Shown here: positions 1 to 64,000 of the stretch, piece by piece
Layout of the letters: the number at the start of each line of letters is the position of its first letter
How positions within the stretch are numbered: position 1 is the first letter of the stretch
NCBI GenBank assembly: GCA_028285205.1
Contig: JANQQA010000252.1
Location: 1-64,000, forward strand
Source: Bythopirellula sp.
GTDB taxonomy: Bacteria > Planctomycetota > Planctomycetia > Pirellulales > Lacipirellulaceae
Length of the DNA stretch: 64,000 nucleotides
Reading direction: 5' to 3'
Translations under genes and position numbers: made by a program
Notes under the pieces: model-generated
The model's input: the letters and a program-made list of their open reading frames with translations, nothing else
The model's database searches: none
Told to the model about the DNA's origin: nothing

Positions 1-1
1 C

Positions 2-826
2 TTCGTCGAGCAGCAAGCTGTTTACGACTTGCCCGGCGACGGAGATGCGGCGAACATCACCACCGCGCAGCGACAATCCGCTGTCGTCATGCAGGCAACG
101 CCGATCCCTACTTTCAATTGCCCCTCGCGCCGCGCTTCGACAGCCACACCGTTCGCATTAGGAGCCGCATGGCGACCCAAGAATTCCGACCTGCCCGATG
201 TCGTTGCCCGTGCTGACTATGCGGCCAACGCCGGTGATGGTTTTCCGGAATTCGGAGGCGGTGGTGGCCTGCAAGCCTATATCGTCGACGAGCCGTGTAA
301 GCCCGGTGTACAGAACAAGTTCGAAATCATCTTCCCGCCCTTTAACATTTTCGGGAACTATGATCTGATCGACGGCGGATTGATGCCCTACTGCTATCCC
401 AGTGAGCGAACACAAACAGGTGTCAATTTTCTCGGCGCGGAGATCCGTCTCGTTGAGATCACTGACGGTTCGGCCAATACGGTCATGGTTGGCGAAAAGT
501 ATCTTGATCCACAGGAGTACGAAGGCGCGGAACAGGGACAGGCAGCCGGTGCTGACGACCACAGCATGTACGGCGGATTCGACTGGGACTTGAACGTCTG
601 GGGCGGCGGCGACGAGACGGTCGATCCGGCGGTAGAGCGATTTCGACCCTACCAGGACCAGATCGGTTGGAAGACATCCGGGAATTATGGCAGTGCACAT
701 CCGGGCGTGTTTCACACCACGTTCTGCGACGGTTCCGTCAGAGTACTTAACTTTGACATCAATCTGAACACTCTTGCCAATCTCTGCGATCGCGCCGATG
801 GCCAAGCAATTGGCGAAACCAATTGA
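2..826 (+). CDS. DUF1559 (pilin-like, SBP_bac_10) protein, 5' end cut off by the window
   Basis: The reading frame is already open at the left edge, so the N-terminus is missing; in this family it carries a type IV pilin-like N-methylation segment. About 274 residues are visible. The C-terminal motif SAHPG...CDGSVR, followed by a short beta tail, is the hallmark of the DUF1559 family, which is greatly expanded in planctomycetes and thought to form pseudopilin-like surface or secretion components. An internal segment reading ITDGSANTVMVGEKY also fits the family (usual form DG.SNT...GE). The stop codon overlaps the ATG of the next gene by one base, so the two are probably co-translated. The family call is firm; the molecular role is not known. 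Confidence 0.9.
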   Translation, partial: FVEQQAVYDLPGDGDAANITTAQRQSAVVMQATPIPTFNCPSRRASTATPFALGAAWRPKNSDLPDVVARADYAANAGDGFPEFGGGGGLQAYIVDEPCKPGVQNKFEIIFPPFNIFGNYDLIDGGLMPYCYPSERTQTGVNFLGAEIRLVEITDGSANTVMVGEKYLDPQEYEGAEQGQAAGADDHSMYGGFDWDLNVWGGGDETVDPAVERFRPYQDQIGWKTSGNYGSAHPGVFHTTFCDGSVRVLNFDINLNTLANLCDRADGQAIGETN

Positions 827-1518
827 TGGGCGAGTTTGGCCGACACATGCTGCAGGGAAACAGGTTCAACTTGCAGCGCAATACAAGGACCCGGCGAGCC
901 GTGCGTTTTGGTCTTGCAACGTTACTGCTTGTCTTTGTAGCCATGGCGGGTTGCGGCGATCCGTCTGCGTTGCGTCCGCCGGACGTCGACCCAGCGGCCG
1001 CGGCTGCAGCCGCGATGGAACAGTATGATACAAATGGCGATGGCTTGCTCTCCGCCGGTGAGTTGGAGAGTTGCCCGGGGCTTGCGAAGATGATTAAGGC
1101 CTACGATAGCGACACAGACGGCTCCATTTCAGAAGCCGAACTTGCCTCCCGCATACAACAATTTGTTAGCAGTGGAGCCGCGTTGGTTCCGATGAGTGTG
1201 AATGTGCTACTCAACAAACGTCCTCTATCTGGAGCTACGGTAAGATTCGTCCCGGAAAGCTACTACGGGGGGGCAATCAAGGCAGCGGTGGGCACAACGG
1301 CCAGTTCCGGAGCAGCCCGTATGGCCGTTCCGGCGGAAGACCTGCCAGAGAATCAACAGAATCTCAAAGCGATTCAGTTCGGCACGTATCGCGTCGAGAT
1401 TACGCACCCACAAGTCAAGCTCCCAGCGAAGTACAACACGGAAACGACACTGGGCTTTGAGACCGTGCTGGGACAGCCAAATGCCGAGTTTCGCCTGCAA
1501 AGCTCGGGAAGCAACTAG
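826..1518 (+). CDS. EF-hand lipoprotein with C-terminal beta-sandwich domain
   Basis: The start ATG shares its A with the TGA of the DUF1559 gene, which favours this start over the TTG three bases upstream. A positively charged N-terminus and a hydrophobic stretch end in a lipobox (AMAGC, Cys about residue 43), so this is a predicted lipoprotein. Two EF-hand loops follow, DTNGDGLLSAGE and DSDTDGSISEAE (about residues 65-110), both with the acidic residues needed for calcium. The last 110 residues (VLLNKRPLSGATVRF...YRVEITHP) look like the small transthyretin/carboxypeptidase-regulatory beta-sandwich often found in planctomycete lipoproteins beside DUF1559 genes. It probably acts with its upstream neighbour at the cell envelope. 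Function is unproven. Confidence 0.85.
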   Translation: MGEFGRHMLQGNRFNLQRNTRTRRAVRFGLATLLLVFVAMAGCGDPSALRPPDVDPAAAAAAAMEQYDTNGDGLLSAGELESCPGLAKMIKAYDSDTDGSISEAELASRIQQFVSSGAALVPMSVNVLLNKRPLSGATVRFVPESYYGGAIKAAVGTTASSGAARMAVPAEDLPENQQNLKAIQFGTYRVEITHPQVKLPAKYNTETTLGFETVLGQPNAEFRLQSSGSN

Positions 1519-1646
1519 TGCTTCATATTACTGCAGAGCACATTATTTGACACCTACGATCACATCAACTAACGTCAAATTGACGCGCCGGCTATCGAAG
1601 AACTTCTGATAAGGCAGCGTCAATGTATCTTGAAGAGGGCGGTACG

Positions 1647-2759
1647 ATGAAACGTAATCTTTCCCAAAAATCAGAGGCTCGCCTAAGCAGCTATCTCACC
1701 TCGGCAAGTGCATTGGGAGCAGCCGCAGCAGCCTCAAGCTTCTCTACGGAAGCCAACGCGGCGATCGTTGCCAACACGACCTCGATCCCATTCGGCATCA
1801 ATGAAGAAGTTAACATCGACTTCGATGGCAATGGATCGATCGAGTTTCAACTCGACCATGACCGCGTAAATATCGACGGCACAGACTACGACTTTTTGCA
1901 GATCGACAAGAACGATACCACCAGCGCCGCAGATCCCCTGAGTGGTCCAGACGATGCGTTCGCTACTTTTCCGGGAGAGTTCTTCCCCGTCCGCGCCGAC
2001 TACACCGGCGACGGAGTAGGCAGCTGGGACCAAGCGGACTTGCAAGCGTGGCAAAACGAATACGGCTCGATAAACGAAGACCCGGAAAATCCCACATTCT
2101 TTGCTGACGGTAATGATGACGCGGCGATTAATGGCACCGATTACTTGATCTGGCAACAAGAGGCCGGCGTGCCTTTTTCGTACGACCAAGGCTACCTGAC
2201 GGATTCGTCAGAGTCGTATCCGACTGCGTTGACAGCGGGCACGTCGATTGGCCCTACGGACTTCTTCACATTCCAAGAGGGGTCAAACTTCAGCGGTACC
2301 GGCTTGGCAATTCACGCCAACCGTTTGATTGACGAAGACGCGGGGACCATCGATACGGCTAACGGCGTCCCGGCCTTTCCAAATTCCGATACGTCTGAGT
2401 GGGTGGGGCTCGGTGGCGAGACGCGCTACCTCGGCCTCCGCTTCGACTTGGACGATGAGGGCTACGCTGGCAACGAATTCTCGGGCAGCAACAATGGCGA
2501 GGGCCTGCCAGACGAACCGTCAAACTACTGGTACGGCTGGGTTGGTGTGCAGATCACCAACGAGGCCGACGCGACCGGCGTTGTGACCGGCTGGGCGTAC
2601 GAAGATCAGATTGGCACCGCGATCATGGCCGGCGACACCGGAGTTCCACCACTCGGCGCTGTTCCTGAACCGACTTCCATCGTCACCCTTGCGTTGGGCG
2701 GCATCACATTGGCGAGCGGATTTGCCTGGCGCAAGCTCTTCCGCGAGAGCTCAGTGTAG
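1647..2759 (+). CDS. PEP-CTERM protein with internal dockerin-like calcium repeats
   Basis: The ATG at 1647 follows a purine-rich GAAGAGG about 8 bases upstream and gives a better N-terminus than the in-frame ATG at 1623. The N-terminus (YLTSASALGAAAAA...NAA) resembles that of the next gene. The first beta-rich part has an Asp/Asn-rich loop (DFDGNGSIEF). Around residues 110-175 there is a pair of dockerin-like loops (ADYTGDGVGSWDQADLQAW and FADGNDDAAINGTDYLIW) that the tandem paralogue lacks. The C-terminus has VPEPT, a hydrophobic segment and basic residues (WRKLFR), a PEP-CTERM sorting signal. It is likely exported and processed by an exosortase such as the one at 31.6 kb. A perfect short inverted repeat (CGTCAA-A-TTGACG, 1573-1585) lies in the upstream region. 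Confidence 0.88.
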   Translation: MKRNLSQKSEARLSSYLTSASALGAAAAASSFSTEANAAIVANTTSIPFGINEEVNIDFDGNGSIEFQLDHDRVNIDGTDYDFLQIDKNDTTSAADPLSGPDDAFATFPGEFFPVRADYTGDGVGSWDQADLQAWQNEYGSINEDPENPTFFADGNDDAAINGTDYLIWQQEAGVPFSYDQGYLTDSSESYPTALTAGTSIGPTDFFTFQEGSNFSGTGLAIHANRLIDEDAGTIDTANGVPAFPNSDTSEWVGLGGETRYLGLRFDLDDEGYAGNEFSGSNNGEGLPDEPSNYWYGWVGVQITNEADATGVVTGWAYEDQIGTAIMAGDTGVPPLGAVPEPTSIVTLALGGITLASGFAWRKLFRESSV

Positions 2760-2983
2760 AGCGGATTCTCACAGGCGAAAGTTGATCGATCAAAGCTAGA
2801 TTTCCTGCACATCGAAGGCGAAAGCACCTCATTTCAGTCCTTTTTTATTGACGATTGTGTTCTGGCTTGGGAAACTGGAGTTACTTGTCACAGCTCACAC
2901 TTCCGCATGCTGGGAACAATCGACTTCGTGCTTTCCAAGCACGTAACCCGGCCCGATCTATTTAATTTTTGTGGAGTAGTCTA

Positions 2984-3823
2984 ATGACCCGAACATCAAA
3001 GTCCTCTCTTGATTCTCGCGCCGATTCTTCGGCACGCATCGACGGCAAACTTGCCGCTTATCTCGCTTCGGCAGGCGCTATGTCGCTCGCCATGACCTCC
3101 GACGCTGACGCAGTCGTCGTGGGGCAGAACACCAGCATTCAATTTGGCCCCGCCAACGGCGGCCCAGGCAACATCGATATCCCCATCGATCTCGACAACG
3201 ATGGCGAAATCGATTTCTCACTGAATCACAGGTCGAACTCGCTCGGCGAAGACTACTTGGAACTCGACAAGGGTCCCACGGACAGTACCGACTTCCCAGA
3301 CGTCAACGGGGACGGCAACAACCAATCGTGGCGATACTTGGAAGATTCGGCTGGATCGTACCCGAATCCTTTGCTCGTTGGCGAATCAAGCGGCACGGTC
3401 TTGGCTCCACCTGCAGGCTTGACCTATGAATCGTGGCAGGACACCGACGACTATCTCGGTGGCGGCACCACGCGTCGCGCCAACCGGTTGATCGACTACG
3501 ATTCCGGCGTCGATGAAGCTGGCACGTGGGATTCACCGTCGGGCAACGGCAATTTCCTCGGCAACGAAGGTGTTGACCAGTATCTGCCGTTCCAGATCGA
3601 GTTTGACACCTCGACTCCCGCAGTCAACTACGGATGGATTGGTGTGAACATCAGCGACGATGCCACGGCAAGTGGCGAACTGATTGGCTACGCCTTCGAA
3701 ACTGACCCGCTGACGCCGATCACGATGGGAGTTGTGCCTGAGCCCGGTACCATGGCTCTCGCCGCACTTGGTGGCATTACCTTGGCTGGCTCATGGGTAA
3801 CTCGAACCTTCCGTAGAAAGTAG
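2984..3823 (+). CDS. PEP-CTERM protein, tandem paralogue of the preceding gene
   Basis: The ATG at 2984 has a GGAG about 8 bases upstream. The N-terminus (LAAYLASAGAMSLAM...DADAVVVGQNTSIQFG) parallels the preceding gene, as do the beta-rich core (DLDNDGEIDFSLNH), the RRANRLIDYD motif and a YGWIGVNI segment near the end, so the two are tandem duplicates. The copy here lacks the dockerin-like loops. The C-terminus is VPEPGTMALAALGG followed by a hydrophobic stretch and RTFRRK, a clear PEP-CTERM signal. A 7-bp hairpin with a TCC loop (2927-2943) sits 40 bases before the start and could affect the leader, though it has no T-run. It is probably exported and anchored or released at the surface. Its ligand is unknown. 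Confidence 0.88.
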   Translation: MTRTSKSSLDSRADSSARIDGKLAAYLASAGAMSLAMTSDADAVVVGQNTSIQFGPANGGPGNIDIPIDLDNDGEIDFSLNHRSNSLGEDYLELDKGPTDSTDFPDVNGDGNNQSWRYLEDSAGSYPNPLLVGESSGTVLAPPAGLTYESWQDTDDYLGGGTTRRANRLIDYDSGVDEAGTWDSPSGNGNFLGNEGVDQYLPFQIEFDTSTPAVNYGWIGVNISDDATASGELIGYAFETDPLTPITMGVVPEPGTMALAALGGITLAGSWVTRTFRRK

Positions 3824-3838
3824 TAACGCAACCTCAAC

Positions 3839-5821
3839 GTGGCCTCCTCCGATCCAACAGCATCAACACGCACAGCAAATCGCGTCCTGCTCGTTGGCTT
3901 AAGCGGAGTCGAATGGTCGCTGTTGACATCTTCGATTGAAGCGGGAGGGCTGCCAACATTGGCAGCCCTCCTGCGTTTTGGCGTGTCGGGGACGCTGGCG
4001 GCGCCTGCCCCGGCAGTCGAACCGGCGTTGTGGACTTCGCTAATCACGGGACAGCACGCCCACAAACATGGCGTGTTGCACGCGTATGAGCCGCATGGCA
4101 GCGGCCGCGGCACTGCGCCAGTTACGCGTCCGACGGTGAGGACGGCCACCCTCGGCGCGATCCTTAGCGCTGCTGAGCTGACCGTCAATCAGATTGGCTG
4201 GCCGGTTTCCCATCCGGTCGAGCAGCTGCGCGGTGTTGCCGTCAGTGATCGTTTTGCGCTCGAGGGACGAGGAGACTCGCTTGGGAGCGCGGGGGGCTGG
4301 CCCTGGGTGACCCCACCGTCCGCGGCAAAGGAAATCTTCGCCCGGCGTCGTTCACCCGCCGATGTCGAACACATGTCCCTTGCGCAGCTCCTGCCAACGG
4401 ATCGCTTCTCCCAACCGCGGTACCGGGGATTGCAAGAGGCGTGCCGTATGATACTAGCTGAGTCGCAGACGATCTTCAGCGCAACTAGGTGGACGATGCA
4501 GCGCAACTCGTGGGATTGCACGCTGTGTGCCTTCCCCGCAATTAGCCGATTGCGCCAAGCTCTCACCAACGTGCTTTCGCCGGATGAAGTTCAAGTCCTC
4601 GGCCCTTCCATCCTTGCCGGATGCTACGAACACGTCGATATGCTGTTGGGGCAGTTGATTGCCGCCGCAGGCACTGACGCGACCGTCTTGTTGGTTGGCA
4701 CGGGTAGTTCCAGATCCTCGCACCCGCGACTGGTACTGCGCCGGCCGAAGCAAGATTCGGCCGCAAGCTTGCCAAAAAACGCCAGTGTGCTTGACGTAAC
4801 GCCAACCGTGCTCGCGTTACTTGGTGTTCCGGTCGCGGACGACATGGACGGGCGGGTGTGGACGGACTTGATCTTCGACGATGAAACCTCTGCCTGCGAT
4901 CTTCCTCAAACCGTCGATACATGGAACACGTGCATCCATCCACCGCCTGCCATGCCCCGCGATACGACTCCGGACGAGGAGCCACCCGTCGATGACTCGG
5001 TGCGGCACCTCGTTGAACTTGGCTATGTCGACCCCTGGGATGCAAAGGCCAAACAGCAAGCGGAAGATTGCCGACGGGACACTCGAAGAAACCGTGCCGT
5101 CTCGCTGATCGACGCGGGGCTGCATGACGAAGCCATCGAGGAATTGCAGCAGCTTAAGTCTGACTTCCCAGACTGGCCCGCACCATCCGAACTGTTGGCG
5201 GAATCCTACTTGCAGCGTGGTCAAGTTACCCAGGCCGCACGAGAACTGGAGTATTCGATCCATCACGGAATGGAAAGTGCCCGACTGTACTTCGCTCTGG
5301 GACGAATCGCCGCCGCACAGCGCAAGTGGGACGAGGCATTGTTGCATTATCATGTCGCCCAGCGTCTATCAGAAAGCCTGCGTGGATTGCAGTTGGCCCG
5401 CGGCCTGGCTTTGCTGCGGCGGCGTGACTTTGCGTCGGCGGAAACCACACTGCAACAGGCGTCGGAAACCGAGGGCCGAACACCACAGCTCCTCGACGCA
5501 CTCGCCGTCTGCAACCTCGCCAAAGACGATCACGCACAGGCGGCTGAATACGCGCTTGAGTCGATTGATCACGACGTGAGCTACGCACCAGCACATTATC
5601 ACCTCGCTCTAGCGCTGGTGGGCATGGGGCGCGCGGCGGATGCGAAGCAGGCGTTGGAGCTGAGCGCGACGCTCGATCCAACGTTCGTCGCGCCCTGGCG
5701 TTGGCTCGCGCGACTTTGCCGAGAACACCTTGATGATCACGTGCGTGCAAACGAGTACCAGCGCCGAGGACGAGAGCTCATTCGACAGCGTCGCCAGACC
5801 CGTCAAGCAGACAATGCATAA
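3839..5821 (+). CDS. Type I phosphodiesterase/alkaline phosphatase-fold protein with C-terminal TPRs; metal ligands apparently lost
   Basis: It starts at GTG 3839, 13 bases after the previous stop. Residues 1-340 follow the layout of phosphodiesterase/nucleotide pyrophosphatase proteins: an N-terminal strand (RVLLVGLSGVEW), LPTLAALLRFG, the LWTSLITGQ.AHKHGV block, a Y.HVD.LLGQL helix, and VLDVTPTVLALLGVP...DMDGRVW. The metal-binding aspartate usual in the first strand (G.DG) is serine here, and the usual DHG motif reads GTGSSRSSHP, so catalysis looks doubtful. Residues about 400-650 are TPRs. Planctomycetes and other bacteria have many active phosphatase-TPR fusions; this one may be a scaffold. 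It has no obvious signal peptide. It runs 44 bases into the convergent GNAT gene. Confidence 0.82.
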   Translation: MASSDPTASTRTANRVLLVGLSGVEWSLLTSSIEAGGLPTLAALLRFGVSGTLAAPAPAVEPALWTSLITGQHAHKHGVLHAYEPHGSGRGTAPVTRPTVRTATLGAILSAAELTVNQIGWPVSHPVEQLRGVAVSDRFALEGRGDSLGSAGGWPWVTPPSAAKEIFARRRSPADVEHMSLAQLLPTDRFSQPRYRGLQEACRMILAESQTIFSATRWTMQRNSWDCTLCAFPAISRLRQALTNVLSPDEVQVLGPSILAGCYEHVDMLLGQLIAAAGTDATVLLVGTGSSRSSHPRLVLRRPKQDSAASLPKNASVLDVTPTVLALLGVPVADDMDGRVWTDLIFDDETSACDLPQTVDTWNTCIHPPPAMPRDTTPDEEPPVDDSVRHLVELGYVDPWDAKAKQQAEDCRRDTRRNRAVSLIDAGLHDEAIEELQQLKSDFPDWPAPSELLAESYLQRGQVTQAARELEYSIHHGMESARLYFALGRIAAAQRKWDEALLHYHVAQRLSESLRGLQLARGLALLRRRDFASAETTLQQASETEGRTPQLLDALAVCNLAKDDHAQAAEYALESIDHDVSYAPAHYHLALALVGMGRAADAKQALELSATLDPTFVAPWRWLARLCREHLDDHVRANEYQRRGRELIRQRRQTRQADNA

Positions 5822-6695
5822 GTAACATCCGACGGGTTTCCACACCGCCTAGCATCTCGCTAAATGCACGTGTATCGGCGTAGTGGTCGAAGGTGCTATA
5901 AATGAAGCGCTCGATGCCCAACTTCATCGCCCCACGTGTCGCCTCCAGCTTAAGCCACAGATTCGCCCAGCCACCGCGAACGTCCGGAGCCAGGATGTTT
6001 GCGTCCACGACCGCAACTTGCTTCGACTCACGATGTGCAAGGATGCAGCCCTTCACCGTGCCGCTTACAACCAACACACGTGAGTACAGCGGATGGTACG
6101 GTTCAGGTCCCTCACCATGCATCTTGCGAAGCAACAGACTTCGATTCCCACCGAGCTCGCTCAAGTGCAAGTCGGCCACCGACTCACGGTCTGAATCGCA
6201 CAACGCGATAATTGCCGCATCGTCAGGGATTGCCCCTTTCTGCCGCATCCAATCGTAGAGCGGCGTTAGACGCGACTCGATCGCGGCGAGCGCCAGCTCG
6301 TGATAAACAACAGTTTCTAGCGGCTTAAATCCGAGCCAGCGCCAACCAATTTCCTCTTCAGTCCCGGCGGCGATCTTCTGGAGCGCGTAAAACGCCTCTG
6401 TCGGTGTGTCCAACGCCTGCTGTTTCAGCCGATTGAGCAACGCAGAACCGATGCCACGTCGGCGCCAGGTCGGGATCACGTGCAGCGCTACGCCCGGCCC
6501 AATCGGTGGTTTGGAGCGAACCGACCGTGTGATTGCTGCTGCGCCAATCACAAGGTTGTCGTCCGACACCGCGACCATCCGGATTGACGCATCGCCGACG
6601 GTGGGCAGCAGCATACGAAAAGCCTTGGCATCGGATGATTGCGCAGGGCGGAGAGAATAGCTCTCAGCATCGCTAGAGTCTGCGCTAGACGGCAT
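5778..6695 (-). CDS. GNAT-family acetyltransferase, probably with two GNAT-like domains
   Basis: The N-terminal half (about residues 10-130) has the acetyl-CoA-binding motif A, HVIPTWRRRGIGSALL, typical of GNAT proteins. The second half has similar strand-helix spacing (VLVVSGTVKGCILAH, then ATRGAMKLGIERFIYSTF.HYADTRAF), suggesting a tandem GNAT arrangement with a degenerate second domain. The gene begins 6 bases after the stop of the DUF1501 gene, so it is probably the last gene of the minus-strand GH92 operon. Its 3' end overlaps the end of the convergent phosphodiesterase-TPR gene. The substrate cannot be read from the sequence. Confidence 0.85.
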   Translation of the reverse strand: MPSSADSSDAESYSLRPAQSSDAKAFRMLLPTVGDASIRMVAVSDDNLVIGAAAITRSVRSKPPIGPGVALHVIPTWRRRGIGSALLNRLKQQALDTPTEAFYALQKIAAGTEEEIGWRWLGFKPLETVVYHELALAAIESRLTPLYDWMRQKGAIPDDAAIIALCDSDRESVADLHLSELGGNRSLLLRKMHGEGPEPYHPLYSRVLVVSGTVKGCILAHRESKQVAVVDANILAPDVRGGWANLWLKLEATRGAMKLGIERFIYSTFDHYADTRAFSEMLGGVETRRMLLMHCLLDGSGDAVE

Positions 6696-6701
6696 AGGCG
6701 A

Positions 6702-8150
6702 TCAGGCCAGGATGTCGGAAACAACGCGGCCGTGCACATCAGTCAGCCGGAAGTCGCGTCCTTGAAAACGGTAAGTCAACTGTGTGTGTTCGATACCGAG
6801 CAAGTGTAAAAGTGTGGCATTCAGATCGTAGATTTCGGTTGGACTTTCGGCAATGTTGTACGAGAAATCATCGGTCGCCCCGTATGTCACTCCTGGCTTC
6901 ACACCTCCGCCTGCAAGCCAAATCGTGAAGCAGCGAGGATGGTGATCACGACCGTAGTCGGTCGAAGTGAGCGCCCCTTGGCAATAGACCGTACGACCAA
7001 ATTCGCCCCCCCACACAATAATGGTATCTTCGAGCAAACCTCGCTGCTTCAGATCACTCACCAGCGCAGCCGAGGGTTGGTCGGTATCTTTGCATTGCTT
7101 ACTCATGTGATCGGGTAGTGCGTTATGCTGATCCCATCCCATGTGATAAAGCTGAATGAAGCGCACATCACGTTCGGCAAGCTTGCGCGCCAGCAAGCAG
7201 TTTCTCGCATAGGTGCCGGGCTTGTGTACGTCAGGGCCATACATGTCGAGAATGTGCTTGGGCTCATCAGAGATATCGGTCAGCTCAGGAACAGAGCTTT
7301 GCATACGAAATGCCATTTCGTACTGTGATACCCGAGTCAGGATTTCCGGATCACCAACTGCTGCGTACTTTTCCTGATTGAGCGCCCGCAAGTCGTCGAG
7401 CATGTCACGCCGCAAGGCTGTGCTGCAACCGGCGGGGTTCGCCAGGTATAGCACGGGATCTGCACCCGATCGCAGCTTGACGCCCTGATACTTGCCAGGC
7501 AAGAAACCCGATCCCCACAGCCGATCGTAAAGTGGTTGCCCGGCAGCGCGTCCCGTGCCACGCGATAACATCACGATGAACGACGGCAGGTCGCGGTTTA
7601 GCGAGCCCAATCCATACGCGACCCACGCGCCCAGACTGGGCCGGCCGGCAAGTTGGAATCCAGTCTGGCAAAACGTGATCGCCGGATCGTGATTGATCGC
7701 GTCGGTCTTGAGCGATTTGATGAAACAGAGGTCGTCCGCTACGCCCGCGGTGTATGGCAAAAGCTCGCTCACCCAAGCACCGCTGTTGCCGTGCTGAGCG
7801 AACTTGAAAATCGAGTGAGCGATGGGAAACGAGGACTGACCTGACGTCATTGTCGTAAGGCGTTGCCCCTGTCGAATTGAATCGGGCAGATCCTCACCGG
7901 TCAGCTGCTCCAATTTCGGTTTGTAGTCGAAGGTCTCGAACTGCGAAGGAGCTCCAGACTGGAACAAATAGATAATCCGTTTTGCGCGCGGCGTGAACTG
8001 TAACGCTCGGGGTTGCGCAGGTGACTGTGCGGTCGCGCCATCTTGCATCAACGAGTGCAATGCGGTCGCGCCCAGCGAGGTTGCCGTCTTGGCCAAAAAA
8101 TGCCGTCGATTCAGCCGCTGCGTGATCGCCAAAGTATCGGGCGTGTTCAT
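6702..8150 (-). CDS. DUF1501 (sulfatase-like) protein with Tat signal
   Basis: The start is the ATG at 8150, which has GAAGGAAT about 9 bases upstream and lies 7 bases after the preceding stop; an in-frame ATG at 8180 would overlap the upstream gene. The N-terminus has a twin-arginine-like signal ([18 protein letters not shown]). The rest is a typical DUF1501 protein, a family related to sulfatase/alkaline phosphatase folds: [21 protein letters not shown], and a GGEFGRT...GRDHHP block, ending [11 protein letters not shown]1501 genes in planctomycetes almost always follow a DUF1549/DUF1553 gene, as here. The pair is thought to act in the periplasm on sulfated or complex glycans, but the reaction is not established. 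Confidence 0.93.
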
Positions 8151-8157
8151 CGGTCCG

Positions 8158-11100
8158 CTATTCCTTCGTAATGGTCTCATCTAAGTTCAACAACACGCTT
8201 GCTACCGCTGAGTATGCGGCAAGCTGCTCGGGCGGTACGTCGGCAGCTGCTTTCGACTCGCCGTGACCGAGAAACTGTTTGGCTGCTTCGAGGTTGTTCG
8301 CGAATAACTGCTCCTTGCGATCACGGCTGCTCTGCAGTGTTTCAATTTCCTTTGCCGTCGGTTCGCGACCGGTCACAAGTTGAAAGCCGTACTGCAAACG
8401 ATCCTCGTCCGTGTCACCACCTTCATTCAACATCCGCTCGGCGAGTCTTCGAGCAGACTCGACGTACGTGACGTCGTTCATCAACGCTAGGGCTTGCAGT
8501 GGTGTATTCGTTCGCGCGCGTGCGACTTGGCAGATCTCGAAGCTGGGAGCATCAAAGGTGCTCGTCGCCGGATGCGGCACGGTTCGCTTTCGGTAGATAT
8601 AGAGGCTGCGCCGATAGAGGTCGTCGCCCTTGCTTTGCTCATAGGGCCCCTCTCCAGCCCCGCCCGCAAGTTCGTCCCAGAGCTTCGCCGGTTGGTAAGG
8701 CTTGATGGACGGACCGCCGATTTTCTTGGTGAGCAGACCACTAACCGCCAGTGCGTTGTCGCGGATTGATTCGGCTGATAAACGGAATCGCGGGCCGCGG
8801 GCCAGGAGCCGATTCCCGGCATCCTTGGCGAGGTGTTCTGCTGTGACGACGGAGCTTTGCCGATAGGTTTCACTGGTAACGATCAGCTTCAACAGCGCCT
8901 TCGTATCCCAGTTCAACCGAACGAATTCGGTTGCCAACCAGTCGAGCAACTCAGGGTGAGACGGTGCCTCGGCCTGCACACCAAAGTTCTCCGAAGTTTT
9001 CACCAGACCGACGCCGAACAGCATTTGCCAGAGCCGGTTCACACGCACGCGTGCCGTCAGCGGATGGTCATCGGCGGTCAGCCAGTTGGCGAGCGCTAAA
9101 CGATCTTTTTTCGCCGCTGACGGCAGTGAACCTAGGAAGCTGGGTACCTCAGCGCTGACGGGTTGGGTCTTGTCAGGTTTGTCGTACTCGCCACGTTTGA
9201 GGACGTATGTTTGACGGGGCTCAGAAAGTTCTTCCATAACCATCACGGTCTGAGCGGCTTCCAACTTAGACAGATCCTGTCGCACTTTGCGAAGCGATGC
9301 ACGTGACTCACGCAGCTGCTGGGAAAAATCGCTTTGGGCAAAGTTCGCGTACAACGACTCGTGGTCTTTGGTTAGCTGTTCAGAAAAACTCTCTGGCGCG
9401 AGAGAGAGCACCCGCGTGAGCCCTTCGTTGGCGATGGTTGTCACGGCTTCGTCTGCCAATGCCTGATCGAAGTAACGTAGATCGGAAAGTTCACCGAAGA
9501 ACATTCGATCGCGCGACTTCACACCGATGCGTAGCGGCGTGTGCACGGCGATGGAACTCTTCAGCTGATCCGCCTCTGCCTTCAACGGAACGGACTTACC
9601 GTTAACACGAATCGTACATCCCGCAGCTTTCTTCGAGCCATCGTAGCTGATCGCAAGATGCGACCACTGCCCCTTCGGCACTGCGTTGACTTCTGCGGTA
9701 GAGACCTTCAACGCATCGGCTGGCCAGCTGTGGATCATGTGCACTTCGATGCGGCCGTCTCGTTGCCAATAAATGTCGAACCCGCGTGAATGCAACTCTA
9801 GATCGATCTTGTCGACGATCGAACCCATTTTGTCCGGCTTGATCCAAAACGTGAACGTGAACGGCTCGTCCGAGTCTGGCCCAATGGCTTGCCCGTAGGA
9901 AAGTTCGTGCAAACCGCTGAACTTGGCCGCCTTACCAAAAACGCTATCGACCCAACCGATATCGCCCGCGCTCTTTTCGGGCTGCTTCTTAGCACCGTCG
10001 CGGAGCGTCGCGTTCAGGCCGCCTGCCAGGTTCAGGCGAAACTGACTCGCAATGCCTTTGTCAGTCGAAGTTGTTGCTAAGTCCGCTGCCGACCACTCCG
10101 CAGCCATTTTGGGCAGTTCAGCTGTCAGCGTTTTGTTCTTCGCTTCCAATTCCGCACGGCGATCTCGTAAGTCGTTGAGTCGCCGCAAGTCCTGATCTGG
10201 CAGGACTGGCTGCAATGGCGCGACGTTGCCGCGTTGTTCCTGGTAAACGCCCTGCTCTTTCACGTTGTGAAAGAAGGAAAAAAACTGGTAGAACTCGCGT
10301 TGGCTGATCGGATCGTACTTATGATCGTGACACCGCGCGCAACCCATGGTCAGCCCGAGAAAGACGGTCGCCGTGGTTTCGACGCGATCAATCACATTCT
10401 CGACCAGCCACTCTTGCTGAATCGAACCCGCCTCGGTGACGGTGCGATGGTTGCGGTTGAATCCCGTCGCGATCCGCTGTTCGAGTGACGGATTGGGGAG
10501 CAGGTCGCCGGCAAGTTGCTCGACGACAAACTGATCAAACGGCATGTTGTCGTTGAAGGCTGTGATGACCCAGTCGCGCCAGGGCCACATGCTTCGCTTG
10601 AAATCGTTTTGGTAGCCATTGGTGTCTGCATAGCGAGCACCGTCGAGCCACTCCACGGCCATGTGCTCGCCGTAATGCGGAGATTCAAGCAGACGATCAA
10701 TGAGCTGCTCGTAGGCTTCGGGAGATTCATCGGCAACGAATGCAGCCGTCTCATCCACGGTCGGCGGCAAACCCAGCAAATCAAACTTCAATCGCCGAAT
10801 CAATGTCTCGCGCGACGCAGGCGGCGAAGGCCGGAGTCCTTCTTGTCGTAATCGGTCGATGATAAATCGGTCGATCGGGTGTTCGACACCGCTGACGTCG
10901 GCTGGCTCAACTCGCACTGGCTTTTCAAATGCCCAGTGTTGAGCCCATGGAGTTTTTTCCTTCATCCATTGTTCGAGCAGGGTCTTCTGCCCGGTTGAGA
11001 GCTTCTTTGGAAACTCCGGCGGCGGCATGTGCTCATCAGGGTCGTCCGACTGGATGCGACGCCACGCTTCGCTGTCCGCGAAGTCACCACCAGCAAACGC

Positions 11101-11280
11101 GTACTGGATGCCTTCCTCGGTATCGAGGCGCAGGTCGGCCGCACGCTCTTTCTCGTCGGGGCCGTGACATTGAAAGCAATAGTCCGACAGGATCGGTCGG
11201 ATCGACCGCGAAAAATCGACCGCGAACGCGGGCTCGGCACACCACAGAGCCGTGGTCAAGCACAGGAAAAGTCGCTTCAT
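8158..11280 (-). CDS. Planctomycete cytochrome protein: PSCyt1 - DUF1549 - LamG - DUF1553
   Basis: A signal peptide ([17 protein letters not shown]) is followed by a cytochrome c-type haem motif CFQCH with a distant DLRLDT (PSCyt1, residues about 25-100). DUF1549 comes next (about 135-345: [30 protein letters not shown]) with a second CARCH motif. Residues about 440-620 form a LamG/concanavalin-like domain ([15 protein letters not shown]). A short coiled coil leads into DUF1553 (about 735-1000: [38 protein letters not shown]). It overlaps the GH92 gene by 4 bases (ATGA) and is followed closely by DUF1501. It is presumably periplasmic and may couple glycan modification to electron transfer; this is inference. 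Confidence 0.95.
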
Positions 11281-13562
11281 TCTGCATTACTCACTTTAGA
11301 CTCACGCTCGATCGCTTGTGGCACATTCGAAAGTGGCGGCGGCGTCCCCCACTCGCGATTGGGGGTTGAGCCCATCACAAATTCGAGCGTGCCGCCGCGG
11401 GCTATTTCATTATGCGCAATCCACGAGCGCTGGAGAGGACGATTATTGAGTAGCGCGGACTGAATGTAGACATTTTCCGGAGAATTGTGGCGAGCAACAA
11501 TCTTGAACGTCTTACCCGAATAGAACTGCGGATCGAGCTTGAATACGATCTCGTCAAACACGGGGCTTGTCAGTTGATACATCCCGTCGCCGGGACAGAC
11601 CGGGTGCAATCCCGCGGCCGCCGAGACAAACCACGCGGACATCTGTCCAAGATCTTCGTTCCCACCGAGTCCGTAGGGACCTAGCCCGTACGCGACATCG
11701 CAAATCTTGCGGGTCCACTTCTGTGTCAACCATGGCTTGCCGAGGTAGTTGAACATGAATGCGACATGATGGCAGGGTTCGTTGGGGTGATTATAGTAAT
11801 CATTCCAAGCTAAGTCTTCAGGTGTATTGTCAAAGAACGCCTTCAATTCAGCTTCGAAGAACTCCTCGCCCATTAAATCTATGAGACCTTGTACGTCATG
11901 AGGTACGAACCAAGCCTGCTGATACGGATTGCTTTCCACACATCCCTGTCCGTAGTTGGTCTTTTTTGACCAATCGATCCAAGCGCCTTCGTTGTCTCGG
12001 GCTCGCATCCAACGAACCGAGGGGTCCCAGATGTTCACATAGCTGAGCGAACGGCGGTAGTATTTCTCGCTGTCCTGGTGTTTGCCAAGTAGTTCAGCGA
12101 AGCGTCCGACACACCAGTCGGAATAGGCGTACTCGACAGTATGCGAAAGGCTACCGGGCGCGAAACCGTGCGGATGGTTGCCAAATCGCTCCACACTGTT
12201 GACGCACAGTTCGTAGGCGCGGTCAACATCGTAGCTGCGAATGTCCTTTTCGTACGCGTCGAGAATCACCGAGACGGCAGGATTGCCCAACATGCAGCCG
12301 GAGTAGGAATGCAGCATTTCCCAGCGTGGTAGGTAGTCTCTTCCGGTCGACTCGGCAAGTTCGAGCCAAGAGTTGATTGCATCATGGATCACATCAGGGC
12401 GTATGATCGTGAGCAGCGGAAAGTGACTGCGAAATGCATCCCAGCCACTAAAGACCGTACGAAACTGATACCCATCGGCGGTCCGAATTGTGCCGTCCGC
12501 TGCTCGATAACGCCCATCTGAATCGACGATCGAACGCGGTTCCATAAAGCAGTGATAAAGTGATGTGGCCATCACGGTCCGCTGTTTCGCCGAGCCGCCT
12601 TTGAAGTCGACCAAGCGCAACGCTTGTTGCCATGATTCACGCGCGGAGTGATGCACCTCTTCAAAGCTCCAACCTTCGATTTCGCGTTCCAAGTTTCGCT
12701 GTGCACCCGCCATATCCACATACGAGACGCCAACCTTCATTAAGACTTGTTCGTCGGCCGCTGTCTCAAACTCACCATAAAAGCCTGTGTTCGCACCTTC
12801 ATACTCCGCGACCGCAGGGATGACTTTTAGGCGATCCCAAACGCCACGTTTGATAAGCGGCTTACTGATCCGTGCATAGTAGTGCAAGCGGTAAGAAACC
12901 TTGCCGGCCCCCTGCCCCCAACCCCCGTCAGTATGCGGGCAATCCATCCACCCCCTGACCGTTTGCTCATCGACGAATTCGACGAACTGCCGACTATGTT
13001 TCAGCCAACGCGATTTCATCCCGATTCGACGAGCGAGATCCACTTGAATCCGCGATTTGGCATGACGCGGAAAGGTAAATCGAAACATGCCTGCATGCTG
13101 CGTAGCCGTCAGTTCGACTCGGACATCATAGCGGTCCAGCTGTACTGAATAGTATCCAGCCGAAGCTCGTTCGTTGTCGTGACTGAACTTTGACCTCGCG
13201 CGATCGCGGTCGACTTCAAGTTGGCCGACCGTCGGCATGACCAAGAAGTTCCCCATCTCGCCGTACCAACCCGTGCCACTGAGATGGCAAACACTGAAGC
13301 CCTCAATCGAATCGTGCAGAAAGTTGTAGCCCGAAGCGTTGTCGCCACCGGTGATCGTGTCGGGACTCAGCTGGACCATCCCGAATGGCGTCGCGGCGCC
13401 TGGAAAGGTCTTACCGAGGCCATAGAAATCGGCGTCGGTTCTTTTGGTGATCGTGCCGATCATCGGATCGATCGCATTGACCGGTGGTAGATCCTCTGCG
13501 AACGCTAGGCGCAGATCGGCGAAGAATAACAGATAGAAAAGAAATCTTGCGGACCAGTTCAC
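11277..13562 (-). CDS. GH92 family alpha-mannosidase, secreted
   Basis: The N-terminus carries a signal peptide (FYLLFFADLRLAFA). The mature protein begins with NAIDPMIGT and has FPGAATPFGMVQLSPDT and SGYNFLHDSIEGFSVCHLSGTGW, which are classic GH92 features. The C-terminal (alpha/alpha)6 part has VESNPYQQAWFVPHD, with the likely acid Glu, NEPCHHVAFMFNY, and GGNEDLGQMSAW with the likely base Asp (about residue 640). Known GH92 enzymes are calcium-dependent exo-alpha-mannosidases, mostly alpha-1,2/1,3/1,4/1,6. The length of 761 residues is normal. It is the first gene of a four-gene minus-strand run and is divergent from a GntR-LacI-type regulator, so it is probably induced by its product sugar. 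Confidence 0.96.
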   Translation of the reverse strand: MNWSARFLFYLLFFADLRLAFAEDLPPVNAIDPMIGTITKRTDADFYGLGKTFPGAATPFGMVQLSPDTITGGDNASGYNFLHDSIEGFSVCHLSGTGWYGEMGNFLVMPTVGQLEVDRDRARSKFSHDNERASAGYYSVQLDRYDVRVELTATQHAGMFRFTFPRHAKSRIQVDLARRIGMKSRWLKHSRQFVEFVDEQTVRGWMDCPHTDGGWGQGAGKVSYRLHYYARISKPLIKRGVWDRLKVIPAVAEYEGANTGFYGEFETAADEQVLMKVGVSYVDMAGAQRNLEREIEGWSFEEVHHSARESWQQALRLVDFKGGSAKQRTVMATSLYHCFMEPRSIVDSDGRYRAADGTIRTADGYQFRTVFSGWDAFRSHFPLLTIIRPDVIHDAINSWLELAESTGRDYLPRWEMLHSYSGCMLGNPAVSVILDAYEKDIRSYDVDRAYELCVNSVERFGNHPHGFAPGSLSHTVEYAYSDWCVGRFAELLGKHQDSEKYYRRSLSYVNIWDPSVRWMRARDNEGAWIDWSKKTNYGQGCVESNPYQQAWFVPHDVQGLIDLMGEEFFEAELKAFFDNTPEDLAWNDYYNHPNEPCHHVAFMFNYLGKPWLTQKWTRKICDVAYGLGPYGLGGNEDLGQMSAWFVSAAAGLHPVCPGDGMYQLTSPVFDEIVFKLDPQFYSGKTFKIVARHNSPENVYIQSALLNNRPLQRSWIAHNEIARGGTLEFVMGSTPNREWGTPPPLSNVPQAIERESKVSNAE

Positions 13563-13695
13563 GCAGCTGTCTCCCGCCCTATATTGTACGTCGCCCGTGA
13601 TGCCGAACTACTGCACGCGACCCCGGCCACCCAACGCGGCATTCGTGCGGTGCAAAATCCGGCTCTCGAACGTTGCATTGTCATTTTTCTGGACC

Positions 13696-13765
13696 TTCAG
13701 GCCTGAATCACGATTATATGCCATATCATTTAGGGGTCCAAACGACTTGCAAATGAAACTTCATT
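13696..13765. promoter_or_regulatory. Cluster of three perfect short palindromes in the divergent GH92/regulator promoter region
   Basis: Within 70 bases of the 284-base divergent spacer there are three perfect inverted repeats: TTCAGGCCTGAA (13696-13707), ATATG-C-CATAT (13716-13726) and AATGAA-AC-TTCATT (13752-13765). Dimeric GntR- and LacI-type regulators bind such sites, and the adjacent gene at 13847 encodes one. Which of the three, if any, is the operator cannot be told from sequence alone. Confidence 0.4.
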
Positions 13766-13846
13766 AGCTACGATCAAGCTGGGGACATTGAAGCGGCCAG
13801 AGTCAACGATAAGTTCCCCAACGAGTCTTTTCCCCATTCTCACGCA

Positions 13847-15037
13847 ATGTCAGCGCACTCCACCAATAGCGGCAATCAAGAAAACCCAAGCACTGACCAG
13901 CCGATGTACCGGCAGATCTTCGAGACGATTCGGACGAAGATCTGGCAGGGACTCTACACCCCGGGAACCAAGCTGCCGACCGAGGCGGAATTGATGCAGC
14001 ATTTCGCTGTTTCGCGTACTACCGTGTCACGCGCTATGCGCGACCTGGAACAAGCCGGCTTGGTCAGCCGGTGTCGTGGTTCTGGTACCTACGTCAAAGA
14101 ACTGGCGCGGGAGAATGAAGTCGTCCGACTGTCTTTTTTGGTTCCGTGGGTGGAATCGGATGAGCGTTTGCCCTACGTCGAAGGCCTGATCTATCAGCGG
14201 ATCGCCCGACTCGCAAGTGAAGGGGGCAGCTCTATCTCGCTGCATTGCTTCGACACCGACAGTCTTGATGTGCGCTCTGGCATGCTCAATGCCGCGCAAA
14301 AGGTTATTGACGACAAAATCAACGGCGTGCTGTATTACCCGGCTGAGTTGCCGCAGGAAAAGATGCACATCAATCGTGAGATCGTCGACAAGCTGACGGC
14401 CGCTGGCATTCAGGTGGTGCTCGTCGATCGCGACATCGCGCCCTACCCCGATCGCAGCGAGTTCGTTCGCATCGGCTACGACAATCGTCGCAGTGGCACG
14501 ATCCTGACAAATCACTTGCTCGAACAAGGTTGTCGCAGAATTGCATTCATCGGTATTCCCGAAGATTCAACGGCCGTCACCGACCGTATGCTAGGTTATC
14601 ACGAGGCGCATCAACAGCACGGCCTTCAGATCGACCCCGCCCTCATCCGAGTTGCCCACGAAGACGAACTTGATCTTGAGTTCTGCCGCAAGCTGATCGA
14701 AGAAGCGAGTCCCGATGCGATCGTCGCTAAAATGGATCGCTACGCAGCGCTGATTGGACGCCAACTCAATTTATTGAGACTTCAGATCGGCAGCGATATC
14801 AAACTTGCCGGCTTCGACGACGATCCCATCTCCGAGTTGTTGGCGATGCCGTTGACTACGATTCGATTGCCCGTCGAACCGTTTGCCAGCGCAGCCTACA
14901 AGGCGATTTTACAATGCGTGAAGGAAGACGACCTCCTACAACAGCAGGTGATAATTGACACGGAACTGATCGTGCGCGATTCGACAAAGCCAGCCAAAGC
15001 ATCGGGAGCTTCCGCAAGTCTTCCGTACCTCAGCTAG
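13847..15037 (+). CDS. GntR-type winged-helix regulator with LacI-type sugar-binding domain
   Basis: Residues about 20-90 are a GntR winged helix (YRQIFETIRTKIWQG, PGTKLPTEAELMQHF, SRTTVSRAMRDLEQAG, RGSGTYV). From about residue 100 to the end it matches periplasmic-binding-protein-like effector domains of the LacI/AraR type (LLVDRDI.PY..., DNRRSGTILTNHLLEQGCRRIAFIG, LAGFDDDPISELL, PLTTIR). This DNA-binding plus effector layout is known from AraR of Bacillus. It is divergent from the GH92 operon and lies 83 bases upstream of the esterase gene, so it probably represses one or both until a sugar binds. Sugar specificity is unknown. Confidence 0.92.
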   Translation: MSAHSTNSGNQENPSTDQPMYRQIFETIRTKIWQGLYTPGTKLPTEAELMQHFAVSRTTVSRAMRDLEQAGLVSRCRGSGTYVKELARENEVVRLSFLVPWVESDERLPYVEGLIYQRIARLASEGGSSISLHCFDTDSLDVRSGMLNAAQKVIDDKINGVLYYPAELPQEKMHINREIVDKLTAAGIQVVLVDRDIAPYPDRSEFVRIGYDNRRSGTILTNHLLEQGCRRIAFIGIPEDSTAVTDRMLGYHEAHQQHGLQIDPALIRVAHEDELDLEFCRKLIEEASPDAIVAKMDRYAALIGRQLNLLRLQIGSDIKLAGFDDDPISELLAMPLTTIRLPVEPFASAAYKAILQCVKEDDLLQQQVIIDTELIVRDSTKPAKASGASASLPYLS

Positions 15038-15120
15038 ACGGGTTCGCACATAGGAGCGGCAAACCGACTCGCTTCGTTGTCGAAGTCTTTACCTAGCCAA
15101 CCGTTTAGGAGCCTCCCAAG

Positions 15121-16785
15121 ATGGAACGACTGCTATATTGCGCTCTGACAATTGCCGTGCTCAGTGAATCGGTGGACGCGAAGGTATCGCTAACGCTCGA
15201 AGCGCAGCCGATTGCCGTAAGCACGACCAAGTACACAGCAAGAATCGAGCCCGACGGATGCCTGACCCAGCTCAAGATCGGCGGAATCAATTACCTTGCT
15301 CCTGGCGTTAGCATTTCGCGCGGCTCGTATTTCTTTCAGAACGGTGCCCTCAAACTCGACGACGTGAAGCGAGTCGCTGACAACGTCGTCGAAGCGGGAA
15401 ATGACCAAGCTGCGATCCGCTACGAGTTTGCAGACCAGCAGCTCGTCGCGCGTGTCACCAACAAGTCGGCGACGGAGATGGTGTTCTTCGTGGTGCTCAA
15501 CGGCTTGGTCGGGGCGGTGTCGCTAGACGATGGTCAGATTCAGCAGACAGCAGTTACCGGCAACTACACTGCGGCAGATTTTTTTATCGACCGGCATCGT
15601 CTAAGAATTGAAGGCTTCGACAAACTTTGGGGCCCCTGGCAAGGTCCGCATCAGGTTGTTCAAACCACGCTCAAGGCTGGCGAAAGTCGAACCCTCACCT
15701 TCCAACCGCAGGACGCGACCGAAGCGGAAAGACTGCGGGTCTTGAGTTTTAAGTCTGCGCCGCCGGAGGGGGAACTAACCGTCAGTTCACCCCGTGACTA
15801 CCAAGTCATCCAACGCACGACAAGGGAATCGGGACGGGTGCTAATCAGCGGACGAACGAAAACACCTGCTTCCGAAATCAAGATTCGAGTCGTGGGCGAG
15901 GATTTACCGGACGAAGTGCAGAGCTGGCGGAAAGTCGCAATTAACGGTCAGACTCGCAAATTCAGCCAGTGGCTTGTGCTCCCCGCCGGCGGCTGGTATC
16001 GCCTGAAAGTTGCGGCTATCGCTGGTGATACGACACTGGCCGAAACGGAGGTCGAGCACTTCGGAGTCGGCGAAGTCTTCGTCGGAGCCGGACAGTCGAA
16101 TTCGACCAATTGTGGCCAGTTCACGACGAAACAGACCAGCGGCATGGTTTCATCGTTCAGCGGAACGAATTGGCAGATTGCCGATGATCCGCAGCCGGGC
16201 GTGGCCGATCGCAGCCAGGGCGGCAGTTTCTGGCCAGCGTTCGGTGACAAGCTGTACCTTGAACTGGGCGTCCCGATTGGCGTTGCGACGACCGGCTACG
16301 GCGGCACGAGCGTCAATCAATGGCAGCCCGATGGGGATCTGTTTCAGAGGTGGTTCATGACGCGTGTACACCAGCTCGGCCCCCAAGGGTTCCGCGCCGT
16401 GCTCTGGCACCAAGGAGAATCCGATGTCAACATGGCTCCAAATGAGTACCACGCCAAGTTGAAAAACACCATCCTGTCATCGATCTCGCAAGCCGGCTGG
16501 GAGTTCCCTTGGTTTGTCGCCCATGTGTCCTACCACAACCCGGAGCAACCGCGTTTCGAGTCCGTACGCGGTGCCCAACAGCGTATCTGGGACGAAGGCA
16601 TCGCCGAGCCAGGGCCCGACACAGATGTGCTAACGGGTGACCATCGCGACTTCGAAGGCAAAGGAATTCACTTCAGCCCGAAAGGACTAAGGGCACATGG
16701 GGAGATGTGGGCTGACAAGCTGCTGCCGTACGTCGAGGCGAAGTTAGCCGAGAACTCAGAAGCGGCGATAGTGCCCAACCGCTGA
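15121..16785 (+). CDS. SASA-type carbohydrate esterase (sialate O-acetylesterase-like), secreted
   Basis: The ATG at 15121 follows AGGAG about 8 bases upstream. The N-terminus has a weak signal-like segment ending around VDAKVS. Residues up to about 310 are beta-rich. The SGNH-hydrolase domain starts at VFVGAGQSNSTNCG (nucleophile Ser about residue 325) and continues with TGYGGTSVNQW, the LWHQGESDVN block and GIHFSPKGLRAHGEMW, which holds the catalytic His. This is the pattern of the SASA (DUF303) family of acetylesterases acting on sialate or xylan. It probably removes acetyl groups from a glycan attacked by the neighbouring GH92 enzyme. It ends 12 bases before the end of a convergent gene. 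Confidence 0.87.
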   Translation: MERLLYCALTIAVLSESVDAKVSLTLEAQPIAVSTTKYTARIEPDGCLTQLKIGGINYLAPGVSISRGSYFFQNGALKLDDVKRVADNVVEAGNDQAAIRYEFADQQLVARVTNKSATEMVFFVVLNGLVGAVSLDDGQIQQTAVTGNYTAADFFIDRHRLRIEGFDKLWGPWQGPHQVVQTTLKAGESRTLTFQPQDATEAERLRVLSFKSAPPEGELTVSSPRDYQVIQRTTRESGRVLISGRTKTPASEIKIRVVGEDLPDEVQSWRKVAINGQTRKFSQWLVLPAGGWYRLKVAAIAGDTTLAETEVEHFGVGEVFVGAGQSNSTNCGQFTTKQTSGMVSSFSGTNWQIADDPQPGVADRSQGGSFWPAFGDKLYLELGVPIGVATTGYGGTSVNQWQPDGDLFQRWFMTRVHQLGPQGFRAVLWHQGESDVNMAPNEYHAKLKNTILSSISQAGWEFPWFVAHVSYHNPEQPRFESVRGAQQRIWDEGIAEPGPDTDVLTGDHRDFEGKGIHFSPKGLRAHGEMWADKLLPYVEAKLAENSEAAIVPNR

Positions 16786-16797
16786 ATGCAGCAGCAT

Positions 16798-17790
16798 CTA
16801 CCGCAGCAGGCACGTGCAAGCGGTCATCGCTACCAGCAAGATCGCCAACGAGGAAGGCTCCGGCACGCTGGCTACCGCCGAAAGCGGTGCTGGTCCGTCA
16901 AAATCACGTTGCAGAAACAGAAAATCGGTTCCGTCGGTATCGCCGTCGCCGTCGGTGTCGCCAGCATCACTCAAGCCATACGCAGCTTCAAGTGTAGCCA
17001 AGTCATCGGCATCGACATCGCCATCGATGTCAAAGTCTGCAGGCGAAATATCTCGCACTAGGAAATTGTCGAAGTAAGCGGTTCCCGTGGCGTTACGAGA
17101 CACGGTATCGCCTCCCGCTGCGATTGCTGCGATATCTGCATCGGTAAACGTGCTTGCCGGTCCATCAACAAAGCCGTCTGTGAGCACAAAAGTATCGTTC
17201 ACGAACATCGAGTACTGATCCTGCTCAAAGTCGAGCAGCATCTGAAAGTGGTTCCACTCCCCAAAGTTTACGGTTGTACCCGTCACATCTAGGCTCTGAT
17301 TGTCAGATCGTTGATAAAGCACGTCGCCCGTGGTCGCATCGACACCAAGGGTTCCCAACACGACAAGCCCGGAAGCTGCCCGATACGAATCGACGCCGAA
17401 GAACGGACCGAAACCGGAACTTGCGCCAGTGGCCGTAACATTCATATCCCAGTCAATGAGGATGTAGCGATTGTTCGGAAACCCCTGTCCACCGACGGGC
17501 ATCGCCCATCTTTCGTCGGTCAGTGCGCCTCGATCCACCTGCACCGCTTGCGAGCCCGATTCAACGACAGTGTTCTGCACAACCGCACTACCGAGCACAT
17601 TGCCAGCTCCCAAAGGTAGAGTCGACCTCAGCCATCCCGACTGACCCTCCAATGCTCCTGGACTGAAGCCAGTTTCAAAACCATCTGCATCGATGATATT
17701 GGTAGTCGCGAAGGATGGAGAAGTAAGTGGCAGTAACGACAAGGTAGCCACCAATAGGTAGCTAAACCTGATTGCCAAAGCGCCTCTCAT
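16798..17790 (-). CDS. PEP-CTERM protein with LamG-like domain and dockerin-like repeats
   Basis: The ATG at 17790 has AGAGG just upstream and gives a normal signal peptide (YLLVATLSLLPLTSPSFA); longer in-frame starts would put about 60 unlikely residues before it. The main domain (DGFETGFSPGALEGQSGW ... GFGPFFGVDSY ... GVDATTGDVLYQ ... FGEWNHFQMLLDF ... YFDNFLVRD) matches the PEP-CTERM protein at 21241-22167, so the two are paralogues. Unlike that copy, this one has a dockerin-like pair (DFDIDGDVDADDLATLEAAY and DTDGDGDTDGTDFLFLQRDF) just before the C-terminus, which reads VPEPSSLAILLVAM...LLR. The basic tail after the hydrophobic segment is very short. It is likely exported and exosortase-processed. 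Confidence 0.88.
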   Translation of the reverse strand: MRGALAIRFSYLLVATLSLLPLTSPSFATTNIIDADGFETGFSPGALEGQSGWLRSTLPLGAGNVLGSAVVQNTVVESGSQAVQVDRGALTDERWAMPVGGQGFPNNRYILIDWDMNVTATGASSGFGPFFGVDSYRAASGLVVLGTLGVDATTGDVLYQRSDNQSLDVTGTTVNFGEWNHFQMLLDFEQDQYSMFVNDTFVLTDGFVDGPASTFTDADIAAIAAGGDTVSRNATGTAYFDNFLVRDISPADFDIDGDVDADDLATLEAAYGLSDAGDTDGDGDTDGTDFLFLQRDFDGPAPLSAVASVPEPSSLAILLVAMTACTCLLR

Positions 17791-18312
17791 CGTACCTCTG
17801 CTAGCTGATAGCATCACACGGTTCCTGCAAAAGGGTGTCAACTTGGGAAAGCGAAGCCGCAAGCCGAAATAGATGGTTCTTCTGTTCACTAAATGTCTGG
17901 ACGGTATTCGAACGAAAGAAGCGTCCACGCCCAATATGCCCCATTCGTGTTTGCATTTTAATGGGGGATTCACACATATGCAATTAATTGCTTTGTGAAC
18001 GGATGATGAATGCTCCTACTCACGTTGTAAGTTCCTGCTAGTAATGGATTTGCGTGACGAAACGCAGCGTCTTTCCCGGGGGATTCTCCGGCTGTGCGCA
18101 AGAATCGCCAAAACCCTCAAAAACATACTAATCAAGACAACCGGCCAATTCCGATAACCTCCATTAGCATTCCATAAGCGGCTCAGTCTTGGGTTCGATT
18201 GGGGTGCATGGTTTCCTTGGGGGGAGACAGACGCTCAGGATCGCCACCGAGTGGCGATTTAGGGCGGCGCAGTCGGCTGCTCGCACTGCATGCAGCTTCG
18301 CGAACTCCTCCT

Positions 18313-19587
18313 ATGTATCGACTTGCCAGCATTACTGATCGGGCGTTGACGACCTTGCAATCGCAGCGTCATCGCCGCCTTCGTGGGTCCGCACGTTTTC
18401 CCGTGGCTGGTCGTCCGCATAGTGCGATCGGAACTCGTGCGTCACTTATCATCGGCGCCCTGTTGACGGCAATCCTGCCGGGCTGCACGCTCTGCCAGAA
18501 CATCAAACGCTCGGTACTTTCTGAACCGACTAGGTACTGTGCCTCCGCCGATCGCTGGCGAAGCATCCGCACGTATCGCGGGTGGGCTGACGAAGTCTAC
18601 ACGCGCATGTTTGGCTGCGGCGGAGAAGTCCATTACAGCGACGCTTTCGAAGCCGGGTTCAAGGACGGTTTCGCCGACTATGTTTACGGCGGCGGCTCCG
18701 GAGAACCACCCCCGGTTGCACCGCGTGAATTCTGGGATGTTCGCTACCGCACACCCGAGGGCGATGCACGCGCAGCTGACTGGTTCGACGGGTACCGCCA
18801 CGGCGCAAGAGTAGCGCGCGACGAGGGCTTCCGCGAGCGGGCGTTGGCACCAACGTCGAAACTGCTGCTTGACCCCGTCGAGTATCGCTACGAACTTTCT
18901 CACCAGGGTGAGATGCCGATTCCTGCCGTTGCGCCGGAACCACCAAAGGTCGAATCGGTGCCGCTGGGTCCAATAGAACCTGGCGCTCAGTCTCCCACTG
19001 CTCCGTCAGAGGAACCTGAAGTAGAACTCCCATCGCCGACAGAGCAGCCGCCACTACTACAGCCACCGTCGATCGAAAGAGCACCGATGCCAACTGCCGA
19101 ACAAGAACTTCAGGAGGCGGACCCCTTGCCGGCAGCTCCAATCGAAACTGAGGAAATCAATCCTGATAGGAGCACACCGGAGAATCAAAGGCCTGCGGAG
19201 GAAATTGATGAAATTTTCGGGCCGCCGATCGATCTGCGCTCGACAAAAGCAGGCCCACCGCGCAAGCAAATATCACCAAAGCCTATTCCGCGTACTGTTG
19301 ATCGCGAACAGGCTCGCGCTGCCTTTGCCTCCGCTGTTCAAAGGAATCGGGCGGCACAGCAGGCATTCAAACGACTGCCAACCAGGAATCCGACAGAGGA
19401 CGCTCCACGCCAACCCATTGCCAAACGTCGTCTGGAGCCGACCGCGCAGCCACCGAGTAGCATTCGCGGATCGCAAGTGGAAATCCAACAGACGAGTGCC
19501 AACCTCAGCGCACCAACGCAGAGTATTTCACGGGCAGACGATCGATCTGCGGAGATGTTCCGTCGCCTCTCAGAGTCAACCCAATGA
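18313..19587 (+). CDS. Planctomycete lipoprotein with Pro/Glu-rich C-terminal half, next to the export gene
   Basis: The reading frame extends back to 18199, so the start is uncertain; ATG 18313 is chosen because it puts the hydrophobic segment and lipobox (ILPGC, Cys about residue 58) closest to the N-terminus, but ATG 18208 is possible. After the Cys, a conserved-looking block (EAGFKDGFADYVYGG...PPVAPREFWDVRY...PEGDARAADWFDGYRHGAR) resembles lipoproteins I know only from planctomycetes, frequently beside polysaccharide export genes. The second half is rich in Pro, Glu and Gln with no fold visible and may span the periplasm. The stop overlaps the start of the Wza-like gene (ATGA), indicating translational coupling. 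Function is unknown. Confidence 0.75.
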   Translation: MYRLASITDRALTTLQSQRHRRLRGSARFPVAGRPHSAIGTRASLIIGALLTAILPGCTLCQNIKRSVLSEPTRYCASADRWRSIRTYRGWADEVYTRMFGCGGEVHYSDAFEAGFKDGFADYVYGGGSGEPPPVAPREFWDVRYRTPEGDARAADWFDGYRHGARVARDEGFRERALAPTSKLLLDPVEYRYELSHQGEMPIPAVAPEPPKVESVPLGPIEPGAQSPTAPSEEPEVELPSPTEQPPLLQPPSIERAPMPTAEQELQEADPLPAAPIETEEINPDRSTPENQRPAEEIDEIFGPPIDLRSTKAGPPRKQISPKPIPRTVDREQARAAFASAVQRNRAAQQAFKRLPTRNPTEDAPRQPIAKRRLEPTAQPPSSIRGSQVEIQQTSANLSAPTQSISRADDRSAEMFRRLSESTQ

Positions 19588-21086
19588 TCAAGTCCTACAC
19601 GACTGCGGCAAACAAGGCATGCCGGCCTGAGGGCCATCCGCTCGATCCGCTACGGCGCATCTCATACTCTTGGACAGCTATGAACGACGTGCACGTGCGA
19701 AGTCACGACAGACCCGATACCCCTGAGGTACCGGTTTCGTCCGGGGGAACAAGATTTGCCTCAGGCCCAACATTAGCGCTCTGGATCTGCGCGTTGGCCG
19801 CACTGATTCAAACAGGGTGTGCTTCCTTCTCCAACCCGGTGGCCAACGGTATCCCGGTACGCTTGCTACCCGATGAGCTGCTCGCAGAAACCAAGGAAGA
19901 CTATCAACAGATCCCACTGACACTGCTCCGCCAATCGCGTCCCGATCAGTATCTGCTGGGTCCGCGAGATACTTTGGGAATCTACATTGAAGGGATCCTC
20001 GGTACCGAAGAGACCGCACCGCCGGTCAATATCCCTGCTTCGCCCGATTTGCCACCCTCCATTGGCTACCCGTTTCCGATCCGACAAGATGGGACCGTAT
20101 CGCTGCCGTATGTTGGCGCAGTCGAAGTGGCAGGCTTGACCGTCGAAGATGCTGAGAAGAAAGTTGTTGCCATCTACAGTGAGAAGGACATCCTGCGGGT
20201 TGAAGACAAAAGGATCCTGGTGACACTGCTCAGACCACGGCACATTCGTGTATTGGTGCTGCGCGAAGACGCCCAACAGGCTCAGGTGTCGCTGCAAACG
20301 TCATCCCTACGTGGCTTCGGAACGACGCAGACTACCCTAGGCGGTGGGCGCCAAGCCGAGGGCCAGATTCTAGAACTGCCAGCCTATGAAAATGACGTCC
20401 TTAATGCGCTAGCACAAACCGGAGGGTTACCTGGCTTGGAATCGACGCAGGAGGTGATCGTTCAACGGGGCTACTGGAATACAGAGTTGGACCCTGCCTG
20501 CGAGCACCGCAGCTACCCGTCCAAAGCGGATACATCGTCGGATGGAGACCGTCGTGTCGTGCGAATTCCCCTTCGCACCAAACCAGGCGAACCTTTGCAA
20601 TTTAGACCCAAAGACGTTGTGCTCAACAACGGTGACATCGTAGTGGTGCGCGGGCGTGACCCCGAGTTCTACTATACAGGTGGCATCCTTATCAGCAGCG
20701 AGTTGCCCCTTCCAAACGACTACGACTTGACCGTCGTGGAAGCAATACTGAAGGCCAGAGGCACTCTAAATAATGGTGGCATCAATAGCGGCAACTTCAA
20801 TGGCGCGCTCGTAGGTGCAGGCGTCGGAAATCCCTCTCCGAGCCTCTTGACAGTCTTGAGAAAAACGCCCCTTGGCGGCCAGCTAGCGATTCGAGTGGAC
20901 TTAAACGAAGCCCTGCGAGACCCCCGCGAGAACATCCTGGTTCAAGCCGACGACGTGCTGCTTTTGCAGGAAACTCACAACGAAGCGTTCACTCGCTACA
21001 TGTCGCAAGTGTTCCAGCTCAACTTCTTTGGCCGCTTCATCAACCGCGGCGATCTCCAAGGAACTTCAACACTGGTGGTGCCCTAA
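19584..21086 (+). CDS. Polysaccharide export outer-membrane lipoprotein (Wza-like)
   Basis: The ATG at 19584 overlaps the upstream stop; ATG 19680 is an alternative that shortens the N-terminus. A hydrophobic stretch ends in a lipobox (LIQTGC, Cys about residue 79). Then comes a Poly_export domain (QYLLGPRDTLGIYIEGILG ... IRQDGTVSLPYVGAVEVAGL...EDAEKKV), followed by two SLBB-like segments (ALAQTGGLPGLES; VVEAILKARGTLNNGG) separated by FRPKDVVLNNGDIVVV. This is the layout of Wza-type export channels for capsule or exopolysaccharide. It would work with the Wzc-like kinase at 26.4-28.7 kb. An inserted segment around residues 105-150 (APPVNIPASPDLPPS) seems specific to this lineage. Confidence 0.93.
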   Translation: MIKSYTTAANKACRPEGHPLDPLRRISYSWTAMNDVHVRSHDRPDTPEVPVSSGGTRFASGPTLALWICALAALIQTGCASFSNPVANGIPVRLLPDELLAETKEDYQQIPLTLLRQSRPDQYLLGPRDTLGIYIEGILGTEETAPPVNIPASPDLPPSIGYPFPIRQDGTVSLPYVGAVEVAGLTVEDAEKKVVAIYSEKDILRVEDKRILVTLLRPRHIRVLVLREDAQQAQVSLQTSSLRGFGTTQTTLGGGRQAEGQILELPAYENDVLNALAQTGGLPGLESTQEVIVQRGYWNTELDPACEHRSYPSKADTSSDGDRRVVRIPLRTKPGEPLQFRPKDVVLNNGDIVVVRGRDPEFYYTGGILISSELPLPNDYDLTVVEAILKARGTLNNGGINSGNFNGALVGAGVGNPSPSLLTVLRKTPLGGQLAIRVDLNEALRDPRENILVQADDVLLLQETHNEAFTRYMSQVFQLNFFGRFINRGDLQGTSTLVVP

Positions 21087-21136
21087 CCTTCGGAGGAACG
21101 CGAGGGTGTACCTCCACGTAACGACCGAGACCGCGC

Positions 21137-21169
21137 AAAAAAGCCCGGCTGGGGATACCCAGCCGGGCT
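21137..21169 (-). terminator. Rho-independent terminator of the minus-strand PEP-CTERM gene
   Basis: A perfect 12-bp stem (AGCCCGGCTGGG, 21142-21153, with CCCAGCCGGGCT, 21158-21169) and GATA loop is followed on the minus strand by six T residues (the A-run at 21137-21142). It lies about 70 bases downstream of the stop of the gene at 21241. On the plus strand the T-run is poor, so it may only weakly stop transcription from the Wza-like gene. Confidence 0.85.
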
Positions 21170-21240
21170 ATTCGATTCGGTCTTCTTAACTATCTGGAGA
21201 GTCCGGTAATGATGGACTTGCATCAATGGCAGCGAATGTC

Positions 21241-22167
21241 CTACCGGCGTCTCGACAGGCCTTGGGTCGCAACCAGCGCCAGCATGCCTAAAGCCAATGT
21301 AGTTGGTTCGGGGATCTTGCCCTGAACAATCTTGTAGTTGTCGAAGTAGGCACTACCGCCAGTCGCCTGAGAGACCGGGTCTCCAGCGGCTGCAAAGGTG
21401 GCAAGCGGTGCGTCGGTGAATTGATCAAGACCTACACCATCGACAAAGCCTTCTGTCACCAGCGGAACCATCGACAAAGGATCGCCAGAACCATTGACGA
21501 AAACGCTGTACTCGTTCAGCAGGAAGTCGATGTCGATTCGGAAGGTATTCCACTCACCGAAGCTCACGGTCGTCCCCGTTTCGGTCAAGAAACCCGTACC
21601 GGCTGCTTGGTAAAGCACATCACCGGTGGTGGCATCAACACCGAGTGACCCGATAAGGCCATTGTTGAGCCCAACGCCATCGTCATCATAAGCTTCAACG
21701 CCGAAGAACGGGCCGAAGCTCTGTCCGGGTACTCCCAGCGGGCCATCAACGTACATGTCCCACATGATGCAGATATAACGCCCACCAACTGGTCCAGCTG
21801 GATCAGGCCATCCGCTGAGTTCGACACCAAAGCGACCGCCACCCGGTGCTTCGTTGGGCGCACGTGTCAATCGCACTGCTTGGTCGCCAGATTCAACAAC
21901 GGCGGTCTGTACGGTGGCTGTACTGGTAGTGCCGATCGACGCTTGCCATACACCATCGACCGCATCGCTTGGTAGAGAAGCTACCTGGCCTTCTAATGTA
22001 CCAGTGGAGTACGAAGGCGATTCAAATCCTTCGCCGTCAAGAATACCAATGACGGTTGCCTGCGAGCTGCAGGCCAACAGAAGAGTGAGAGCCAAACCAA
22101 AAACGGCCGTGCCCCCTACAGGATAAACACGCTGCGAAAGCAGCGTACAAAATTTTGCGTACATCAT
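21241..22167 (-). CDS. PEP-CTERM protein, LamG-like, paralogue of the gene at 16798
   Basis: Two adjacent ATGs (22167 and 22164) follow a strong GGGGAG. The signal peptide is VFGLALTLLLACSSQA. The body (DGEGFES...TGTLEGQV, VESGDQAVRL, SFGPFFGVEAY, SLGVDATTGDVLYQ, VSFGEWNTFRIDIDF, EYSVFVNG, AYFDNYKIVQ) matches the protein encoded at 16798-17790 block by block, so the two flank the lipoprotein/Wza pair as inverted-context paralogues on the same strand. Here the dockerin-like repeats are missing and the PEP-CTERM signal (IPEPTTLALGML...LSRRR) follows the LamG-like domain directly. It is followed by a strong terminator. Confidence 0.9.
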   Translation of the reverse strand: MMYAKFCTLLSQRVYPVGGTAVFGLALTLLLACSSQATVIGILDGEGFESPSYSTGTLEGQVASLPSDAVDGVWQASIGTTSTATVQTAVVESGDQAVRLTRAPNEAPGGGRFGVELSGWPDPAGPVGGRYICIMWDMYVDGPLGVPGQSFGPFFGVEAYDDDGVGLNNGLIGSLGVDATTGDVLYQAAGTGFLTETGTTVSFGEWNTFRIDIDFLLNEYSVFVNGSGDPLSMVPLVTEGFVDGVGLDQFTDAPLATFAAAGDPVSQATGGSAYFDNYKIVQGKIPEPTTLALGMLALVATQGLSRRR

Positions 22168-22488
22168 TAGCTCCCCTTCGATTTACACTATGACCAATAT
22201 CGTTACTAAACCTGAAATCAAATCCGCGGCACCGAAAACAATCGCAAATTAGTCTCTGTCATCACCAACTGGCAATCAAGTTACGGTCGGTGCGGGCGAG
22301 ACCTATGGTCGGGTGCAGAGAACACCCTAATTGATCGATATTCCGATACGACTTCGAGCATAGTTGCCATCCGTCGGCGGGTCAACCATTTTCCGTCCAG
22401 AATATGGCAATTTCCCTTCACGACCAATACCTAGGGTGGTGAGAGCGCCCCATGAACTCAGAGGTCACCTTGAAGCGTAAATGCCGAA
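22168..22488. other. Intergenic region upstream of the minus-strand PEP-CTERM gene
   Basis: No convincing reading frame is present. It presumably holds the promoter of the gene ending at 22167. It contains ACCAATACCTAGGGT (22423-22437), nearly identical to a 16-mer at 25937-25952 upstream of the O-antigen ligase-like gene; see findings. Confidence 0.4.
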
Positions 22489-22521
22489 AGCCCGGATGTC
22501 AGAAAATTTGACATCCGGGCT
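22489..22521 (-). terminator. Probable terminator hairpin of the small secreted-protein gene
   Basis: A perfect 13-bp stem (AGCCCGGATGTCA, 22489-22501, with its complement at 22509-22521) encloses a 7-base A/T-rich loop, 38 bases downstream of the stop at 22560. The T-run on the minus strand is weak (TTCGGCATTT), so termination strength is uncertain. The stem begins with the same AGCCCGG as the terminator at 21142. Confidence 0.6.
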
Positions 22522-22559
22522 CTCTAGTGCTTGTACATGAGACCGCGTCGAGCAAACAA

Positions 22560-23003
22560 TCAGAACGGTGGACGCGGGGGTGGTCGATAAGGGCTGCGTA
22601 CTGGCGGACGGTATGGAGGCCGCCCAGAAGAGCCAGCTGCCAGCTGCGAAGATCGGCTTCCAGACGATCCAGTGATTGTTATACCTGGACTCGCAGCATC
22701 GGCTCCATCCGACTCGTCTTCCTCAGCAGCGTCGCCTTCGTCTGCAGCCTCTTCGTTGCCTTCACCGCTCAAAGGTGAGCCAAAGCTCCCGAAACTCGGG
22801 AAGCCGAATGGATTCGAGGAGAACCTCGAAGATCGCCCCAGCAGAAATGGATTAAACGAGCGTGCTCGAATTTTCCGGGTCGCTTGTGTTTGTGACTGTT
22901 CCTGATCGTCGGCACCGTCCGACTGGGCGATGGCGGCCGAACCAGGAAGCACCAAGTAGAGACAGGAGCCCATCAGTGCGGTTGTAATCGTCTTAGTTGT
23001 CAT
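22560..23003 (-). CDS. Small secreted acidic/proline-rich protein, function unknown
   Basis: It encodes 147 residues. A signal peptide (MGSCLYLVLPGSAAIA) is followed by a Gln/Asp-rich spacer, a Phe/Ser/Gly-rich segment (NPFLLGRSSRFSSNPFGF), a very acidic stretch (EEAADEGDAAEEDESDGAD, residues about 85-103) and a Pro/Arg/Tyr-rich tail with repeated RPPYRPP-like units. The composition is low-complexity and suggests an extracellular, disordered or matrix-associated protein. It has its own terminator-like hairpin and lies between a PEP-CTERM gene and the O-antigen ligase gene. I recognise no family. No strong ribosome binding site is visible before the ATG. Confidence 0.65.
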   Translation of the reverse strand: MTTKTITTALMGSCLYLVLPGSAAIAQSDGADDQEQSQTQATRKIRARSFNPFLLGRSSRFSSNPFGFPSFGSFGSPLSGEGNEEAADEGDAAEEDESDGADAASPGITITGSSGSRSSQLAAGSSGRPPYRPPVRSPYRPPPRPPF

Positions 23004-23027
23004 GTCAGGTCACCAAGGATGATACAC

Positions 23028-23096
23028 TTAATAGAAATACCAAATACCATCAACGAAAGCAGTCGCAGCGTCGAGGATTACATCTGCGATACTCAT
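23028..23096 (-). CDS. Possible 22-residue peptide upstream of the small secreted protein
   Basis: An ATG at 23096 is preceded by GAAGG with an 8-base spacing and opens a 22-codon frame (beginning MSIADVIL, ending GIWYFY) that stops 24 bases before the ATG of the next gene. The peptide is amphipathic to hydrophobic with no cysteine. The good ribosome binding site is the main support; it could be a leader peptide or a chance frame. Confidence 0.3.
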   Translation of the reverse strand: MSIADVILDAATAFVDGIWYFY

Positions 23097-23278
23097 GAGA
23101 ACTACCTTCGTGACCCCAGAATATCCTTGCCAGGCGGCAAAGTCAAGCAAAAGCCACCATATTCGTGGAAATTCCTTATCTGTCAGCGAGATTCCAGCGT
23201 GCCCTGAGGAATTCGTCCTATCGCAACGCACCAAAATCTGCGGCCTGCTCTTGCGTGAGTTCGTCTCCGAATCCCGCG

Positions 23279-25795
23279 TTACTCCCTCATTTTCTCCTGT
23301 ATTGCCTGGATTAGCTTAGGAGCGGCTTTTGCACCTGGATCGCGCCGAATAACGATTCTTGCCTCTCGGAGTGCGTGATCTAGCTCGCCCTCGTCTAGCA
23401 ATGTCTGGGCTAGGAGCAGCCTCCAATCCACGTTACCGTAGTCTCTGCTCAAGGCCTGCCGCAACAGCTTGATTGACCGCGCCGGTCTACTGTGACTTAA
23501 TTCAACCCGTGCAAGCGCGACGATCTCGGACGGCGTTGCCTCTCCGGATGCCTCCAATGCGCGTAATGCCGAGATAGCACGACCCTGCAGTTGATCCGCA
23601 AGCCCAACGAGCGGCGGTTCGGTGTTCATAAAAATCTTGGCCAGCTGATCGATTAGGCGGTATTCATCACCCGCCAATCCTATCCCCAACTCTGGCCTAT
23701 CAAATTCATTTACGCAAAGCCTGGCGATAGTGGTGAAGCGCCGAGGATCAAGGGCAATTGTGCGGCGAAAATAGAATTCTGCGTCATCCCAGCGGCCTTC
23801 GCCGGCCGCAAGCTGACCTGCTACCAAGTTCGTCGCGGCGTGAAACGGGGTCAGCCGGGCCGCATTGCTGATTAGCTGTTTGCCCACTTCCTCGTCGAGA
23901 ACAAAAAGTCGCAGCTCACCCTCCAACCCGTGAATCGGCCCGTAAACGGGGCAGATCTTTCGTAACGCGGAAAATTCCTCCACTAGACGAGAAACGAATG
24001 CTACCGTGCCGTCCTCCATTATGATGTCACCCGAATCTGGATCACGCTGTCGGCTGATCGAGCGCCAACGATAAAGATTCAGTAAGTAGCCGCGTTTGAC
24101 GTTGGTCGGCTCGAACGCACTTGCGTGCTCTGCGGCTATCAGCAAATCGACGTAATCCTGATCGCTGCCCAACCAGCTGTCGCTTTCGAGGCGCTGCTCC
24201 ATACCCAAGGCGGTGTTCGACCAAGCCTCCGCCTGATACGACCGGAACGCACCAGACAAGCCCCACCAGCAACCGGTGAGTGTTAGCAGGCTCACAGGCA
24301 CTGCAAACGCCATGCTGCGTGTCCAAGCCAGAGGCGAGTAGCTGCCCTCAACGAGTCTTTCCGGAGACAGGGTCTTCCGTCGCTCATAGCGAGCAAGCGC
24401 TACCAACAATCCACTGATGACCGCCGTGAGCACAAAAACGCCGGGGAGGTGTTGTCCAAAATCACTCAGACTGTGCCAAGCTGTTGCCAGCAAGCCGAGG
24501 GTCAGACCGAATGCTGCAGTCGACAGCGAAGTTTTCCCTTTCAGCATCAGTCGGACGGCAACGCCAAAAATGCTCAACACGAAACATATGACTGAGAGTG
24601 CGCCGACCAGTCCAAATTCTTCAAGTAGCTGAGCCCAGTCATTGTCTGCGTGTTCAGCCATACGAGGACTCGTCGCTGTATCGTACAGCGGAAATACGTA
24701 CTCATGAGTTCCCAGTCCCGTTCCGAGTACCGGAAAATCCCGCCAAGCCTGCAACGCCCCGGTGGTCATTTCCAGCCGCCCAGCAAAACGCTGCTGTTCC
24801 TTCAACGCTGCGAAACGCTCATAAATCACGTCGAAGCTCGTCAAAAACACGAGCATCACGACCGCCCACGGCACAATCGCCAGCAACCAACCGCGGACGC
24901 TCAGCACACGCCGACGATAGAGTGCCACGGCGATGATTCCCGAAGCGATCAGCAGCGAAAGTACTCCGTTACGACTCATCGACGTGAAGACAACGACAGC
25001 ACACAACACGACCCCTGTAAGTGGCCTGAGATAGCGGTCCCCGCGCAAGTCGACCAGCCGGCTTACTCTCCCCCGATCTCGATGACTATCTTCTTTGATT
25101 TGCACCAGAACGTACGCCACGCCTGCTCCGAGAGCGAGGTTCATGAACTGGCAAAAATGGCTGTAGTTGACAAAACTTCCCGAAGTGACGACCGAGCCTC
25201 GCTCGACATACATCCAGTGTATCCGTTGCGTCAAAGTGAGAATCTGCAGCACCGCGACCGCCGCCTCCAAGCAGCCGAGCATAAAGACACCCCACAACGC
25301 GAGTTTGATCTGCTTCTTGCTCTGAAAGACGCTTGCTACCGTCACAAATACCGCAATGAAGACGAGAGCCATCCTCAGGTCGTGAGAAGTTTCGAACGGA
25401 TACAGTGAAACCGTGGCGATTGACTCCTCAGGTGATGCGGACTCGCCAACACGCAGGTTCTCACGCAACGCAATGCTATTGTCAGAAACTCCCCGTACCA
25501 CTGTTTGGGGTAGCGGAACGAGTTGTACGATGATGAGCAAAACAATCGCCATCAGCGGCAGATAGGCCAAGGTGCGCACCACACGGAAGCCCGGCTCCAG
25601 CCATACTCTTAGAGTCAGGCCCATGACTAGGAGTGCCGCCAGAGCGGACACGACCATCTCGCTCCATGCCTCAACTACGCCCAGACTCACCGGCAGGAAC
25701 AGCAACAAGCTGGCCAATACGGCGTAAAAGAACAAATCCCAGCGACTTTCGAGGGATCGCCATGCGGTACTAGAGTCTGAGGGCAGCTTATGCAT
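23279..25795 (-). CDS. O-antigen ligase/polymerase-like membrane protein (Wzy_C) with C-terminal TPRs
   Basis: ATG 25795 with GGAAAG upstream is preferred to a TTG at 25819. Residues about 20-480 hold roughly ten membrane helices. The central Wzy_C region has TSMSRNGVLSLLIASGII, then a large loop (RFAGRLEMTTGALQAWRD.PVLGTGLGT and EHADNDWAQLLEEFGLVG) typical of WaaL/Wzy/PglL-type transferases. After the last helix (about residue 500) come about 300 residues of TPR-like helices (WDDAEFYFRRTIALDP; LRQALSRDYGNVDWRLLLAQTLLDEGELDHAL). It may polymerise the polysaccharide or transfer it to an acceptor. Similar TPR-tailed versions occur in exosortase-linked exopolysaccharide loci. It is transcribed away from the Wzc-like gene in the same direction. 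Confidence 0.9.
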   Translation of the reverse strand: MHKLPSDSSTAWRSLESRWDLFFYAVLASLLLFLPVSLGVVEAWSEMVVSALAALLVMGLTLRVWLEPGFRVVRTLAYLPLMAIVLLIIVQLVPLPQTVVRGVSDNSIALRENLRVGESASPEESIATVSLYPFETSHDLRMALVFIAVFVTVASVFQSKKQIKLALWGVFMLGCLEAAVAVLQILTLTQRIHWMYVERGSVVTSGSFVNYSHFCQFMNLALGAGVAYVLVQIKEDSHRDRGRVSRLVDLRGDRYLRPLTGVVLCAVVVFTSMSRNGVLSLLIASGIIAVALYRRRVLSVRGWLLAIVPWAVVMLVFLTSFDVIYERFAALKEQQRFAGRLEMTTGALQAWRDFPVLGTGLGTHEYVFPLYDTATSPRMAEHADNDWAQLLEEFGLVGALSVICFVLSIFGVAVRLMLKGKTSLSTAAFGLTLGLLATAWHSLSDFGQHLPGVFVLTAVISGLLVALARYERRKTLSPERLVEGSYSPLAWTRSMAFAVPVSLLTLTGCWWGLSGAFRSYQAEAWSNTALGMEQRLESDSWLGSDQDYVDLLIAAEHASAFEPTNVKRGYLLNLYRWRSISRQRDPDSGDIIMEDGTVAFVSRLVEEFSALRKICPVYGPIHGLEGELRLFVLDEEVGKQLISNAARLTPFHAATNLVAGQLAAGEGRWDDAEFYFRRTIALDPRRFTTIARLCVNEFDRPELGIGLAGDEYRLIDQLAKIFMNTEPPLVGLADQLQGRAISALRALEASGEATPSEIVALARVELSHSRPARSIKLLRQALSRDYGNVDWRLLLAQTLLDEGELDHALREARIVIRRDPGAKAAPKLIQAIQEKMRE

Positions 25796-25819
25796 CGGTT
25801 CTTTCCCAAGCGGACTCAA

Positions 25820-26363
25820 GAAGTTTCAAACCGTGAACCCCCACATTCCAAAAGGAGGAACTCAGGACTGCCTGCACGATACTACCCATTTCGCCCCCAC
25901 ACAAAAACGATACCGTTGCCAACTTCAGTCACCAGTACCAATACCCTAGGGTTTCCAAGAACTTCGAGGCGCAATTCCGTCGCATGCATCAAGGCACAAG
26001 GCACCCAACGCTAATCGTGCCATTCCTACCGATGAAGACAACTTTTTACTGATCGGCCGATTCCACGAAACCACACTGTCGAGCGCAAATACTCATCCGT
26101 TTTGCACGCTAGGATCGTGCTTGGCGCCGCGATTTTCGGGTCTTGCCCCAATGAGTCACCGCAATAACCGGCGAGTATTGCAGTTTGCGGCAAATCACCC
26201 ATCCGAGCGTTGCCCAGCGGCGATCGGACGCTCGGGATCTATGGATCCGATTTCGGACACTGCCAAACATGTCAATTATCTTTGATGAGCAACTCGAAAG
26301 CGAGCATTACTTTTGGCCACTTACCATAATCACGACACGTGGATTCTCTAAGAACGCGTTTGG
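25820..26363. other. 544-base intergenic region between ligase-like and kinase genes
   Basis: No plausible gene is seen on either strand. It separates two minus-strand genes, so it should hold a terminator for the kinase gene and a promoter for the ligase-like gene, but no strong hairpin with T-run was found. It contains ACCAATACCCTAGGGT (25937-25952), shared with 22423-22437, whose core ACCCTAGGGT is a perfect palindrome, about 142 bases upstream of the ligase-like start. Confidence 0.4.
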
Positions 26364-28679
26364 TTAGGAATCCACCGTTTCAACCGGCTCGGTAATAGGT
26401 TCGTGAGAAGAGATAGCGCGGCTCTTCTTGCGATTTCGATTCTCAAGCGCCGGCTCGGATTCACCGTACGCAATGTCGCTGTAGCCGCCTGAAGAGTAAC
26501 CGTACGACCCATAACCATAGCCGTATCCCGAGGCGTAGTTTGACTGCTTGCGGCCGGGGACTGCGTTGACGACCACCCCAAGGCGCTGGGCACGCACGCG
26601 CCACAGCTCGTCTCTGGCAGCCAGACTCAGGCGGCGTGTCGACCGGTCGGCTCGCAGCACCAAGATGGTCGCTTCGGTCTGGGCGGCGATCACACGAGCA
26701 TCCGCAACCGGCATCACCGGCGGCGCATCGATGATAATCTTGTCAAACTTGGTTCTCAGCGATTCCAGGAACTCGGCAAAGAAACCGTTATTCAGCAACT
26801 CGACCGGATTAGCAGGCCGCGAACCACAGGGCAGCAGGCTGAGCGTGCTGACCTCGGTTTCCAATATCAACTCTTCGGGCGGTTGGCGTTCAGCCAGCAC
26901 TGCAGAGAGGCCACGTTCCGGGGTGAACTTGAAGATCTCATGCTGCTTGGGCTTGCGCATGTCGGCATCGATCAACAGCACGCGCTGATCCGCCTGCGCC
27001 ATGACCAGCGCCAGGTTGCTGGCCACGGTGCTTTTTCCATCGCCGGGTGAGGGCGAAGTAACCGTAATGATGCTGGCTTCGTCGCGTGTGAGCCCGAAGT
27101 GGATCGCAGTTCGCAAAGTGCGAAACGATTCGGCGGCAACCGAATGCGGTTTTTCTACAACGATTCTACCGGTGAGGTGCCGATTGTCTCGATCATTGGA
27201 GATGGGCAGTGCACCAAGTACCGGCAACTGCAAAGCCGCACTAATCTCGTCAATGGATTTCAATCGATGGTCAAGCAGATCACGTAGCCAAGCCAGGCCA
27301 AAACCGCACAAACCTCCCAGAAAGGCGCCAATGGCCAAGAATCGAAGGCGGTTTGGATAGCTGGGCTCTAATGCCGGCAACGCGGTATCCATAACGCTAA
27401 CGCTCATATCACCCACATCCACATTCCGAGTAAGTTCCACCTCGCTGATTCTAGAATCGAGAGCATCAACCTGCCGAGTCGTGCGTTCCACGTCAGCTTC
27501 CAACGTCGCCAGCTTTGCCGCGAGCAAATTGACTTCCATTGCACGCACGTACTCGGTATCATGACTCCGTTGTAATTCCTCACGCTGTTGTTCCAGCAGC
27601 TGGTACTCTTGGGCGATTCGCTCCACATACGCGGCTACAATCGTATCTTTGCGTTCCTCGATGGCGTCCTTTTGATCTGCCAGCCGCTGCGTCAAATCAG
27701 CCTTCGACTTCAACGCTAGCTTCACTCGGAAGTGTCCGTCTCCCCAGTTGGCGCGGAGGGCGTTGATTTCGCGGTCGACCTCTTGAATCTGCTGTTCGAT
27801 GCCGAGCTGCAGCTGTTCTTCGACGCGGATATCCTGGGCCGCACTCCTCTGGCTACTCGCTAGTTCTAACAGGAAGGGGCGTAAACTGGGCTTCTCAAGC
27901 ATGTCCTGAGTGCGATTGTGTCGAGCCTTCGCATCCAGCAACGCCAATTCTACGCGATCCAATTCCTCGGCAATCGCAGCGAAGCGCTTGCTGATCACGT
28001 TCTCTTCACCAACCTGCACTGCCAGTGCTTTGTGCATTTTTCGAAAATCCGCCAGACCGTCAATTCGTTCCTGTAATTCACGATCGCGTCGCCGCTTCTC
28101 GTCCAATAGAATCTCGAGTATGTCTTTGGTCTCGTCAGTTCGCTTTTCAGCATATTCGAAACGGTACGCCTCCACGATTGAGTTCACCAGCTGCGCAGCG
28201 TCGTTGCGATTGGGCAACTCGATATAGACATTGATTATGTCGTCCAGCTTGCCCACTTCGACCTCAAGTTCATTTCTCAGTAAGCCCACTGGATTCTCAA
28301 CGACGCGCAACGTGTCGAGGTCCTTGTTTGCCGGGTCATCTGCGACGGCGGCGAGTACTTCAGTCGACCGAATCAACTCTGCTTGGGTGTAGAGGAAATT
28401 TTTGGAGCCGTTGCTTAGATCGAAATCACCGCTTAGAATCTTAGGCATATTTCGCTCGACATAGATTCGCGATACGCTCGTGTATCGTGGCTCAACACGT
28501 TGCAGTACGATCCACGCCACACCGATTCCAAGTAGGACGGTAAGCATCAATAACCATCGAGCCTGCCAGGCGACGGCCAGCAAATCGGTCTGCACTGTCC
28601 CAGTGTTGCTTTCGGGCGCACTGGGAACCAGATCGGGATCCAAAGGCGAATTAGCCTCGTATTCGACAAGCGACGACAT
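26364..28679 (-). CDS. Wzc-like polysaccharide co-polymerase and bacterial tyrosine kinase (GNVR + BY-kinase)
   Basis: ATG 28679 is chosen because it starts right before a normal cytoplasmic N-terminus; longer in-frame starts add an unlikely segment. A first membrane helix (WLLMLTVLLGIGVAWIVL, about residues 45-63) is followed by a Wzz domain, long coiled coils (about 165-420), the second helix (FLAIGAFLGGLCGFGLAWL) and a kinase domain with Walker A (PSPGDGKSTVASNLA, about residue 543), Walker A' (VLLIDADMRKPKQH) and Walker B (FDKIIIDAPPVMPVADA). The C-terminus has a tyrosine cluster (SGYGYGYGSYGYSSGGY, about 713-745), the autophosphorylation tail of such kinases. It would control polymer length and export with the Wza-like lipoprotein. 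Confidence 0.96.
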   Translation of the reverse strand: MSSLVEYEANSPLDPDLVPSAPESNTGTVQTDLLAVAWQARWLLMLTVLLGIGVAWIVLQRVEPRYTSVSRIYVERNMPKILSGDFDLSNGSKNFLYTQAELIRSTEVLAAVADDPANKDLDTLRVVENPVGLLRNELEVEVGKLDDIINVYIELPNRNDAAQLVNSIVEAYRFEYAEKRTDETKDILEILLDEKRRRDRELQERIDGLADFRKMHKALAVQVGEENVISKRFAAIAEELDRVELALLDAKARHNRTQDMLEKPSLRPFLLELASSQRSAAQDIRVEEQLQLGIEQQIQEVDREINALRANWGDGHFRVKLALKSKADLTQRLADQKDAIEERKDTIVAAYVERIAQEYQLLEQQREELQRSHDTEYVRAMEVNLLAAKLATLEADVERTTRQVDALDSRISEVELTRNVDVGDMSVSVMDTALPALEPSYPNRLRFLAIGAFLGGLCGFGLAWLRDLLDHRLKSIDEISAALQLPVLGALPISNDRDNRHLTGRIVVEKPHSVAAESFRTLRTAIHFGLTRDEASIITVTSPSPGDGKSTVASNLALVMAQADQRVLLIDADMRKPKQHEIFKFTPERGLSAVLAERQPPEELILETEVSTLSLLPCGSRPANPVELLNNGFFAEFLESLRTKFDKIIIDAPPVMPVADARVIAAQTEATILVLRADRSTRRLSLAARDELWRVRAQRLGVVVNAVPGRKQSNYASGYGYGYGSYGYSSGGYSDIAYGESEPALENRNRKKSRAISSHEPITEPVETVDS

Positions 28680-29430
28680 CGGTGTGGCTTCCAAGGTGTA
28701 GCGTTCTCCAGCGGCTCGCCACCGAAAGATGGGGCGACACAAATTGGGGAGTCTTGATCAACCGCTCACGTGCAACCCCCATTCTATCCGCTGGGAGTGC
28801 ATTCGTCCTGGTTCGCCAGGTTTTTCTTTCCTTTTTGTGGCGCCCGACAGATTCGATGGAGGTGTTTGTAGCAATGCTGCCGAAATAGCCGGTTGTGCCA
28901 AATGCGTGACTCGAAATATCGTCAGTTCAACTGTACGGATGGAATATTCCGGACGGTCATTACAAGCGCACGCCGAATCACCACTTACTGCTGACACTTT
29001 ACCACAATTTCGGGCCTATAATTGGGAAGCAAACGTGGGCGGCGTAGGCATTCCATGCAGCTTGCAGGTGGGACCCCGGGCATGCGACCGCTCAGCCCCT
29101 GGGCTCGGTTGCAAGAAGCCAACCCTAGACTAAACTAAGTTAGATAATGATCTCCGTGAGCTGTAGCGTCAGCGATGGATCGGAAAAGGTGACAGACTTG
29201 CGGTAGCAAGCGTCCGTCGTTGGGGCAATCTCTGAGCACAATTCTGCTCCGACTGCATTGAAGTTACCCAATCAGACGGGCATAAGAGCAATAGCATTCC
29301 GGCTTTGGGGCATGTCACTGCGTGCACCCACGTGGACGGAGTCTAAAAAATTTGCGGCCTCCGCCTGTAACTAGCCCACCGAATTTCCGCCTCTGTCCCA
29401 CGTCCCCGCAATCCAAACTAGATACACCGC
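28680..29430. other. Divergent control region between the Wzc-like and NusG-like genes
   Basis: About 750 bases without a convincing gene. It should contain the promoters of both divergent operons. On the plus strand a good -10 hexamer (GATAAT, 29143-29148) has no matching -35; transcription from it would cross the ops-like hairpin at 29197-29211. A second weak promoter-like pair is TTGAAG (29258-29263) - 17 bases - CATAAG (29281-29286). The leader to the NusG-like gene would be about 145-275 bases long. Confidence 0.45.
29197..29211 (+). promoter_or_regulatory. ops-like element (CTTGCGGTAGCAAG) ahead of the NusG-like gene
   Basis: The core GCGGTAGC matches the centre of the enterobacterial ops site GGCGGTAGCGTG, and the 12-base alignment has 9 matches. 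It forms a small hairpin, stem CTTGC/GCAAG with loop GGTA, as ops does in the non-template strand. It lies about 220 bases before a NusG/RfaH-type gene that heads an exopolysaccharide operon, which is where RfaH-type factors are recruited. The same 8-mer also occurs once inside a coding region (59814-59821), so chance is possible. Confidence 0.45.
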
Positions 29431-30078
29431 ATGTTACGTCTACAAGACAATCCCCCAATGGTGCACCCCGCCGGGCAGCCGCTGGAACGAGTTTCAGGAT
29501 TGTGGACGGCAGCCTACTGCAAACCGCGACAGGAAAAGGCACTGGCGTGGGACCTCTATCGGCAGGAGGTCCCTTACTTTCTTCCGATGATCTACCGTGA
29601 GACCTCATCGGGCGGGCGTCGAAGGCGAAACCTCTATCCGATGTTCAAGTCCTACGTCTTTTTCGCCGGTGGGGAACGCGAACGGTTAGCGGCGGCAAAA
29701 ACGAACCGCTTGTTGCAACTCGTGGAAATAGACCATGCAGGCCAAGCCAACTTCCGTCAAGAAATCGTCTCTCTCGAACTGGCACTCCGAGAATCGCCAG
29801 CTGAGATCAAGCTCTACCCACAACTCGCCACGGGACGAAGGGTCCTGATCACCGGGGGACCGATGAAGGGCGCCGAAGGAATCGTAATCAATTCGGACAA
29901 TCCTACACGACTTTGGATTGGAATCACACTGATGGGGGCGGGCGCAACGGTGGAGATCCACGCCGATCTCGTGGAACCTGTTGCGGAAGAACTCAACCGT
30001 AGGCGGTCTACGAGCGGTTTCGAATTCCACGTCGACGGACAGCTGGTGCATTCACGGCAAATTATTCACAAGGCGTGA
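29431..30078 (+). CDS. NusG/RfaH/UpxY-type transcription antiterminator
   Basis: The N-terminal NGN domain starts around WTAAYCKPRQEKALAWDL (about residues 25-42) with PMFKSYVFF (about 70-80), both typical of NusG paralogues, and a C-terminal KOW motif reads GRRVLITGGPMKGAEGIV (about 133-150). At 215 residues it is longer than RfaH, with an extra tail of about 35 residues. Specialised NusG paralogues usually sit at the head of long capsule or exopolysaccharide operons and prevent premature Rho-dependent termination. Here it is the first plus-strand gene of the locus and divergent from the Wzc-like kinase. The ops-like hairpin upstream may be its recruitment site. Co-transcription with the dehydrogenase gene 72 bases downstream is likely. 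Confidence 0.92.
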   Translation: MLRLQDNPPMVHPAGQPLERVSGLWTAAYCKPRQEKALAWDLYRQEVPYFLPMIYRETSSGGRRRRNLYPMFKSYVFFAGGERERLAAAKTNRLLQLVEIDHAGQANFRQEIVSLELALRESPAEIKLYPQLATGRRVLITGGPMKGAEGIVINSDNPTRLWIGITLMGAGATVEIHADLVEPVAEELNRRRSTSGFEFHVDGQLVHSRQIIHKA

Positions 30079-30150
30079 TCATCACGCACGATTCAAACAG
30101 CATGTCCGACAAGAGAAAATTTTCCTCCACGAAGTCGGCTTACAGAGTCC

Positions 30151-31512
30151 ATGGCTGATATTCGACCAGATCAACAACGACCTGCCCTTGGAGTCGCAAC
30201 GACCAACGGAGCACCGGATGCTCTTGCGTGCACGGCTGTGGTCGGCCTAGGCTACGTCGGCTTGCCACTCTGTCTGCAATTCGCTCGCAGCGGCTATCGC
30301 GTACTGGGCTTGGACGTCGATGAGCAGAAAATCCAACACCTCAAGTGCGGCAAGTCCTACATCAGCCATATCCCGGCCGACGACATCGCGACGTTCGTCG
30401 AACAAGGCGTGCTGGACGCCTCGACCGATTTCCTACGTGTGGCCGAAGCCAGTGCCGTCATCATCTGCGTGCCCACGCCGCTGAGCAAACATCGCGAGCC
30501 CGACCTCTCCTACATCTTGGCCACCGGCTGTGCGATTGCCCCCCATTTGCAACCAGACACGCTGGTGGTTCTCGAGTCGACCACTTATCCGGGAACAACC
30601 GACACCGAACTGCTGCAAGTCTTGGAAGCTGGCTCCGGCATGAAAGCGGGCCAGGATTTTCATCTGGCGTTCTCGCCCGAGCGTGAAGACCCCGGCAACC
30701 CGAACAGCCATGTGGGCCGGATCCCGAAGGTGGTCGGCGGTCTTACCGAACAATGCCTGGAGCGCGCGGTCGAATTCTACTCGTCGGCCGTCGACGAGGT
30801 GGTGCCAGTCTCGTCCTGTCGCGCAGCCGAGGCGACCAAGCTGCTAGAGAACATCTATCGCAGTGTAAACATCGCACTGGTTAACGAACTAAAGGTCATC
30901 TACGCGGCCATGGGGATCGACATTTGGGAAGTTATCGAAGCTGCCCAAACGAAGCCGTTCGGATACCACGCGTTTTACCCCGGCCCGGGTTTGGGCGGGC
31001 ATTGTATTCCGATCGATCCGTTTTACCTCACTTGGAAAGCCCGCGAGTACGGACACAGGACCCGCTTTATTGAACTGGCCGGCGAGATCAATACCCGCAT
31101 GCCACACCGCGTGGTGGGCATCGTGGGCGAAGCGCTGAACTCGCACCAGAAAGCGATTAATGGTAGCCGAATTCTCATCGTCGGCCTCGCCTACAAGCCC
31201 AACGTTGGCGACGAACGCGAGTCTCCCAGCTTTACGTTCCTGGAAGAGCTAACCGCCAAGGGCGCGACTGTCGACTACTATGATCCTTACGTCCCTGAGA
31301 TCGGCCCCACCCGCGCCCATGCCGAGTGGGCGGGTAAGCGTTCGATCGAATGGATAGAAGAGCAGCTCCGCACTTACGACGTGGCACTGATCAGCACCGA
31401 TCACGATTGTGTCGACTATCGGCAGTTGGCTGAGTATTTGCCACTCATTGTCGATACTCGCAACGCGATGCATGAGATCATTCCAGACTCTGATCAGTTG
31501 TGGCAGGCTTAG
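30151..31512 (+). CDS. UDP-N-acetylhexosamine 6-dehydrogenase (WbpA/WecC-type nucleotide-sugar dehydrogenase)
   Basis: It has the NAD-binding motif AVVGLGYVGLPLCLQFA (about residues 29-45), the STTYPGTT and FSPEREDPGN motifs, the central helix block (EATKLLENIYRSVNIALVNE) and the active-site motif PGPGLGGHCIPIDP with catalytic Cys about residue 285. SFTFLEEL and the C-terminal VGLAYKPNVGDERESPS block complete the UDP-Glc/GDP-Man dehydrogenase family. The overall match is closest to enzymes oxidising UDP-GlcNAc or UDP-ManNAc to the uronic acid. The UDP-GlcNAc 2-epimerase at 48 kb would supply UDP-ManNAc, so the polymer may contain ManNAcA or GlcNAcA. Exact substrate is inferred, not shown. Confidence 0.94.
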   Translation: MADIRPDQQRPALGVATTNGAPDALACTAVVGLGYVGLPLCLQFARSGYRVLGLDVDEQKIQHLKCGKSYISHIPADDIATFVEQGVLDASTDFLRVAEASAVIICVPTPLSKHREPDLSYILATGCAIAPHLQPDTLVVLESTTYPGTTDTELLQVLEAGSGMKAGQDFHLAFSPEREDPGNPNSHVGRIPKVVGGLTEQCLERAVEFYSSAVDEVVPVSSCRAAEATKLLENIYRSVNIALVNELKVIYAAMGIDIWEVIEAAQTKPFGYHAFYPGPGLGGHCIPIDPFYLTWKAREYGHRTRFIELAGEINTRMPHRVVGIVGEALNSHQKAINGSRILIVGLAYKPNVGDERESPSFTFLEELTAKGATVDYYDPYVPEIGPTRAHAEWAGKRSIEWIEEQLRTYDVALISTDHDCVDYRQLAEYLPLIVDTRNAMHEIIPDSDQLWQA

Positions 31513-31636
31513 CCTGTTACAAACTGTGCTCTGGGCACTGCAATAAACCTGATTATCTGCGGCGATTGTAAGGCAACTTAATCTAAGTGAAAAGCGCAAG
31601 ATAAAAGGCCATACCGAAAGTTGCAGGCACGAACAA

Positions 31637-32572
31637 GTGATTAAAGCGGCATCTGAAAACGGTAAAGCACTTACTCTGGTGTGCCTCCTCACACTTGGGT
31701 ATGTACCTTTACTAACACTTCACTTTTGGCAACTGTGGCGGCAACCGCAGTATCAGTACTTTCCGTTTGTGGCAGCGGCTGCTGTATTCCTGACTTGGAA
31801 CCGTATCGGCACGTCTTCAACTGAGGAGCGGCAGGAACTCGGGTCAAAGATCGACCTCTACCTCGGGCTATCTTTCGCTTGGATAACTCTTGCGATCGCA
31901 ACATTCTTGCTCTCGCCATGGTTCGCGATGTTTTCCTTTATCTTCTTACTCGGAATAGCAATCCGCTACATAAAACGAGCATATGGATTAACAAACGCTT
32001 TCGGAATCTGGTTGACGCTCTGGCTGCTGTTGCCGCTGCCGCTAACTTACGACCAGAAATTGGTGCAGTGGCTGCAGAGTTTGAGCAGTCAGTTCAGCAG
32101 CCAATGGCTCGACATGTGTGGCGTATTGCATGTGATGTCTGGAAACGTCCTTCGAACTGCTGACAAGCAGTTCTTTGTTGATGAAGCATGTAGCGGCATT
32201 ATTTCCGTGATGTCTATCATAGCCTGCGCAACGATCCTCTCGGTCTATAAGAATCGGGCCTATCTACATTTTGTTTTGAACGTGGTCATGGCGCCAGCAT
32301 GGGCAATGACAATGAACATCGGAAGAATTACACTAATTGGAATATCCCACTACTACTTTGGCTGGGACCTATCCACTGGTTTAGCACACGATCTGCTAGG
32401 ACTGGCCCTTTTCCTCTGTACGTTCGGACTACTGGTCAGTGCGGACTGTGCCACCGAAGTTGCGCTGGCGCACATTGAGTGGCATCAGGTGTTGGACCGT
32501 CCTGGCGTACTTGTGAGAGGATTTAACCGCCTCGTATCTGTGGGAGATCCGCGCAAGGCCTTGGAGGAGTAA
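31637..32572 (+). CDS. Exosortase (PEP-CTERM protein-sorting membrane protease)
   Basis: It starts at GTG 31637. It has about eight membrane helices and the three conserved catalytic residues of exosortases: Cys185 in VDEACSGI, Arg230 in NIGRITL and His251 in AHDLLG. Exosortases cleave C-terminal PEP-CTERM signals in the membrane and are thought to pass the protein to a surface ligand such as the exopolysaccharide. Eight PEP-CTERM-type proteins in this window are candidate substrates. It may belong to the planctomycete exosortase type (XrtU), but subtype needs a model search. RBS-linked to the next gene 4 bases downstream. Confidence 0.93.
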   Translation: MIKAASENGKALTLVCLLTLGYVPLLTLHFWQLWRQPQYQYFPFVAAAAVFLTWNRIGTSSTEERQELGSKIDLYLGLSFAWITLAIATFLLSPWFAMFSFIFLLGIAIRYIKRAYGLTNAFGIWLTLWLLLPLPLTYDQKLVQWLQSLSSQFSSQWLDMCGVLHVMSGNVLRTADKQFFVDEACSGIISVMSIIACATILSVYKNRAYLHFVLNVVMAPAWAMTMNIGRITLIGISHYYFGWDLSTGLAHDLLGLALFLCTFGLLVSADCATEVALAHIEWHQVLDRPGVLVRGFNRLVSVGDPRKALEE

Positions 32573-32576
32573 ACTC

Positions 32577-33299
32577 TTGACTGCCTCATCAGTGAAATGG
32601 TTAAAACCACTGGCCTTAAGTTTGCCGTTTCTTGCCCTTGGGCTCTTGCAGCTCGTGCCGTATCTCGTTGCCCGTGAGCACTCAGCCATGGGCCAGGAGG
32701 CCATTCAGCGGGCAGATCGTATTGCTGCAAATCAACTCGACAATCTATCGAATGGGTGGAAAACCATCGGCTTTGAGGCTGTAGAACGATCCGAGGACGC
32801 CCCTGAAGGCCGCCACTCGCGAGTATTTGAGCTATACTGTGATGCCACTGCCGCCGAATCTCGCGTTTCGTTGGATTATCCTTTCATCATGCGATGGCAC
32901 AATTTAACGGGTTGCTATGAGTTCACTGGCTGGGAATGTATTGGCCAGAAAGTGATTAGCGCCGACGATCATCAATGGCCCTATCTCATTGTGCATCTCC
33001 GCGACAACCAGTCTCGCCGAGCGACCCTTTTCTACAGTTTGTTTGATCCCGACGGGGTCGGCATCCAGCCACCCGAGATGGACGCTCTTCGAAACATTTG
33101 GCATCGGCTACAAAAAAAGACGAATAGCTTCGGCTTGCTTCCGACCTATTTCCAAGTGCAGTTATTCTCACTAGGAATGAGCAATGAGGAAGAACTCCTT
33201 AAAACATTCTTGGAATGCCGCGAGCGAATTCGTGGGGCAGTGAGCGGCTCCACAGATACTAGATTTACCTTAGAACATAGCCCAAAAGACGCCAAATAG
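32577..33299 (+). CDS. Exosortase-associated membrane-anchored protein (EpsI-like position)
   Basis: The start is TTG 32577, supported by GGAGGAG 7 bases upstream inside the end of the exosortase gene. One N-terminal membrane helix (LALSLPFLALGLLQLVPYLV) is followed by about 200 residues presumably outside the cytoplasm, containing WKTIGFEAVERSED, LTGCYEFTGWECIGQKV and RRATLFYSLFDPDGVGI. The size, topology and position directly after an exosortase match the EpsI/exosortase-associated family that usually accompanies the enzyme, although I cannot confirm the family by motif. It has two Cys residues in the TGCYEF...WECIG region that might pair. It likely assists exosortase or polymer export. Confidence 0.7.
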   Translation: MTASSVKWLKPLALSLPFLALGLLQLVPYLVAREHSAMGQEAIQRADRIAANQLDNLSNGWKTIGFEAVERSEDAPEGRHSRVFELYCDATAAESRVSLDYPFIMRWHNLTGCYEFTGWECIGQKVISADDHQWPYLIVHLRDNQSRRATLFYSLFDPDGVGIQPPEMDALRNIWHRLQKKTNSFGLLPTYFQVQLFSLGMSNEEELLKTFLECRERIRGAVSGSTDTRFTLEHSPKDAK

Positions 33300-33599
33300 A
33301 CATCGGAAATGGACTCTGTGTCGGTGTTTCAGTTTCGGCTGTCATATAACCCAAGCATTTGCTCAATGCCGCTGCACCCGAGAGCAAATGCAATGACGAC
33401 CACCTCGATGCCGCGACGAAAGACCGCCGATATGGCAAATCGAAGTTCCGCTCCCGAGTGAAACAAGATTTCTAAACGCTAGTTACTTGGTCTCCGCGAT
33501 TATCTACAAATGAAAGCGGCTTTAGTTTCACTTAGAATTGCAATGACCAACTGGATCGTGCGCTTAACTTCCGATATCCAGGAGCCACTAGCGTAATCG
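33300..33599. other. 300-base gap with a 10-bp inverted repeat
   Basis: No gene is seen. GCATTTGCTC (33355-33364) and its exact complement GAGCAAATGC (33382-33391) form a hairpin with a 17-base loop about 55 bases after the previous stop. There is no T-run, so it is a weak terminator candidate or an mRNA 3' stabiliser. The flippase gene that follows probably still belongs to the same long transcript. Confidence 0.4.
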
Positions 33600-35093
33600 A
33601 TGACGGTTGAAAAACCAGCTTCGCAACGTTCCCTTGGAGACCGTGTCACTTCTGGAGTCGCTTGGAGCGGTATCGGCAATCTATTCGCCAAGGCCCTATC
33701 CGCCGCAACTCAGATCTACCTCGCGTGGCAATTGAGTCCCGAGGACTTCGGCCTGGCGGCAATCGCGCTGTCCCTTACGGGAGTAACACAAGTCCTGCGC
33801 ACAAGCGGGCTCCACGTGTTGCTGGTACGTTCACCTGCCCGCGGTTGGTTGCGCACGGCCTCCCAGGCCTTCTACATCGCCCTGTCAGTAAACTTGCTGT
33901 TATTTATCGCTGTTGGGCTTAGCTCATGGTCAATAGCGAGTTTCTATGGCGAACCGCGCATCGTACCTCTCATATGGATAGCCGCCGCCGTATTTCCTCT
34001 GGAACAACTTTCTCTTGTGGAATCTGCATGGCTCGTACGCAGAATGCGGTTTGGGAGGCTGACTCTTATTAACTCCGCTCAAATGCTAGTGCGTTCTCTC
34101 GGCCAAATCACACTCGCATCGCTTGGCTTTGGCGTGTTTTCTTTGATTCTTCCCACGTTCCCAGCCGTGGCGGTTCGCGTCATTGCGAACCGCCTTTCAA
34201 CACCGCGACTACCACTCCAGGGCCCCAATCCAACTACCTGGCTGCCCATGTGGCGCGACACGCTGATCCTCAATGCCAACAGTCTGCTCAACATACTTAG
34301 TAAGCATGGCGCCATCCTGTTGGTATCACTTGGCTTCGGCGCGTCTGCGACCGGATTGTTTTTCTGGGCTCACTCGCTTTCCTCACAGGTGGTCTACCTA
34401 CTCTCGAGTTCACTCAATGGGGTTTTCCTATCGACGTTCTCGCAGGTCAACAGCAATCCCTCGCGCCAAGGCGATCTCTACTCAAAACTAACGGGCACAA
34501 CGACAATGCTGATTCTTCCCGCTTGTCTACTACAGGGCCTGCTAGCAGAAGACCTATTTGCGCTCTTACTTGCCCCCGAATGGTCCGCTGGATCGCCGAT
34601 TTTCGCCATCCTATCCCTCGGCCTGATTGGCGAATCTTATCGGACGACGTCTCGCAGCCTGCTGATTTCAAAAGGCTACTACCAATTGCTACTGTTAGGA
34701 AACTTCTTCAATGCCGTAGCACCATTGTCCACCGCCATCTTCACCCTCGGAAGCTCGAACTTGACGTGGCTCGCTTTTGGATTCGCCATTGGAAATATCC
34801 TAGGTTCATCAGTGCTCACGTATATTGCGATAATCCATCTGCCACAAAGAAAACGCCTTGTAGCCCGCAAGGTATTCTGTTTGTCGTTAGCCGGTATTCT
34901 TGCTTTAACCGCTACAGTTCTAGTTCGTTTCGTCGTGGACGCGTTCTGGCCTCGCCTGCTTGCCAGCGGAGCTACGTTTATGATCGCGTACATGGCTGCC
35001 GTCCGTCTATTCTGCGCTGAGGACTTCCTGCTCGTGGTAGATCGCATCTCCCGTTTCGCCCGCTTACCAGCGATTTCCACTGCAGCACGATAA
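33600..35093 (+). CDS. Wzx-type oligosaccharide flippase (MOP superfamily)
   Basis: This 497-residue protein has about 12-14 predicted membrane helices. The N-terminus (GDRVTSGVAWSGIGNLFAKALSAATQIYLAWQLSPEDFGLAA) is typical of polysaccharide transporters of the RfbX/MurJ-like Wzx group, with the LSPEDFG motif strongly conserved. Such proteins flip lipid-linked repeat units across the inner membrane. Its stop codon shares a base with the start of the next gene (TAATG), so it is translationally coupled with the polymerase-like gene. Confidence 0.9.
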   Translation: MTVEKPASQRSLGDRVTSGVAWSGIGNLFAKALSAATQIYLAWQLSPEDFGLAAIALSLTGVTQVLRTSGLHVLLVRSPARGWLRTASQAFYIALSVNLLLFIAVGLSSWSIASFYGEPRIVPLIWIAAAVFPLEQLSLVESAWLVRRMRFGRLTLINSAQMLVRSLGQITLASLGFGVFSLILPTFPAVAVRVIANRLSTPRLPLQGPNPTTWLPMWRDTLILNANSLLNILSKHGAILLVSLGFGASATGLFFWAHSLSSQVVYLLSSSLNGVFLSTFSQVNSNPSRQGDLYSKLTGTTTMLILPACLLQGLLAEDLFALLLAPEWSAGSPIFAILSLGLIGESYRTTSRSLLISKGYYQLLLLGNFFNAVAPLSTAIFTLGSSNLTWLAFGFAIGNILGSSVLTYIAIIHLPQRKRLVARKVFCLSLAGILALTATVLVRFVVDAFWPRLLASGATFMIAYMAAVRLFCAEDFLLVVDRISRFARLPAISTAAR

Positions 35094-36712
35094 TGGACGC
35101 AGCAGCCGCGCATCAGAAATTCAGGACTAGCGAGAAACAATCGAGACCGAAGAGTCTTGTGCTGTCTGACGTAGTACTGCGACATCGCCGGCAAAGCGGC
35201 CGTACTAGCTTCCTAGTATTGCAACTGTTTAACATTGGCCTTCTCATGCTGGTCTCTGAGAAAGTATCTGCGTTTTGGTTGTGCGTTAACGGAATAGTTA
35301 CTGCTGCTTTGTACGCGAAGCTAATTCTCAACGAGTTTCGCTGTTCGCGAGAGCAAATTCAACCTTTCGTTGCCTATCTGGCATCTGGGGTGATGCGACT
35401 AGGTATCGGCACTTGCTGGGCATCTGCAGCATACGGCTCCGGGCACTTACATGCACTTCGCTTTGGTCCTCAATCCACAGATGAGTATCTAATGGAAGGG
35501 CAGCTAATTCTAACCCTCGGGGATTGGTGCATTGTTCTTGGTTGGACGCTTTGGGAGGCTTGGAATCTGCCTCGCCAGCCGGCCAAAGTTCGAGCTCGCC
35601 ATGATCGACAAGTTCGAAGTCCCGTTTCGATGAGGGTCGCCATTGCTACTCTTGCGTTCGGCTGGCTGGTCAAGCTAATGGTGGCTGTAGGAATTCCACT
35701 GTTCAGCTTGGGCAATTTCGTGTCGCTATTTGTGCGATTTTCTAGTCCTGCCGCCATCTATTTGCTCTATCTGAATATCCAAGCACTGCCGAGCGCCGCC
35801 AGTCAACGTTACTATCTAATGCTTGTTGCAGTGCTACTAGTTGAAGGCATCTTGGCGCTATCAAGTTACATGAAGTCTGCAACGTTGGTTCTTATCATTG
35901 CCGTGGGGCTCTGCATCACCCACGCGACAATTAAACGGTATCGAGAAAAGCAAAGTCTTTTTTCTCCAAGAGCGGTGCTGGTAGGATGTCTTTTCGCATT
36001 CTTTGTAGTTTTGATTCTGTTCCCTTTTTCCCAGATTCGCAGAAGCTCCGCGACAGTTGCATCTGATGGCTTGGAGAAAACTTTCGGTGTGAGCGTAGCT
36101 TATGCCTTGGAAGAAGCTTGTTGGGCAGCAATCCCAGGCACTTCCGAATTTGAAGAAATGCATCGCTTCCCGGAATCTGGAGCCTGGGCATTCCTTGCGC
36201 GCCAATCTGATGTCCCGGAAGTTAGCTGGTCGGCCAAATTCGCCGATAGATTTGGCACTGTAAGTGGAATGTTTGTACAGGATTCCGTGAAGAACTTCAT
36301 CCCTCGCTTCCTTTGGCCTGAGAAACCACCGTACTATCCAGGTCGCAAAATATCTGTCATGAATGGATTCTCAGACTCTGTCGAGACCGCGACAACCTCG
36401 ACTGGAATTGGTGGCATCGCATCAAGTGCAATACTAAACTACAACTACTATGCGCTTGTACTCTCTTGCCTGTTGGTAGGCTTTATATTTGCCGCATATT
36501 CAGCTTGTGTTGCTCGTCGTGTTCACACAAATCCTTTCGCGACGATTCTGTTTCTCGCGATTACGACAAAAGCAGCATCACACTTCGACAATGTCTTTGA
36601 TTGCGGCCTGGATCTGTGTGTGTATTGGCTCATTGTGTATTTGCCGATGTTGTGGGCCTCTAATCACATCTTCGACGGTGGCGCGAATAACAGACGGCAC
36701 CTGCACAACTAA
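35093..36712 (+). CDS. Wzy-like polysaccharide polymerase candidate, polytopic membrane protein
   Basis: The ATG overlaps the flippase stop by one base. The protein has about 12 hydrophobic segments (for example LFNIGLLMLVSEKVSAFWLCVN, VAIATLAFGWLVKLMVAVGI) and a large periplasm-facing loop around residues 310-450 (RRSSATVASDGLEKTF ... RFLWPEKPPYYPGRKIS), the usual topology of Wzy polymerases. Sequence conservation in Wzy is low, so the call rests on topology and on position right after Wzx. A second O-antigen-ligase-type protein exists at 23-26 kb, so one may polymerise and the other transfer or anchor. It is visibly richer in A/T than the flanking genes. Confidence 0.75.
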   Translation: MDAAAAHQKFRTSEKQSRPKSLVLSDVVLRHRRQSGRTSFLVLQLFNIGLLMLVSEKVSAFWLCVNGIVTAALYAKLILNEFRCSREQIQPFVAYLASGVMRLGIGTCWASAAYGSGHLHALRFGPQSTDEYLMEGQLILTLGDWCIVLGWTLWEAWNLPRQPAKVRARHDRQVRSPVSMRVAIATLAFGWLVKLMVAVGIPLFSLGNFVSLFVRFSSPAAIYLLYLNIQALPSAASQRYYLMLVAVLLVEGILALSSYMKSATLVLIIAVGLCITHATIKRYREKQSLFSPRAVLVGCLFAFFVVLILFPFSQIRRSSATVASDGLEKTFGVSVAYALEEACWAAIPGTSEFEEMHRFPESGAWAFLARQSDVPEVSWSAKFADRFGTVSGMFVQDSVKNFIPRFLWPEKPPYYPGRKISVMNGFSDSVETATTSTGIGGIASSAILNYNYYALVLSCLLVGFIFAAYSACVARRVHTNPFATILFLAITTKAASHFDNVFDCGLDLCVYWLIVYLPMLWASNHIFDGGANNRRHLHN

Positions 36713-36807
36713 CCAGCAAGCATGTACTCAAATCGCAACTATATACTACTTGGTAAACTCTATCCCGTCGTACTTCAATCAGCATAGACTTATAACCGCC
36801 ACCACAA

Positions 36808-37728
36808 ATGCCAGAAGCAAATAGTGTCACACCGATCGAGTTCCACCCTTCATTCCGCCCTAGGATCGCGCGGGCGTTGCGATTTGGTCGTAAGCTTAAA
36901 GGATGGCGCAGAGTAGTTAACTTTATTGCTGGTGAGCCGACGAAAACTAGCTTTACTGTCAGAAATAGTACTGGTTGGTTTTCAGGGTCACTAGATTCGT
37001 TAATCGAGCGTCAGGTATATTTGTTCGGGGGCTACGAGGAAGACATGATTGCTACATTCCGTCGACTCTTCCCACGTCCTAGACGCCGATGTCTGGTGGA
37101 TGTTGGTGCTAACGTCGGCACCCATAGCCTCGCCTTTGCTCGATTTTTTGACAATGTGGTTAGCTTTGAACCGAACTTCCAAATCTATGAGTCACTGAAA
37201 CGCAACTTGAGCCTTAACCCGAACGCAAATGTCACCGCTCTTAATTATGGGCTCGGCGATTCAAATGAATGCCGAGACTTTTTTGGCGTGCATAACGGCA
37301 ATGCGGGTTTGGGAACTTTCTTAGACAAAGAGCAATACGATCAGCCGTTGAAAAAAATTGGGGAGTTCCAGATCCGTCGAGGAGATGATGTTCTGCCCAC
37401 ACTGATCGGACGTGATGAACGAATAGATGCCATTAAGCTGGACATTCAAGGGTTCGAACCCCTTGCATTGAGGGGAATGAGAAGTATCCTCTCGTGCCAT
37501 CGCCCTATTGTTTGGGTTGAAGTAGGTAACGGAACAAATCTTGTTCTTAATGAGGCCGCCTCGTTTGCATCCCTCTTTCCGTATCCAGTGCGTGCATTTG
37601 CCTTCCGCACAAGCTCAGTATTGCTTAGAGCCACAACTAGCCTCATGCCTATCGCCTCGACCGACGAAACACGAGGGAATATTGTGGTCTGCCCAGAAGA
37701 ACTCACATTGCCAAGTGGTTTTTTGTAA
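36808..37728 (+). CDS. FkbM-family SAM-dependent methyltransferase
   Basis: This 306-residue protein has the SAM-binding motif RCLVDVGANVGTHSLAFARFF (about residues 93-112), an acidic loop VVSFEPN, then NPNANVTALNYGLGD, and the FkbM signature IDAIKLDIQGFEPLALRGMRSIL. FkbM enzymes O-methylate sugars or polyketides, and in polysaccharide loci they usually decorate a sugar of the repeat unit. No signal peptide is present, so it acts in the cytoplasm before flipping. It lies 95 bases after the polymerase-like gene and is followed by a 193-base gap with nothing recognised. Confidence 0.9.
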   Translation: MPEANSVTPIEFHPSFRPRIARALRFGRKLKGWRRVVNFIAGEPTKTSFTVRNSTGWFSGSLDSLIERQVYLFGGYEEDMIATFRRLFPRPRRRCLVDVGANVGTHSLAFARFFDNVVSFEPNFQIYESLKRNLSLNPNANVTALNYGLGDSNECRDFFGVHNGNAGLGTFLDKEQYDQPLKKIGEFQIRRGDDVLPTLIGRDERIDAIKLDIQGFEPLALRGMRSILSCHRPIVWVEVGNGTNLVLNEAASFASLFPYPVRAFAFRTSSVLLRATTSLMPIASTDETRGNIVVCPEELTLPSGFL

Positions 37729-37921
37729 TCCATTTAGCAGTCATTATTGTCAGTGATCGTTTTAAGTTCGTCTAATGGTCCAAAGGCGAGTTTACCGAGA
37801 CGCGGGAAGAAAACTGATTTATACAACGGACGAAGACGAGCTCTAACTGTGATCCATAAGAATCTACGCATCTTTATGCATCACAAAGTTCTATTGACAT
37901 TGTTCCTCTCTAAATCGCTCG

Positions 37922-39016
37922 ATGAACAACCCCGCATTATCGGCCCCTAACACCAACGTGTGTTTAGACCCACACACTACCAAGAGCACCATGCTCTTCG
38001 TTGGCCACCAATGGCTTGGTAGCAACTCACGCGCTCTAGCCATGGCATTTCGCGATTGTGGATGGATTGTTGACATCATTGATCCGTTACAATACGTTCC
38101 ACGCACAACCACTCTTGCATCTAAATTGGTTAGGAAAGTATCGCGTAGCATACTACAACAGAGCTTGAGCGAAGCCATGCGGAACCGTGTAGCTCTCAAT
38201 CAGCCGGACGTTCTCTTCGTTTATAAGGGCTCAGAAGTCACGCCATCATCACTAGAGCAAATGCGTTCACTGGGAGTGCATACGGATTTGTTCTACCCAG
38301 ATGTCAGCCTGCATACCCATGGGCGAGATATTCCCTTGAGCGTTCAGCATTACGATACGATATTCACGACTAAGAGTTTTGGAGTATCTGACCTAAAAGC
38401 ACTTGGAGCTCGAAGAATTGAAGTGGTTTTACATGCGAGCGACCCAGACTTGCATCGTCCACTGAGCAATTCTCTGCTCCCAAACGAGTTTACTTGCGAC
38501 GTGTCTTTCATTGGCACTTGGTCACCACATAAGGAGAAGTTACTTTCGGATTTAGTTGCAAGGACTCCAGATTTACGGCTCAAGATCTGGGGATCTCAAT
38601 GGGAGAAATGTAATACTTCAAACATTGAGCCGCATCTAGAGCACCGCCCTCTGTTTGGTGATCTCTACCCAGCTGCAATCCAATCAGCAAAGATCAACCT
38701 CGGCTTGCTCTCAGAGCAGCGATATGGAGCATCTAACGGTGACCTGACTACTTCAAGAACTTTTAATATCCCCGCATGCAAAGCGTTTATGATTCATGAA
38801 CGGAACGACGAGGTGCTAGCTTGCTTCGAGGAAGGCAAAGAAATTGAATGTTTCGGTGACACTGACGAATTGGCAGAAAAGATCGCCTACTACCTTAAGC
38901 ACGATTCCAAGCGCGAAGAAATCGCCGCAGCAGGTTACCAGCGGTGTGAACGCGAACACCGTTATCATCATCGCGCCGCTAAGATGACTGCACACATTCG
39001 GTCGCTCACCGGATGA
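37922..39016 (+). CDS. CgeB-type glycosyltransferase (Glyco_trans_1_2)
   Basis: This 364-residue protein opens with a Rossmann-like segment (TMLFVGHQWLGSNSRALAMAF). The middle part (DVLFVYKGSEVTPSSLEQM ... DLFYPDVSLHTHG) and the block CDVSFIGTWSPHKEKLL, AKINLGLLSEQ, SRTFNIPACKAFMIHERND, LACFEEGKEIECFGDTDEL match the CgeB/spore-maturation-like glycosyltransferases with a C-terminal Glyco_trans_1_2 domain. Such enzymes commonly use nucleotide sugars in GT4-like manner. The start is taken at ATG 37922; an ATG at 37991 is also possible. It is one of four consecutive glycosyltransferases here. Confidence 0.85.
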   Translation: MNNPALSAPNTNVCLDPHTTKSTMLFVGHQWLGSNSRALAMAFRDCGWIVDIIDPLQYVPRTTTLASKLVRKVSRSILQQSLSEAMRNRVALNQPDVLFVYKGSEVTPSSLEQMRSLGVHTDLFYPDVSLHTHGRDIPLSVQHYDTIFTTKSFGVSDLKALGARRIEVVLHASDPDLHRPLSNSLLPNEFTCDVSFIGTWSPHKEKLLSDLVARTPDLRLKIWGSQWEKCNTSNIEPHLEHRPLFGDLYPAAIQSAKINLGLLSEQRYGASNGDLTTSRTFNIPACKAFMIHERNDEVLACFEEGKEIECFGDTDELAEKIAYYLKHDSKREEIAAAGYQRCEREHRYHHRAAKMTAHIRSLTG

Positions 39017-39044
39017 TGCCGAGTTCAACACTGACCGTACTGAC

Positions 39045-40244
39045 TTGAATCACAAGCCACGAATTGCGCTGGTTGTCTCTCACCCAATCCAGCACTTCTG
39101 CCCTCAATACGCGAGTCTTGCAGACTGCGGACTTGTTGACTTCCATGTGTTCTTCGGGTCGACCAAAGGAGCCAAACCTTACGATGACAGGAATTTTGGC
39201 ACCACCGTTCACTGGCCCAATATGAATCTGGACGCCTTTCCGCACACGTTTCTCTCGGATGTGCCACTTTCCAGCGATCGCTCGCTCGATGACCCAAAAA
39301 TCATTGACGAATTAGAGAAGTTCCAACCTGATGTTGTCATCGGCTACGGTTACGTCCAAAAAATGCAGCAACGAGTCAAAAAGTGGGCAAAACAGCACAA
39401 GAGTGTGCATGGTAGAAAAATACTCTACTACTATATCTCCGATAGCGAGATGCATCATCATGAGAGCTGGCTCAAGAGATCACTCAAATCGCTGTATCTT
39501 CCCCGGTACTTCAGCGGGATCGATCGATTCCTGTCCGTGGGCAATTCTAATGAGTTCTACTACAAAAAGCATGGCGCGAACACCGACAGTATCACTCGCA
39601 TGCACTTTTCGATTGACCTAAAACAGTACTCCCTAGCCTATCAGGAACGCGTGACGCTCCGAGCAAACGCTCGCCGCGATCTTGGCTTGCGCGATAACGA
39701 CTTTACGTTGCTGCAAGTCGGAAAGCTTGTCGAGTGGAAGCGGCAACGAGATGCAATGGACGCGGTTGCGAAACTACCTGAATTCCTGAATGCGAGGCTT
39801 ATGCTTGCTGGCAGCGGCCCCGATGAGACGGCGTTAAAGGCTCGAGCAGCGCAACACGCGGCAGGCAAGACGCACTTTCTCGGATTCGTTTCGCCCACCG
39901 AGTTGCCCGCCTATTATGCTGCTGCTGACGCCTACGTTCATTGCTCTTCGCATGAACCTCACTCACTCGCGATTAGTGAAGCAATCTACATGGGGCTGCC
40001 TGTGCTGGTAAGCCATTCTTGCGGCAGCTACGGGCCCTACGATGATGTGCGTCCCGGCAGCAACGGCTTCGTATTTCGTACTGGTGACCTTGCTGACCTT
40101 TGCAAGAAGATCGAGCGACTTGCAATCGATCCGGATCTTTGCCAGCGGTTTTCCCGAAGTTCCCATGACTACGCGGTTGAAGCACAGAGAAGGGCTCACG
40201 GGCAGTTTCTGGTTGAAGCACTAACTGCAGATGGCCTGCTTTGA
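39045..40244 (+). CDS. GT4-type glycosyltransferase
   Basis: The start is TTG 39045, directly before the KPRIALVVSHPIQHF strand; no in-frame ATG or GTG gives this N-terminus. The N-terminal GT-B domain has VSHPIQHFCPQY, typical of a group of GT4 enzymes. The C-terminal domain has DFTLLQVGKLVEWKRQRDAM, LMLAGSGPDE, THFLGFVSPTELPAYYAAADAYVH and SHEPHSLAISEAIYMGLPVLVS, covering the nucleotide-sugar site with the E..A..EA signature. Its stop overlaps the next gene (TTGA). It probably adds one sugar of the repeat unit on the cytoplasmic side. Confidence 0.92.
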   Translation: MNHKPRIALVVSHPIQHFCPQYASLADCGLVDFHVFFGSTKGAKPYDDRNFGTTVHWPNMNLDAFPHTFLSDVPLSSDRSLDDPKIIDELEKFQPDVVIGYGYVQKMQQRVKKWAKQHKSVHGRKILYYYISDSEMHHHESWLKRSLKSLYLPRYFSGIDRFLSVGNSNEFYYKKHGANTDSITRMHFSIDLKQYSLAYQERVTLRANARRDLGLRDNDFTLLQVGKLVEWKRQRDAMDAVAKLPEFLNARLMLAGSGPDETALKARAAQHAAGKTHFLGFVSPTELPAYYAAADAYVHCSSHEPHSLAISEAIYMGLPVLVSHSCGSYGPYDDVRPGSNGFVFRTGDLADLCKKIERLAIDPDLCQRFSRSSHDYAVEAQRRAHGQFLVEALTADGLL

Positions 40245-41254
40245 AAAAAGTCGTTCATTTCCATAGGAAGCCGTATCCTGGTGCTTTCAGCATTGAAGGG
40301 CTGTTTTCTGCAATACGCGAGACGCTGTTAGATCTTGGATGCGAAGTCGAATTAGCCGTCGCCCCATGCAGCAGTCGTGGTCTTTTTGATCGATTATCCA
40401 ACTTGCTCTGGGCACGTAAGCAACGTGGCGAAGTCAATCACATCACCGGAGACATTAATTATCTGACGTTGGTCTTGCCGAGATCTCGGACGGTTCTGAC
40501 CATTCACGACCTGAATACTTTACATCGATTACGGGGTGTGAAGCGGTGGATCTATAAGACGTTGTGGTTTTCCCTGCCAATTCGCTACTCATCGATTACG
40601 ACTGTCATTTCGAACGAAACAAAACGTGCAGTGCTTGCGGAGTTTACTCTTGAAGAGCAGCGTATCGTCGTCATACCCAACGCGGTCTCACCGACGTACA
40701 AGCCTTGCCCAAAGGACTTTAATGCTGAACGGCCGCGAATCTTGCAAATAGGCACCAAACGAAACAAAAACTTGCTGCGGCTAGTCGCCGCATTAGAAGG
40801 CATCAAGTGCCATTTGCACATCATTGGCACTCCGGACGATGAAGCAACCGCCGCAATCAGCAAGAGTGGCATTACATGCACCTTGGACTCCAACCTGACG
40901 GAGGAGGAAATGTGCGATGCTTACCGAGAAGCAGACATCGTAAGTTTTGTTTCGACTGCTGAAGGTTTCGGCATGCCCATTATCGAATCGCAGTATATTG
41001 AACGTCCAGTCGTCACTAGTAACGTCTCGTCTATGCCGGAAATTGCCGGGAATGGCGCTTGCTTGGTCAATCCGTATGATGTCGCCGATATCCGACGTGG
41101 CTTTCTTCGAGTAGTAAGGGACGAAGCGTACCGTAAGCAACTGATTGAAGCGGGGCGACATAACCGCAAAAACTTCGATCTCGAAACGGTGGCCAAGTTA
41201 TACTTGCAGTTGTATGAACGGATCAGCACAGACGTCAAAGACAGAATCGCTTGA
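40241..41254 (+). CDS. GT4-type glycosyltransferase
   Basis: The start TTG 40241 overlaps the preceding stop by 4 bases (TTGA). This 337-residue GT-B protein has VVHFHRKPYPGAFSIEGLF at the N-terminus, EVNHITGDINYLTL and TVLTIHDL in the acceptor domain, then RIVVIPNAVSP, RILQIGTKRNKNLLRL, and STAEGFGMPIIESQYIERPVVTSNVSSMPEI, the donor-site signature of GT4. It is somewhat shorter than the family average. Together with its neighbours it forms a tightly coupled block (stop/start overlaps at both ends). The sugar transferred is unknown. Confidence 0.92.
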   Translation: MKKVVHFHRKPYPGAFSIEGLFSAIRETLLDLGCEVELAVAPCSSRGLFDRLSNLLWARKQRGEVNHITGDINYLTLVLPRSRTVLTIHDLNTLHRLRGVKRWIYKTLWFSLPIRYSSITTVISNETKRAVLAEFTLEEQRIVVIPNAVSPTYKPCPKDFNAERPRILQIGTKRNKNLLRLVAALEGIKCHLHIIGTPDDEATAAISKSGITCTLDSNLTEEEMCDAYREADIVSFVSTAEGFGMPIIESQYIERPVVTSNVSSMPEIAGNGACLVNPYDVADIRRGFLRVVRDEAYRKQLIEAGRHNRKNFDLETVAKLYLQLYERISTDVKDRIA

Positions 41255-42431
41255 AGCTGCTTCTGCTCGCACGCAAGAGCGAGTCACGAGCAGCCTGCAA
41301 ATCCTGAACTTTCGCAACCTTTACGGTAGCGGTCTGACTGAGTCCGTGCCTGCCTTGTGCAACGGGCTAGCAGGCTTAGGTGCGCTTGTCCGATTGTTCG
41401 TCAATAGAGCAAGACCGGAGTGGCGGCAGCAACAGTTCGAACTGCATGAAGTTCCTGCTCAACGATACTTCGAGTACTTAGGCTTCAGTGAGACGTACCG
41501 ACGTTGCCTATACCAAAATGCCGCGAACATTGACATTGTTCATTGCCACGACATGTGGACGATCCATGCTTTGTACGCGGCCAGAGCTGCGCGACGAAAT
41601 CGGTGCAAGTTCGTTGTTTCACCTCGAGGCACACTTTTTCCTTCGGCATTTAGACGCGCGCATTGGCATAAACAGTTGCTTTGGCACGGCTTCCAGAGGG
41701 CCAACTTAGCCAAAGTGGATTGCTTACACGTCACGTCAGAAGCCGAATACGAAGTCGTGCGTTCCCTGGGATGCAAGCAACCTGTGGCTGTCATTCCCAA
41801 CGGCGTCACCGTGCCGCAATTCACCTCGAAGGTGCACGAACGTCAACAGCATAGCCACAAAGTGCTGCTGTATTTTGGAAGAATTCACCCCATTAAAGGA
41901 TTGGACAATTTAGTGCGAGCTTGGAAACTCGTTCATCACGCCTTGCCTGAATGGAAGTTGCGTATAGTTGGCCTTGATGAGGGTGGGTACACGTTGCAGC
42001 TGAAGAAGCTTGTAGCTGCGCTAGGCATGAGTGCGGTAAGCTTTGATGATCCAGTATTTGGAGATGAGCGGTTTCAGCTATATCGAGAAGCCAATGTATA
42101 TGTGCTTCCGTCGCGGTCGGAGAACTTCGGAATCACTGTGGCGGAAGCACTCGGTTGTGAACGCCCTGTAATAGCCAGCCAAGGAACTCCATGGGCCGAC
42201 CTAGTCTCGCGTGGCTGCGGCTGGTGGGTTAATGCCAATACAACCGCCTTGGCAGATTCGATCTTGCTCGCATGCTCTCAGTCGGATCAGACATTGCGAC
42301 AAATGGGACAACTTGGCCGAAAGTGGATTGAAGAATGCTTTCAATGGGAAGTGGTCGCAAAACAGACACTGCATGTATACGAATGGTTAACAGGCAAAGC
42401 GGATCGCCCACCTTTCGTCCGTGCCGACTAA
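41214..42431 (+). CDS. GT4-type glycosyltransferase
   Basis: The reading frame is open from 41145, but ATG 41214 is the more reasonable start, overlapping the preceding gene by 41 bases. The first conserved strand begins at LQILNFRNLYGSGLTESV. Features include IDIVHCHDMWTIHALYAARAARR, KFVVSPRGTLFPSAFR, AVIPNGV, VLLYFGRIHPIKGLDNLVRAW, WKLRIVGLDEGGY and PSRSENFGITVAEALGCERPVIAS, a very standard GT4 donor site. The start codon of a following broken frame overlaps its stop (TAATG), which suggests that another gene of this coupled block once came next. Confidence 0.92.
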   Translation: MNGSAQTSKTESLEAASARTQERVTSSLQILNFRNLYGSGLTESVPALCNGLAGLGALVRLFVNRARPEWRQQQFELHEVPAQRYFEYLGFSETYRRCLYQNAANIDIVHCHDMWTIHALYAARAARRNRCKFVVSPRGTLFPSAFRRAHWHKQLLWHGFQRANLAKVDCLHVTSEAEYEVVRSLGCKQPVAVIPNGVTVPQFTSKVHERQQHSHKVLLYFGRIHPIKGLDNLVRAWKLVHHALPEWKLRIVGLDEGGYTLQLKKLVAALGMSAVSFDDPVFGDERFQLYREANVYVLPSRSENFGITVAEALGCERPVIASQGTPWADLVSRGCGWWVNANTTALADSILLACSQSDQTLRQMGQLGRKWIEECFQWEVVAKQTLHVYEWLTGKADRPPFVRAD

Positions 42432-42669
42432 TGAAACTCCATCCAATCTGCATTTCATCTGCCGGGAGCATGGCACCTCTGGCGCTCCATACGCAGTCAT
42501 GTCCAGAGTTTCCTTGATTATCTTGTAGAAATTGGGCCAACACTTCTGTTCGAACCGGCGTACCTATCAAAACCAGTTGCGATTACAAGCGTTTCCTGCT
42601 GACGGTCAACAGGCTGCCAAGTTGCCCAAACTCAGGATTTTCTACGCGATTGGTCGAAGAAGCTTCTGA
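42431..42669 (+). other. Possible decayed gene after the third GT4 gene
   Basis: An ATG overlaps the preceding stop (TAATG, 42429-42433), as at other junctions of this block, but the frame closes after 28 codons. Later stretches in another frame (containing FLDYLVEIGPTLLFEPAYL and, past a TGA, DFLRDWSKKLLNGL) look more protein-like than random. This reads like an inactivated gene with frameshifts and a stop, but I cannot name its family. Confidence 0.25.
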
Positions 42670-42958
42670 ATGGCCTTAGTCGGCAACAATGCATTGCGGT
42701 ATCGTGGGGCGAAAGCTGGCTATCGCTTGTCGATTCACTTTTCCAAAATCACCGAAGATCCCGAGAAAAACACCCTTGGTGATTATGTCGAGCTCGGACC
42801 CGGCGCCCCCATTTTGGCCGCTGGCAGTGTCAGTATTGGCGAAGACCAAGGCAGACAAAATCAATCAGGTGCTACCAAGAATCAATAAAACAGAAGGCGT
42901 GCATACAACTACTCATGCAGTGCGAGCGAACCTCAAAGCCGTTACATTCCGATAGCTG
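42670..42958 (+). pseudogene. Remnant of a hexapeptide-repeat acyltransferase (serine acetyltransferase-like)
   Basis: The frame from 42670 encodes YRGAKAGYRLSIHF and then LGDYVELGPGAPIL...GSVSIGED, which resembles the left-handed beta-helix hexapeptide repeats of CysE/WcaF-type acetyltransferases (usual pattern IGD.V.IGPGA.I.G.V.IG). The part between these segments is much shorter than in intact enzymes, and after GED the frame loses the expected IGANAVV segment; a neighbouring frame runs on to 42955. The start follows a stop codon directly. Best read as a deleted and frameshifted copy of an acetyltransferase that once modified the polymer. The match is short, so this is tentative. Confidence 0.38.
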
Positions 42959-43039
42959 CGACGCGAGTTTCAAGCAGCAGCACTTCGACTTCGACTGAAT
43001 ATCTGTTCTCGCACGTACTGCTATGCAAGAAATCTACCA

Positions 43040-43885
43040 CTACGTGCGAGCATCGTGGCGAACGCATTTCCTGACGGCCCAACCGCTCATCATGAACATG
43101 AAGAATAGAAATGCAGATGGCTCTGGGATGGCAACGGCGGAAAAGCCTACGGTCAAATCATCTATGGCGAGGGCAGCGTCCGATCCGGCGATGTCACCAT
43201 CATACCACCTTAACGCGATGTATTCGCCATCGGGTACGTTTACAGTAATGACATCGCTGATCGATTCCTCATTCTCGAACTGTCCCGCATCGAAGAAAGG
43301 TGGTGTCCCAGGCGGAATCGGAGATGTGAATGACAGATTTGTGAACGCAGTCCAGCCTAGAGGCGTGGCACCAGAAGCAGGCAATAGGTCGGTAATCTCG
43401 GTCGACGATGTAGTGTAGGAAAAGTGTAGTGTCTCCGCTATTGTCGAGGATTTTCTATACTGCTCCCCTTGATAAGCAACATCTAATTGGGTGATGGTCG
43501 CTCCCGTGTTGTTTTGAAATACGATGCCCCACGCTAAATGAGCAACTGACCCACTAGCACTCGTATTATCAGAGACACCACCCATGGCACGATCCGAGAG
43601 TGGATCGAGCGGTGGCCCAATCGCTAAAGAATACGGGCCGCTGTTAAGTGGGACTGAACCCCGATACGTCAGTGCGCCTAACCCATTTTGCCAGTACCAT
43701 CCTGGACTACCGCTGCTCGACTCGAAAGCTTGGTCGTCCGTCCAGGAGTTGGTTCCACTCTTGTTGAGATAATCGAAGTTATTCGTGTAGTCGTTCAGGT
43801 CGCTCAACACGAGCGCCGACCTAGCAATTGAGAGCTCAAAGTTGAAAATTAGCGCGGCAAAGAAACAGACCCGAGAGACCGGCAT
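43040..43885 (-). CDS. PEP-CTERM protein inside the glycosyltransferase region
   Basis: ATG 43885 gives a clean signal peptide (VCFFAALIFNFELSIARS); the frame extends further but without a signal. The mature part is beta-rich (VLSDLNDYTNNFDYLNKS, WGIVFQNNTGATITQLDVAYQGEQYRK, GEYIALRWYDGDIAGSDAALAIDDL) and resembles the cell-surface beta-sandwich proteins common among PEP-CTERM families. The C-terminus is IPEPSAFLFFMFMM, a Trp-containing helix and VRKCVRHDART. It is the only minus-strand gene between 29 and 58 kb and interrupts the plus-strand biosynthetic genes next to a decayed region, so it may be a recent insertion or a separately regulated substrate of the exosortase. Confidence 0.85.
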   Translation of the reverse strand: MPVSRVCFFAALIFNFELSIARSALVLSDLNDYTNNFDYLNKSGTNSWTDDQAFESSSGSPGWYWQNGLGALTYRGSVPLNSGPYSLAIGPPLDPLSDRAMGGVSDNTSASGSVAHLAWGIVFQNNTGATITQLDVAYQGEQYRKSSTIAETLHFSYTTSSTEITDLLPASGATPLGWTAFTNLSFTSPIPPGTPPFFDAGQFENEESISDVITVNVPDGEYIALRWYDGDIAGSDAALAIDDLTVGFSAVAIPEPSAFLFFMFMMSGWAVRKCVRHDART

Positions 43886-44176
43886 GGCAAATGACTCTTG
43901 CGATGACTGACGAAGAGGGGTCCGTCCACAGATCCTAATCCATGGCATGAGTATAGCCTTATGAATCCGATTGGCAAGCCACTGCAAGGCATTCTATCGC
44001 CCAACACCTATGCACTGTTTTGCCCTAATAGCGCAACCACACCTAAGTACCTTCATACCAGACATTTAGACTACCCGTCACTCTACAACTCTGGTCCCGC
44101 AGACGACACGATTCGGCGTTTTTTCAGACGCGGCATTGAAGCTTAAACCCTAGATCAATCCTTTTTTGAGAAGTCA

Positions 44177-46327
44177 ATGAAGCAAATCCTTCAGCATCTC
44201 GGTTCCGGCGAGACGATGCTCGTGGACGTGCCCTGCCCTGGACGTCGCGCGGGGTACGCCCTGTCAGAGACCACCCGATCGCTTGTGTCGCTGGGGACTG
44301 AGAAGATGCTGATCGATTTTGGCAAAGGCAACTTGCTCGCCAAAGCGCGGTCGCAGCCGGACAAGGTGAAGCAGGTCCTGCAGAAGATCAAAACCGACGG
44401 GCTGCTCACCACCATCGATGCAGTGCGAGCCAAGCTCGACGCGCCGATTCCGCTGGGTTACTGCAATGTGGGTCAAGTGCTGGAGGCGGACGCGTCCAGC
44501 GGCTTTCCCACAGGTACTCGCATCATTAGCAACGGTCCGCATGCTGAAGTGGTCGCGGTGCCGGAAAACCTCACGGCGCGCATCCCTGAAAACGTCACTG
44601 ACGAACAAGCCGCTTTCACGGTGGTGGGAGCGATTGGCCTCCAAGGTATTCGACTGTTGCAGCCTACCCTTGGTGAGCGCATCGTTGTCAGCGGCTTGGG
44701 GCTAATTGGATTGCTGTCAGTCCAGATTCTGCGTGCCCATGGATGTCAGGTCATGGGCATCGACTTCGATGCGCGCAAGTTGAAACTCGCGCGGCAGTTT
44801 GGCGCAGAAACTGTTGATCTGTCCGCTGGCATCGATCCCGTCGCAGCGACTCAAGAATGGACGCACGGAGTTGGTGTCGACGGAGTGCTGATTACTGCTT
44901 CGGCCAAAGGCGACGAGCTGATCCATCAAGTAGCCAACATGTGCCGCAAACGTGGGCGGATTGTACTGGTGGGAGTCGTCGGGCTCAATCTGCAGCGTGC
45001 CGACTTTTACGAGAAGGAACTGTCGTTCCAAGTATCTTGCTCATATGGTCCGGGTCGGTACGACGACAACTTCGAAAAACGTGGACTCGACTATCCGATT
45101 GGGTATGTACGCTGGACTGAGCAACGAAACTTTCAGGCAATCCTACAATTGCTGGCGGACGGCAAACTCAATGTCCAGCCTCTGATCACGCACCGATTCC
45201 GGTTTGACGATGCTCTGCAGGCGTACGCCACGGTCAGTGATCCCAAGGCGCTCGGGCTGCTGCTGGACTATGGTGAGGCGGAAGGGTCTGGATCGGAGAA
45301 GCTTGGACAGAGTATCCCTACGACGGCAAACGGTCCGCTCGCGATACCTGCCGTCGGCGATCAGGTGCGCGTTGCGTTCATTGGTGCAGGAGGGTTTACG
45401 ACACGCACCCTACTACCCTCACTACCCAGCGATTCCGTCGAGCTGCGCACAATCGTCAGCAACCAGGGCGTTTCGGCTGCGCACGCGGCCAAGAAGTTTG
45501 GCTTCCGCTCCGTAGCCAGTGATCCCGCAACTGTGCTGGCCGACGAGGAAGTTGATGCCCTATTCATTACAACGCCGCATCACATGCACGCCTCGATGGT
45601 CTGCCAGGGTCTGGCAGCGAACAAACATGTGTTTGTCGAAAAGCCACTGGCGCTCGACGAGGATGAGCTGCGGCGTGTGCAGCTGGCTGCGGAAGAACAC
45701 CCGTCGTGCATGCTGATGGTCGGTTTCAATCGGCGTTTTTCTCCTCACATGCAAGCTATGCAGCAGTGGCTGAATGCAACCCCGACTACCAAAGCGATTG
45801 TCATCACGGTCAACGCCGGCGCTATTCCTGCCGATCACTGGACTCAGGACCCGGCCGTTGGCGGGGGGCGTATTCTGGGCGAGGCGTGTCACTTCGTGGA
45901 CCTGGCACGTTATCTGGCCGGCGCGCCGATCGAGTCGACTGCCGGTTTTGCGGTGGGAGGCAATGGCGGCCGACTGGGCGATTGCGCGTCAATCCATCTA
46001 GGCTTCTCGGACGGATCAATCGCGACAATTCATTATCTATCCAACGGCAGCAAAGAGTTCCCCAAGGAGAGGGTCGAAGTCTTCGCAGGAAGTCGCGTGG
46101 TCGTGTGCGATAATTTTCGCAAGACCCGAGAGATCGGCGGGCGCGGACGCAAACTGAGCACGCGCGGCCAGAACAAAGGCCATCGGGAGGAACTGGCTGA
46201 ATTCGTCCGTGCCCTCCGGTCGGGCGACGCATCCCCCATTCCGCTAGCGGAGCTGCTCGAGGTCACCCAGGCAACCATTGAGGCTAACGAGCAGATATGC
46301 TCCCAAATCAGCCCTGGAGTGGGATAG
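44177..46327 (+). CDS. Bi-domain oxidoreductase: zinc-type alcohol dehydrogenase fused to Gfo/Idh/MocA
   Basis: This 716-residue protein has two parts. Residues about 1-355 are a medium-chain dehydrogenase-like domain (SLVSLGTEK, PLGYCNVGQVLEA, FTVVGAIGLQGIRLL, VVSGLGLIGLLSVQIL, KRGRIVLVGVVGL). Residues about 390-690 are a Gfo/Idh/MocA domain with RVAFIGAGGFTTRTLLPSL, DALFITTPHHMHA, the EKP motif (VFVEKPLALDEDEL), GFNRRFSPH and GGRILGEACHFVDLARYL. Such fusions are frequent in exopolysaccharide loci beside heparinase-fold proteins, WbuB-type transferases and 2-epimerases, exactly as here. They are assumed to oxidise or isomerise a nucleotide sugar, but the substrate is unknown. Confidence 0.93.
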   Translation: MKQILQHLGSGETMLVDVPCPGRRAGYALSETTRSLVSLGTEKMLIDFGKGNLLAKARSQPDKVKQVLQKIKTDGLLTTIDAVRAKLDAPIPLGYCNVGQVLEADASSGFPTGTRIISNGPHAEVVAVPENLTARIPENVTDEQAAFTVVGAIGLQGIRLLQPTLGERIVVSGLGLIGLLSVQILRAHGCQVMGIDFDARKLKLARQFGAETVDLSAGIDPVAATQEWTHGVGVDGVLITASAKGDELIHQVANMCRKRGRIVLVGVVGLNLQRADFYEKELSFQVSCSYGPGRYDDNFEKRGLDYPIGYVRWTEQRNFQAILQLLADGKLNVQPLITHRFRFDDALQAYATVSDPKALGLLLDYGEAEGSGSEKLGQSIPTTANGPLAIPAVGDQVRVAFIGAGGFTTRTLLPSLPSDSVELRTIVSNQGVSAAHAAKKFGFRSVASDPATVLADEEVDALFITTPHHMHASMVCQGLAANKHVFVEKPLALDEDELRRVQLAAEEHPSCMLMVGFNRRFSPHMQAMQQWLNATPTTKAIVITVNAGAIPADHWTQDPAVGGGRILGEACHFVDLARYLAGAPIESTAGFAVGGNGGRLGDCASIHLGFSDGSIATIHYLSNGSKEFPKERVEVFAGSRVVVCDNFRKTREIGGRGRKLSTRGQNKGHREELAEFVRALRSGDASPIPLAELLEVTQATIEANEQICSQISPGVG

Positions 46328-46682
46328 CCCCTCCCCGGGAATCCCCAAAATCACGCATCACGGAGTCGAAGGGACCGAAAAATCCACCTCCGCCCACTTG
46401 GTTGCCAAGTTGACGTAAGCCTCAATTCCGCGCGTGGCGGGCGGACAGCCGCATCGGGGCAGCAATTTGACGGTACTTCTTCACGTGCTTATAGTGGAGG
46501 CTATCTCCGCAGTGGTGCTGAGGGCCAAACCGCCCACCTCCACGACTTGCGGAGCATCGCCGCATTTCAGGGGAGGCGAAATGGGCTGGGGTTCTCGGGC
46601 GAAGCCGCAGCTGTGAGACAGCGAGATTTGCTAACTGGGGCGACACAGCGATAGAGGATTCCCTTCAAGTTCAGGGCACCGG
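46328..46682 (+). other. 355-base G/C-rich leader with complementary segments, before the WbuB-like gene
   Basis: No gene is seen. GTGGAGG (46494-46500) is complementary to CCTCCAC (46537-46543), and CTCCGCA (46505-46511) to TGCGGAG (46548-46554). The order A-B-A'-B' allows an H-type pseudoknot, or alternatively local GGAG/CTCC hairpins. The stretch just downstream is purine-rich. It may be a structured leader or merely G/C-rich sequence. Confidence 0.3.
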
Positions 46683-48020
46683 ATGAAGATTCTATTTTTC
46701 TCTCATTACTTCCCACCGGAAGTGAATGCGCCGGCGAATCGCACTTTCGAACACTGTCGGCGCTGGGCAGCAGACGGACACGACGTGACCGTCGTGACGT
46801 GCGTGCCGAACTGCCCAGACGGTGCAGCTTACGAGGGCTATCGTAATCGCTTCCGTCGCCAGATTGAGATGGTCGAAGGGGTGCGAGTGGTGCGGGTCTG
46901 GAGCTTTCTTGCTCGCAATGCCAGATCGAACCGGCGAATTGTCAACTATGTTAGCTACTTGGTGACCGCGGTCTGGGCGGCGCTGTGGCTAAAGAAACCG
47001 GATTTGATCGTTGCCACCTCGCCGCAGTTCTTCTGTGGCTGGGCGGGAGTGTGGGCTTCGAGGTTCAAACGCGTCCCGTTCGTGTTGGAAATCCGAGACA
47101 TCTGGCCCGAGTCGATTGCGGCAGTGGGTGCGATGCGCAACGGCAAGCGAGTCCGCTTCTTGAAATGGTTGGAAAAGCGCATGTATCGCGCGGCTGATCA
47201 TATCGTGGCAGTCGGGACCGGCTATCGTGATCAAATCGCACCTAAGGTTCCCGAAATGCGGGAACAGATCAGCGTAATCCCCAACGGTGTCGACGGCGAT
47301 TCATTCCAACCACAGCCGGCCGACGACCAATTCCTGAAGCAGTACGGTTTGCTGGACAAATTCGTCTGCAGCTACGTCGGTACCACGGGCATGGCCCATG
47401 GGCTCGATGTCGTGGTTCGTGCCGCGAAGCGACTGAAGGAAGCGGGTCGAGAAGACATTGCATTCATGATTGTTGGCGATGGTGCCCGCCGCGCAGCATT
47501 GCAAGAGCAGGTTGTCGCTGAGGGAGTTGAGGACTACGTAACTCTGACCGGGCGGCTTCCTAAGGAGCAAATGGCGTCTGTCTTGGCTAGCAGTGACTGC
47601 TGCCTGATTCATCTGCGCAAGACCGAGCTGTTTGCCACCGTCATTCCGTCCAAGATCTTCGAAACAATGGCCATGCAGCGCCCAATCATCATGGGCGTAC
47701 AAGGCCCTGCTCGCGACATCGTCATGGAAGCGAGCGCGGGCGTACCCATGACGCCGGAGTCCGACGAGGAGCTTTTTCAGCATGTGGCCACTCTGGCGGA
47801 CGATCGCGATGCCGCCGTCGAAATGGGTATGGACGCCCGGCGATTTGTTCTGGAACACTACAATCGCGACGACTTAGCGGCAGAATACTTGAAACTGCTA
47901 CAGCGTGTGGCCGGGGAACCTGGTAGTCTACCGGCAAATGATGGTTCGCCAGAAGCACAGGAATCCTCCTACGCGATTATCTGGCGGCAGGAACATGAAT
48001 CAGCTAAACAGCCTGTGTAG
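46683..48020 (+). CDS. WbuB-like GT4 glycosyltransferase
   Basis: The N-terminus ILFFSHYFPPEVNAPANRTFEH is characteristic of WbuB/L-fucosamine-type transferases, followed by GHDVTVVTCVPNCPDG, PDLIVATSPQFFCGWAG, PFVLEIRDIWPESIAAVGAM, VIPNGVDG, CSYVGTTGMAHGLDVVVRAAK and FATVIPSKIFETMAMQRPIIMGV. The IRDIWPES and VIPSK motifs make this subgroup easy to recognise. Members usually transfer an N-acetylated amino sugar to a lipid-linked acceptor. The length of 445 residues is slightly above usual because of a C-terminal tail of about 40 residues. The next gene (2-epimerase) starts 48 bases later. Confidence 0.94.
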   Translation: MKILFFSHYFPPEVNAPANRTFEHCRRWAADGHDVTVVTCVPNCPDGAAYEGYRNRFRRQIEMVEGVRVVRVWSFLARNARSNRRIVNYVSYLVTAVWAALWLKKPDLIVATSPQFFCGWAGVWASRFKRVPFVLEIRDIWPESIAAVGAMRNGKRVRFLKWLEKRMYRAADHIVAVGTGYRDQIAPKVPEMREQISVIPNGVDGDSFQPQPADDQFLKQYGLLDKFVCSYVGTTGMAHGLDVVVRAAKRLKEAGREDIAFMIVGDGARRAALQEQVVAEGVEDYVTLTGRLPKEQMASVLASSDCCLIHLRKTELFATVIPSKIFETMAMQRPIIMGVQGPARDIVMEASAGVPMTPESDEELFQHVATLADDRDAAVEMGMDARRFVLEHYNRDDLAAEYLKLLQRVAGEPGSLPANDGSPEAQESSYAIIWRQEHESAKQPV

Positions 48021-48067
48021 CTCTCGCTGGCTTACGTCAGGCCACATTCACAGGTAGATCAGCACAC

Positions 48068-49189
48068 TTGGCAACACGTCAACTCGCCTGTGTCGTTGGG
48101 GCGCGTCCCAATTTCATGAAGATGGCGCCCATTCTGCGTGCACTATCCTCAGTGCCGCAATTGCAGCCGACCCTGATTCACTCAGGGCAACACTACGACG
48201 CCAATCTCTCCGACATCTTCTTCCAACAGCTGCGGATGCAAAAGCCGGATGTACATTTGGAAGTCGGCTCTGGATCGCATGGCGCGCAAACTGCGCGTGT
48301 GCTTGAGCGGATGGAAGAAGTACTGCAAGCTGGACCCGCCGATGGATCAAGGTTTGATCGGCTGATTGTCGTCGGTGATGTCAACAGCACGCTGGCCGCG
48401 ACATTGGCCGCAGCGAAACTCCATATCCCGGTCGCCCACGTCGAAGCAGGGCTGCGCAGCGGAGATCGGGCGATGCCCGAAGAGATAAATCGCGTCGTGA
48501 CCGACGTGGTGGCTGACATGCTGCTGCCGAGCGAACCGGCCGGCGTGGAGAATCTATTGCGAGAGGGCCGCCCCGCTGAGTGCATTCAGCTGGTTGGCAA
48601 TGTCATGATCGATACTCTGTTTCAACAATTGGAGGAGGCACAATCACTCACATCGCTGCCAGAGTTGGGCATTGAGCCGAAAGGCTATGCGCTGGTTACT
48701 TTGCATCGCCCCTCCAATGTCGACCAACCAGAGATTCTAGCGAAACTGGTGGATGTGCTGATTGATCTTTCACAAGAACTCCCGGTCGTGTTTCCGATTC
48801 ATCCACGGACCGAGGCGCGACTGACTGAATTCGGCCTACGTGAGCGTTTCATTGCCGCTGACCAGCTGTATATCGTCCCTCCTCAAGGTTACCGCGAGTT
48901 CCTGTGCTTTTCTTCGCAAGCAAGGGTGATTATTACGGACTCGGGCGGATTGCAGGAAGAATCGACGGCGTTGGGCATCCCTTGCCTCACGATGCGTGCT
49001 AATACGGAGCGTCCAAGCACTGTGACCGAAGGCACCAGCACTCTGATTGGCAACGACGTCGACTTGCTCCGCAACCAGCTGAATGCCGTCATGACAGGCG
49101 AGTACAAGACTGGTCGATGCCCGGAATTGTGGGACGGCAAGGCGAGCGAGCGAATCGCCGAGCACCTCGCCGCCGAATTCGACTGTTAA
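48068..49189 (+). CDS. wecB: UDP-N-acetylglucosamine 2-epimerase (non-hydrolysing)
   Basis: The start is TTG 48068, right before LACVVGARPNFMKMAPIL, the typical N-terminus. Further family landmarks are TLIHSGQHYDANLSD, DRLIVVGDVNSTLA, HVEAGLRSGDRAMPEEINR, LVTLHRPSNVD, FPIHPRTEARL, YREFLCF, TDSGGLQEESTALGIPCLTMR and NTERPSTVTEGTSTLIG. Family members convert UDP-GlcNAc to UDP-ManNAc in the cytoplasm. With the HexNAc dehydrogenase at 30 kb, this could supply UDP-ManNAc and UDP-ManNAcA for the polymer. The next gene starts 7 bases after the stop. Confidence 0.95.
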   Translation: MATRQLACVVGARPNFMKMAPILRALSSVPQLQPTLIHSGQHYDANLSDIFFQQLRMQKPDVHLEVGSGSHGAQTARVLERMEEVLQAGPADGSRFDRLIVVGDVNSTLAATLAAAKLHIPVAHVEAGLRSGDRAMPEEINRVVTDVVADMLLPSEPAGVENLLREGRPAECIQLVGNVMIDTLFQQLEEAQSLTSLPELGIEPKGYALVTLHRPSNVDQPEILAKLVDVLIDLSQELPVVFPIHPRTEARLTEFGLRERFIAADQLYIVPPQGYREFLCFSSQARVIITDSGGLQEESTALGIPCLTMRANTERPSTVTEGTSTLIGNDVDLLRNQLNAVMTGEYKTGRCPELWDGKASERIAEHLAAEFDC

Positions 49190-49196
49190 GCTGCCT

Positions 49197-51140
49197 ATGA
49201 CCGCGGGCCCCAAAGGCAATTCTGGCCGTTCTGACGACTCCCAGGCGGCTGAAGACATCGCAGCGCTGGTCCGTGCCGCGAACCAGCGCACCTCATTGCC
49301 GAGCAAGTTGGACCGCGCGGCAAACATCTTGCGCTACTACCGCACGTCGCAACTGCTGCGTCGCGTCGTTCGCGTCGGGTTTTCATTGTTCCCCGATCGC
49401 AGAATCGAGGCTTTACCGGAAGACGAAGCGTTCCATGTACGAGCCGGGGCTCCTGAGCGACTTCGCAACCTTGCCGCATCGCCAAACCCTTACGATGCGA
49501 CGAAGGTGAAGCGACATTATGAAGAGATTGCGGCCGGAAAATTTACACTCCTCAATCAGACTCGACACCTGGGAACTCCAATCGATTGGCACGGCAGTAG
49601 CACCCCACATCCTTCTCGGCTCTGGAGCTTTCAACTCCACTATCACGAGTATCTACGCGAGCTGGTCGCTGAGGTCGCCGACGACAACAGTGAGCACGTG
49701 CAAACCGCGTGGCACATCGTCGCAGATTGGATTGAGGCGAACCCTCCACATAGTTCAAGTATTTTTGGCAACGCATGGCATCCCTATTGCATTTCTCGAC
49801 GGCTGCCGGTCTGGGCGGAACTGTTCGCTACTTGTCCGCCTGCAGCCGAACTACATGAGATCGTGCTTCGCAGTCTCGCGACCCAGGCAGAAACACTTAG
49901 CAACCACCTCGAGTTTGACCTGGGTGGAAATCACTTATTAGAAAACCTACGCTGTTTGGTGTTTGCCGCGACGTTGCTGGACGGAAGCCGGAGCGAGCGC
50001 TGGCTAGGACATGCTGAACAGCAACTGCGCAGGCAACTCCCGATTCAGGTGCTACCGCACGGGGAGCACTTTGAACGCGCTCCGATGTATCACTGTCAGG
50101 TACTGCGCAACTTGCTACAAATCATGCACCTGGCACCGGCGGCGAGAGCGAGCCTGGATGATGTGTGCCGTCCGTACGCGCAAAAGATGTACGACTTCTT
50201 GCAATTCCTATTGCATCCCGATGGCGAAATTCCGCTGTTCGGTGACAGCTGCCACGGTGAAGCTCCCTCCGTCAAATCCATCAACCGCCTTGCGGATGTC
50301 GTGAATCTTGAGCGATCCACGCCGGCCACTCAGCCAGTAACTGTATCTGGTCGCTACTGGAAATGGCAACATGGGCGTGATTCCCTGATCTTCGACGCGG
50401 GGCCTGCCGGTTCTGACGAGCTCCCAGCGCATGCTCACTGCGATCTCCTAGGATTCGAGGCTTCAATCGACGGTCGACGCTGCTTCGTCGACAGCGGCGT
50501 GTTCGACTACGAAGATAGTGCTATGCGCGCCTACTGCCGCTCTTCCGCGGCTCACAATGTCGTGACTGTGGGGCTCAAGAATAGCTGCGACGTCTGGTCG
50601 AAGTTTCGCATGGGCCGTCGAGCGCGATCGCGACAGTTCCGCGTTGGGCAGGAACAAGATTTCGCCTGGTGCCTGGCCAGTCACGACGGATACCGCCACC
50701 TGGGAATCCCAAGACTATCCCGGCTGCTGCTCGCTCACACCAACGGAGCTCTCACCTGCCTGGAGCATGCGTCCGGGCGTCTAAGTGACCCTCTGGTGGG
50801 GCGACTTCACCTGGCTCCCGAGGTCATCGTGCGGCAGGATGGGCCCGCGCGGGTTGTGCTGAATGTAGCGGATAGCGAGCGTTGGATATTTTTTGCGGCG
50901 GGAGTTATGCTAGAACTTACGAAGGGCTGGTACTGCGACCAGTTTGGCAAACGCAAAGAAACCCAGGTGATAACCTACCGTCCGAAGCTCACCAGCGACA
51001 TTTGCCATCCTTTTGGCTGGTGCCTTTCAGCCTCGAAAGAGACCGTCGTAACCATTAAGCCAAGCACGACTTCCAGCTATCAAGTCGAAGTCGTGACAGA
51101 TTGCTTCGCAGAAGTTTTCTCAGCACAGTTTCCCAACTGA
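49197..51140 (+). CDS. Heparinase II/III-fold protein in the biosynthetic locus
   Basis: The N-terminal half (about residues 60-350) is an alpha/alpha toroid (WSFQLHYHEYLRELV, WIEANPP, AWHPYCISRRL, HLEFDLGGNHLLENLRCLVFAA, GEHFERAPMYHCQVL), and the C-terminal part is a Heparinase_II_III beta-sandwich with SLIFDAGPAG...PAHAHCDLLGFEASIDGRRCFVDSGVFDY. The likely catalytic Asn/His/Tyr/His positions of the family (GGNH, MYHCQ, AHAHCD) are present. It has no recognisable signal peptide. Known relatives cleave acidic polysaccharides; those in capsule clusters may trim or recycle the polymer. With no export signal, a cytoplasmic role or non-classical export must be assumed. Confidence 0.92.
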   Translation: MTAGPKGNSGRSDDSQAAEDIAALVRAANQRTSLPSKLDRAANILRYYRTSQLLRRVVRVGFSLFPDRRIEALPEDEAFHVRAGAPERLRNLAASPNPYDATKVKRHYEEIAAGKFTLLNQTRHLGTPIDWHGSSTPHPSRLWSFQLHYHEYLRELVAEVADDNSEHVQTAWHIVADWIEANPPHSSSIFGNAWHPYCISRRLPVWAELFATCPPAAELHEIVLRSLATQAETLSNHLEFDLGGNHLLENLRCLVFAATLLDGSRSERWLGHAEQQLRRQLPIQVLPHGEHFERAPMYHCQVLRNLLQIMHLAPAARASLDDVCRPYAQKMYDFLQFLLHPDGEIPLFGDSCHGEAPSVKSINRLADVVNLERSTPATQPVTVSGRYWKWQHGRDSLIFDAGPAGSDELPAHAHCDLLGFEASIDGRRCFVDSGVFDYEDSAMRAYCRSSAAHNVVTVGLKNSCDVWSKFRMGRRARSRQFRVGQEQDFAWCLASHDGYRHLGIPRLSRLLLAHTNGALTCLEHASGRLSDPLVGRLHLAPEVIVRQDGPARVVLNVADSERWIFFAAGVMLELTKGWYCDQFGKRKETQVITYRPKLTSDICHPFGWCLSASKETVVTIKPSTTSSYQVEVVTDCFAEVFSAQFPN

Positions 51141-51151
51141 CGCGTTGACTG

Positions 51152-51328
51152 ATGTCTAGTACGGCTGCTATTCACTCGTTAGAAACTTCGGACCAGCGTC
51201 TCCAGGTGCAGTTCTTCGCGCATCTGAGTTCTGTAAACAACCAGAAACCCAAGAATGATCTGCAGCAATTGTTGATGGACGCCGGCACGACGTTTCGCGA
51301 GCAGATGGCCGTCTACAACCAAGAATAA
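51152..51328 (+). CDS. Possible 58-residue protein, unknown
   Basis: A short frame starting at ATG 51152 (beginning MSSTAAIHSLETSDQRLQ, ending EQMAVYNQE) fills most of the gap between the heparinase-fold and TPR genes, with 11 bases before and 9 bases after it. The sequence is hydrophilic with an amphipathic helical look. No strong ribosome binding site is visible. It fits the tight gene spacing here, but without a homologue it may be a chance frame. Confidence 0.35.
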   Translation: MSSTAAIHSLETSDQRLQVQFFAHLSSVNNQKPKNDLQQLLMDAGTTFREQMAVYNQE

Positions 51329-51337
51329 GTACTTCCA

Positions 51338-53140
51338 ATGCTCGACAGAGTCAGAATCTTCTTTCACCGAATGCAGCAGCGGCTGGCAGATCTCGGCGAC
51401 GCGATGATCAGCCCCGTCGAACAGGTGGTCAGTCGGACAGCAGGCAAGGTTCTTTCGGCCAGTGAACATGTCGATCGCGTCGGATCGCTACTCACGCTTG
51501 TAGTGCGCGTAATCTTATGGCCATTTCGTCTAGTCACCAACGTTTCTCAGGCATTGCTGCCGGCGTCAGTGCATAGGTTCTTCTCTACCTTGGCAGCAGA
51601 CTTACAGGATCTAGTCTTCCGAATGGGGACAGGGTTCCTCCAGCTGGCCGAGATACTCAACTTGGATCGAGTCGTCTTTGGACTGGTTTGGTTGCTGCAG
51701 CCTATTTGGCGCCCGCTCGCGTCGATCGGCATCTTCTGCTTCTGCTGGATCAATACCCGTCAGTATCGGAGTGCCTTACTAGCGTTGCCCGCCATTTTGC
51801 TCGCTTTGCTGGTGCTGGGCGTGGGGACTTTTCAATCGGTGTTGGGGAAATCCAAAATCATCGCACAATACAGGGAAGCCGTTCTTGAAACCCAGGTTTC
51901 CAACGATTTTCTACTGCGAGAACTGTGTGACCAGAAACTTGCACAGCTGGGAGAAGACACGCAACTTACACAGTATCGCACAGCAATTGCTCATGCTGAA
52001 GCCGGCAATTTAGAGGAAGCCTCTATGCGAATGGAACTGCTTGCGCCGGAGGATCATGCCGGGTATCCGAACGCCCACTACTGGATTGTTCAGCATCTAA
52101 TCAATCGCGAGCTAGTCGACTCTCATGAGGAATCCAAACGCCTAATCCGAGTTCACCTCAAGCACTTAGAGAGCTTAGACGTCCAATCGCCGCAACTCAC
52201 TTTCATCGAGGGAGTGCTGCTTAAGCGAGAGAACAAGCTCGAAGAGGCTGCGACACTCTTGAAACCGATAGTCCAGCAGATACCTGGGGCTGCCTTTGAG
52301 CGGATGGTCATCGACCTATCGCTCAATCGGCCAGAGCAGGCCCAGCAAGACGCCCGCGCCGTGGTGACACACATGAAGTCACTTTCTCGCGGCGATCGCA
52401 AGTTGAAAGCTGTCGAGTATCAGCAGTGGACGGCCGCAGAAGAAGTCCTTGGCAATTTGCGGCAGATGCGGACACTGCTAGAGGAATGGTACGAGCTAGA
52501 ACCCGAAAGCGAACAAGCAGCAAAGCTGCTGGCAAACGTCTGCCGCCGGCAAGCGCAGCAATTGCTTCGCGCCCCCTTGCCAGATCAAGCACAAATCGTA
52601 GAACTCTGGCTCCGCGCAGCGCAACTGGACAAGAGCAGCGATGCTCTGTTGCAGCTAGCCCGGGCTCTCTACGCAGAGCGAGAGTCCAGCCCCGTTTATG
52701 CCGACCTGCTCACGGCATTGCATCAATCACCCAACACGCCACCGGGGCTTCTCGTTGCCGTTGGGACTGAGATTGCACAGTACCAGCAATACAAAGCAGC
52801 ACGCCCTTTCCTGGCAGCCGCGGTTGGTCTCGACGAGTTAAATCCCGTCGCCTGGAACAATTACGGACTGGTTCTTTCGTCCGGTGAGGATCCGCAACTC
52901 GAAGACGCGCTAGTTGCAATCAACAAGGCACTCGAGATCATGCCGAAGGAACATCGCTTTCGTGAGACACGTGGCCAAATCCTACTAAAAATGGAGCGTT
53001 GGCAAGACGCCATCGATGATCTCGAATACGCACTCAACGGTCTCCCTGAGCTTAAGGAGATTCACCAATCGATTTCCGTCGCGTACGCGGCTCTTGGCCA
53101 GACAGAACTCGCCGAGTTGCACCAAGAGCAGGCGGATTAG
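51338..53140 (+). CDS. TPR protein with N-terminal membrane region
   Basis: The first ~170 residues hold amphipathic helices and at least two hydrophobic segments (LVVRVILWPFRLVTNVSQAL; SALLALPAILLALLVLGVGTF). The rest (about 200-600) is a run of TPR-like helix pairs, best seen in NPVAWNNYGLVLSSGEDPQLEDALVAINKALEIMPKEHRFR and the following repeat LLKMERWQDAIDDLEYAL. It probably sits in the inner membrane with a TPR scaffold outside or inside the cell. TPR proteins often occur in exosortase/exopolysaccharide loci and may organise the export complex. It lies 29 bases before the TIGR03790 gene. Partners are unknown. Confidence 0.82.
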   Translation: MLDRVRIFFHRMQQRLADLGDAMISPVEQVVSRTAGKVLSASEHVDRVGSLLTLVVRVILWPFRLVTNVSQALLPASVHRFFSTLAADLQDLVFRMGTGFLQLAEILNLDRVVFGLVWLLQPIWRPLASIGIFCFCWINTRQYRSALLALPAILLALLVLGVGTFQSVLGKSKIIAQYREAVLETQVSNDFLLRELCDQKLAQLGEDTQLTQYRTAIAHAEAGNLEEASMRMELLAPEDHAGYPNAHYWIVQHLINRELVDSHEESKRLIRVHLKHLESLDVQSPQLTFIEGVLLKRENKLEEAATLLKPIVQQIPGAAFERMVIDLSLNRPEQAQQDARAVVTHMKSLSRGDRKLKAVEYQQWTAAEEVLGNLRQMRTLLEEWYELEPESEQAAKLLANVCRRQAQQLLRAPLPDQAQIVELWLRAAQLDKSSDALLQLARALYAERESSPVYADLLTALHQSPNTPPGLLVAVGTEIAQYQQYKAARPFLAAAVGLDELNPVAWNNYGLVLSSGEDPQLEDALVAINKALEIMPKEHRFRETRGQILLKMERWQDAIDDLEYALNGLPELKEIHQSISVAYAALGQTELAELHQEQAD

Positions 53141-53169
53141 TACTTCTTCCGATCACGTCAACTCACCTA

Positions 53170-54849
53170 GTGCGGAGAACGCTTACCTTGAGACAACTGA
53201 TTCATTCAACGCTAGCGAGTTTGTTGTCCGTTGGCAGCCTTGTCTCGGCGACCCATGCCGAACTCCGACCCAATGAGATCGCCATCATCGCGGCGCTTGG
53301 CAACCCAGGATCGGAACGATTGGCGGAATACTACGTCGAGCAGCGAGGCGTCCCCGCAGAGAACGTCTGCAAGATCGTCCTGCCTAAAGGTGAAAATCTC
53401 CCGCACGAGAAATGGCGATGGATGGTTCGGCCCGAGATTCGCAAATGGCTAATGGAAAACGATCCGAAGCGAAACTTACGCTGCCTCGTCACGACCTGGG
53501 GCGTCCCGCTAAGAATCGGCCGCGACAAAACGGACAACGCTGTGCTGACGCGCTATCGGGAGTTTCTTGAAGGAGAACGCAAGAACCGACTCAAGTTGCT
53601 TAAAGACATGACTGCCGAGTTCGGTCTGTTGGCTCCGGGAGTGCAACCGGCAGAAACACCCCAGTTACCCACCGAGGGTTCCGCGGACGAGGGCTCCCAA
53701 GAGATCAAGGAGTTACAGATCGAGTTGGAAAAGGAGCTGCAACTGGCCCAAGCACGAATCAGGGAACTGACCAGTCCCGAGACCAAGAAAGACGCCACCG
53801 AGAAAGTCCAGCGCTACGCCTCAGCGGTCGGAGGTGTGCAGGTGCTTCTCCAGACGATCCAGAAATCGCTGCCCTCCTATAGCGAAACGAACAGCCCCTT
53901 GAAGCTCGACTTCGAGCGATTGCGAGGGATGCTGATTGCCTACACCGAATTGCAGCAGCAACTAGAACGCTCCGCCCCGAGCATCGAGCGCGACAAGCTC
54001 CTGTTGGACATCGTCACGCGTACCCAGGGCATGATCGCCACAGTGAATCGAATCGATGAACAGCTGAAAATTGTGAAGAAGAACGAAACGCACAGCAGCT
54101 TTGATAGCGAGCTTTCCCTGGTGCTTTGGCCCGACGATGACTATCAACTACTGCGTTGGCAACCGAATTACTTGCGTGGCGAGTACCGCAATTCTCATCT
54201 CCGAGAGTCCTACCCCACGCTGATGGTAGCGCGCATCGACGCTCCGACGCTCGCTCTGGCCAAAGGACTCATTGATACGGCAATCGAAATCGAGAAAGAG
54301 GGCCTGGAAGGCAAAGTCTATATCGATGCTCGTGGGATCGGTGCTATGGATCAACCCAATGCCTCGCCTGGAAGCTATGCGGATTTCGATCGCGCGTTGC
54401 TCATTACTGCTAAAGGAATGCAGGAGCAGACGTCCCTGGAGGTTGTTTTGGATGAGCAACCGGAATTGTTCCAACCAGGCGATTGTCCTGACGCCGCTCT
54501 CTATTGCGGCTGGTATAGTCTTGGCAAATACGTCGACGCGTTTGATTGGAAACCGGGGGCCGTGGCCTACCATCTCGCCAGCGCAGAAGCGACGACTCTG
54601 CACAAAGAAGAGAGCCAGGTGTGGTGCAAGCGCATGCTCGAAGACGGCGTATGCGCGACGATTGGCCCGGTGTACGAGCCTTACCTAATCGCTTTTCCGC
54701 GACCCAATGAGTTCTTCTCATTGCTTCTGCAGGGGCGGCTGTCACTCGTTGAGTGCTTTTACCAGACGAAGCCTTTCAATAGCTGGATGATGACGCTCGT
54801 GGGCGATCCGCTCTATCGCCCGTTCGCGAAGCGCAACCTATTGAAGTAG
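53170..54849 (+). CDS. TIGR03790 family protein, secreted, with inserted coiled coil
   Basis: It starts at GTG 53170. A signal peptide (LASLLSVGSLVSATHA) is followed by NEIAIIAALGNPGSERLAEYYVEQRGVPAENV, the N-terminal motif of the TIGR03790 family, and LRCLVTTWGVPLRIG. A helical, Glu/Lys/Gln-rich insertion (about residues 140-320) separates this from the second half: SELSLVLWPDD, MVARIDAPTLALAKGLIDTA, GKVYIDARGIGA, PDAALYCGWYSLG and NSWMMTLVGDPLYRPFAK. The family is known from planctomycetes and some other exosortase-containing bacteria but has no assigned function. Its position at the end of the exopolysaccharide locus, after the TPR gene, hints at a periplasmic role in polymer or surface-protein handling. 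Confidence 0.9.
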   Translation: MRRTLTLRQLIHSTLASLLSVGSLVSATHAELRPNEIAIIAALGNPGSERLAEYYVEQRGVPAENVCKIVLPKGENLPHEKWRWMVRPEIRKWLMENDPKRNLRCLVTTWGVPLRIGRDKTDNAVLTRYREFLEGERKNRLKLLKDMTAEFGLLAPGVQPAETPQLPTEGSADEGSQEIKELQIELEKELQLAQARIRELTSPETKKDATEKVQRYASAVGGVQVLLQTIQKSLPSYSETNSPLKLDFERLRGMLIAYTELQQQLERSAPSIERDKLLLDIVTRTQGMIATVNRIDEQLKIVKKNETHSSFDSELSLVLWPDDDYQLLRWQPNYLRGEYRNSHLRESYPTLMVARIDAPTLALAKGLIDTAIEIEKEGLEGKVYIDARGIGAMDQPNASPGSYADFDRALLITAKGMQEQTSLEVVLDEQPELFQPGDCPDAALYCGWYSLGKYVDAFDWKPGAVAYHLASAEATTLHKEESQVWCKRMLEDGVCATIGPVYEPYLIAFPRPNEFFSLLLQGRLSLVECFYQTKPFNSWMMTLVGDPLYRPFAKRNLLK

Positions 54850-55299
54850 TCTTTCCCGAGAGACAGTAAGTCTCTTCACGCCATCGCATCGCCGCCCGAC
54901 GCTGCTAAGGCCGTGGTGAATCACTGTTCTTGTGGAACTTGACTGAGACGCCGCTGGTCGAATTCGATGCAGTACGCTCCAGTGACGTTCGAGCGGGCGA
55001 CTCGGCCGCGACGGTCAACTTAAGTCTCTACGACGGACATTCCGCGCTGCTGGAAGATCGCACCATCACCATCATGCGACGACGCGACGGCCCGCGGCTG
55101 CAGCATCTGTGCTTCGCATTTCCGCAACTCCCGACATAATCCACGCCTGCCAAGTAAGAAAACTCTGCCGGTCACGGGAACCTGCTACTGCTCGACGGCA
55201 TTTCGGTGTACTATCCGAAACAATGTGGTAAGCTGCTCGGATTAGCTTGAGTTGACGGACTATTGTGGCAAGTGGAAAGCCGCAACGTGGCATGATTGA
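54850..55299. other. 450-base intergenic region at the end of the exopolysaccharide locus
   Basis: A small hairpin (AGAGAC/GTCTCT, loop AGTAA, 54859-54875) follows the TIGR03790 stop but has no T-run. A 69-codon frame (54930-55139, starting at TTG) has a slightly protein-like middle (AATVNLSLYDGHSALLEDRTI) and may be a gene remnant; I do not recognise it. The rest shows nothing. Confidence 0.3.
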
Positions 55300-55941
55300 A
55301 TGGGACTGAAGATGAGGCATCTCGCTCAAGCACTGATCTGCAGCTCTCTCGCATTGGCTTCGAGTGTCACCCGCGCAGATCTGCTGATTACGCTGCAGGA
55401 AGTTGGCGACAATCGCGTCCGCATCACCTGGCAAGGCTCCGGGGTGATCGGCGGAGCATCGCAGGTCGGCACGGTGAACAATTTGGATTTCAACGACTTC
55501 CTCGGGCTCTCGCCGTACGGACCTGGCATAGCGCCCGATGGTTCCGGCAGCGGGCACGATTTCGCGCTGGCTCCCACAGCGACGCCATTGACACTGACCA
55601 TTAACCCCGGCACGGCGACCCCAGCCGCAACTACCTACGAGACCATCCGCCTCGACAACGAAGGTACTTCGAGCGATTTTTCGTTCGTTGGCATCGGGCC
55701 AATCCTACCCCTCGACCAGCCCTACGAGGCGTCTGGATCTGCGCTCGTTGCTATTGAACAAGGTGGATCGGGCGAGAATCTGAAGTTCTCAGACCTGAAC
55801 GTCGGCACCTATGTGACCTCCAGCAGCTTCGACGCGGACGTGTTTGGTCGCGTGACGCTCCAGGTCGTGGCCGTGCCGGAGGCGTCGGCTGTGTGCTGTC
55901 TTACGGCGTTGTGCCTCGCTGCACATTTCTACCGCAAATAG
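55300..55941 (+). CDS. Exported protein with degenerate PEP-CTERM-type C-terminus
   Basis: ATG 55300 or ATG 55312 may be the start; both give a signal peptide (LICSSLALASSVTRA). The body is beta-rich (DLLITLQEVGDNRVRITWQGSG, LDFNDFLGLSPYGPG, FGRVTLQVVAVPEA) and similar in style to other PEP-CTERM families. The C-terminus has the hydrophobic helix and a final basic YRK, but the key motif reads VPEASA instead of VPEPSA, so the second proline of PEP is replaced by alanine. Whether exosortase still recognises it is open. No neighbouring gene is clearly linked to it. Confidence 0.75.
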   Translation: MGLKMRHLAQALICSSLALASSVTRADLLITLQEVGDNRVRITWQGSGVIGGASQVGTVNNLDFNDFLGLSPYGPGIAPDGSGSGHDFALAPTATPLTLTINPGTATPAATTYETIRLDNEGTSSDFSFVGIGPILPLDQPYEASGSALVAIEQGGSGENLKFSDLNVGTYVTSSSFDADVFGRVTLQVVAVPEASAVCCLTALCLAAHFYRK

Positions 55942-56089
55942 CCGCAAATCAGCGTCGCAACACAGACATATGTTGCAGAGAATTTGTTGGCATCATCAGG
56001 CTGTGGTGCCGCGGCGCCCTAGTGCCCAACGAATGTGAATAGCGCACGAATTCCAAGTGTTTTTGCTATCTCTGTTATCCAAATTCACT

Positions 56090-56095
56090 TATAAT
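56090..56095 (+). promoter_or_regulatory. Perfect -10 hexamer upstream of the lamin-tail-like PEP-CTERM gene
   Basis: TATAAT at 56090-56095, 50 bases before the ATG at 56145, is a consensus -10. No good -35 lies 16-18 bases upstream. Because it overlaps the ATG at 56094, it argues that this upstream ATG is not the start codon. Confidence 0.4.
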
Positions 56096-56144
56096 GGTCC
56101 GTGGGCGGAGGTATTACCAAAGTAGCAAGTTGAGGATCGCACCA

Positions 56145-56828
56145 ATGTTGCCCAAGGTTTTCACGTCATTGATCATTACACTCTTTTTCGCTTCTGCCAA
56201 TGCAGATGCTGTGCTGTTTATCAACGAACTCGACTACGACAACGTTAGTACGGATACAGATGAGTGGGTTGAAATAGTCGGGACGGCAGGCACTTCGCTA
56301 AACGCATACGAATTGGTGATGATTGATCAGGATGGTGATGCGTATAACACCTTTGATCTCGCTCCCGCGAACTTCACTTTCAGCGATGAAACTGGCACTG
56401 GATGGGGGTTTTTCGTCGTCGGTGAAGTTGGTGGTGGTTATAGTGTGACCTCTGACTTTGCCCCAACCGGATGGACGAGCAACGAGATTCAGAATGGCGC
56501 CACAGATTCTATTCAGCTGCGATTGAAGGCGGGCCCGACCAACATTCACCTAATTGACTATGAAGGGAATAACTCGAACACGACTGAAGATCAATTGACG
56601 AGTCTGGATGATAACAATGACGATGCCGACACCAGCATTTATCTGTCGGGAACTGGCAACAGCTTCTCGGACTTCGACTTTGCATTCAGTGTCGGCGGAG
56701 GAACTCCGGGTACCATAAATATCGGCCAGACCCTGACAGCAATTCCCGAGCCCTCGGCCATGTTATTCGGAAGTTTGGTTTGTGGTGTCTTGGCAACCAC
56801 GTCCGCACGAAAGCGGAATCGAGCTTAG
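56145..56828 (+). CDS. PEP-CTERM protein with lamin-tail-like domain
   Basis: The ATG at 56145 is preceded by GAGG with about 11 bases spacing and opens a signal peptide (FTSLIITLFFASANADA). The domain that follows (VLFINELDYDNVSTDTDEWVEIVGTAG ... LNAYELVMIDQDG) has the strand pattern of lamin-tail domains (I.EI.YD....DEWVEL.N), common in secreted bacterial proteins. The acidic stretch DDNNDDADTS is notable. The C-terminus reads IPEPSAMLFGSLVCGVL...ARKRNRA, an intact PEP-CTERM signal. A strong terminator follows 54 bases downstream, so the gene is probably a single transcription unit. Confidence 0.87.
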   Translation: MLPKVFTSLIITLFFASANADAVLFINELDYDNVSTDTDEWVEIVGTAGTSLNAYELVMIDQDGDAYNTFDLAPANFTFSDETGTGWGFFVVGEVGGGYSVTSDFAPTGWTSNEIQNGATDSIQLRLKAGPTNIHLIDYEGNNSNTTEDQLTSLDDNNDDADTSIYLSGTGNSFSDFDFAFSVGGGTPGTINIGQTLTAIPEPSAMLFGSLVCGVLATTSARKRNRA

Positions 56829-56881
56829 TCGCTTCCGATCGAATTTGGCCCATATTGTCGGCCAGTTTCAGTCCAAAAATG

Positions 56882-56911
56882 GGCTCGCATCTCCAGACGC
56901 GAGCCTTTTTT
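56882..56911 (+). terminator. Rho-independent terminator after the PEP-CTERM gene
   Basis: Stem GGCTCGC/GCGAGCC (56882-56888 and 56899-56905), extended by an inner TCT/AGA pairing, is followed by six T residues (56906-56911). It lies 54 bases after the stop codon at 56828 and is a textbook terminator on the plus strand. Confidence 0.9.
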
Positions 56912-57086
56912 CGTGTCTGAACATGCGAAGATCCATACGAGTGCGATCGAGGCGTTCAAGGCAGCGGATCGGCTGCTGCTATCACGCTTTACTTCAGCGT
57001 GTTGCATTGTTAGCTTGCGAACAATAAGTTCGCCTGCTGTAGCCGAGATGCCCACACCTAGAAACCGTCGAAAGAGAATCCTGAGG

Positions 57087-57767
57087 ATGAAGTATCGCGT
57101 ACCTGCAGTCGTGATTTTGGCCTTGATCAGTTGCTATAACAGCCGCGGTCTAGCTAACCTCATCATCACCGGCGTGGTCGACGGTACGCAATCCGGAGGG
57201 AATCCCAGGGCGATGGAATTGATGGCAACAGCGGACATCGTCGATTTGTCGAACTTCTTCATCGTTCGAGATACCGACGGTTCTGCCGGCACCTTCACCG
57301 TGAGTTCCTTCATCAGCCTGCCCAGCGTGACGCTATCAGCCGGCGATTTCTACTACATCTACGCCAACAGCGCGACCGAGACTTTCTTGGAGTCGGAAGG
57401 CTTTGGCAACACGGAGCCTGGATTCGCTACCGCCCTGCCCGATGGCATTGCCAACCACGATGGCAACGATATTTTGGCAGTAGCAACCGCCAGTGATGGC
57501 ACCGGTATTCTCGATGCCTTCGGCCTGCTGGGACAGGACGGCACCTTTGCCGCCGATTCGATCGCCTACCGTAAACCGAACACGCCCGCCGATGCGGACG
57601 GAGAATTGGACGCGGGGAATTTCGACATCGTCGCTTACAGCGATCCGGTCTTCACGAGCACCTTTGGGACCTACCAGTTAACCGCCGTCCCCGAGCCGTC
57701 AGCATTTCTGTTTGGTGGGCTGGTTGGCGGTCTCTTCGCTCTGCGTAGGACGCGGCGGTGCCGCTGA
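57087..57767 (+). CDS. PEP-CTERM protein, lamin-tail-like
   Basis: ATG 57087 gives a signal peptide (VVILALISCYNSRGLA); the open frame extends upstream to 56913 but those residues look non-coding. The domain (NLIITGVVDGTQSGGNPRAMELMATADIVDLSNFFIVRDTDGS) matches lamin-tail-like proteins annotated as surface-associated, with VTLSAGDFYYIYAN and DGNDILAVATASDG. The sorting signal VPEPSAFLFGGLVGGLFALRRTRR is intact and closely resembles those at 56145 and 43040. The terminator at 56882 separates it from its neighbour, so it has its own promoter. Confidence 0.87.
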   Translation: MKYRVPAVVILALISCYNSRGLANLIITGVVDGTQSGGNPRAMELMATADIVDLSNFFIVRDTDGSAGTFTVSSFISLPSVTLSAGDFYYIYANSATETFLESEGFGNTEPGFATALPDGIANHDGNDILAVATASDGTGILDAFGLLGQDGTFAADSIAYRKPNTPADADGELDAGNFDIVAYSDPVFTSTFGTYQLTAVPEPSAFLFGGLVGGLFALRRTRRCR

Positions 57768-57933
57768 GCGCTGCTTGGCGTGCTCGCGGCGATTGGCAAA
57801 CTGCGCAATCTGCACCGACGCTGCGCTGTCGGTGAGATGGCCTGAGTGGACGGGGCCATGCCGGCTGTTGCGGTTTTTCTGTATTTGCGAGGCAGATCAG
57901 GCGATTCCAAGGTAGTGTCGTCTCCCGGTTTCC

Positions 57934-58725
57934 TTGTTGAGCACAGGTCCCGCCGTGTCTTCCGCCGATCTCTCGCAGTTGACTGCTATCATCAGCACCG
58001 CCAACCGTCCCAAGAGCCTCCGTCGCGTCGTACAAAGCGTGCGTCGGAAGTTCGCCGACTTGAAGATCCTGGTGGCCGATCATGGCAACGAACCGCGCGT
58101 TCCGAAACAGGCCGATCAAGTGAAAGTCCCCCCTGCCGTGGGACGCGCCTCCGCCTGCAATGCCCTGCTGTCACGGGTCCGGACGCCTTATTTTTTGATG
58201 CTCGACGATCGAGCAGAACTAACGGCGGAAACGCTGACGGAGCCGCTGTTAGAACTGGTTGCCGAAGACAAACTCGATTTGGCAGCCGGCGACTTTATCG
58301 GCTGTCGTCGACGCTTCTGGTTGTTCGTCAAACGGCAGCCGCAACCCGGCCACGGGCTGCTGGACTTCGCGGGTGACGAACTCACGCTGCGGTCGGGACA
58401 TCGCACCATCGGCGAAGGTTACGCCTGGTGCGACTTCGTGCACCACTTCTTCGTTGCCAAGACCTCCAAAGTCCGCGACCTGGGCGGTTGGGATCCGGAA
58501 CTTGAGAATGATGAGCGCATCGAGTTCTTCGTCCGCGCGCAACGACGCGGACTGCGCGTCGGGCTAGCACCAGAGGTCATCGCTTCACTCTGGGACGAGC
58601 CAGCCCCGATCGAGGACAACTATGTCGATCGACGTAGCTTGGCCGTCGCCAAGATGGGGCTCAGCCGCATGGTTGATCTCGAGGGCCACGTCATCAAGGC
58701 CCCTCGACGAGTGATGGCCGCTTAG
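57934..58725 (+). CDS. GT2-like glycosyltransferase
   Basis: Several starts are possible (TTG 57934, TTG 57937, GTG 57955); the coding signal is clear from LTAIISTANRPKSLRRVVQSV. That segment and DLKILVADHG are the nucleotide-binding start of GT-A enzymes, followed by RTPYFLMLDDRAEL, which carries an Asp-Asp pair in place of DxD. Later GYAWCDFVHHFFVAKTSKVRDLGGWDPELENDERIEFFVRAQRRG matches the acceptor/catalytic part of beta-1,4-GalNAc-transferase-like GT2 proteins. There is no signal peptide, so it acts in the cytoplasm. It lies just outside the exopolysaccharide locus and might add a side sugar. Confidence 0.82.
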   Translation: MLSTGPAVSSADLSQLTAIISTANRPKSLRRVVQSVRRKFADLKILVADHGNEPRVPKQADQVKVPPAVGRASACNALLSRVRTPYFLMLDDRAELTAETLTEPLLELVAEDKLDLAAGDFIGCRRRFWLFVKRQPQPGHGLLDFAGDELTLRSGHRTIGEGYAWCDFVHHFFVAKTSKVRDLGGWDPELENDERIEFFVRAQRRGLRVGLAPEVIASLWDEPAPIEDNYVDRRSLAVAKMGLSRMVDLEGHVIKAPRRVMAA

Positions 58726-58777
58726 AGCGTCGAATTCTGGCCGCTACCAAATTGAACCGAATTATCAACTTCCTCTC

Positions 58778-58806
58778 TTGAATATATCGTAATGTTGCGA
58801 TATATT
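58778..58806 (+). promoter_or_regulatory. Promoter with exactly overlapping operator for the ArsR-rhodanese operon
   Basis: A -35 (TTGAAT, 58778-58783) and -10 (TATATT, 58801-58806) are spaced 17 bases apart. A perfect inverted repeat, AATATATCG (58781-58789) and CGATATATT (58798-58806), spans from the -35 to the -10, which is the classic position for ArsR-type repression. The start of the ArsR gene (ATG 58826, AAGGA upstream) follows 20 bases later. Confidence 0.75.
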
Positions 58807-58825
58807 TTAATAAGGAAATGACGTG

Positions 58826-59146
58826 ATGCCAACGAAGTCAAAATCAAAACGTAACGCGACGAAACTAACTGACCTGGACGCCCTGCGTCGGGCGGCGGAA
58901 TGTCTGCGCACGCTCGCCCATCCCCACCGCTTGCGCATGGTGCAGATGCTGCTTCGCGGCGAGTACACAGTCGGTGAGTTGGCCGAGGCTTGCGAGATCG
59001 TCCCACACATGGCTTCCGAGCATTTGCGAAAGATGCAGCACTGTGGTTTCCTCGACCAACGACGAGATGGCCAGAAGCGGTACTACTTCGTCGTCGAGCC
59101 ACATTTGGAGCAAATCATGAAATGCGTCGAGGATCGTTTTGCATGA
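58826..59146 (+). CDS. ArsR/SmtB-type repressor of the sulfur operon
   Basis: ATG 58826 has AAGGA 9 bases upstream; the adjacent GTG at 58823 is less likely. The 106-residue protein has an ArsR winged helix: LRTLAHPHRLRMVQMLLRGEYTVGELAEACE, then recognition helix MASEHLRKMQHCGFL and beta-wing RRDGQKRYYF. Cysteines at about 26, 56, 73 and 100 are candidates for metal or persulfide sensing; the metal motif CxC of classical ArsR is absent. Given the rhodanese and CoA-disulfide reductase genes downstream, a role in sensing sulfane sulfur (as in BigR/SqrR-type ArsR members) is likely, but the cysteine positions do not obviously copy theirs. It probably represses its own promoter. Confidence 0.9.
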   Translation: MPTKSKSKRNATKLTDLDALRRAAECLRTLAHPHRLRMVQMLLRGEYTVGELAEACEIVPHMASEHLRKMQHCGFLDQRRDGQKRYYFVVEPHLEQIMKCVEDRFA

Positions 59147-59170
59147 GTTTTTTTGACTTTTATGTCGAAG

Positions 59171-59187
59171 TATCACGATGTTTTGAT
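59171..59187 (+). promoter_or_regulatory. Second, weaker operator-like site before the rhodanese gene
   Basis: TATCACGATGTTTTGAT matches the central part of the first operator (TATCGTAATGTTGCGAT) at 12 of 17 positions, including ATGTT and the ends of both arms. It lies in the 66-base gap between the ArsR and rhodanese genes, 26 bases before the ATG at 59213. A TTGACT at 59153-59158 could be a -35 for a secondary promoter overlapping it. Confidence 0.45.
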
Positions 59188-59212
59188 CCTTTCAATGAAT
59201 CGGGAGAGAATC

Positions 59213-59764
59213 ATGTCCGTCGCCAGGATAAGCCCCAACGAACTGTCTAAACTGCTGGGTCAGGAACCGTCTGTCGACCTGGTCGATGTGCGAACGCCAG
59301 CCGAGTTTGAGGAAGTGCACGTCCAAGGGGCCAAGAACTTCCCCCTGGATCGCCTCGATCCCCAGTCGGTGCAACGCCAGCGAAACGGCTCGGCTCAGCA
59401 GCCGCTCTATGTCATTTGCCGCAGCGGCGGTCGAGCCGAGCAGGCGTGTCAGCGTTTCATAGACGCGGGCATCGACCATGTGATCAATGTCGATGGCGGC
59501 ACACTCGCTTGCGAATCTGCCGGTCTGCCGGTCGTTCGAGGCAAAAGCACCATGTCGCTGGAGCGTCAGGTGCGAATCGCTGCAGGTTCGCTGGTCGTGC
59601 TTGGGGTGGCGCTCGGGTACTTCGTCCACCCCTACTTCGTCGGCCTGTCGGCATTCGTGGGGGCGGGCCTCGTGTTCGCCGGCATTACCGATACCTGCGG
59701 TATGGGCATGCTGATCGCCCGTATGCCTTGGAATCAAGTCAGCAGCGGTAGCGACGTTAAGTGA
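59213..59764 (+). CDS. Rhodanese with C-terminal DUF2892-like membrane domain (YgaP-like)
   Basis: ATG 59213 with GGGAGAG upstream is preferred to the in-frame start at 59153. Residues about 5-105 are a single rhodanese domain (DLVDVRTPAEFEEVHVQGAKNFPL ... LYVICRSGGRAEQACQRF) with active Cys69. After it, a two-helix hydrophobic segment (RIAAGSLVVLGVALGYFV and FVGLSAFVGAGLVFAGITDTCGMGMLI) matches the YgaP_TM/DUF2892 pattern that occurs fused to rhodaneses. The protein probably receives sulfane sulfur at the membrane and hands it on. It lies between the ArsR repressor and the CoA-disulfide reductase, 28 bases before the latter. Confidence 0.93.
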   Translation: MSVARISPNELSKLLGQEPSVDLVDVRTPAEFEEVHVQGAKNFPLDRLDPQSVQRQRNGSAQQPLYVICRSGGRAEQACQRFIDAGIDHVINVDGGTLACESAGLPVVRGKSTMSLERQVRIAAGSLVVLGVALGYFVHPYFVGLSAFVGAGLVFAGITDTCGMGMLIARMPWNQVSSGSDVK

Positions 59765-59792
59765 CATTTGCCATCTCGAAGGAGTGTGAACG

Positions 59793-61457
59793 ATGAAGAT
59801 CCTAATCGTTGGTGCGGTAGCTGGTGGTGCGTCGGCGGCGGCTCGTGCGCGCCGTTTGGATGAATATGCCGAGATCATCCTGTTCGAGCGCGGTGAGGCC
59901 CCCTCGTTCGCCAACTGCGGTTTGCCTTACTACGTGGGCGGCGTGATCGCCGAACGGGACAAACTGCTCGTAGCGCCCAAGCAACGGCTCGTCGAGCGTT
60001 ACAACCTGGATGTTCGCACTCGCACTGAGGTCGTGCGAATCGATCGTACGCGGAAGCTCGTCGTCGCGCGCGACCTGTCCACAGGCACTGAGTATGAGGA
60101 ATCGTACGACAATCTGATCCTCTCGCCGGGTGCCTCGCCACTCCGTCCTCCGATCCCCGGGGCCGATCTGGCGAGCGCCTACACGATTCGCGATCTGAGC
60201 GATGCCGATCGGCTTCATCAGGCCGTCGGAGGAGCTCGCACCGCGGTCATTATCGGGGCGGGCTTCATTGGATTGGAGATGGCCGAGAACCTCGTACATC
60301 GGGGCATCACTACCACCGTGGTGGAAATGGCGGACCAGATCCTGCCACCGTGGGACCCCGAAATGGTCACGCCAGTGGCCGATCATCTGCGTGACCGAGG
60401 CGTTCGGCTTCAGCTCTCCGATGCCGCCAAGGCGATCGAAGCGACCGACGCGGGATTGCGGGTCGAACTCAACTCCGGCGGCACGCTCGACACGGACTTC
60501 GTCGTGATGAGCGTCGGTGTCCGGCCGGAGAACCAACTCGCCGTGGATGCCGGCCTGGAAGTCGGCACACGCGGCGGCATTCGCGTGAACGCGTCGATGC
60601 AGACCAACGACCCCGACATTTATGCCGTAGGCGACGTGGTTGAAGTCACGCACTTCGTGGATGGTTCGCCGATTCAAATCCCCCTCGGTGGCCCCGCCAA
60701 TCGTCAAGGCCGCATTGCCGCTGACCACATCTTTGGCCGCGACAGCAAGTATCGCGGCACACAAGGCACGGCCATCGTCGGTGTGTTAGACATGACGGTC
60801 GCGATGACCGGCCTCAGTGAAAAAGCACTGATGGCCGCCAATCTTAGCTTCGAAAAAATCTACATCCATCCCGCCCATCACGCCGGTTACTATCCGGGAG
60901 CAGAACAGCTAACGCTGAAACTGCTCTTCGCTCCCGACACCGGGAGGATCCTCGGCGCCGAGATCGTCGGCGGAGCCGGCGTCGACAAACGCATCGACGT
61001 GCTGGCGATCGCCATTCAAGCGGGCATGACGGTGTACGACCTGGAAGAAGCCGAACTCGCCTACGCGCCGCAGTATGGCTCGGCGAAGGACCCAATCAAT
61101 ATGGCGGGCTTCGTCGCCGCAGGCGTGTTGCGTGACGACCAGCCGGTTACTCACGTCGCCCAACTCACTTCCGACGGCGCTGACGCGGAGCCCTACGTGC
61201 TCGACGTTCGCACAGCTGGCGAATTCGAGGCGGGCCACATCGAGGGTGCAACCAACATTCCGCTCGAGTCGCTTCGCGCGCGTCTCGACGAAGTCCCCCG
61301 CGACCGGCCGATCGTCGCCTATTGCAAGGTTGGCCAACGCGGCTACTCCGCGACGCGCATCCTCGCACAGCACGGCTTTGCCGTTCGCAACCTTAGCGGC
61401 GGCTATACCACGTACCTGGCCGACGCATCGCACGAGCAGCAATCGGTCGAGGCCTGA
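59793..61457 (+). CDS. CoA-disulfide/polysulfide reductase with C-terminal rhodanese domain
   Basis: ATG 59793 with AAGGAG upstream. FAD-binding N-terminus (LIVGAVAGGASAAARARR), redox cysteine 42 in PSFANCGLPYYVGG (single-Cys type), NAD(P)H-binding IIGAGFIGLEMAENL, and YAVGDVVEVTHFV are all present. The C-terminal dimerisation part (KIYIHPAHHAGYYPGA, EELAYAPQYGSAKDPINMAGF) leads into a rhodanese domain with DVRTAGEFEAGHIEGATNIP and active Cys about 511 (VAYCKVGQRGYSATRIL). Enzymes of this type (CoADR-Rhd, also called NADH-dependent persulfide reductase) reduce CoA persulfide or polysulfide with NAD(P)H. With the rhodanese gene upstream, it forms a persulfide-handling operon. Confidence 0.95.
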   Translation: MKILIVGAVAGGASAAARARRLDEYAEIILFERGEAPSFANCGLPYYVGGVIAERDKLLVAPKQRLVERYNLDVRTRTEVVRIDRTRKLVVARDLSTGTEYEESYDNLILSPGASPLRPPIPGADLASAYTIRDLSDADRLHQAVGGARTAVIIGAGFIGLEMAENLVHRGITTTVVEMADQILPPWDPEMVTPVADHLRDRGVRLQLSDAAKAIEATDAGLRVELNSGGTLDTDFVVMSVGVRPENQLAVDAGLEVGTRGGIRVNASMQTNDPDIYAVGDVVEVTHFVDGSPIQIPLGGPANRQGRIAADHIFGRDSKYRGTQGTAIVGVLDMTVAMTGLSEKALMAANLSFEKIYIHPAHHAGYYPGAEQLTLKLLFAPDTGRILGAEIVGGAGVDKRIDVLAIAIQAGMTVYDLEEAELAYAPQYGSAKDPINMAGFVAAGVLRDDQPVTHVAQLTSDGADAEPYVLDVRTAGEFEAGHIEGATNIPLESLRARLDEVPRDRPIVAYCKVGQRGYSATRILAQHGFAVRNLSGGYTTYLADASHEQQSVEA

Positions 61458-61485
61458 CGACGTCGAGACCTGACCACTTCGCCAG

Positions 61486-62445
61486 CTACTTCGTCGCGAT
61501 CGTGCAGGACAGACCCAAACCACGGCACAGCAAGTGAGCCGTATTGACCGGCAGCTTATCGATCAGCGGTTCGAACAGCTGCTTCACTATTCGCAACCCA
61601 CCGCCAAAGTGGTAGATTCGCCCGCGTGTCACAACCAGCGGCGTTGCGACACGCTTGAATCCGGCCTGCTTGAGTAGCGTCGTCACCTCGGACAACCGAT
61701 ACTCTTTCAAATGCAAGCCGTTAGCCTCAGTGCGCGCCGGGCAGAAATCACCCGTCACGTCCGAGGGGCGCAGCAACCAGTTAGGAGTGATCGTCAGCAA
61801 CTGTCCGCCGGGTGCGAGCAGTTCGTAAATCTTGTCCAAGTACTCGGCAATCTCGTCGGGACAGATGTGCTCGAACACATCATTCCAATACACCAAACTC
61901 GGCCGACTGGGCAACGACTTTTTGGTCACGCTACGCAGATCGCCAAGGAATAGTCGCTCCGCAAACTTCTTTCCCAACAGATGCAATGCTTCCTCGTGCA
62001 TCGTCTTCGAGACTTCAATGCCGCTGGACGGAAAGCCGTGCTCGCTAACTTCACGCAACATCACGCCACAGCCGAAACCCACCTCAAAAAAGCTCGGCCT
62101 GCCAATCCCTCGATTGATCTGCTGGTTCAACAACTCCACGACGAGTCGTCCGTAGCGCGGATCAAGCCCCATCACCAGGGGCTGGCCCGGTTGCTGCGCT
62201 GCCAGGATCGCGCACACGGTATCGTACGCCTGGCCGATCACGAGCGTGCGATCGTTGGAGCCCTTCGGCAACTGCCGAATCGCGTTGGCGAACTTCTGTT
62301 CCTGATCCCACTGCAATTGCTGCAACTGTTCGATCGTCAGACCCGCCAATGACAACCAACTTCCGTCGGCCAGCATCACCTCGGCGGCAGGCGCCTCAAC
62401 GGTACTTGCCGACGAATCTGGGGGCGGGGAATCGAGCGTGAGCAT
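61486..62445 (-). CDS. Class I SAM-dependent methyltransferase
   Basis: Residues about 130-230 form a Rossmann methyltransferase fold: FFEVGFGCGVMLREVSEHGFPSSGIEVS, a nucleotide contact ERLFLGDLRSV, and LVYWNDVFEHICPDEIAEYLDKIYELLAPGGQLLTITPNW, the usual D.FEH...L.PGG.L pattern. About 120 residues before it (LSLAGLTIEQLQQLQWDQEQKFANAIRQLP) are helical and specific to this group. The C-terminal region (GRIYHFGGGLRIVKQLFEPLIDKLP) might contact the substrate. Distantly related to methyltransferases acting on small molecules or lipids; the target is not predictable. Convergent with the sulfur operon, 28 bases apart. Confidence 0.88.
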   Translation of the reverse strand: MLTLDSPPPDSSASTVEAPAAEVMLADGSWLSLAGLTIEQLQQLQWDQEQKFANAIRQLPKGSNDRTLVIGQAYDTVCAILAAQQPGQPLVMGLDPRYGRLVVELLNQQINRGIGRPSFFEVGFGCGVMLREVSEHGFPSSGIEVSKTMHEEALHLLGKKFAERLFLGDLRSVTKKSLPSRPSLVYWNDVFEHICPDEIAEYLDKIYELLAPGGQLLTITPNWLLRPSDVTGDFCPARTEANGLHLKEYRLSEVTTLLKQAGFKRVATPLVVTRGRIYHFGGGLRIVKQLFEPLIDKLPVNTAHLLCRGLGLSCTIATK

Positions 62446-63134
62446 GGGCGAAGCTCCATCACTTTCGTGGTCAGGCGAACAGATTGGTCTATCTCAAATG
62501 TAGTGCGCAAACGCCTCGCAGGACGGTGAATCCCACCGCTGGTCTGGCTTCCGAATGTGCCGATCGTGCCGAATCGCCGGACCGACGACACAGCACTTCT
62601 ATTTGGGTAAAAAACACCGCAACCCTCCCCCCCAATTGGGTTCTGCAACACGATTTTCAAATGGGCTTCGTGTCCGAAAAACCACCGCCGTTTTCGTTCC
62701 CTTCATCTCGCAAGTCGTTGCCAAGTAACGACTTGAGCAATCGCCCGCGAACCGATTCGGTCGAATTTCCGGACTTTCAGTCCCAAAAGTGTTCGAAAAT
62801 TCATGGACTCGATTCCCAGCAAATACTGCTATGTAAGCACCAGCGTAACGTAACGCCGACGCGACGATGTGTCCGAAAATTCCTGAAGGCCGGTAGTCAC
62901 CTGATCTCAAGCGGACCTTACCCATTCGCTCCACACGACGAGCAAGCCAATTGTATCCGAACAGCTGGCCCAACTTCATCAAGAATCTTTGGCCACCTGG
63001 CAGGCTTGGAAACTGTGTTCGGACGGCTAATCGCGTGCAGGATCGCAACTCGCAGTTACCAGCGGAAGAGAGTCATACTGCTTGTGGAAACTCAATTCCG
63101 CAAGAAGTACACAGACCGACATTGCCTCGGCGGG
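62446..63134. other. 690-base region without a convincing gene
   Basis: Open frames exist on both strands but none has protein-like content. A 9-bp perfect hairpin (CAAGTCGTT/AACGACTTG, loop of 7, 62711-62735) has no T-run. Several variants of TCCGAAAA/TTCGAAAA occur (for example near 62671, 62791 and 62873), but I could not define a repeat unit. Confidence 0.3.
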
Positions 63135-64000
63135 TTAAGACCAGTCAAAAGTTGTCAGAGCGAGGCGTAGTTCCGGGTGATAGAAGAGCTGCAGGCCGCA
63201 TGAACTAGTATCTACGTATACGAACGAATGCATCCAACCTATGAATGAGAAATCAGAGCCATCTTCCGCCTGGGGCACAGGATACTTATCACCCGCGTCC
63301 TCATGATCTTCATCGTATTCGTACTCGGAAAGTGGCCAGTCCCCTGATTCGGGCCAATTTCCCCAACAAGGTTTGCCACCGAGCTGCATAACAAGCTCAT
63401 GGCGGTCGCGATCGCGCCAAGACCCATACTTCTTAAGAGAATATTCTGGATGCAAACCGCCAAACCGTTTGAAGTGCTCGCGATTGTTCGCGTAGGATCG
63501 CCTGGCTTTTTCGTAATGTTCGTGGAGTTGTTGCTTGGACGCTAAGTCGAGTTGAGTATCGGTGCGAGTATCGAGGTTGTGTAGCAGAAAATAATCCCAA
63601 TCGGTTGCCAGCGTGTACCGCCCTTGCTCGTCGACGCGATAGCCAATCCAATTCTCCGCACACAACGATCCATGATGCGAAGGTGTGTCTTCACCGACCG
63701 CACCCTCATGGGGTTCAATTGGCTGGACAAAGTGAATCGGACCTGACCAGGCAGGGTCGATGTGCTCGAGTGATACCGTAGCTAGCGGCAGAAGATACTT
63801 TGAGTGCGTCTCAACATCTTCTGCGAACACCGTGGTTGGGTCGGGAAAAGGAGTGAAGTATTCTGTTTTCTCATAGACGATTCCTCCTACTTCACGTCCT
63901 TGGGGTCGGTCGTCGAACTCCAAAAGCTTTCGAAGCTTTTCCAATGTTTCTCCACTCTCCTTCGAGAGGATCTGCTCTCGGTCGGACCTTTCGAGCCGCT
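63135..64000 (-). CDS. Unrecognised protein, N-terminus cut by the right edge of the window
   Basis: The reading frame is open up to the right end, so the start lies outside the window; a TTG at 63944 is possible but the upstream residues (SKESGETLEKLRKLLEF) look coding. About 288 residues are visible. The protein is rich in aromatic and acidic residues (HELVMQLGGKPCWGNWPESGDWPL; YEYDEDHEDAGDKYP) and ends SSCGLQLFYHPELRLALTTFDWS. The GGKP.W and C-terminal features vaguely resemble DUF1963/YwqG-type proteins, but I cannot confirm this. No signal peptide can be judged. Confidence 0.6.
   Translation of the reverse strand, partial: RLERSDREQILSKESGETLEKLRKLLEFDDRPQGREVGGIVYEKTEYFTPFPDPTTVFAEDVETHSKYLLPLATVSLEHIDPAWSGPIHFVQPIEPHEGAVGEDTPSHHGSLCAENWIGYRVDEQGRYTLATDWDYFLLHNLDTRTDTQLDLASKQQLHEHYEKARRSYANNREHFKRFGGLHPEYSLKKYGSWRDRDRHELVMQLGGKPCWGNWPESGDWPLSEYEYDEDHEDAGDKYPVPQAEDGSDFSFIGWMHSFVYVDTSSCGLQLFYHPELRLALTTFDWS

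Follow-up and report, generated by a model that had tools for sequence, protein, structure and literature searches.

Why would a gene for a phosphodiesterase (PDE)-fold protein that has lost its metal ligands be retained directly downstream of genes for exported proteins? The question arises in a 64,000-nucleotide stretch of DNA from Bythopirellula sp. (contig JANQQA010000252.1; hereafter, the window), for which an initial annotation, made from the letters alone, proposed that the gene at 3839–5821 encodes a pseudoenzyme with a long TPR tail acting as a scaffold or sensor. The distance from the 3' end of the preceding PEP-CTERM-like gene to the start of this gene is 16 nt. The features of the locus are listed in Table 1. 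A PDE domain, an LGY linker, and a TPR tail are all present in one 660-residue chain, with Pfam Phosphodiest (PF01663) matching residues 16–287 at 43.8 bits (cut-off, 23) and all matches to Pfam TPR families lying inside residues 419–616. The LGY residues of the linker were at least 90% conserved in 56 family rows, and L8, G9, and Y10 of the motif were invariant in an alignment of eight rows. No signal peptide was evident on reading of the sequence, and the protein is predicted to be cytosolic.

Table 1. Features of the pseudo-phosphodiesterase locus (positions are those of the window).
Feature	Position	Strand	Basis
DUF1559-like gene, upstream, open at the window edge	2..826	+	Named by position and likeness to Pfam-scanned L035 gene
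EF-hand protein, upstream neighbour	823..1518	+	Gene lists of matching loci
Exported partner-family protein A, PEP-CTERM-like end	1623..2759	+	Partner HMM E 4e-43; N-terminal motif E 5.6e-6
Exported partner-family protein B, PEP-CTERM	2969..3823	+	Partner HMM E 4.4e-41; N-terminal motif E 9e-13
Pseudo-phosphodiesterase-TPR protein, 660 aa, GTG start	3839..5821	+	ORF list, Pfam, model
Alkaline-phosphatase/NPP-fold domain, catalytic residues lost, residues about 10–356	3866..4906	+	PF01663; PafA match
Ser22 in place of first metal Asp (GLSG for G-x-D-G/A)	3902..3904	+	Alignment
Glu61 in place of Ser/Thr nucleophile	4019..4021	+	Alignment
Ser236...Gln240 in place of metal D-x3-H	4544..4558	+	Alignment
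GTGSS, residues 287–291, in place of SDHG(F)	4697..4711	+	Alignment
Linker motif VRHLVELGYVDP, residues 388–399	5000..5035	+	Kept in TPR-only orthologs
TPR tail, residues about 402–659	5042..5815	+	Pfam; model; MamA structural match
GNAT-family protein, convergent, overlaps 3' end of the 3839–5821 gene	5778..6695	-	Frequent neighbour at matching locus

The two substitutions named in the initial annotation, Ser for the first-strand Asp and GTGSS for the DHG metal motif, proved exact. At the seven catalytic positions the 660-residue protein has S, E, S, Q, T, G, and a gap, and so retains none of them; the gap stands at the last metal His, the loop bearing this residue being shortened in the alignment, and the count would be at most 1 of 7 if His295 were the last His. 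PMC6052110 calls the zinc ligand and nucleophile residues of rat NPP3 (D168, T206, D326, H330, D373, H374, and H483) strictly conserved. The alignment comprised 128 rows of PDE domains, corresponding to 117 distinct sequences from the window, relatives, and named genomes. All seven positions were intact in 103 of the 117 distinct domains and degraded in 14, versus 0 or 1 of 7 here, and given this majority the catalytic loss is not a habit of the family. Two congeneric orthologs, one of them from Bythopirellula polymerisocia Pla144 (L091 and L036 being one locus), retained a single position each, the first Asp, and an assembly error is therefore unlikely. Inspection of the sequence near the old site revealed no clustered set of Asp and His residues that might serve as substitute ligands. 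When the PDE-TPR profile was aligned with an XacNPP chain, the first Asp, the nucleophile column, and DHG all coincided; the chain has Ala in place of the nucleophile, and we take it to be a nucleophile mutant.

To examine the fold, we obtained a structure model of the 660-residue protein with AlphaFold2 (56-row alignment; pLDDT 89.5, pTM 0.89). Foldseek ranked TPR structures first, and the VIA-align list was therefore used to assess the PDE fold; in it, the best match was PafA (5too; Z 25.9, 302 residues, rmsd 3.3), with SPAP (Z 25.4), ENPP3 (Z 24.7), and XacNPP (Z 24.3–24.4) further down; the TPR part matched MamA with a Z of 22.6 over 175 residues. A control model of an intact relative from Botrimarina colliarenosi (pLDDT 90.5) also had PafA as its best match (Z 28.4). 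The dead protein thus keeps the PDE fold in prediction. In a comparison with PDB sequences, TPR proteins were found below E 0.01 and ENPP7 only at E 0.067. The annotated family pattern with TPRs thus holds in both the Pfam matches and the model. With at least six of the seven ligand or nucleophile positions lost, also in the two orthologs, and with the fold kept in the model, it is near certain that the protein is a pseudoenzyme, as the initial annotation had it, whose catalytic loss is common to three species.

The protein shares its fold and Pfam match with the NPP/PafA family (PF01663; XacNPP and the human ENPPs), from which it differs by loss of the catalytic seven, by the added TPR tail, and by the absence of an evident signal peptide. 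Intact PDE-TPR proteins of Planctomycetota, Bacteroidota, and other groups have the same architecture, mostly with both the LGY linker and a partner-family neighbour, but they keep 7 of 7 catalytic positions, and in the one pair compared their PDE half is the better conserved. One such intact paralog (G000:C307:19377) is encoded on another contig of the same genome. PrsT of the XrtA/PEP-CTERM system (TIGR02917) is likewise a TPR protein genetically linked to PEP-CTERM genes; prsT lies downstream of pepA and is needed for floc formation (PMC9850573), and PrsT has a lipoprotein signal sequence (PMC1569441), whereas none is evident in the 660-residue protein, which moreover carries the PDE fold. 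Neither PrsT (TIGR02917; 40.3 bits versus a cut-off of 312.2) nor MamA (NF040959; 44.5 bits versus 200) could be adopted as a name for the TPR part. The likeness to MamA and to designed TPR superhelices is limited to that part, and no magnetosome genes were among the neighbours listed for the gene.

Comparison of matching loci showed how the gene differs among relatives. In three Bythopirellula genomes the matching gene encodes the dead PDE-TPR protein, with a convergent GNAT gene overlapping its 3' end. In nine genomes from four other genera of Lacipirellulaceae, the matching gene is TPR-only (ORFs of 269–424 amino acids), and the encoded proteins keep the linker motif LxxLGYxDP; a tenth, weaker TPR-only match (L060, G005, same genus), without the linker motif, was left out of this count. 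The order DUF1559 gene, EF-hand gene, two PEP-CTERM-like genes, PDE-TPR or TPR-only gene was found in L035, L036, L056, L058, L070, and L084, with one extra opposite-strand gene inside it in L035 and L036; the DUF1559 gene of L057 and L083 is instead on the far side of the GNAT gene. A profile of the TPR part, built from eight of these proteins, matched 12 of the 43 genomes of the taxonomic family at E <1e-80, four of the 12 being outside the profile.

In a tree of TPR parts, which left out 12 rows without the LGY motif (including L041_13919, L086_5707, L069, L042_2732, and L060) and four short rows, the nine TPR-only proteins formed one clade (100/98) that grouped with the dead Bythopirellula trio (100/99), the branching of the trio itself being unresolved. 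A degraded PDE-TPR protein (3 of 7) from a Phycisphaerae genome, L092, whose gene abuts a GNAT gene, lay outside this group (100/98). This arrangement suggests that decay came first and deletion of the PDE domain followed. The alternative that Bythopirellula acquired the PDE domain was set aside, as the TPR tree with L092 as outgroup favours loss of the domain, with the TPRs kept, as the simpler event. A tree of PDE domains from 61 chosen rows, leaving out L071 and L072, the second gene of L162, copies, and most rows from outside the planctomycetes, recovered the dead trio as a clade (100/100). Next to it were degraded L092 and L069 (96/85), then L041 and L086 (96/77), and then the intact tandem partners of L041 and L086 (100/98), although the placing of the dead clade is unsure because of long branches.

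The two halves of the protein also differ in conservation. When the two other Bythopirellula genomes are compared, identity of the dead protein is 57% for the PDE part and 63% for the TPR part; for an intact PDE-TPR protein that both genomes encode, the corresponding values are 85% and 68%. Judged from these identities, constraint in the dead orthologs has apparently shifted away from the enzyme half and onto the TPR half. For the same pair of dead proteins, dN and dS were 0.35 and 1.9 in the PDE half and 0.27 and 2.3 in the TPR half. Selection thus appears still to act on the dead protein, dN being lower than dS, though dS is near saturation. The nine TPR-only genes at the matching locus and the shift of constraint together support the scaffold half of the proposed role, the TPR half appearing to be what evolution keeps; for the sensor half, no evidence emerged.

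The initial annotation placed the gene right after two PEP-CTERM genes. Both upstream proteins have PEP-CTERM-like ends, but only the nearer one passes a model: protein B scored 25.3 bits with PF07589 (cut-off, 20.7) and 13.0 with TIGR02595 (below the cut-off of 16), and protein A was under both cut-offs (16.4 versus 20.7 and 14.9 versus 16, respectively), its PEP motif, hydrophobic stretch, and basic end being visible despite these scores. This position was the key clue to what follows, in that intact PDE-TPR genes adjoin the same exported family. With a PEP-CTERM pattern of our own, which gave 0 of 1150 matches on one shuffle per protein, a PEP-CTERM gene was found within 1.5 kb upstream on the same strand for 35 of 44 PDE genes in family and order loci; the comparison counts were 6 of the 44 for the downstream side and 31 of 393 for other genes. 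The corresponding counts for wider named loci were 22 of 77 upstream, 3 of 77 downstream, and 7 of 363 other genes.

These exported proteins, referred to here as the partner family, have an unusual common N-terminus (consensus KRLAAYSAAAGAAAFALASEADAAVVYSGVQDI), the atypical segment having the consensus KRLAAYSAAAGAAA...ADA-AVVYSG, and a body marked by three blocks, D-x-D-x-DG, YGW, and AYE...IxAG. An HMM of the N-terminal motif matched 55 of the 70 PEP-CTERM proteins of the cassettes, which are the training set itself, and 15 of 31 in a wider set (8 of 20 without copies of training genomes); of the remaining PEP-CTERM proteins it matched 4 of 58, and of the other genes 39 of 1004. Many of these 39, though not all, adjoin PDE-TPR genes in Bacteroidota, where the partner body carries a T9SS type A tag (4 of 5 scanned proteins pass TIGR04183). 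PEP-CTERM models pass in a Nitrospirota member and in a Halioglobus member. Besides such export tags, Pfam and NCBIfam gave nothing above cut-off on the scanned partner proteins. This is one exported family whose tag differs by phylum, PEP-CTERM in several phyla and T9SS in Bacteroidota.

Linkage between the two families was assessed with an iterated partner HMM, whose 179 raw matches included 5 reversed decoys (best decoy E, 1e-6), the three listed being reversed partner proteins. A partner lay within 3 kb on the same strand of 38 of 45 PDE rows in order-level loci, of 59 of 83 in wider loci, and of all nine TPR-only genes, where it was upstream in every case; 31 of the 128 PDE rows were without a recognised partner on the same strand in this range. 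Conversely, 142 of 169 partner matches had a PDE-TPR or TPR-only gene equally close by and in the same orientation. In the 43 genomes of the taxonomic family, with clustered matches merged and the tables read by eye, 44 of 56 partner loci adjoined such a gene and 12 did not.

Searches of the 43 genomes of the taxonomic family, which were made independently of neighbour positions, agreed with the linkage. A partner was found in 27 genomes and a TPR or PDE-TPR profile match in 27; 25 had both, two had TPR/PDE alone, two had the partner alone, and 14 had neither (Fisher p = 1.6e-7, phylogeny ignored). Among 294 genomes of the phylum, the partner was present in all seven with a PDE-TPR match at E ≤1e-130, versus 2 of the 287 others (p = 1e-12, with phylogeny ignored and the 1e-130 line drawn after the list had been seen). 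The partner was not found in ten phylum genomes in which the best PDE match had an E of 1e-115 to 3e-90; when these were counted with the other seven, 17 genomes in total, the p value was 1.9e-8, phylogeny again being ignored. Absences in these phylum searches are soft, given that just four (PDE) or nine (partner) candidates per genome were scored. Partner and PDE-TPR genes adjoined in five of the seven genomes, the exceptions being G142 and G354; in G145 they were non-adjacent at one of two loci.

We consider it probable, taking the explanation as a whole, that the TPR part serves as an adaptor or chaperone for precursors of the exported partners, with a vestigial or structural pseudo-PDE domain attached; that the 660-residue protein is an adaptor for its neighbouring exported proteins is likely on the sequence comparisons. 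The comparisons show catalytic loss in three orthologs, the predicted fold, the TPR-only orthologs at the locus, and partner linkage with co-occurrence; that the protein binds, what it binds, where it acts, and that its intact relatives are catalytic are inferences. The working part would be the TPR superhelix, which in the cytosol would bind the precursors of the two upstream exported proteins before export, probably by way of the unusual N-terminal segment that is conserved in them. The PDE domain of intact relatives may act on the bound precursor or on a bound cofactor. Catalysis would have been lost first, in Bythopirellula, and the dead domain then deleted in other genera, the catalytic step presumably being dispensable.

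Given the apparent constraint that remains on the PDE half, the pseudo-PDE domain may have a role of its own. It could be the part that works, as a ligand-binding sensor or as a regulator of the intact paralog in the same genome, with the TPR tail secondary. The genome does retain that 7-of-7 paralog, conserved blocks, GWPVSHP and VSDRFA among them, persist in the dead domain of each of the three orthologs, and elsewhere degraded copies lie a few kilobases from intact ones (the L041/L086 tandem; L042, L046, L037, and L038). The intact paralog of this genome is, however, on another contig, nine orthologs at the matching locus do without a PDE domain, and the TPR half is the better conserved half of the dead protein, and we therefore regard a working pseudo-PDE domain as unlikely.

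The convergent GNAT gene bears on a different possibility, namely that the linkage reflects mere co-regulation, for instance in a surface-layer or matrix regulon, and that the TPR protein serves another client such as GNAT. A GNAT gene was directly convergent with the TPR-only gene in six of nine loci (L055, L056, L057, L058, L059, and L083), was 1.2 kb away in L084, and was 4 kb away on the same strand in L070; it was absent from the 4.7-kb contig of L085, which ends there. At E <1e-70 it was present in 11 of the 12 TPR-profile genomes and in no other of the 43 genomes of the taxonomic family. All six distinct PDE-TPR genes that abut a GNAT gene are degraded (0, 1, 1, 3, 5, and 6 of 7), and no intact PDE-TPR gene abutting GNAT was found in the stretches examined, the nearest being the tandem partners in L041 and L086 at about 2 kb. 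A sugar-use module near the locus would also fit a shared regulon. Against this, the partner and PDE-TPR families co-occur even where they are non-adjacent (G142 and G354), and in Bacteroidota PDE-TPR genes have the same partner body as a neighbour, there fitted with another export tag; mere co-regulation thus seems quite improbable. GNAT was also considered as a general companion and was rejected, occurring at E 1e-40 in 3 of 392 phylum genomes, our own included. The two other phylum genomes had no PDE gene beside GNAT in the 16–19 kb taken, and L069 has a weak GNAT-like gene (E 1.7e-5) 6 kb away.

It is very improbable that the 660-residue protein is still an enzyme, with other chemistry or an alternative metal site. 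Two acidic residues, Glu25 and Glu61, lie close to the former site, and the former seventh ligand may be His295, but both Asp/His pairs are gone and the last-His loop is shortened, and the congeneric orthologs, although they have Glu25 in common with it, lack both Glu61 and a His at the last position. Least probable of all is that the gene is a decaying, functionless copy, as the long branches of the dead clade might indicate, given full-length open frames of 660–690 amino acids in three divergent species, a kept gene order, and the low dN relative to dS between the two closest orthologs.

With the TPR adaptor or chaperone as the preferred reading, the locus is of interest in several respects. 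Pseudoenzymes and PEP-CTERM-linked TPR proteins are known kinds, the latter as PrsT in PMC1569441 and PMC9850573. The two in combination, the series of erosion stages at a single locus, and the linkage of PDE-TPR and partner genes are apparently new: searches of the open-licence literature turned up no paper that connects PEP-CTERM with PDE-TPR proteins, and the words "phosphodiesterase", "alkaline phosphatase", and "pyrophosphatase" are absent from the text of PMC1569441. One conserved locus shows the catalytic domain at three stages (intact paralogs, dead, and deleted), and the role of the non-catalytic half can therefore be asked directly. The PDE-TPR proteins would be a partner of PEP-CTERM and T9SS surface proteins that has apparently gone unrecognised, and precursor handling in the cytosol could then be tested in planctomycetes in culture and in Bacteroidota. 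Learning what made the activity dispensable might in turn reveal the substrate of the uncharacterised PDE-TPR family.

A broader reading is plausible but more tentative: the two families may form a hitherto undescribed cross-phylum two-part module in which a cytosolic PDE-TPR protein recognises the N-terminal segment via its TPRs and processes or chaperones the partner before export, the export tag being interchangeable between phyla (PEP-CTERM/exosortase or T9SS). As a suggestion within this reading, Tyr44, Arg162, and Asp180 of the partner (numbering of the L037 5780–6439 protein) might be contact or target sites of the enzyme; they changed where the PDE is dead and were also low, at 24–35%, in other degraded lineages, in a count of 17 partner rows that include copies of each other. 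At the Tyr column just past the putative signal segment, 73 of 102 partners of intact enzymes have Tyr, Trp, or Phe; among the 21 partners of the dead/TPR-only clade none has Tyr and one has Phe. In a column-by-column control, partners of intact enzymes had 64 columns with conservation of 50% or more, of which 18 dropped below 25% in that clade. This Tyr was accordingly rejected as a single PDE substrate site and is a lead only, because 17 other conserved partner columns fell alongside it. A Tyr within the signal-like segment was kept in all 21 partners of the dead/TPR-only clade.

Four loci from genomes of relatives (L042, L046, L037 and L038) carry copies of the gene for a phosphodiesterase-fold domain with a TPR tail (PDE-TPR) that retain 0 to 3 of the seven catalytic positions, and intact copies lie no more than approximately 6 kb away. 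This proximity suggests a pairing of inactive copies with copies predicted to be active. The degradation at these loci was apparently independent of the loss in the window.

Tandem cassettes at L041 and L086 consist of a short phosphodiesterase of 474 to 477 amino acids (7/7 catalytic positions) followed by a PDE-TPR protein (6/7 or 5/7). A TPR-like gene and two PEP-CTERM partner genes are located upstream, and a convergent GNAT gene downstream. The cassette appears to be a relative of the window locus in which decay has advanced less far.

The window GNAT protein contains a conserved DHYxDTRxF-like motif close to its COOH-terminus and is rare outside Lacipirellulaceae (3 of 392 genomes of the phylum, its own included). 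The L071 protein, which showed a weak match to the GNAT profile (E = 9e-5), is a degraded phosphodiesterase protein of 1130 amino acids (1/7) from another family of the same order.

Both sugar-use modules contain a GntR-type regulator with a sugar-binding domain, together with a sialic acid–type esterase in the window and a BadF/ROK-like kinase at L035.

Four Bacteroidota partners (at L094, L126, L121 and L138) bear T9SS type A tags and adjoin intact PDE-TPR genes. Two genomes (G142 and G354) possess both partner and PDE-TPR genes, yet approximately 9 kb apart or on separate contigs, and so provide a means to separate functional dependence from linkage alone.

Coordinates of the window features and related loci
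Feature	Location	Strand	Remark
GNAT-family protein	window 5778-6695	-	convergent; overlaps 3' end of pseudo-PDE-TPR gene (3839-5821)
Degraded phosphodiesterase	L071:7443-10835
Tandem cassettes	L041:12522-16000; L086:4280-7626
Sugar-use module	window 13847-16785; L035:11392-13623		adjoins cassette
Degraded and intact PDE-TPR	L042:2732-7680; L046:7653-12431; L037:6554-15993; L038:5311-14223
Bacteroidota members of partner exported family	L094:8575-9420; L126:8640-9464; L121:4970-5848; L138:6394-7230
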